DNA of 25,197 nt. It comes from a virus. Shown here one piece after another: positions 1 to 25,197 of the stretch (position 1 is its first letter; every line of letters begins with the position of its first letter). The notes under the pieces were generated by a model. That model was given only the letters and a program-made list of their open reading frames with translations, did no database searches and was not told the DNA's origin. The stretch is taken from the IMG/VR virus record IMGVR_UViG_3300020469_000243, positions 1 to 25,197 of that record; one strand, 5' to 3'. The translations under genes were made by a program, and so were the position numbers.

Positions 1-279
1 GACGATGCTCTTGAAGCATTGTGGAAGAAGCAGTACTCACTCGAAGAGTTCACTACTGCTGATCAGTTCAAGTCATATGGTGATCTTGAGAAGAGATTGA
101 ACAGTGTGTTGAACACATCACGTCCACCAGTAGCAGCAGAAGTTGCAACTGAAGAGGAGGAGATTGTAACTGCACCAACAACACCTGTAAGTGCAAGTGC
201 TACACTTAGTAGTTCAAGTGGTGCTGCTACTGCTGATGATGATGCACTATCATACTTCCAACGATTAGCAGAGGAGTAA
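1..279 (+). CDS. gp32: Single-stranded DNA-binding protein gp32, C-terminal part (5' end outside window)
   Basis: The reading frame is open from the first base, so only the last 92 residues are present. In T4-like phages gp32 coats single-stranded DNA during replication, recombination and repair, and its acidic C-terminal tail recruits partner replication proteins. What is visible fits the cyanophage form: a short helical segment with the motif LEALWKKQYSLEEF, a flexible linker rich in Ala, Thr and Ser with an acidic EEEE stretch, and the end DDDALSYFQRLAEE. The DNA-binding OB-fold and zinc ribbon would lie upstream of the window. A strong hairpin terminator follows 31 bases after the stop. 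The identification rests on remembered similarity of this tail to cyanophage gp32 proteins. Confidence 0.85.
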   Translation, partial: DDALEALWKKQYSLEEFTTADQFKSYGDLEKRLNSVLNTSRPPVAAEVATEEEEIVTAPTTPVSASATLSSSSGAATADDDALSYFQRLAEE

Positions 280-310
280 TCCTGTACGAAAATCAACTTT
301 CAGTTTCAAA

Positions 311-342
311 ATACCCCGAAAAAAACTTCGGGGTATTTTTTT
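311..342. terminator. Rho-independent terminator, probably bidirectional
   Basis: A perfect 10-bp stem pairs ATACCCCGAA (311-320) with TTCGGGGTAT (327-336) around a six-base loop, followed by seven T (336-342). On the minus strand the stem is followed by TTTTG. It sits between the convergent gp32 and gp53 ends and can serve both, although the plus-strand U-tract is stronger. Confidence 0.9.
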
Positions 343-355
343 GTCTTAAGGTTTT

Positions 356-1012
356 TTAGCGAGGTTCAACGATTCTCATATTATCGCCTTTTTTCAGTTT
401 TTTGTTGATATATTGAGAACTATCAGTGTATGTCATAATTTGTCTCATATCATCAATTATTGTGCCTACGTACTCTGGTCGTAAAAGGTTTATTGTCCTT
501 TTTTCATCATTTTTCTTGATCTCGTATTCAAGATAAGAAATTGATATAACATCATTTACATCGTTTCTGACTCCATTTGTGGTATAAGAATATGTGTAAT
601 CAGAGTCAACAACCAATCCAGATTGCAGTATAATATTTCCACCTACACCTCTTATCTCTTTTGTTTCATAATGATGCACCTGCGATAATTGTGTGGGGTC
701 ATACTTATTGTTGACATATCTCTGAAAATCACGTTGACCCATTGGCCACTCATCTCGTACATTTATCATATTATTGGATATAAGAACAACCCAATCCAAA
801 GACTCATTTTCATATATTTTATGTGCAACATTGTCAGGTCTATCATCCCCTTCAACGTAATATTTTGAAAATGCTGTTACATTACCAAAAAGATCATCAC
901 GAATCTTTGCTCTTTTGAACAAATTTTTGAGCACTATAAAATCATTGCTAGAATTTCTCTTATCAGAGAAAGAGGGTAGTTGTACGTTTGGAAAAAGGTC
1001 GAAATAATTCAT
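356..1012 (-). CDS. gp53: Baseplate wedge protein gp53
   Basis: A 218-residue protein beginning MNYFDLFPNVQLPSF. In T4, gp53 is the last wedge subunit to bind; it links neighbouring wedges and holds the wedge assembly to the hub. The family signature is visible: an N-terminal 'YFD.FP' start, the conserved 'KIYENESLDWVVLISNNMIN' stretch near residues 65-84, and the nearby 'EWPM' motif. Such 'yg...lyWvillaNni.dP..eWP' segments recur in gp53-like wedge and LysM-type wedge proteins. The gene is last in the minus-strand operon, and its ATG overlaps the gp48 stop codon by one base, which suggests coupled translation. In T4, genes 4 and 53 are also neighbours. The length is close to T4 gp53 (about 196 residues). 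Confidence 0.9.
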   Translation of the reverse strand: MNYFDLFPNVQLPSFSDKRNSSNDFIVLKNLFKRAKIRDDLFGNVTAFSKYYVEGDDRPDNVAHKIYENESLDWVVLISNNMINVRDEWPMGQRDFQRYVNNKYDPTQLSQVHHYETKEIRGVGGNIILQSGLVVDSDYTYSYTTNGVRNDVNDVISISYLEYEIKKNDEKRTINLLRPEYVGTIIDDMRQIMTYTDSSQYINKKLKKGDNMRIVEPR

Positions 1013-2550
1013 TAGAATCCTATGTCATCGTCTGTAAAGTCATTCGACCCAAGAATATTTGTTCCAAGATCTTGTAATGATGGGTCATTCACAGTGGTAT
1101 CATCTAATCTGTAATCATTAGCAAAGATAGGTGTAAGTTCATTGAAGGTCAAACCCATGGTGCTTCTGACTGGCATTGAGACTGCACTTGCATCTTCATA
1201 TGATTGATATACACCATCAGGTGTAAAACTTACTTGACATGATGTCAAAGCACATATTTTGAAGGTGTTCAAACCTTTTATTCTCCTGTGACTATTAAAA
1301 TAGCATAATCTAAAGATATTAGGAGAACCTAAAAATAGTGATCTGCTTGCATTTGCATTTCTTCTTTGTGGTAACATTCCTTGTCTAAACCACCTTTGTA
1401 TTTTTCTTACTTCTATTGCCTCTACATCGCTATTTGGAGCAAAATCAAAATTGAAGGTAAATGTTCTTAGTTGAGGTCCTCCAAAGAGTAATTCAAGGTT
1501 AGGATTTATTGCTGCTCCTGTTTGTCTCGTTATGAATTGATCCACATCAACATTGATACCAATTCTAGACAAAACTGATCTTGCGATGACAGCATTTAGC
1601 ACACTAGCAGAAGATGCTTCTGAACCATCTTGATTTTGCAGAGATTTTTTCAAAGCGTCAAATGTCCCTGTCGCTTGTTTACTTGAATTAGTGATCAGAT
1701 CTCCCAATCCCTTTCCATCTGATAGTAAAGATTTCAATTGTGATGTAGCAGCAGAGAATGCACCCATTTCAATTGCGTTCGCTCTACCTTCTCCCCAACT
1801 CACACCATTGCTTACATCAAGTCTGTTGGGTATTGGTAGTTTGCAAGTACCAAATGCTTCACTCAAATTAGTTCTTCTTTCTAAACCTTGAGTTAAATTA
1901 CCTGCAAGTGTACTATCAATTCCTCCAGTTTGAACATCTTCAGGATTAGTTGAACGATTTCCAGTTGATGGTTGCGGTGGACTGTAAGCAAATTGTTCTA
2001 TAAACATGTAGTCTTGTCCACCATCTATAACCATGTCTACTGGGTATTGCAAGTTCTCTTTGAAAACTGCGTTACTAAAAATTTGTTGTGGTGTGACTAA
2101 ATCAACTTCACCAGGTGGTGGTGCATTATCATCATTCTTTTCTACATTAGGCACACCCTCCTCATTGATGAACGAAGCACTTTCACCATTGGGTAAGTTT
2201 CCTTCTCTTGCATAATGAATATATCCAGATTCAAATGATGCTTCGATTGTATCATCTCTAAATGCCCAATCTTTTGCAAAGTCAACGAGTTTATTTCTTC
2301 TTATCATAGAGTTCAATACTTTTTTCCCTACTTCTGAATTAGGATCAATAGGTATATACAAGTCACCTGTAAGACCTGCATCTTGATTTATTCTTTTTAT
2401 ACCTAATGGTGCCAAAAAATCACCATTGGCAGTATCTAAACTTCTTTCTTCAATATATCTTTCACCATCTATCTCATACTGGACATTATAAGTTGTCCTT
2501 TTATAGATATCACTTTTTGGTGGTTGGGGTTTATTTTTCTTTTCGCTCAT
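1012..2550 (-). CDS. gp48: Baseplate tail-tube cap protein gp48
   Basis: A 512-residue protein. In T4, gp48 sits on top of the hub below gp54 and starts tail-tube polymerisation. The C-terminal half carries the family pattern: 'LFGGPQLRTFTFNFDFAPNS' (about residues 354-373), then a helix 'EAIEVRKIQRWFRQGMLPQ', then a tube-like strand region 'CQVSFTPDGVYQSYEDASAV' and 'STMGLTFNELTPI'. These match T4 gp48 regions 'FTWDLTPRS...' and '...TPNGNF...'. The protein is about 150 residues longer than T4 gp48 (364). The extra length is an N-terminal, proline- and asparagine-rich region of unknown role. It overlaps the upstream gene by four bases (ATGA type) and gp53 by one. In T4, 48 lies next to 54; here 54 is on the opposite strand. 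Confidence 0.87.
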   Translation of the reverse strand: MSEKKNKPQPPKSDIYKRTTYNVQYEIDGERYIEERSLDTANGDFLAPLGIKRINQDAGLTGDLYIPIDPNSEVGKKVLNSMIRRNKLVDFAKDWAFRDDTIEASFESGYIHYAREGNLPNGESASFINEEGVPNVEKNDDNAPPPGEVDLVTPQQIFSNAVFKENLQYPVDMVIDGGQDYMFIEQFAYSPPQPSTGNRSTNPEDVQTGGIDSTLAGNLTQGLERRTNLSEAFGTCKLPIPNRLDVSNGVSWGEGRANAIEMGAFSAATSQLKSLLSDGKGLGDLITNSSKQATGTFDALKKSLQNQDGSEASSASVLNAVIARSVLSRIGINVDVDQFITRQTGAAINPNLELLFGGPQLRTFTFNFDFAPNSDVEAIEVRKIQRWFRQGMLPQRRNANASRSLFLGSPNIFRLCYFNSHRRIKGLNTFKICALTSCQVSFTPDGVYQSYEDASAVSMPVRSTMGLTFNELTPIFANDYRLDDTTVNDPSLQDLGTNILGSNDFTDDDIGF

Positions 2551-2960
2551 CTCAATAATCTCCTGATCTTTTGATTTGACATTGGCAACTCGATACTTCC
2601 TACATCTTTTACAAATTGTTCAAGACGCATTCCTAGTGCTTTATCAACATCATCACCTTTTAGTTGAAGAAACATGCCTTGTACGTAAGATCTTAGGTAT
2701 TTATTGAATCCATCTAACTTTGTATAATCTTGATCTGCGAGTATGTAGTCTAAAACTCCAGACCTGTTTGATGGTTTTGTGTAGTGCAAGTTTACACCGT
2801 AAAAAGCATTATTTTCCATGGCAACAATGTATGTCATCGGGTTCCTATCATAAAAAGGTAATTGTTCAGCGTACTTAGCACTATATTGATATAATAATAC
2901 CTCTCCTATTATAGGTTGCCCCACCACTTCTGAAGACGGGAAAACATTTCTATATTCCAA
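2547..2960 (-). CDS. Conserved phage protein of unknown function, 137 residues
   Basis: A 137-residue protein between gp4 and gp48 on the minus strand, overlapping both (11 bases with gp4, 4 with gp48), so it is very likely translated with them. No catalytic motif is evident. A central motif reads 'LPFYDRNPMTYIVAMENNAF' followed by 'YGVNLHYTKP'. I recall the combination 'YDr.P...G.NlHY' in uncharacterised structural-region proteins of T4-like marine phages, but cannot name the family. No signal peptide or membrane helix is visible, and the C-terminus is basic (RRLLR). Location suggests a role in neck or baseplate assembly; this is inference only. Confidence 0.75.
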   Translation of the reverse strand: MEYRNVFPSSEVVGQPIIGEVLLYQYSAKYAEQLPFYDRNPMTYIVAMENNAFYGVNLHYTKPSNRSGVLDYILADQDYTKLDGFNKYLRSYVQGMFLQLKGDDVDKALGMRLEQFVKDVGSIELPMSNQKIRRLLR

Positions 2961-3384
2961 GTTCTTTCTCCGTTAGTATTTGAAACTCCCATCTTCTATC
3001 TTTACAAAAATTCTCTGCTGCTTCCCACTTTGCCTGATTTGTGGCATAAGTGAAGACCTCAGACACATACTTTTTAGTTTTTCTTTTTTGCATCTTTGGT
3101 TCTTTGACTTGTTTTGCAGGTTTTATTTCAATGACCTTTTCATGCATTTTCCCTCTTATATCCTTGTATTTGACATAAAAATCAGGAAAGTAACGATGTA
3201 TTCTATTATCCACTGGTGATCTGTATGGTATCACTATTTCTTCAGACGACCACCTCACTATATTTTTGTTGGTGTCACAATATTGCATAAATTTTAATTC
3301 CCAAGAAGATCTATAAATCACTTCTCTGAAGTCACCATGATACTTTTTGTGGTTTTTTGGTCTGAATTTACCTTTATATGACAT
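2950..3384 (-). CDS. gp4: Head completion protein gp4 (gp50/gp65 in T4)
   Basis: A 144-residue protein starting MSYKGKFRPKNHKKYHGD. It matches the T4 gp4 head-completion family (about 150 residues), which is needed to stabilise DNA-filled heads before tail joining. The family has a nuclease-like fold: here 'YRSSWELKFMQYCD' (about residues 24-37), 'VRWSSEEIVIPY', 'RYFPDFYVKY' and 'KVIEIKPAKQ'. The arrangement of Glu (in WE), PDF and E-x-K resembles the PD-(D/E)xK nuclease core. That reading is from pattern; nuclease activity is not demonstrated by the sequence. It is first in the minus-strand operon, with a late-type promoter about 20 bases upstream. Confidence 0.92.
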   Translation of the reverse strand: MSYKGKFRPKNHKKYHGDFREVIYRSSWELKFMQYCDTNKNIVRWSSEEIVIPYRSPVDNRIHRYFPDFYVKYKDIRGKMHEKVIEIKPAKQVKEPKMQKRKTKKYVSEVFTYATNQAKWEAAENFCKDRRWEFQILTEKELGI

Positions 3385-3404
3385 ACATAGTATGTAACAT
3401 TTAG

Positions 3405-3411
3405 TATTTAG
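3405..3411 (-). promoter_or_regulatory. Candidate late promoter of the gp4-gp53 operon
   Basis: On the minus strand this reads CTAAATA, close to the T4 late -10 box TATAAATA and the CTAAATA variant seen in cyanophages. It ends 20 bases before the gp4 start codon. Between the two lies a 13-base palindrome CATACATAGTATG (3382-3394) that includes the start codon; its meaning is unknown. Confidence 0.5.
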
Positions 3412-4374
3412 ATGGCAAATAGAGCAGAGACATTTAGATCAGGAAGATTTTATTTACCAACTAAAGATCTTACAAATCCAACTACGAAGTTTGGTAATAT
3501 CACGCCAGCTTTCAACAATAATTATGATGTGATGATAAATTTCAGTGATAGTAAAGAATTGAAAGCTTTTATCAACCAACATGGTTTCTATGATCAAAAT
3601 GGTGGTGCAAATTCACCATTCAATGCAGGTTCATATCTAGCTTTGTTTTGCTCTGAAGCAGTTTTACCAGGTTCTGAATTACAGGCAGCACAAGTAAGTG
3701 GATTGAGACAGGGTATAACACAAAAGTATGCAACTTATAGAAGATTTCCAGATATAATTCTCACATATTATCTACAGACTGATTACTATACGAATGACGT
3801 GTTCAATGCGTGGATGGAATTCATATCACCCACTAGGACAATGGACGGAACTTTTGGTTCAAATGTAGACAAAAGAAAGAATAGTGAACCTTCCTTCAGA
3901 AGAATGAAGTATCCAAATTTATATAAGTGTAATATGGAGATAACTGCTTTCGATAGGGATACCACCAGTGAATTTTCTAAAATGAATAAAACAAGTAGGT
4001 TCAACACTCAAATACCTAGTAGCATGACATATCACATCATAAATGCCTTTCCAACAAATATTGTTGCTGCACCATTGGCATATGGAAGAGCAGAGTTGAT
4101 AAAAACAACTATTACATTCACGTATGAACAGTATCATACATCAAGGACATCGAGAAAGGATTTCATACTCAAAGAGTCAGATGATGGTGCAGACGTAAGA
4201 AATCCAGATTTAGTATTCAATGCTGAACAAGGATCAACAGATAACACTAGCACTGATAGTGAGGAGCAAGCAGTCAAGGCAGAGAATAGCAAGACCAAAG
4301 AGAAAAAGAAAAAACCATTTACTAGAGAACAAATTCTTAATACACGAAATAAGTTTGTCAAGATGGGTTTATAA
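3412..4374 (+). CDS. gp54: Baseplate tail-tube initiator gp54
   Basis: A 320-residue protein, the same length as T4 gp54, which binds gp48 on the hub and nucleates gp19 tail-tube polymerisation. It shows a tube-protein-like fold pattern: an N-terminal 'NNYDVMINFSDSKELKAF' strand region, a central 'ALFCSEAVLPGSELQAAQVS' segment typical of tube proteins, 'MEFISPTR', and the C-terminal strand pair 'MTYHIINAFPTNIVAAPLAY' and 'TTITFTYEQYHT' (about residues 204-243). The last 75 residues are a hydrophilic extension (acidic, then KEKKKKP) that is probably outside the tube fold. It lies divergent to gp4 with only 27 bases between the start codons, and no clear plus-strand late promoter was found there. 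A gp19-like tail-tube paralogue is a less likely alternative. Confidence 0.82.
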   Translation: MANRAETFRSGRFYLPTKDLTNPTTKFGNITPAFNNNYDVMINFSDSKELKAFINQHGFYDQNGGANSPFNAGSYLALFCSEAVLPGSELQAAQVSGLRQGITQKYATYRRFPDIILTYYLQTDYYTNDVFNAWMEFISPTRTMDGTFGSNVDKRKNSEPSFRRMKYPNLYKCNMEITAFDRDTTSEFSKMNKTSRFNTQIPSSMTYHIINAFPTNIVAAPLAYGRAELIKTTITFTYEQYHTSRTSRKDFILKESDDGADVRNPDLVFNAEQGSTDNTSTDSEEQAVKAENSKTKEKKKKPFTREQILNTRNKFVKMGL

Positions 4375-4392
4375 TCACTGATTTGTGCTATA

Positions 4393-4399
4393 CTAAATA
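4393..4399 (+). promoter_or_regulatory. Candidate late promoter of the hub operon
   Basis: CTAAATA lies 21 bases upstream of the gp26 start codon, in the 46-base gap after gp54. It is flanked by a short inverted repeat, CTATA (4388-4392) and TATAG (4398-4402). It fits the cyanophage late -10 box and would drive the whole hub block downstream. Confidence 0.55.
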
Positions 4400-4420
4400 T
4401 AGTCACTGAATAATAATATT

Positions 4421-5149
4421 ATGCCTTTACCAAAGGTTATTGCACCTACATTTGAATTGCAACTTATATCGCAAGAAAAGAAAGTAAAGTACAGACCCTT
4501 TTTAGTCAAAGAGGAGAAAATTTTACTCATTGCACTAGAGAATGGATCCGATGCTGACATCAGTGCCACACTCAAAAGTGTATTGAAATCATGCATCATC
4601 ACCCGTGGTGTTGATGTTGAGAACCTACCTAGTTTTGAATTAGAGTATTTGTTCTTGAATGTAAGAGGTAAATCTATTGGTGAGTCAGTTGAACTTATTG
4701 TCACTTGTCAAGACGACAACGAGACTAAAGTTCCGTTGACTGTAAAAATGTCAGATATCAAGTTAGAAGTCCCAGATGGACACACTGACATGATAAAACT
4801 GAACAATGACATAAACATCAAGATGAAATATCCATCAATGCAACAATTCTTAGACAATAATTTTGTAGTCTCTGATTTAGATGGTGCTGAAAGGATAGAT
4901 AAGGCATTTGGTGCGGTGATTGATTGTATTGACACTATATTCACCGTTGATGAGGCATGGAGTGCAACAGACTGCACAAAGAAAGAACTTACTAAGTTTA
5001 TTGAGCAATTGAATTCTAGTCAATTTGCAGAAATTGAAAATTTCTTTGCGACCATGCCAAAATTACAGTATAAAACAACAGTGAAAAATCCAAAAACTAA
5101 GAAAGAGTCTGAAGTAGTAATTGAGGGTTTATCCAATTTTTTCGCATAA
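4421..5149 (+). CDS. gp26: Baseplate hub assembly protein gp26 (T4 baseplate family)
   Basis: A 242-residue protein starting MPLPKVIAPTFELQLIS. This start and the following 'KYRPFLVKEEKILLIALE' are the signature of the T4 gp26-type baseplate family (Pfam T4_baseplate). Members begin with a Pro-rich strand, then 'y.Y.pflvk.Ek.LliA.e'. In T4, gp26 is required for hub assembly. The C-terminal part is helical and ends in a small beta region. The final codons read through TTTTTTC just before the stop, and the next small ORF lies in the -1 frame with no stop between them. A longer gp26-fusion product is therefore possible, as for tail assembly chaperone pairs of other phages. Its stop overlaps the next start as TAATG. 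Confidence 0.9.
   Translation: MPLPKVIAPTFELQLISQEKKVKYRPFLVKEEKILLIALENGSDADISATLKSVLKSCIITRGVDVENLPSFELEYLFLNVRGKSIGESVELIVTCQDDNETKVPLTVKMSDIKLEVPDGHTDMIKLNNDINIKMKYPSMQQFLDNNFVVSDLDGAERIDKAFGAVIDCIDTIFTVDEAWSATDCTKKELTKFIEQLNSSQFAEIENFFATMPKLQYKTTVKNPKTKKESEVVIEGLSNFFA
5137..5143 (+). other. Candidate -1 ribosomal frameshift site (T TTT TTC)
   Basis: In the gp26 frame the last codons are AAT TTT TTC GCA TAA, so the heptamer T TTT TTC has the canonical X XXY YYZ phasing. A -1 slip continues as CGC ATA ATG into the following ORF without a stop. A hairpin starts 18 bases downstream. Confidence 0.55.
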
Positions 5150-5346
5150 TGCTATATCATACCAGCATTGATGCTATGCTGGAGACAAATTTTGCTCTCC
5201 TTCAACATCATAACTGGTCTCTAATTGATATAGAAAACATGCTTCCTTGGGAAAGGGACGTTTATGTGAATTACCTTATAAAATACCTTGAGAAACAAAA
5301 ATTAGAAGCAAAGCAAGCGGAAGCAGCTAATGCAAACACCTGGTAG
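5149..5346 (+). CDS. gp51: Small gp51-like baseplate hub assembly protein
   Basis: A 65-residue protein that follows gp26 with a TAATG overlap. It contains 'LQHHNWSLIDIENMLPWERD' followed by 'VYVNYLIKYLEKQK', a short helical protein of the type annotated as gp51 (hub assembly catalyst) beside gp26 in cyanophages. It is much shorter than T4 gp51 (about 249 residues), so the name is positional. The pattern of a Trp-Ser/Leu turn followed by a 'mlpwEr' helix resembles the second reading frame of tail assembly chaperones (lambda T, P2 E'). It can be made alone from ATG 5149 or as the tail of a gp26 fusion. The C-terminus is Ala/Gln-rich. Confidence 0.7.
   Translation: MLYHTSIDAMLETNFALLQHHNWSLIDIENMLPWERDVYVNYLIKYLEKQKLEAKQAEAANANTW
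5162..5182 (+). other. Hairpin downstream of the slippery site
   Basis: CCAGCAT (5162-5168) and ATGCTGG (5176-5182) pair perfectly over 7 bp around a seven-base loop, TGATGCT. The loop bases ATGC could also pair with GCAT at 5144-5147, which would give a small H-type pseudoknot. It lies inside coding sequence and may stimulate frameshifting; the 18-base distance is longer than typical. Confidence 0.45.
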
Positions 5347-6691
5347 AAGAACTCAATCACGTACTCCTATGTTCCAAATTGGACGTAGGATGAATGTTGT
5401 TGGTAGAAATTTGTCTAATATATCAGAAGAAACTCAGATAGATAAACCGCAAATAAGAATATTAGGAAGAATTATATCTCAATTGGACAGTATGAACACC
5501 AATTTGAGAGATATGAGTGATATTATTAGAAGAGATGTTGATTCAAAACAGAAATATTACAGGGAAGAACTAAAAATACTCAAAAAGGACTCGCAAAATT
5601 TACAAAATACAAATATAAGATTATTCACACAAAGTAGAAAAGGTTTAGCTACAGCAGCAGGTGCATTAGGTGCTGCACAGGTAAGTACAGGTAATGTAGG
5701 AGGAGCAGCACAGAGTTTTGGTGCAGCAGCAGCGTTGATGTCACCTGAGATTATTGAATTGTTTACAGGAGCAGTTGTCAATTCCCTTGCTCTAAGAGGA
5801 ATTCTTGGTAATAGGGGAGCAGGTGTAAACACTGCTTCTAGAGTAGCAGGTGCATCAAAACTTAGAAATCCTTTGCTCATAACAGCAGCACTTGCAGCAT
5901 CATTCATAATACCAGCACTTGCTAAGTCAAATCAAAACGCTGACAGGAGAAGATTGGAGACTGCACAAAAAACTATAAAGGGTGCTGAAACAATTGACAG
6001 AAAGGATGTTGGTAGATTTAGGACACAATTAGACAGATTTGACAGAATACTCTCAACTGTATCAGTAGATAGGAAAAGACAACAACGAGGTGTCGTGGAT
6101 GAAAGTCTTTTAGAGGAGACAAAAGATAAAACTCCCATATTATCTTCAATCAAAAAAGGAATATCAGACTTCTTCAAAGATAAGTCTTCAGATAAAAAAG
6201 TAGAAAAAAAAGAGAGTAAGCAAGTTATAGAAGAGAAAAAGGTACAAAATAAAGAGAGTAAGCAATTTATAGAAGAGAAAAAGGTAGAGAATAATCTTGT
6301 GGAGGAGGTAAGTAACAATATCAGTTTCTTAGGTGATGAAGTCAATGTCACTAACATAGATCCTAAGATAAACCTTTCAAATGAAGTAATTCAAAATACA
6401 ACATTTAGTGATGAAATATCAAGCATATTCAGTCCTAATGATGACTTTAGTGTGTCTGTTCCAAACTTGAGTGTAAAAGAGATGGGAAATAAAATTGCAA
6501 ATACTGATTCTAACATCAGTATTATGAATTTAGATAGTGGTAGTGAGGGTGAAAAACAATCGTCAAGTGGGTTTGTGGGAAATGCAGCTACACCCACAAG
6601 TGTAAATGTGACAACCAAATTCAATAGTAGTGGTGGTCTTATTGATAAAATTGATTATGCTTCATCTCTTAGAGCACCTGTATTCTCATGA
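5330..6691 (+). CDS. Tape-measure-like tail or hub protein I
   Basis: A 453-residue protein with no named family that I can assign. In order it shows a basic N-terminus, a probable coiled coil (about residues 45-100), an Ala/Gly-rich hydrophobic stretch (about 105-165), a clear membrane-type helix 'LLITAALAASFIIPALA' (about 182-198), a charged region with a 14-residue tandem repeat (about 294-321), and a Ser/Asn-rich C-terminus likely to form strands. A coiled coil plus a hydrophobic segment is the usual look of a tail tape measure, which gp29 provides in T4. The position directly after gp26/gp51 and before gp27 agrees. Its start overlaps the previous gene by 17 bases and its end overlaps the next gene as ATGA. 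Function is inferred from architecture and context only. Confidence 0.7.
   Translation: MQTPGRRTQSRTPMFQIGRRMNVVGRNLSNISEETQIDKPQIRILGRIISQLDSMNTNLRDMSDIIRRDVDSKQKYYREELKILKKDSQNLQNTNIRLFTQSRKGLATAAGALGAAQVSTGNVGGAAQSFGAAAALMSPEIIELFTGAVVNSLALRGILGNRGAGVNTASRVAGASKLRNPLLITAALAASFIIPALAKSNQNADRRRLETAQKTIKGAETIDRKDVGRFRTQLDRFDRILSTVSVDRKRQQRGVVDESLLEETKDKTPILSSIKKGISDFFKDKSSDKKVEKKESKQVIEEKKVQNKESKQFIEEKKVENNLVEEVSNNISFLGDEVNVTNIDPKINLSNEVIQNTTFSDEISSIFSPNDDFSVSVPNLSVKEMGNKIANTDSNISIMNLDSGSEGEKQSSSGFVGNAATPTSVNVTTKFNSSGGLIDKIDYASSLRAPVFS
6209..6292 (+). repeat. 42-base tandem duplication inside the tape-measure-like gene
   Basis: Units 6209-6250 and 6251-6292 differ at three of 42 bases. They encode two 14-residue copies, KESKQVIEEKKVQN and KESKQFIEEKKVEN. 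The unit keeps frame, and the high identity suggests a recent duplication. Confidence 0.85.
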
Positions 6692-8259
6692 TAGAGGCAA
6701 AAGTAACATCCACTGCAAATAAAACTCTAAAGGCAAGTGTATTCCTTAAAAATCAACTTGCGAGAAGTATAAGATTAGAGAGGGGACTAGAGAAAAAATC
6801 TATTACTGTCAAAACGAAACTTTTAAAAGATAGAGATCGTACACTAAAAGCACTACTGTCGAGGAGTAAAGAAGACAAAAAAGATAAAAAAGGAGTCGTT
6901 GGGACACTTGGAGTGCTTGGTGGTGGTCTAATAGGTAGAAGATTTCTTGGTAGAGGTGGTGGTGGAATTGGAAGGGTGCCTAAAATACCAAGACTTCCTA
7001 CAAGGGGTGGTGCAGTTTTATCTAGGTCTAGTAAAGTTGGTAGGTTAGGTAGATTTGGACCTCTTGCTGTCATAGGCACTGGATTAGATTTTGCAGGTAG
7101 GAGAGCAGAGGGTCAAACTAATTTACAAGCAGGGGTTGGTGCAGGTGGTGGTCTTGCAGGTGCATTGGCAGGTGCAAAAGCAGGTGCAGTATTAGGTACA
7201 ACTCTTGGAGGACCGATAGGAACTGTTGTTGGTGGAGTAGGAGGTAGTATAATAGGAAGTTTGGCAGGTGGAAGACTTGCAGATTTATTCACAGGTGCGG
7301 ACAGAAGAAGAAAGTTTGAAGAACGTAGGGCAATATTGTCAAGTGAAAAAACACTATTTTCAGAATCTTTAGATGACTTAGATAGAGTATTAGACAAATT
7401 AGAAGATAGTAATTTTTTAGGAGCAGTTAGAAAAGCGAAGGATGATAAAGAAGAAGACCGTCCAAGATTCTTAATACCCAGACCTATCATTCCTTTGGGA
7501 GGTGCAAAAGTCGATGGTAAATCTTTTCAAAGAGTCGTAGGTGAGGAACTCGCCAAATATGCTGCTATTGCAGGTGTTACATTTCTTTTGATACCATCTG
7601 ACCCAACAGATGTCGCTACGACTGCACCTTTAGCAATTAAGTTGCAAGCACTCGCAAAAAGCACAAGATTATTTAAAGCACTAAAAGCAATTTTTCTCAA
7701 ACCCCCTAAGGTTTTACAACCAGGTAAAGATATACCAGGTATATCAGCAAAAGGGATAAGGATTAGAGCAGAGGCATTGATGAAAAAATTGAATCCAAAT
7801 ATTAAGTTTGACCGCCCTAAAGTTAAACCAAAGTTCAGGAAAATAAAAACAAAAGTAAAAGATAGTGATATACAGGATCTTATCAAAAAAGGAAACCTAA
7901 GTGAGGAAAGTCCTATATTTGAATTATTTAAACCTAAAACTAAAAAAATCAATACTAATGTAGAGAGAGGTAGTGGTAAGAATCTAAATCCTAGTAAAAA
8001 TAAAACTCCTAAACGTGAAATTAATAACACAGAAAATATGGAAAGATTTAAAAATAAAGATTTAACTGACGCTGGTGGCATTTCAGGTAGTGACATTGCC
8101 TTGGCACCGACAAATAACATATTCCTCATCAAGGAGGGTGACACTAATATATCACCACCAGCAGTATTCAATGAAGGAGACACAATAGTGTTTGGTGGAT
8201 CTGGATCTTCTAGTGACCTATCTAAATATGTCGAGATGACACAATTATTTACGACATGA
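6688..8259 (+). CDS. Tape-measure-like tail or hub protein II
   Basis: A 523-residue basic protein with no family I can name. The first 70 residues are Lys/Arg-rich and helical. Two glycine-rich hydrophobic blocks follow: about residues 70-95 ('GVVGTLGVLGGGLIGRRFLG') and about 144-200 (many GxxxG steps, such as 'AGALAGAKAGAVLGTTLGGP'). The second block resembles glycine-zipper membrane inserts. After a short charged helix come mixed alpha/beta and very basic segments, and a C-terminal strand region ending near 'NEGDTIVFGGSGSSSDLSKY'. The layout parallels the preceding gene, so two consecutive tape-measure-like proteins seem to be encoded. It overlaps both neighbours as ATGA, the mark of translational coupling. 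A role in the tail lumen or hub and in membrane passage of DNA is inference. Confidence 0.7.
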   Translation: MIEAKVTSTANKTLKASVFLKNQLARSIRLERGLEKKSITVKTKLLKDRDRTLKALLSRSKEDKKDKKGVVGTLGVLGGGLIGRRFLGRGGGGIGRVPKIPRLPTRGGAVLSRSSKVGRLGRFGPLAVIGTGLDFAGRRAEGQTNLQAGVGAGGGLAGALAGAKAGAVLGTTLGGPIGTVVGGVGGSIIGSLAGGRLADLFTGADRRRKFEERRAILSSEKTLFSESLDDLDRVLDKLEDSNFLGAVRKAKDDKEEDRPRFLIPRPIIPLGGAKVDGKSFQRVVGEELAKYAAIAGVTFLLIPSDPTDVATTAPLAIKLQALAKSTRLFKALKAIFLKPPKVLQPGKDIPGISAKGIRIRAEALMKKLNPNIKFDRPKVKPKFRKIKTKVKDSDIQDLIKKGNLSEESPIFELFKPKTKKINTNVERGSGKNLNPSKNKTPKREINNTENMERFKNKDLTDAGGISGSDIALAPTNNIFLIKEGDTNISPPAVFNEGDTIVFGGSGSSSDLSKYVEMTQLFTT

Positions 8260-9494
8260 ATAAAAAAGTCATCTGGACAAAAGGTCATAAAGTAAAAAAG
8301 TTTGTTGTAGATAATACAAACCTTATAGGTCAATTATCGTACGTAAAATATTACGAAGATATAATTGATCCATCTCTTCATGTTGAATGTAGCATGTTAG
8401 ATCCCTTTGGGTTGATCAACTCTATTCCTATTAGAAGTGGAGCATCTGTAACTATAAGTATTGAGCACCCAAGTCAAGATTTTGAAATGGAATTGATTGT
8501 GACAAATATTATAGGTCATATCATAGATCAAAAAAGAGAAGTTTATACACTTGTCTGTGAATCAGCAGGTGCACTTTCTAATCATACCAATAGAGTTTGG
8601 AAAAAGTACACAGGAGCAATACATACCACAGTCAAAAATATTCTAAAGGAGAAGGTTTCAGGTGAAATAAGCGATGGAAGCATCCATCCCACAAAAAATG
8701 CTCTAGAATTTTATGGTAATTACCGAAGACCATTCAAAGTTATAAGTGATCTGTGTCGTAAATCATTACCCACTACAGCAGATGGCACATCAGCTAATAA
8801 AGGAACTGCTGGATATATTTTTTTTGAAACACAAGACGGATATAACTTCAAAAGTATTGATAAGATATTCAGTGGTAAACCAGTAGGTGACCCATATGTA
8901 ATGACTCCATACAAGTCAGGACTTGATCCAGCAAACAACTTTTTCTTAGCAAGTCCTCCCAGTTTCAAAGAAAGTCATGATATTATAAAGAAATTGAGGT
9001 CAGGACAATACAGCACAGCAAATTACTATTATAATGTGCTTACAAGACAAGTTGAATTCAACAATTTCAAGTTCAATTCAAAGATTGAGAAAGCAAATGA
9101 CGAGGATGTAACACCTGGTACATACAAGGATGCTTACTCAAGAATTATTCTAGGAACTCTTGATCAAGGTACAACCAATGTAAATGCTAATGGGGATTAC
9201 ACTGATAAACCCACACCACAGGAGCAAGCGAAGTACCAAGCACAAGCGTCTGCTAGATACACAACTTTATTTTCTCAAAGTCTTGATGTCACAGTCCCGA
9301 TGAATCTATCATTGAGAGTTGGAACCCTTATCAAAGCTGATTTTCCTGACATAAATACAGATGATAAGACTCAAAAGAAGTCACCTGAAAGTGGCAATTA
9401 CATGATTGCTAGATTATCACATGAGTTTGGTAACCCTGATGGCGATTTCACAGGTCTTACTCTCGTAAGAGATTCATTTACCACACACGAGTAA
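8256..9494 (+). CDS. gp27: Baseplate hub protein gp27-like (phage late control D fold)
   Basis: A 412-residue protein, close to T4 gp27 (391). gp27 forms the trimeric hub ring that joins gp5 below to the tail tube above. Visible features are the N-terminal strand region 'FVVDNTNLIGQLSYVKYYED' and 'PIRSGASVTISIEHPSQDFE', followed by 'YTLVCESAGALSNHTNRVWK', which is the usual 'l.l.s...l.n...rv.k.y.g...divk.il' pattern of gp27/gpD hub proteins. Next comes 'YGNYRRPFKVISDLCRKSLP' and an FFETQDGYNFKSI strand. The C-terminal half has tube-like strands ending in 'MIARLSHEFGNPDGDFTGLT'. Its start overlaps the upstream gene as ATGA, and the CP12-like gene begins one base after its stop. Confidence 0.87.
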   Translation: MNKKVIWTKGHKVKKFVVDNTNLIGQLSYVKYYEDIIDPSLHVECSMLDPFGLINSIPIRSGASVTISIEHPSQDFEMELIVTNIIGHIIDQKREVYTLVCESAGALSNHTNRVWKKYTGAIHTTVKNILKEKVSGEISDGSIHPTKNALEFYGNYRRPFKVISDLCRKSLPTTADGTSANKGTAGYIFFETQDGYNFKSIDKIFSGKPVGDPYVMTPYKSGLDPANNFFLASPPSFKESHDIIKKLRSGQYSTANYYYNVLTRQVEFNNFKFNSKIEKANDEDVTPGTYKDAYSRIILGTLDQGTTNVNANGDYTDKPTPQEQAKYQAQASARYTTLFSQSLDVTVPMNLSLRVGTLIKADFPDINTDDKTQKKSPESGNYMIARLSHEFGNPDGDFTGLTLVRDSFTTHE

Positions 9495-9495
9495 C

Positions 9496-9723
9496 ATGAA
9501 AACAATCGAAGACCACATCAAAAAGGACAAAGAAATCCTTGACGATCCACAAGCAAACCCTGCAGCACGTAGACATGCAGAGGAAGAACTGCATGATTTA
9601 GAATCATATGCAGAGCATCACAAAGATGAGATAAATGCAGGTGATCATCATGACCCTAATGTACTAGAGGTATTCTGTGATTTACATCCTGACGAACCAG
9701 AGTGTTTGGTTTATGACGACTGA
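9496..9723 (+). CDS. cp12: CP12-like Calvin cycle regulator
   Basis: A 75-residue acidic protein. CP12 is an intrinsically disordered linker that binds glyceraldehyde-3-phosphate dehydrogenase and phosphoribulokinase and switches off the Calvin cycle. The C-terminal half fits: 'LEVFCDLHPDEPECLVYDD' has two Cys (C61 and C70) spaced C-x8-C around a Pro, and the acidic 'YDD' end, exactly where CP12 docks into GAPDH. Upstream, 'AARRHAEEELHDLESYAEHH' resembles the CP12 helix 'A...W..veEL.AEaaH'. The N-terminal Cys pair of plant and many cyanobacterial CP12s is absent. Phage-borne CP12 is known in marine cyanophages and is thought to divert host carbon to the pentose phosphate pathway. It starts one base after gp27, and its TGA overlaps the gp5-like ATG, so expression is tied to late tail genes. 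Confidence 0.85.
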   Translation: MKTIEDHIKKDKEILDDPQANPAARRHAEEELHDLESYAEHHKDEINAGDHHDPNVLEVFCDLHPDEPECLVYDD

Positions 9724-11753
9724 TGCTTGAAACACGTCATTCAAATATTGAATTCCTTGGAAAGGATGGTTTCCAGTGGTTTATTGCACAGGTAGCACCT
9801 GATAAAGTCTGGCGTGACAAAAACAATCAGAATTTTGACAACGGGTTCAGAGCAAAGATAAGGATACTTGGATACCATCCTGGTGAGGATGCGAAGGAGG
9901 GTGGTATTTCTGACGAAGATTTGCCATGGGCACATTTTTTGGTATCACCCCAGTTTGGTGCAGGTAATAATTGGACAGGCACATCCTTTGCTTTGCAAGG
10001 TGGAGAGATGGTTATTGGGTTTTTCCTTGATGGGGAAGAGGGTCAGCAACCAGTAATTTTAGGATCTTTCTTTGCAAATTATAAAATAGAAGATTTTGTA
10101 TCGTATAAAGAGGCATTAGATAAAGGCACAACAGGTTTCAAAGCACTTGAATTTGATCCAAACATAGATTTAGGAGACCACGTATCAATTCAAAAGAAGG
10201 AGAAAGTTCTAAAAGCAGGTGGTATAGTCAATAGTAATGATAAAATAAGAGATGCGAATAATGTAGAGAAGAGCACTATTGAGAAACACTTTGATAATAA
10301 ATCATATCATATACCACTACCAGAAATTTGCTCAGACTCAAAGAAAAAGTCTGGTGGTATTGCGAAAGGATTGCAGAAATTCATTGATAAAGTACAAAAA
10401 TTAGAAGAATTTTCTGATGGTTTTATAGATCCTATTACACAAAAAATTGTTGATATTGATGAGGAGATTGAAAAAGCATCGCAAGAGATAGAACAAGCGA
10501 TGGGTGGCATTATACGTAATGCAAGGTTTAAGTTGTTTGAAGAAATAAATGAGAAAGTTGACGATGCAGTTGATTTTCTAAAACCAGACTTTCTCAAGAA
10601 ACAAATTGAAGCAAAGAAACTCAAAGATGGTGTTTTTTGTGCTATGGAAAATGTTCTAAATGGACTCAAGAATGTTGTAGGTGGTTTCCTCAAAGGACTT
10701 ATAGGTAACATACTAAACGTACCACTATGTGCAGCAGAACAATTTTTGTCTGGTCTCATGTCATTGTTGAATTTTAAGATAAACTTGTCTATAGCTCCCT
10801 TACTAGGTGCTTTGAGTAAATTTACAGGTTCTGCCATGCCTGATTTTGCAAGTAAGTTGACACAATCTATGGAGTTAGCAGCAGCAGGTTTATCATTATT
10901 TGAATGTGAGGGTCAAGAGTGTGATGCAAACCCTGCAGATTTCTTATCTAATAAGGGACTTGACTTGAAAAAGGTACTAAATCCTAAGAGTTTATTAGGT
11001 AAGTTCACTTCATTGTCTGGAAGTGGATTGATAGGGGGAGTCGCTGACCTAGCAGGGTTATCATTCCCTAATATAGGTGGTGGTTTAATTGGTGGTTTGG
11101 TCGGATCAGCTTCTGGATCATCACCTCTTGAAGGTTTAGTGGGTGGTTGTAATGTGACAGATAAACAATGTGGACCTCCACGTATAGAGATATTTGGTGG
11201 TGGTGGTTTAGGTGCTGTCGCTGATGCGGTTATCAATGAGACTGGTAAAATTATTGGTGTCAATATGCAAGATTTTGGATCTGGATATAAAGAGAGACCT
11301 TTTGTTTCTATAATTGATGATTGTGAAAATGGTAAAGGAGCATCGGGGGTAGCTATCATGGATGGAGATCAAGTTGTAAATATTGGAATACTGAGTCCTG
11401 GTGGTGCATATCTATCAGATGGGGTATCTGATTCTCAGGGTGTTGATGTTATTGGTGAGATAGTGGATGCAAATGTTATATCTACTGGAGCAGGTTATGA
11501 AGATGGTGACCTTGTTGTAAGTGATTCAGGACAAGCATTGACTCCCATCATAGAGGATGGTAGAATAATTGGAGTGAAAGGTAAAATTGATCAAGGATTG
11601 ACTGATATTCCAAAACTAACAGTTCAGACAAATACAGGATTTGGTGCTAAACTTATTCCTATAACTAGATTTGTCAAGCGTGATGAGTACACTGATCCTA
11701 TTGTACCTCAAGCAGCAATTGTCACAGTAATTAGTTGTCCGAGGTTCTACTAA
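9723..11753 (+). CDS. gp5: gp5-like baseplate hub protein with OB-fold, lysozyme domain not seen
   Basis: A 676-residue protein. Residues about 10-120 resemble the gp5 N-terminal OB-fold: 'FQWFIAQVAPDKVWRDKNNQ', 'AKIRILGYHP', 'DLPWAHFLVSPQFGAGNNWT' and 'GGEMVIGFFLDGEEGQQPVI', the motif set of gp5/VgrG-type hub proteins. In T4 a lysozyme domain follows; here residues about 200-420 are instead a long helical and hydrophobic region with several Cys, and I see no T4-lysozyme E/D/T triad. A Gly/Ser-rich stretch (about 425-495) and two beta modules with 'GSGY' (near residue 520) and 'GAGYEDGD' make up the C-terminus. The gp5 triple beta-helix is missing and may be supplied by the next gene. The start overlaps the CP12-like stop by one base (TGATG). 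Confidence 0.78.
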   Translation: MLETRHSNIEFLGKDGFQWFIAQVAPDKVWRDKNNQNFDNGFRAKIRILGYHPGEDAKEGGISDEDLPWAHFLVSPQFGAGNNWTGTSFALQGGEMVIGFFLDGEEGQQPVILGSFFANYKIEDFVSYKEALDKGTTGFKALEFDPNIDLGDHVSIQKKEKVLKAGGIVNSNDKIRDANNVEKSTIEKHFDNKSYHIPLPEICSDSKKKSGGIAKGLQKFIDKVQKLEEFSDGFIDPITQKIVDIDEEIEKASQEIEQAMGGIIRNARFKLFEEINEKVDDAVDFLKPDFLKKQIEAKKLKDGVFCAMENVLNGLKNVVGGFLKGLIGNILNVPLCAAEQFLSGLMSLLNFKINLSIAPLLGALSKFTGSAMPDFASKLTQSMELAAAGLSLFECEGQECDANPADFLSNKGLDLKKVLNPKSLLGKFTSLSGSGLIGGVADLAGLSFPNIGGGLIGGLVGSASGSSPLEGLVGGCNVTDKQCGPPRIEIFGGGGLGAVADAVINETGKIIGVNMQDFGSGYKERPFVSIIDDCENGKGASGVAIMDGDQVVNIGILSPGGAYLSDGVSDSQGVDVIGEIVDANVISTGAGYEDGDLVVSDSGQALTPIIEDGRIIGVKGKIDQGLTDIPKLTVQTNTGFGAKLIPITRFVKRDEYTDPIVPQAAIVTVISCPRFY

Positions 11754-11754
11754 A

Positions 11755-12816
11755 ATGAATGAACATGAAATCCTCCTAAAGGATAAAAGATACCAGCAAT
11801 TATTAAAAAGGCAAAGTCAATATGAAAAAAACAGTGAAAAGTGGAATGGAGTTCAGAAAAAAATAGATTTTAGGAAGAAGGTACTAAAGTTCACGGGGTC
11901 AAATAGCAATGAGAAATTAAAAACAAATCAAGTCGTTCAAGGTTATTTTGATCAAGAAACTGGTAAGGGATACATCAATAACAAAGAGGTTAGTATAGAA
12001 GAGTATCTCAAGTTTCAAGGGATGACCAAGACAGATCAGTTGATCAATTATGGAGAGGATAGAGATAAGGTTGAAGTAAAAAATGATAAAACTGGAATCA
12101 AAGATGTTCTCACAACTCTTGATGAAGTTGAAGATGTAAGTGATGAAGAAAAAAAACAAATAGATGAATCATTAGGTAGAAAGAATGCAGATGGCAGTGC
12201 ACCAGGTCAAAATGAAGAAACTACCCCACCTGTCACAACAGAAAAACCTAAGGAAGTAACAAAAGTACCACCAATTATAATCAATCACGCAGAGTGTGGT
12301 CACCTTACTTTTGGTGATGAGAAAGATGAGGAGACGGAAAGACCAAGAGACGTGGGTCTTTATGCTGGAGACAGTAATGCACTTCGATTGTTTAGAGATG
12401 GTGGATTTGAATTGAGATCTAGTGAGAGTGCAGGTGATAATAAAATAAAGGGATCATCGATAATGCAGGTGTGTAATAACGCAACTTTGCTTGTCAACTC
12501 AGAGGGTGACGTAACAATTAGAGCGAGAAACAAACTTAGATTAGTAGCGGACTTGATAGAGATTGAAGCAAAGAATGCCAGCACTGATGGTGTGACCATT
12601 ATTGCAGAGCATGACATCAAACTCAGAGCAAATAATAATACTATAATTACCTCAGATAATGTTACAATAGATGCGAAGGAAAGAATCCTTTCACACTCTC
12701 AAGGATGGCAAGTTTTAATTGGTCAATATATTAGATTACATGAACCACAAACCAAAATATGTCCCGCATTTTTGAAGGAATATATAGAGGGGCAAATCAA
12801 AACATTGAGAAGTTAA
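11755..12816 (+). CDS. Needle or spike-like protein (possible separated gp5 C-terminal domain)
   Basis: A 353-residue protein beginning one base after the gp5-like stop. Residues 1-100 are charged and helical; residues about 115-175 are an acidic, Thr/Pro-rich linker. From about 200 the sequence turns into short regular beta repeats: 'LFRDGGFELRSSE', 'SIMQVCNNATLLVNSEGDVT', 'RARNKLRLVADLIEIEAKNA', 'IIAEHDIKLRANNNTIIT' and 'NVTIDAKE'. Repeating 'v.i.a...i.l.a..i.i.a' strands are what gp5 C-terminal domains and VgrG needles use to build a triple-stranded beta-helix. The gene order (gp27, gp5 OB-fold, then this) supports a tip or needle role. No metal-binding PAAR motif was recognised. The function is inferred. 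Confidence 0.72.
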   Translation: MNEHEILLKDKRYQQLLKRQSQYEKNSEKWNGVQKKIDFRKKVLKFTGSNSNEKLKTNQVVQGYFDQETGKGYINNKEVSIEEYLKFQGMTKTDQLINYGEDRDKVEVKNDKTGIKDVLTTLDEVEDVSDEEKKQIDESLGRKNADGSAPGQNEETTPPVTTEKPKEVTKVPPIIINHAECGHLTFGDEKDEETERPRDVGLYAGDSNALRLFRDGGFELRSSESAGDNKIKGSSIMQVCNNATLLVNSEGDVTIRARNKLRLVADLIEIEAKNASTDGVTIIAEHDIKLRANNNTIITSDNVTIDAKERILSHSQGWQVLIGQYIRLHEPQTKICPAFLKEYIEGQIKTLRS

Positions 12817-13559
12817 TTGTGGCAGGTATTCGTGACTTAGATAGTGGGAAGGTTTATATAGGACCTGAGGATCCGAAGTTGGATAAATCTATAGATACAC
12901 TAAATGGTGATAAACCATTTGAGGGGACTCTTGCAGTTACAGGTCCGACATTTATTGGTGGACACTCAACAAATGCAGCAGGGGTGCTCAATGTAGGTAC
13001 AGCATTAGGTGATTTCAAACCTAATACAGATGGTAGAGCAGTAGATGTAAGTGGTGATGTTAATATTGTAGGTGAAAAGGCAGTGAACGCAGTGTATATT
13101 GATGGTGATGTATATGTTACAGGTAAGGTAGATTGTGGTAATAAAGGGAGACTTGCTTCTAGATTCGCAACTGCTGACAGTTTACCCAAACCATTCGACA
13201 TGGTTCATCCTACCAAGGGTGAGGGTCATAGACTTAGATATGCTTGTATTGAAGGACCTGAGGTTGGTGTATATTTTAGAGGTAGAACTCAAGATAACGA
13301 GATTATATTACCAGACTACTGGAAGGATCTAGTGGTGATTGATACTATCACCGTTCAAACACAACCAGTTGGATCAGCACAGAATATTATAGTGAAGGAG
13401 TGGGATGATAATAAGATAACTCTTGAGGGTGTGACTGATTGCTTCTATCATGTTTATGGTGAGAGGAAGGATGTGAACCCACTTGTGGTAGAATATGAAG
13501 GACAAACTTGGGAAGATTATCCAGATCCAAAATACAATGATCCTGCATACTCTAGATAG
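12759..13559 (+). CDS. Fibre or spike-like structural protein
   Basis: A 266-residue frame from the ATG at 12759, overlapping the previous gene by 58 bases. A GTG at 12819, three bases after that stop, is a good alternative start (246 residues), because the first 20 residues look like out-of-frame reading of the neighbour and no ribosome site precedes the ATG. The N-terminal half holds beta repeats of the form 'gtl.v.G...i.g' and 'VDVSGDVNIVG', 'VYIDGDVYVTGKV'. The C-terminal half has 'MVHPTKGEGHRLRYACIEGP' and 'EVGVYFRGR', a motif I know from cyanophage tail-fibre-like structural proteins, followed by a beta domain with 'LPDYWKDLVVIDTITVQTQP'. The next gene encodes a second copy of this domain. 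Confidence 0.75.
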   Translation: MSRIFEGIYRGANQNIEKLIVAGIRDLDSGKVYIGPEDPKLDKSIDTLNGDKPFEGTLAVTGPTFIGGHSTNAAGVLNVGTALGDFKPNTDGRAVDVSGDVNIVGEKAVNAVYIDGDVYVTGKVDCGNKGRLASRFATADSLPKPFDMVHPTKGEGHRLRYACIEGPEVGVYFRGRTQDNEIILPDYWKDLVVIDTITVQTQPVGSAQNIIVKEWDDNKITLEGVTDCFYHVYGERKDVNPLVVEYEGQTWEDYPDPKYNDPAYSR

Positions 13560-13564
13560 TGTGT

Positions 13565-13570
13565 TATAAT
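13565..13570 (+). promoter_or_regulatory. Possible sigma70-type -10 box
   Basis: TATAAT lies 14 bases upstream of the start codon at 13585, in a 25-base AT-rich gap. No convincing -35 box is seen, and the T4-type late box is absent. The call rests on the hexamer alone. Confidence 0.25.
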
Positions 13571-13584
13571 TAAAATAAAAAATC

Positions 13585-13845
13585 ATGGAAACTTGTGGAA
13601 AAGTGAAGATTGATGGCATCATCGAACTACCAGATTACATGGTAGGTAAGATTGACCCTGAGACTATTTGTGTACAACTGACTCCTATTGGTGTGTCTCA
13701 AGATTTATTTGTTCACTCAATACCATATGGAGCAAAAATTGTGATTAGAAATGGTGCAGGTGGTCCTATCAATGCATACTATCACGTCCATGCAAATCCA
13801 TTAGAGGTTGATGATCATGCACATTACCGCACGACTGATATTTGA
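13585..13845 (+). CDS. Small beta-domain protein, paralogue of the preceding fibre C-terminus
   Basis: An 86-residue protein. Its sequence 'GIIELPDYMVGKIDPETICV' and 'QLTPIGVSQDLFV', then 'AYYHVHANPLEV', lines up with the C-terminal domain of the preceding fibre-like protein ('EIILPDYWKDLVVIDTITVQ', 'TQPVGSAQNIIV', 'CFYHVYGERKDVNPLVV'). The shared plan is an LPDY strand, an 'ID..T..VQ.tP.G..Q...V' block, and a final 'YHV....PL.V'. It is therefore a stand-alone copy of one fibre domain. It may cap or co-assemble with that protein, or be a duplication remnant kept in frame. Function is unknown. Its end overlaps the next gene. Confidence 0.7.
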   Translation: METCGKVKIDGIIELPDYMVGKIDPETICVQLTPIGVSQDLFVHSIPYGAKIVIRNGAGGPINAYYHVHANPLEVDDHAHYRTTDI

Positions 13846-14083
13846 CTTTGAGCACAGGTGTGCTATTATAGGTGGAGTTACTAAAAATCTAATGTTCCCA
13901 GAAACCGAACAATACGTTGATCGTCTTGAAATTTGTATGACAGGTAGATGGTTTAGATTATATGGATCAGATGCAGAGATAAAAAAAATTGAGTGTAAGG
14001 ACGTTGATCAGTTTATGAGAGTATTAGAGGTTGCAAAGATGGCAGAAGAGATAGATAGTGAAATCAAAGTGGTTTATGTCTAG
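13817..14083 (+). CDS. Small conserved protein of unknown function, 88 residues
   Basis: I do not recognise this protein. I chose the ATG at 13817 because AGAGG (13803-13807) lies nine bases upstream; an ATG at 13811 is in frame but too close to it. The protein starts MHITARLIFDFEHRC and has a mixed strand and helix pattern. It contains 'LEICMTGRWFRLYGSDAEIK' in the middle and a helix 'VDQFMRVLEVAKMAEEID' near the C-terminus. There are three Cys and no membrane segment. It overlaps the upstream gene by 29 bases and the downstream gene by 8, so it belongs to the same transcript. Confidence 0.65.
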   Translation: MHITARLIFDFEHRCAIIGGVTKNLMFPETEQYVDRLEICMTGRWFRLYGSDAEIKKIECKDVDQFMRVLEVAKMAEEIDSEIKVVYV

Positions 14084-14408
14084 GTTTCCGTTATCAGATA
14101 TCAAATTTCATAATATTCCTGTTGTTGGTCAATTCTATACCAAGACAGAAGTTGATCTGTTGATAAAGGATGCTGTGGATGAAGCAAGACGTATTGATGA
14201 GGAGTCAATGCGTAAGCACAATAGAGATGCAACTGTTATAAGTATGATATTAGGTTTTACTACATTAGCACTGTTTGTAGATGGTTTGTTGAGACTGTTA
14301 GGAGTGACTCCACCGTTCTTAGGAATAGATATTGATATCCTTGATAAAATTGTAGATAAGGTAGAATCTGACCTCTTACCATTAGTGCAGAAGATACCTC
14401 GAATCTGA
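14076..14408 (+). CDS. Small single-pass membrane protein
   Basis: A 110-residue protein starting at ATG 14076 (MSRFPLSDIKFHNIPVVGQF); an in-frame GTG at 14058 would add six residues but lies deeper in the previous gene. A charged helix 'KTEVDLLIKDAVDEARRIDE' precedes one hydrophobic helix, about residues 56-81 ('ATVISMILGFTTLALFVDGL'). After it comes an amphipathic segment with 'DILDKIVDKVESDLLP'. The start of the helix 'FYTKTEVDLLI' resembles the segment that precedes coiled coils in phage fibre proteins ('yytk.evd.li'). A holin or other envelope role is possible but not shown. It lies directly upstream of the fibre locus promoter. Confidence 0.65.
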   Translation: MSRFPLSDIKFHNIPVVGQFYTKTEVDLLIKDAVDEARRIDEESMRKHNRDATVISMILGFTTLALFVDGLLRLLGVTPPFLGIDIDILDKIVDKVESDLLPLVQKIPRI

Positions 14409-14412
14409 CGAG

Positions 14413-14420
14413 TATAAATA
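14413..14420 (+). promoter_or_regulatory. T4-type late promoter of the first fibre gene
   Basis: TATAAATA, the exact T4 late consensus, lies 30 bases upstream of the 1883-residue fibre gene's ATG, in the 42-base gap after the membrane protein gene. Recognition would be by the phage gp55-type sigma factor with gp33 and gp45. Confidence 0.75.
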
Positions 14421-14450
14421 AGTTGAAGGAATGGTGTCGGAAACTAGGTA

Positions 14451-17400
14451 ATGCCACTAAGTAGACTAGAAAATTTTCTAAAAAATGTACAGGGTAACGT
14501 CATATACGTAAACCCTGAGGAACTTGATGCGACAGATGATGTTAGTAATACTGGTAATTCCAGAACTCGTCCGTTCAAAACTATACAGAGAGCACTGATA
14601 GAATCTGCTAGATTCTCATATCAGTTAGGAAAGGATAACGATAAGTTTGACAAGACAACAATAATGGTGTCACCTGGCACACATTATATTGATAATAGAC
14701 CTGGTTTTCAAATAGACACATCAGGTAATGTCACCGATATCAACGGTACAGCAGCATCTATCAGTGAATTATCAATAGGAACAAAATTTGATATACAAGA
14801 TCCAGACAATGTATTATACCACTTCAACTCTATACATGGTGGTGTAATACTTCCTAGAGGTACATCCATCATTGGTACAGATCTTAGAAAGACAAAGATA
14901 AAACCTAAATTTATCCCTCAACCAGACAACGATAATATAGAGAGAACTGCAATATTCAGAGTAACAGGTGGTTGTTTCTTCTTCAACTTTAGTTTATTTG
15001 ATGGTGACCCTGCTGATAGAATATTCAAAGACTATACACAAAACGTATACGCTCCAAACTATTCACACCATAAACTCACCTGCTTTGAATTTGCTGACGG
15101 TAATAATGTTATAGAGGGTAAGGGAAACACTGACTTAGACATGTACTATGCTAAGTTGACACTAGCATATGGTACTAATAGTGGTAGAGCATTACCAAAC
15201 TACCCTGCAAACACTGATTTCCAGAGAACTGTAGATGAATCACGTATCGTTGGTGCTATATCCAGACTTGGTGACCTAGAAATACAGGACATATTCTCTG
15301 GTACAGATGCATCGTCTGCTACTGCCACAACCATTGTTACTGTAGTAACAAAGACTGAGCATAATCTAAACGTTACGACACCCATTATTATCAATGGTGT
15401 CAGTAATAGTGACTATGATGGTAGTCATGTTGTATCTCAGGTTCTTAGCACAACATCATTTACATACTCAGTTCCTGTCGCACCACCATCGACTGCAACA
15501 CCATCACTTACAGGGTTAGCTCCTGTTGTAATTGTTGAAAGTGATAGTGTCACATCTGCATCTCCATATGTATTCAACTGTTCTCTACGCTCAGTGTTTG
15601 GAATGTGTGGTATGTTGTCTGATGGAAGTAAGGCAACTGGTTTCAAATCAATGGTTTGTGCACAGTTCACAGGTATTGGACTACAGAAAGACGACAATGC
15701 ATTTGTAAAATATAATAAAACTTCTGGTACATGGCAAGATCAATCCACACTTGGTACATCAGTTACATTACATACTGATGGTTTATCATTATACAAACCA
15801 GAATACGAAAACTTCCATATCAAAGTCACAAGAGACTCTGTACTGCAGGTGGTATCTTGTTTTGCTGTGGGTTATGCAAAACAATTTGTTACTGAGTCTG
15901 GTGGTGATATTTCACTTACTAACTCTAACTCCAACTTTGGACACACAGGTCTTGAGTCGGATGGATTCAAATCTCAAGCATTCATCAAGGATGATAAGGC
16001 ATATATTACAAGCATCATACCACCTAAAAAGACTTTCAATAAGAGTGAAGATGTAAACTGGATATCTATTGATGTTCAAACTACAGTTGGTGTATCCACT
16101 GACACTCAATTGTACTTGACTAATTTCAAGGTAAAGGACACTATACCAGTCAAGACAGCTAGTGGATTCACTGTTGGTAATAAAATAGGTGATAAGTTAT
16201 TCTGCTCCATACAAAACATAACTTATGGTGCTGATATATTGATGCCAGGACCTTTGAGCAACACAGATACATGGGCATCAGGTAAGAAAGAAGTATTTGT
16301 AGGAAGTAACTCTGGTATAAACTCGATCACCAGTAATATCATAACCTTAGAAGATGTACATAAATTCAATACTGGTGAGAAAATCAGGTTCTACTCTGAC
16401 AATGGATCTCTTCCAGATAATATCGTATCAGATAGAGATTACTTTGCAATTACTGCTGGATTAGATGACGATAAGATCAAGATAGCAACAACATTCAACA
16501 ATGCAACAGCAGGTAGTAATCTTACTGGTATAAACAATCTTGGTGGTAAGATAAGAGTTGTATCAACAGTAGATGGAAAAGAACCAGGTGAACCAGGTCA
16601 TCCAATTCAATATGATACCACTAATGGTTGGTACGTAAACGTTGGTGCTGCTAACTCATTACGTTCTGCTATAGTAACAAATCAAAGTGTTGTATCAGTA
16701 GACACAAACAACACATTTATTGTTAGAACTCCTGACACTAGAAAAGATTTAGAGAAGATATATCGAGTAAGATTTGTTGTCCCTGATGACTCAACAAACG
16801 CTGCTGCTCCATCAAATGGTTTCTCATTACAGGAATCATCAACACTTATAGATGATACATTCTATAAGAATGATAATACAGACCTCACATCTGTATCAAA
16901 TCTTAGAATAAACAATGCTATCATTGATGCTTCATGGGATTCAAGCAGTAATTCTGGTATCCTAACCACACAAAATGCTCACAGACTCAAGATTGGTAAC
17001 TTAGTTGAAATTAGTAGACTAAGAAGTGGAAACAATGAGAATGGTGTTGACAATACAGGATTCAATGGACTGTTTGATGTAACAAACGTGACTGGTGACA
17101 ATATCTTTAGTATTGGAATCAATACTAATCCTGGCGGTATCAGCACTATCACCACGAATATACCATACACCAGACATGATCAATCAGTTGTTGGTTCAGG
17201 TAGGACATTTGCTCCATTCTTTACTAAGAGAAATTTCAATAAAACATATCAAATATTCAATAACGAGGAAGTTCAAGCATTCAAGAGAGATGTACAGGAT
17301 GGTATCTATGATCTTACTGTATTAGGATACATTTCACAACCAAATGTATCACCATTCTCAACTGCATCAAACTTCTTTTCTCAAAATATCAACAATCTAA

Positions 17401-20102
17401 GACCAAAAACTGATATTGACAATATTGATTTTGATCCTGAAGCTGCAGTATCTCATGCACTTAGAGAAAAGATAGGACAGGTTACAACTAACGACCCTAA
17501 GAATAGTATAACCAAGGAACTTGTACATAGTTTTATTGAAGAAACAAACTTAGGTATTGGTATTACTGGTGGTGTAATATCATCTGGCACTATAAGCATT
17601 GATACAGTTCATGATCATGGACTTAATGGTATCACACAATTCAGTAATATCACAGGTGGTGTTGGATATGGCACAAGTAGTGGAAATGCTGAATTTTATT
17701 TCAATGCTCCAGTCATAGGTGGTAATGGTAGCGGTGCAACAATAGATGTGACAGTTGGTGCAAGTGGTACAATCACTGCTGCTGAGATCAACAATCATGG
17801 TTCAGCGTATCAGGTAGGAGATATACTACAGGTCACAGGTGTGCCATTTAGACCATCTGGATCTGTTACAGATTGTGCTGTCACTGTTGGATCAATCAAT
17901 GATGCTACAGGAAATATTGTACAGGTTATAGGTGTAAGTAGTACATCATATAATGGTCTCCATAGAATAACAAGTGTAGATGATACATCACGCTTCTCTT
18001 ACTCTGGTGTCGCTGATAATGATGTCACCACTGCAGGTGGATTTGTATACCATGTTGGTGTAACAACTTCTGTTACAAATATCTTACACGATAGATTGAG
18101 TGGCATCGCTACTGTTACCTTGCATGCAGATATAGGTCTAAGGAGAGGTGATGAGATAGTCATTAGTGATGCAAACGCAGAATATAATGGTACTCACACT
18201 GTCACCGATAGAATAGGATATGGTTCTTCACTCACAGTCAATATAGGAAGAACAGCAGCACAACCTGCATTTTCTGGTGCATCTGCTGTTGCACATGGAT
18301 CAGGTATAAGTGCTAAAGGTTTCAATCAGACAATGCCAATATATGATGGATTTGTCACTGAATTGAATAGTGCTCTTACTGCAACATCTTCCTCTATAAA
18401 CTTGGCAGATAGAAGCATGCTCAAGAGAGGTGATTATCTGCAGATCGAAGATGAAATAGTAAGACTGATTGATAAAAACAGAACAAAGATATTGAGAGGT
18501 GCACTTGGTACAAATGCTACATCGCATGTGAAGAGTGTAGCTGCAACTAAAATCAAGGTAATACCTGTAGAGACAAGAAGAAACTCACTGATACGTGCAT
18601 CAGGACACACCTTTGAATACGTTGGTTTCGGACCAGGTAACTATTCAACTGCGATGCCTCAGGTTCAAGACAGAGTTCTTGATAATGATGAGCAAATATT
18701 AGCACAGTCAGAGCAAACCCGTGGTGGATTAGTAGTTTACACTGCTATGAATGACAAGGGTGAGTTCTTCATAGGACGTAAGAAGATTGACGCTCTTACA
18801 GGTGAAGAGGTGTCTACGATTGACGAATTCGACACCACATCAGTGTCTGCTCCTACAGCACAACTACCAACTGTTGCTGCTTTTGATAACCTAACTATCA
18901 ATCAAAACTTCTATAGTAATTCAAACACTGACCTCATAGACCTCAAGTTTAGAGGAAATAGGACAGGAAGCATAGGAAAACAAGTTTTTGTAGGTATTCA
19001 AGAGACTGAACCTCCTTCATCACAAACAGGTGATAATATATTATTTGCCACATCAGTCAATCGTGGTGGATATATTGGATGGGTTCAAACAAATGAGGCA
19101 GGTTCACAGAAGTGGCAACGTTTCGGTCCTGTATCAGTAGAGAATGGATCTGAGCACTATGCATTTGACAGAGTAGCGATAGGTCAAACTTATGCTGACA
19201 CTGGTGAGGCAATGAGTGTCGTTGGAAATGCAAGTGTTGATAGTCTAAAGGTAGATGATCTTACCACAGGTAGAGTTGTAACTGTAGGCACCAGTGGTGA
19301 ACTACAAGACTCATCATCTCTTACATTTGCTGGATCTACACTTACTGCTCATACACTAAGTGTTGACAATAATGCATCTGTAGGATTTGATGCTACCATA
19401 AATCGCAATCTTACTGTTACTGGTATAACAACCTCAGGATCGATAAACACGACTGATATTACATGTAATAACGTCACATCTGGAGGTAATGTCAACACAA
19501 CAAACCTCACTGCCTCAAGTGCTGTAAATGCTGCAGCAGTTACTGCAACAGGAACAGTTCAAGCAGAGCAACTCACATCAACAGATGATGCCAGCATAAC
19601 TGGAACTTGTACTGCAGGTGATTTTGTAGGAAATGGTGTCATACCTATTGGTGGTATCATTATGTGGTCAGGAACTGACGCTGCTGTGCCATCTAATTGG
19701 AACTTATGTGATGGAACGAATGGCACACCAAATCTTATTGATAGGTTTATTGTTGGTCGTGGTTCTGCATACGCTGATGATTCTACAGGTGGTCAAACAG
19801 ATGCTATCATACCTACTCACACTCACACTGCTACTGGTGGAAGTCACGGTCACCCCGTCAGACACTCCACACAAGTTACGGGGGCTGTTGATGCTGACGC
19901 ATCGGGTGGATATGTTCTTGATAATACAGGTGTTCAAGACTTCGCTGCTAATAATTCTACACCAGGTTCTACATCAGGTGACCAAATTGGACAGAGTGGT
20001 AGTCTTACATTGACTGCTGCAACACCTGCAGGTTCTGAAGCTGTTGCTGGTAAGAACCTACCTCCATATTATGCAATCGCTTATATCATGCGTATCAGTT
20101 GA
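14451..20102 (+). CDS. Giant tail-fibre or baseplate-fibre protein with beta-helix and C-terminal collar domain
   Basis: A 1883-residue protein. The N-terminus (about residues 17-520) looks like a right-handed beta-helix with 'GNVIYVNP', 'RPFKTIQRALIESARFSYQ', 'GVILPRGTSIIGTDLRKTKI' and 'GGDISLTNSNSNFGHTG'. The middle contains repeated small beta modules of the type 'H.L..G..i.i.gvs...yNG.h.v', seen near residues 303, 842, 1160 and 1222, and a 'GSGA...GSAY' module (about 1065-1130). Near residue 1381 lies 'ASGHTFEYVGFGPGNYS', also present in the next fibre gene. After a Thr-rich repeat stretch (about 1595-1725) the last 155 residues form a phage tail collar domain: 'PIGGIIMWSGTDAAVPSNWN', 'PNLIDRFIVGRG', the His-rich 'THTHTATGGSHGHP', and the terminal 'PPYYAIAYIMRIS'. 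In T4 gp12 such His residues bind a metal and the domain contacts the host surface. Host recognition is inferred. Confidence 0.87.
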   Translation: MPLSRLENFLKNVQGNVIYVNPEELDATDDVSNTGNSRTRPFKTIQRALIESARFSYQLGKDNDKFDKTTIMVSPGTHYIDNRPGFQIDTSGNVTDINGTAASISELSIGTKFDIQDPDNVLYHFNSIHGGVILPRGTSIIGTDLRKTKIKPKFIPQPDNDNIERTAIFRVTGGCFFFNFSLFDGDPADRIFKDYTQNVYAPNYSHHKLTCFEFADGNNVIEGKGNTDLDMYYAKLTLAYGTNSGRALPNYPANTDFQRTVDESRIVGAISRLGDLEIQDIFSGTDASSATATTIVTVVTKTEHNLNVTTPIIINGVSNSDYDGSHVVSQVLSTTSFTYSVPVAPPSTATPSLTGLAPVVIVESDSVTSASPYVFNCSLRSVFGMCGMLSDGSKATGFKSMVCAQFTGIGLQKDDNAFVKYNKTSGTWQDQSTLGTSVTLHTDGLSLYKPEYENFHIKVTRDSVLQVVSCFAVGYAKQFVTESGGDISLTNSNSNFGHTGLESDGFKSQAFIKDDKAYITSIIPPKKTFNKSEDVNWISIDVQTTVGVSTDTQLYLTNFKVKDTIPVKTASGFTVGNKIGDKLFCSIQNITYGADILMPGPLSNTDTWASGKKEVFVGSNSGINSITSNIITLEDVHKFNTGEKIRFYSDNGSLPDNIVSDRDYFAITAGLDDDKIKIATTFNNATAGSNLTGINNLGGKIRVVSTVDGKEPGEPGHPIQYDTTNGWYVNVGAANSLRSAIVTNQSVVSVDTNNTFIVRTPDTRKDLEKIYRVRFVVPDDSTNAAAPSNGFSLQESSTLIDDTFYKNDNTDLTSVSNLRINNAIIDASWDSSSNSGILTTQNAHRLKIGNLVEISRLRSGNNENGVDNTGFNGLFDVTNVTGDNIFSIGINTNPGGISTITTNIPYTRHDQSVVGSGRTFAPFFTKRNFNKTYQIFNNEEVQAFKRDVQDGIYDLTVLGYISQPNVSPFSTASNFFSQNINNLRPKTDIDNIDFDPEAAVSHALREKIGQVTTNDPKNSITKELVHSFIEETNLGIGITGGVISSGTISIDTVHDHGLNGITQFSNITGGVGYGTSSGNAEFYFNAPVIGGNGSGATIDVTVGASGTITAAEINNHGSAYQVGDILQVTGVPFRPSGSVTDCAVTVGSINDATGNIVQVIGVSSTSYNGLHRITSVDDTSRFSYSGVADNDVTTAGGFVYHVGVTTSVTNILHDRLSGIATVTLHADIGLRRGDEIVISDANAEYNGTHTVTDRIGYGSSLTVNIGRTAAQPAFSGASAVAHGSGISAKGFNQTMPIYDGFVTELNSALTATSSSINLADRSMLKRGDYLQIEDEIVRLIDKNRTKILRGALGTNATSHVKSVAATKIKVIPVETRRNSLIRASGHTFEYVGFGPGNYSTAMPQVQDRVLDNDEQILAQSEQTRGGLVVYTAMNDKGEFFIGRKKIDALTGEEVSTIDEFDTTSVSAPTAQLPTVAAFDNLTINQNFYSNSNTDLIDLKFRGNRTGSIGKQVFVGIQETEPPSSQTGDNILFATSVNRGGYIGWVQTNEAGSQKWQRFGPVSVENGSEHYAFDRVAIGQTYADTGEAMSVVGNASVDSLKVDDLTTGRVVTVGTSGELQDSSSLTFAGSTLTAHTLSVDNNASVGFDATINRNLTVTGITTSGSINTTDITCNNVTSGGNVNTTNLTASSAVNAAAVTATGTVQAEQLTSTDDASITGTCTAGDFVGNGVIPIGGIIMWSGTDAAVPSNWNLCDGTNGTPNLIDRFIVGRGSAYADDSTGGQTDAIIPTHTHTATGGSHGHPVRHSTQVTGAVDADASGGYVLDNTGVQDFAANNSTPGSTSGDQIGQSGSLTLTAATPAGSEAVAGKNLPPYYAIAYIMRIS

Positions 20103-20108
20103 TAAATA
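20101..20108 (+). promoter_or_regulatory. T4-type late promoter of the second fibre gene
   Basis: GATAAATA overlaps the TGA stop of the giant fibre gene and lies 25 bases before the next start codon. A ribosome site AAGGAG at 20117-20122 follows, 11 bases before the ATG. It differs from the consensus only at the first base. Confidence 0.65.
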
Positions 20109-20133
20109 CAAATACTAAGGAGTGCACTGGTAA

Positions 20134-22170
20134 ATGGCATCAGTAAATAAGAAGTTTGCTGTCGAGAAAGGACTGGAGGTCGGTGATCAGGCTCTGATTG
20201 TTGACGCTCAAACTAACAAGACTGGTATTGGTAAAACTAATGCTAAGTATGGTCTTGATGTAGCAACCACAGCAAATTTCGATGGCATCGTAGCGGCTGG
20301 TCAGGTCGGTATTGGAAGTACACAACCGTCAGAGAATTTTGACGTTGTTGGTGGTGCTAAGTTTCAGGGATCAATCAAGGATAGGAGTGGTGGTGGTGGA
20401 ACAGACGGACAGGTATTAATATCAGCAAATAGTGGAAACAATGTTGATTGGTCTTCCACTGCAGAAATATTCACGAACGCATCGGACGGTAATAATTCAT
20501 TACAATATAAAAAAACCAACAGTAAGTTTGGAGGAGCAGATAACTTTGTTTTTGATCCTGCAAACAAACGAGTAGGTATAGGAACTACTCTTCCAGAATA
20601 CTTACTACAAATTGCAAGAGCACCTGGCGATAGTTCTAATGGTTTTGTGCAGATTGGTGGTACATTCCTTGACTCTTCGGGTGCAGTTGGTGTTGCTAAG
20701 AGTATTCTATCAGCAGGTAGTTCAGGTGAATTGTTATGGGTGGGTGCAGGTGCTAGTGTTTCAAATATACTTCACGTCAACGTAGATGGAAATGATAACA
20801 ACGATGGATTTACACTCAAAACTGCGAAGAGAACTATTGGTGCTGCTGTCACTGTAGCTCAAACAGGTAGTACCATAAGAATCAGTGCTGGTTTATATAC
20901 AGAAGACAATCCAGTTGTAATACCAAATAATATCACAATAGATGGTGATGATCTAAGGCAGACACAAATTACACCTACCAATACAGGTGTGGATTTATTT
21001 CATGCTAAGAATGGTACACTATTCCAGAACTTATCATTTGTGGGTGTTGCAAATACAGGTGCTATCATTGCTTTCCCACCTGACGGTTCAGCAGGTATCA
21101 TAACACAGTCTCCATATATTAGAAACTGCACTAACTTCATACCAAATAGTCAGGGTTTGAAAGTTGATGGTTCACATGCTGAAGGTTTGAAGTCAATGAA
21201 CGTTGACTCATACACACAGTATAACCAAGGTGGTATTGGTATCACTATCAGTAATAATGGATATGCACAATTAGTTTCTGTCTTTACTATTTGTAATTCG
21301 GAAGCAGTCACCGCAATTTCTGGAGGACAGTGTGATGTAAATAATTCCAACGCCTCGTTTGGTACCAGAGGGTTGGTTGCTTCAGGAGTTGGCACGGTAA
21401 CCCAAACTGGTGCAGTGGCTGCTGTAGGAGTAGTAGATGATAATACTATAACAGTTGGTAGTTTGACCAGCAGACCCTTTACAGGTCAGGCATTCTATCT
21501 TGGTGAATTATTCAATAACGTAAGAAGCATATCTGTTACCAATGTAGGTTCAGGATACACCAGTTCCAATCCTCCTCTTGTCACCATAGCAGATCCTTTA
21601 GGACCTGGTGGTACAGGGGCAGAAGGTGTTGCTGTTATAAGTGGTTTTGGTAGTGTAACTTCAGTTGAAGTAACCGCAACTGGATCACAATATCGAGGTG
21701 CACCAGCAATATCAATCGCTGCTCCAACTTCAGGAGTCACTGCGACAGCGAGTGCTACGATGGCACCCGTCTATTATACTATAAATAGTGCGACACCTGT
21801 TACATCTGGTGTCTCTACAATCACCATCGACCAAACGTTACCAAACGCAGTCGGTGTTGGTTCGACTGTTCCATTCGCCAAACAGTCATTGATACTCGCA
21901 TCTTCATATACATTTGAGCATGTTGGTTCAGGAATAAATATCAATACAGCACGTCCTAGTAAGGGTGGTGTATCGATACCTGCAAACCAAGCGATATCAG
22001 AGGAAGGTGGTAAGGTTGTCTACACATCTACAGATGAAAGAGGTAACCTGAAAGTTGGTGACAACTTCACCATAAATCAACAAACAGGTGATATATCAGG
22101 CGATGCTTTCAAGAAGAGCATACAATCTCAACTTACTCCACTTATCATTGCTCTCGGAGGACAATTCTAA
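20134..22170 (+). CDS. Tail-fibre protein with pectate-lyase-like beta-helix
   Basis: A 678-residue protein. The first 200 residues contain short 'vGIGtt.P...L.v.g...f.G' repeats common in phage fibre shafts ('RVGIGTTLPEYLLQIARAP'). Residues about 210-430 form a beta-helix opened by 'NILHVNVDGNDNNDGFTLKT' and 'AKRTIGAAVTVAQTGSTIRI', with 'GGQCDVNNSNASFGTRGLVA' in its late coils. Next come two 'GSGY'-type modules (about 467-545). The last 100 residues have 'LASSYTFEHVGSGININTAR', 'GGKVVYTSTDERGNLKVGDN' and 'INQQTGDISGDAF'. The beta-helix and the TFEHVG region are paralogous to the giant fibre upstream. There is no collar domain. No catalytic residues were recognised, so an enzymatic (depolymerase) role is not supported. 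An SD-like AAGGAG lies upstream. Confidence 0.82.
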   Translation: MASVNKKFAVEKGLEVGDQALIVDAQTNKTGIGKTNAKYGLDVATTANFDGIVAAGQVGIGSTQPSENFDVVGGAKFQGSIKDRSGGGGTDGQVLISANSGNNVDWSSTAEIFTNASDGNNSLQYKKTNSKFGGADNFVFDPANKRVGIGTTLPEYLLQIARAPGDSSNGFVQIGGTFLDSSGAVGVAKSILSAGSSGELLWVGAGASVSNILHVNVDGNDNNDGFTLKTAKRTIGAAVTVAQTGSTIRISAGLYTEDNPVVIPNNITIDGDDLRQTQITPTNTGVDLFHAKNGTLFQNLSFVGVANTGAIIAFPPDGSAGIITQSPYIRNCTNFIPNSQGLKVDGSHAEGLKSMNVDSYTQYNQGGIGITISNNGYAQLVSVFTICNSEAVTAISGGQCDVNNSNASFGTRGLVASGVGTVTQTGAVAAVGVVDDNTITVGSLTSRPFTGQAFYLGELFNNVRSISVTNVGSGYTSSNPPLVTIADPLGPGGTGAEGVAVISGFGSVTSVEVTATGSQYRGAPAISIAAPTSGVTATASATMAPVYYTINSATPVTSGVSTITIDQTLPNAVGVGSTVPFAKQSLILASSYTFEHVGSGININTARPSKGGVSIPANQAISEEGGKVVYTSTDERGNLKVGDNFTINQQTGDISGDAFKKSIQSQLTPLIIALGGQF

Positions 22171-22509
22171 ATGGCTGCGATTCCATTAAATAAATTCAAA
22201 ACTGTAACTCACACACTGACCACAGCGAAGGTTGGTATATACACATGCCCACCAGGTGTTTCATCGCTTATAATTTATGGCAATGTGGCGAACGTGGGAA
22301 CGAGTTCATCTGTGACATCATTCAGTGTATATCACAGTAGAGGTGCTGTAGACACACCTGTTGTAGAACTAGCACGAATACCACATCAGGATGCCATGTC
22401 ATTCTTAGATGGAAGATTAGTATTAGAAACAGGTGACGTACTCAAGATTCAAGGTGATTTCTTGAATACACAACAATGCATAGTTAGCATACTGGAGAAC
22501 GCTAAGTAA
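22171..22509 (+). CDS. Small beta-rich fibre-associated protein
   Basis: A 112-residue protein that begins directly after the preceding stop, with GGAGG at 22156-22160 as ribosome site. The sequence is a run of strands: 'VTHTLTTAKVGIYTCPPGVS', 'SLIIYGNVANVGTSSSVTSF', 'GRLVLETGDVLKIQGDF' and 'CIVSILENAK'. It resembles small beta-sandwich proteins that I recall between fibre genes of cyanophages, with no named family. It has two Cys and no signal or membrane segment. Its stop overlaps the next gene's start (TAATG). An accessory or capping role for the neighbouring fibres is inference from position. Confidence 0.7.
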   Translation: MAAIPLNKFKTVTHTLTTAKVGIYTCPPGVSSLIIYGNVANVGTSSSVTSFSVYHSRGAVDTPVVELARIPHQDAMSFLDGRLVLETGDVLKIQGDFLNTQQCIVSILENAK

Positions 22510-24257
22510 TGGGAAGACTTCTTTCAGGCAGAGTTGGTGTAACCAGTTATTCTGGTTTATCCACACATAGAAATCAAACAAATGGATTCCCGTCCTTTCT
22601 TGGTCTGGAAGAGACAGAACCGAATTTAGGTTTACCTTCTAATAACGAGTACATATTATATGCTAACACAAATGGTGAAAGATTTTGGAATGCACCACCT
22701 TCAGGTAGTGGTGGTGGATCAGCATTTGGTTTCACCGTTCAAGATCAAGGTACAACTGCAGTTGGTTTTGCTGGATCTACTACTACACTAAACTTTCAAG
22801 GTAATGGTGTATTTGTAACAGAAGCGAAGGATAATATAGGTGTTGGTGGTACAATTCAAGTTGGTGTTGCCACCGTACATATTCAGAAGAACCAACTAGA
22901 TTTTGAAGACGCAAACGATTTTACAAGAAATACTGGTATAACCACCATCAGAGTAGGTATGGGTCTATCCTTCATGGCGGTGCCAGTAGGAGATAACACA
23001 TCAGGTATTGCATCCATATTCTCTATTGCCGATCCCAATATAACATTTCAGGATTCAGCTGGGCATGAAAGATTTGATCAAATAAGTATTATAAGAATAG
23101 GTGCAGGTCTTACTATAAGTCAACCCAGTGTTGGTATAGCATCTATTGCACCTAATGGTTTACTTGAATACCTGAACGTAACGGGGATAGCATCTGCACC
23201 TGTGTTCGATGGAAACCTAATAGGTAATGTTACTGGTAATATAACTGGTAATATAACAGGAAATGTCACTGGAGACTCTTCTGGAACACACACGGGAGCT
23301 GTCACAGGAAACGTAACTGGTAATGTCACTGGAAATGTAACGGGTGATTTGACTGGAGACTCTTCTGGAACACACACTGGTGCTGTCACAGGAAATGTCA
23401 CTGGAAATGTAACGGGTGATTTGACTGGAAACTCTTCTGGAACACACACTGGTGCTGTTGTTGGAAATGTCACAGGCGATCTGACTGGTAACGTAACATC
23501 CTCAGGAAGTAATACGTTGACTACAATCAGTGGTACGACAGCGACATATACTTCGTTTGTGGGAGATCTCACTGGTGCTGCTTCTCAAATTACAGTTGCA
23601 GCTGATACGACTGACACAACCACAAGTATATTATTTGTAGGTAGTGCAACAGGTGACCAAGCAGCAAAATCAAATACTGCACTGACATTCAATGCAGCGA
23701 CAGGTACGTTGGGGTCTACAATTTTTAGTGGATCAGGTGAATCACTTACAAATTTACCAGCAGCAAATCTGACTGGAACTTACGCTGCGTTAGATGGTTC
23801 TAACATAACCAATGTCAACACAGCAAATATAGATATCACAGCGACAAATACCACAAGTGCTGACCACTTTATAACATTTGTGGATACTGCAGGTGGAAGT
23901 GGTGAGACACTAAGAAGTGACACTGATCTCATATATAATCCTGGCACCAATACACTTACTGTTGGAGTTCTCAACGCTCCAGCGACAGGTTTGTCTGGTG
24001 ATCCCAGTATCTCAGTCACTAACATCACTCTGAAAGGTAATCTCTTACCAGATGTGAATGGTCTCAGATCTTTAGGGTCAGATACTGTTAGATTTTCAAA
24101 TATATACACTTCAGACATGCACTTCTCAAATGTGGGGGGTAAAAATGATGTTGACGGTACTTGTGGTAGTTGGACATTACAAGAAGGGGACGAGAATATA
24201 TTCATGTTGAACAATGTCACAGGAAAGAAATATAAAATCAGTCTGACTGAAGTATAA
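22509..24257 (+). CDS. Tail-fibre protein with Gly-x-x-Thr tetrapeptide repeats
   Basis: A 582-residue protein. The N-terminus MGRLLSGRVGVTSYSGLSTH is similar to that of the following fibre gene. 'FLGLEETEPNLGLPSNNEYI' and 'LYANTNGERFWN' follow, resembling the 'GIQETEP' segment of the giant fibre. Residues 239-330 are 23 consecutive tetrapeptides of the form GNVT, GDLT, GNIT, GDSS or GTHT, which probably make an extended beta shaft. The C-terminus (about 500-582) has 'GLRSLGSDTVRFSNIYTSDM', 'WTLQEGDENIFMLNNVTGKK' and 'YKISLTEV', a terminal domain I recall from several cyanophage fibre proteins. Its start overlaps the preceding stop by one base. The exact fibre (long, short or whisker) cannot be told from the sequence. 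Confidence 0.82.
   Translation: MGRLLSGRVGVTSYSGLSTHRNQTNGFPSFLGLEETEPNLGLPSNNEYILYANTNGERFWNAPPSGSGGGSAFGFTVQDQGTTAVGFAGSTTTLNFQGNGVFVTEAKDNIGVGGTIQVGVATVHIQKNQLDFEDANDFTRNTGITTIRVGMGLSFMAVPVGDNTSGIASIFSIADPNITFQDSAGHERFDQISIIRIGAGLTISQPSVGIASIAPNGLLEYLNVTGIASAPVFDGNLIGNVTGNITGNITGNVTGDSSGTHTGAVTGNVTGNVTGNVTGDLTGDSSGTHTGAVTGNVTGNVTGDLTGNSSGTHTGAVVGNVTGDLTGNVTSSGSNTLTTISGTTATYTSFVGDLTGAASQITVAADTTDTTTSILFVGSATGDQAAKSNTALTFNAATGTLGSTIFSGSGESLTNLPAANLTGTYAALDGSNITNVNTANIDITATNTTSADHFITFVDTAGGSGETLRSDTDLIYNPGTNTLTVGVLNAPATGLSGDPSISVTNITLKGNLLPDVNGLRSLGSDTVRFSNIYTSDMHFSNVGGKNDVDGTCGSWTLQEGDENIFMLNNVTGKKYKISLTEV
23223..23498 (+). repeat. 12-base repeat array (23 units) in fibre gene
   Basis: Exactly 23 in-frame 12-base units encode Gly-x-x-Thr-like tetrapeptides. 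A higher-order repeat is present: the segment beginning GACTCTTCTGGAACACACAC occurs at 23274 and 23358, with a variant (first base A) at 23430, so the spacings are 84 and 72 bases (7 and 6 units). The array is coding, without spacer structure. Confidence 0.9.
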
Positions 24258-24260
24258 ATA
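24253..24260 (+). promoter_or_regulatory. T4-type late promoter of the last fibre gene
   Basis: TATAAATA overlaps the stop codon of the preceding fibre gene and lies 29 bases before the ATG at 24290. It is identical to the box at 14413. Confidence 0.75.
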
Positions 24261-24289
24261 ACACAAGAATAGGAATCTAAATACCCGTT

Positions 24290-25197
24290 ATGTCAAGAGG
24301 AAGAGTTTTATCCAAAGTAGGTGGGCTTACTCAGACTATCGCTGGAATATCAACTTTTGTTGGTGTCTCTACCTTTAAGTCTGACGTACGACTTCATGGG
24401 GGGTTGACAGTCGATGGATCAACCACGTTTAGCACACCATTAAATAATACAAATTTAGCAAATAATAGTGTATCGTACGGTGGTATATCGGTACAACTTG
24501 GAACATCGGATGCAACACCAGCGTTCAATCTAACTGATGCCACAGGTTATCCTACATCATCTCTTGTTGGTACCATAACCAATGCTCAGTTAGCAGGTTC
24601 GATAGCAAATAGTAAATTAGCGAATGATAATATAGTAATTGGTGGTGTAAGTATGGCACTTGGTGGGACAGATGCAACACCAGCATTAGATCTTACTGAC
24701 GCTACCAACTACCCTACAAGTAGTCTTACTGGTACGATAACCAATGCACAACTAGCAGGTTCTATCGCTGCATCAAAACTTGCTGGATCAATTGGTAACT
24801 CATTACTCTCAAATAGCACAGTATCGTATGGTGGTATAAGTCTAGCACTAGGTGCTTCAGACGCTACACCAGCATTTGATTTGACTGATGCTACTAATTA
24901 TCCTACCAGTAGTCTTACTGGTACCATAACTAACGCTCAGTTAGCAGGTTCTATTAGTAATGATAAGTTAGCAGGTTCTATCGCAGCGAGTAAGTTAGCA
25001 GGTTCTATTGGAAATGCTAAGTTATCAAACAGCTCAATCACCGTTACTGATGGATCAAACTCAACTGCAACAGCACTGGGTGGTACTATAACATTCTCAG
25101 GAACAAATAATGAGGTAGACGTAGCAGAGAGCTCAGGCACAGTTACAATAGGTTTACCAAGTAATGTTACTATAGGAAATAATCTTACTGTTACTGG
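24290..25197 (+). CDS. Repeat-rich tail-fibre protein, 3' end outside window
   Basis: The frame opens at ATG 24290 and runs off the window after 302 codons, with no stop. The N-terminus MSRGRVLSKVGGLTQTIAGI is paralogous to the start of the preceding fibre. Next comes 'GVSTFKSDVRLHGGLTVDGS', a typical shaft motif. Three copies of a 43-residue unit follow, each built as 'YGGIS..LG..DATPAF.LT', 'DATNYPTSSLTGTIT' and 'NAQLAGSI', separated by short runs of 'LAGSIA..K' heptads. The visible end has 'VTIGLPSNVTIGNNLTVTG', so the shaft continues. Low-complexity beta repeats and the promoter upstream support a late adsorption-structure gene. The C-terminal receptor-binding part is not in this window. 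Confidence 0.82.
   Translation, partial: MSRGRVLSKVGGLTQTIAGISTFVGVSTFKSDVRLHGGLTVDGSTTFSTPLNNTNLANNSVSYGGISVQLGTSDATPAFNLTDATGYPTSSLVGTITNAQLAGSIANSKLANDNIVIGGVSMALGGTDATPALDLTDATNYPTSSLTGTITNAQLAGSIAASKLAGSIGNSLLSNSTVSYGGISLALGASDATPAFDLTDATNYPTSSLTGTITNAQLAGSISNDKLAGSIAASKLAGSIGNAKLSNSSITVTDGSNSTATALGGTITFSGTNNEVDVAESSGTVTIGLPSNVTIGNNLTVT
24476..24955 (+). repeat. Three 129-base repeats in the partial fibre gene
   Basis: Units at 24476-24604, 24638-24766 and 24827-24955 encode near-identical 43-residue blocks, spaced by 162 and 189 bases. The protein repeats are better conserved than the codons, which differ at many third positions. The spacers carry the heptad-like 'LAGSI' runs. Confidence 0.85.

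Follow-up and report, generated by a model that had tools for sequence, protein, structure and literature searches.

The tail assembly chaperones (TACs) G and GT of phage lambda are a two-form pair made by a −1 frameshift on the slippery sequence GGGAAAG, encoded ahead of the tape measure gene (gene order from the record), and those of phage P2, E and E', are likewise a short and a long form, produced when ribosomes shift by −1 on T TTT TTG directly ahead of the tape measure gene, with the frameshift site annotated in the P2 record (in phase at L353:2679-2685). Frameshifting is thought to set how much of each chaperone form is made, and hence tail assembly. It is reportedly conserved in several groups of T4-like phages, and T4 is said to use genes 26 and 51. 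The two TAC forms of T4-like phages, short and long, are the subject of Vladimirov, Gautam and Davidson (2022, Virology 566:9-15, PMID 34826709), work known here through the articles that cite it (PMC10885494, PMC12846349); some T4-like phages are described as having a short gene and a fusion gene in place of frameshifting (PMC10885494), and poly-T slippery sequences are said to be present in the TAC-N genes of T4-like phages (PMC12846349). A review of T4 lists gp26 and gp51 as hub assembly chaperones, and describes gp51 as required for assembly, not found in the particle and of unknown function (PMC3004832). The locus studied here is the frameshift version of this published T4-like chaperone pair, a kind that has itself been in print since 2022; new here are this member, the breadth of the phenomenon, an upstream Shine–Dalgarno (SD)-like element and a variant in Ackermannviridae. 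Neither the SD-like element, nor the breadth of start-less gp51 frames, nor the Ackermannviridae variant was found in the literature, to the extent that the 2022 paper is represented in its citing articles.

The window (that is, the whole stretch of viral DNA analysed, 25,197 nucleotides of IMG/VR record IMGVR_UViG_3300020469_000243), from a marine T4-like cyanophage, carries a gp26-family open reading frame (ORF; PF12322, E 3e-65, 220 bits where 24.5 is the cut-off; phrog_150, E 6e-71) followed by a gp51-like ORF (phrog_634, E 1.5e-21; Table 1). The genes run in the order tail tube, gp26, gp51, one gene without a family match and a tape-measure-like gene, which by these assignments is the order of tail assembly chaperone pairs, between the major tail protein and the tape measure. 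The gp26 ORF ends AAT TTT TTC GCA TAA (5135-5149), and the codons TTT (5138-5140) and TTC (5141-5143) of its frame place the heptamer T TTT TTC in phase. The preliminary description of this DNA had proposed a −1 frameshift on this heptamer that fuses gp26 to the gp51-like protein; the sequence bears out the phasing and the position of the next ORF in the −1 frame without an intervening stop codon, the −1 frame being open from 5125. The fusion had been given there as 309 residues, and computes as 308 (gp26 residues 1-241 plus 67; 35.3 kDa). Predicted tryptic peptides of the short form (ESEVVIEGLSNFFA) and of the fusion (ESEVVIEGLSNFFR) are one residue apart; a fusion-specific peptide is predicted to start IMLYHTSIDAMLETNF, and a reinitiated gp51 is predicted to have the N terminus MLYH.

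Table 1 Features of the gp26–gp51 junction and its surroundings in the window.
Feature	Positions	Strand	Basis or remark
Tail-tube-like gene, directly upstream of gp26	3412..4374	+	PF23849 E 1.5e-12; phrog_45 E 7e-25
gp26-family ORF, short form TAC-N, 242 aa, 27.3 kDa	4421..5149	+	PF12322, phrog_150
SD-like GAGGG, candidate frameshift stimulator	5123..5127	+	Ends 9 nt upstream of the heptamer
Slippery heptamer T TTT TTC	5137..5143	+	Sequence; in phase with gp26
−1 frame coding stretch (gp51-like, TAC-C)	5143..5346	+	67 codons after the slip, plus stop
gp26 stop TAA	5147..5149	+	Sequence; overlaps ATG 5149-5151 (TAATG)
Possible separate 65-aa product, reinitiation at the overlapping ATG	5149..5346	+	Only where such an ATG exists
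7-bp hairpin CCAGCAT/ATGCTGG	5162..5182	+	−9.0 kcal/mol; local to this clade
Next gene, 453 aa, no family match	5330..6691	+	Profile searches
Tape-measure-like gene, probable chaperone client	6688..8259	+	phrog_794 (tail length tape measure protein), E 4e-10

We consider it very probable that gene 26 and the gp51-like ORF together form a single programmed −1 frameshift gene yielding two chaperones, TAC-N (242 aa) and TAC-NC (308 aa). At the slippage efficiency that we presume, most ribosomes would stop at 5147 and release the short form, and some would slip back by one base on U UUU UUC, probably aided by the upstream SD-like GAGGG and by downstream RNA structure, and go on to make the long form, which would end in the helical gp51-like domain. 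The main ORFs of the window hold 5 in-phase copies of T TTT TTN in 7,699 codons, and a lone copy close to the end of one gene therefore proves little; what is decisive for the frameshift is conservation in relatives, which goes far beyond chance, rather than the one site in the window.

To assess this conservation, 337 gp26 loci were gathered from IMG/VR and named phages, and the 327 with both domains were scored. Of these, 326 have the gp51 domain in the −1 frame and none has it in the +1 frame, the lone other case being T4, in which the domain is fused in frame. Aligned across relatives, the junction keeps the heptamer and the −1 phase while the flanking codons vary: in-phase T TTT TTN is present at 197 of the 198 distinct junctions (last base C in 177, T in 18, A in 1 and G in 1), among them those of Prochlorococcus P-SSM2, Syn33, Vibrio nt-1, Aeromonas Ah1, Sinorhizobium phiM12, Agrobacterium OLIVR5, Rhizobium RHph_Y68, Ochrobactrum OC and Pelagibacter Mosig. 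Among known slippery sequences the T TTT TTG of P2 comes nearest, and the heptamer of RHph_Y68 has the same letters. Heptamer and phase are retained at 34-42% protein identity and below; a megablast search of the junction against phages gave no match.

The choice of codons at the site was compared with expectations from codon use in the same genes across 78 lineages (clusters at 70% protein identity). All 78 lineages have T as the last base of the codon preceding Phe-Phe (47.6 expected, z 7.1), and 64 use TTC for the second Phe (22.5 expected, z 10.2), z values that overstate independence because the lineages share descent; the first Phe codon is TTT in all 78 (55.0 expected). The amino acid before Phe-Phe varies (Ser, Asp, Asn, Ala, Thr or His), and the consistency over six amino acids is not inflated by kinship. 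The preference for TTC fits a −1 frame that codes for protein immediately after the slip, and substitutions in that frame among 53 relatives (481, 212 and 1080 at codon positions 1, 2 and 3) show purifying (protein) selection on it. The conservation of heptamer and phase, the codon test and the in-frame fusion of T4 all support the −1 frameshift as first proposed.

A conserved run of six T could also serve transcriptional slippage, in which RNA polymerase would add one U on the run, moving ribosomes into the −1 frame and giving an identical fusion. However, six T are short for polymerase slippage, selection has not lengthened the run, which instead ends in TTC in the excess of lineages given above, and the SD-like element before the site acts on ribosomes; we regard this as highly improbable, and as the least probable of the readings considered.

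Ribosomal frameshifting gains further weight from the start codons of the gp51 frame. After the slip, no ATG occurs within 25 codons of the −1 frame in 21 of 197 junctions, and in 79 further junctions the first ATG comes as late as +47 to +62, within the conserved core NFALMQHH...PWER, with the conserved gp51 domain beginning upstream of these late ATGs; many relatives are thus without a gp51 start codon, and therefore only a shift can make the conserved core. In the window's clade the first ATG lies at the gp26 stop (TAATG), an overlap also present in nt-1 and some other lineages, and because of it a separate 65-aa gp51 made by reinitiation is also possible there; most lineages either lack this ATG or have their first one 50-60 nt farther downstream. 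The rival reading in which the two proteins are separate, gp51 arises by termination–reinitiation at TAATG 5149 and the T run owes its conservation solely to a need for Phe-Phe in the protein strikes us as highly improbable: it fails at the junctions whose ATG is lacking or lies inside the core, a need for Phe-Phe leaves both the third-base T and the TTT (78/78 each) unexplained, and T4 has a fused protein. Reinitiation and frameshifting could nevertheless coexist in the window's clade.

Read as a frameshift product, cyanophage 'gp51' is a domain that forms the C-terminal end of a fusion and in many cases has no start codon that it could use by itself, and this reading corrects annotations that omit gp51 or start it at an internal ATG. 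In GenBank (records L173, L167 and L163), the gp51 frame frequently goes unannotated, as in ACG-2014e and Aeromonas Ah1, or is annotated from an internal ATG, as in Syn33 (MHHHKW), which cuts the conserved domain.

SD-like sequences have a role in −1 shifts (PMC10885494). Upstream of the heptamer, synonymous shuffles of codons −10 to −2 pair less strongly with the anti-SD than the actual sequences do (z −6.9, 78 lineages), as against z −1.6 to +3.1 in seven control regions of gp26 genes, and the third base of codon −5 is G in 39 lineages (20.5 expected in the codon test). The preferred SD-like motif ends 8 to 10 nt upstream of the heptamer, which matches the spacing between SD and slippery site in E. 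coli dnaX, and GAGGG may act as a stimulator.

Downstream, structure is in excess just after the site (mean z −1.40 over +12 to +72; windows elsewhere, +0.2 to −0.9), and a search across relatives for a single conserved helix downstream of the site found none. The perfect 7-bp hairpin noted in the preliminary description, which starts 18 nt after the heptamer, is real in the window and its positions are 73% paired within the near clade, but its pairs are lost outside the nearest relatives. Across the 78 lineages the homologous positions pair at 2.1 of 7 (slid controls, 1.5-3.3), and we reject the hairpin as a conserved stimulator of the family. An alternative stem (5148-5153/5164-5169) is better kept, with 92% pairing in the near clade; both lie within coding sequence.

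A different candidate slippery sequence is found in the Ackermannviridae Matapan, MK-13, D5lw, IME250 and 3M, and in Vibrio phage K483, which have N NTT TTC in place of T TTT TTN (gp26 junctions L168:2527-2560, L355, L356, L357, L358 and L177). In Serratia phage 3M the site is G GTT TTC, the letters of the T7 gene 10 site. The −1 frame is still open in the N NTT TTC phages, often without an early ATG, and the Ackermannviridae have the −1 frame motif FHLIFEIDLLSYF...MPWHL in common; in Matapan, for example, the T6 heptamer is absent, and the −1 frame and the gp51 domain are retained with N NTT TTC at the same place. Acinetobacter nACB2 (L359), placed in Ackermannviridae, keeps T TTT TTT, and Menderavirus (L360) has T TTT TTC.

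In T4, residues 1-201 of gp51 (249 aa) match the gp26 family (PF12322, E 4e-52) and the C-terminal part matches the gp51 domain (phrog_634, E 1e-23), matches that mark T4 gp51 as an in-frame gp26–gp51 fusion and T4 gp26 as the short form. In the T4-type Straboviridae scored (T4, RB43, Krischvirus, Aeromonas phiAS4, Acinetobacter and others), the fused gp51 passes directly from its first to its second domain at the shift point, and the nearby gp26 gene is without a gp51 domain; a profile of shifted gp51 domains matches the T4-type gp51 C terminus with probability 95 (E 2e-8). T4 gp26 and gp51 thus belong to the same families as the products studied here (PF12322, and PF12322 plus the gp51 domain, fused exactly at the shift point), but are separate genes on opposite strands without a frameshift, gp26 overlapping gene 25. 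Because T4 gp51 is fused at the shift point and gp26 is short, the two genes of T4 encode what relatives appear to make by the shift; T4 and its near kin rely for the two forms on a pair of paralogous genes, 26 for the short form and 51 for the long, fused one.

The same two products thus apparently come from a frameshift in most of the superfamily and from two genes in T4, which raises the question of what led a recoding signal to give way to a duplication, and by what route. A tree of the gp26 and gp51 domains joins T4-type gp51 in one clade (100/99) and the Straboviridae frameshift types in another (100/94); owing to long branches it does not place the branch point of the duplication, and the frameshift as ancestral state is therefore a matter of parsimony. 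On balance, although with limited confidence, we favour a scenario in which the T4 superfamily outside the T4-type Straboviridae uses a three-part signal as in bacterial dnaX (SD-like GAGGG or AAGG ending 8-10 nt upstream, T TTT TTN and downstream structure), replaced by duplication in the T4 line and by T7-gene-10-like N NTT TTC in most Ackermannviridae. In RB43 (L349:2501-4187), the fused gp51 gene is followed by a gp26-like gene and then probably gene 25, in tandem on one strand; this order is unlike the divergent order of T4 and may be nearer to the original duplication. A Foldseek search of a T4-type gp51 model against the PDB gave no meaningful match, and a PDB search by sequence gave none.

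With regard to function, TAC-N and TAC-NC are probably assembly chaperones for the tape measure; both forms would most likely serve the tape measure or a hub initiator, as lambda G/GT and P2 E/E' do. P2 E has 91 residues as against 242 in gp26 here, and hhalign detected no similarity of the gp51-like C-terminal extension to P2 E' (E 0.26) or lambda T (E 0.7); TACs differ widely, and similarity in sequence to either protein is not expected. In the structure model of gp26 (pLDDT 89.3), the N-domain (residues 1-86) aligns best with the HK97 tail assembly chaperone 2ob9, at 7% identity (VIA-align, Z 7.9, within the chance range according to the tool's note; 84 of 107 residues, rmsd 3.9). An uncharacterised Bacillus protein, 3fgx, ties at Z 7.9, and the next rows are 5ir0 (a PICI-element protein, Z 5.0) and an unrelated protein (Z 4.7); Foldseek returned no significant match for the gp26 model in the PDB (2ob9, E 0.57). 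The T4 fusion, the alignment to the HK97 chaperone and the literature are consistent with the earlier suggestion that gp26 and its small partner form a T4-like chaperone pair. Elsewhere in the window, a gene of the CP12 family, a regulator of host carbon metabolism, stands among the tail genes (9496-9723; PF02672, E 1.4e-12), and the ORFs 11755-12816 and 12759-13559 overlap by 58 bases (12759-12816) in different frames.
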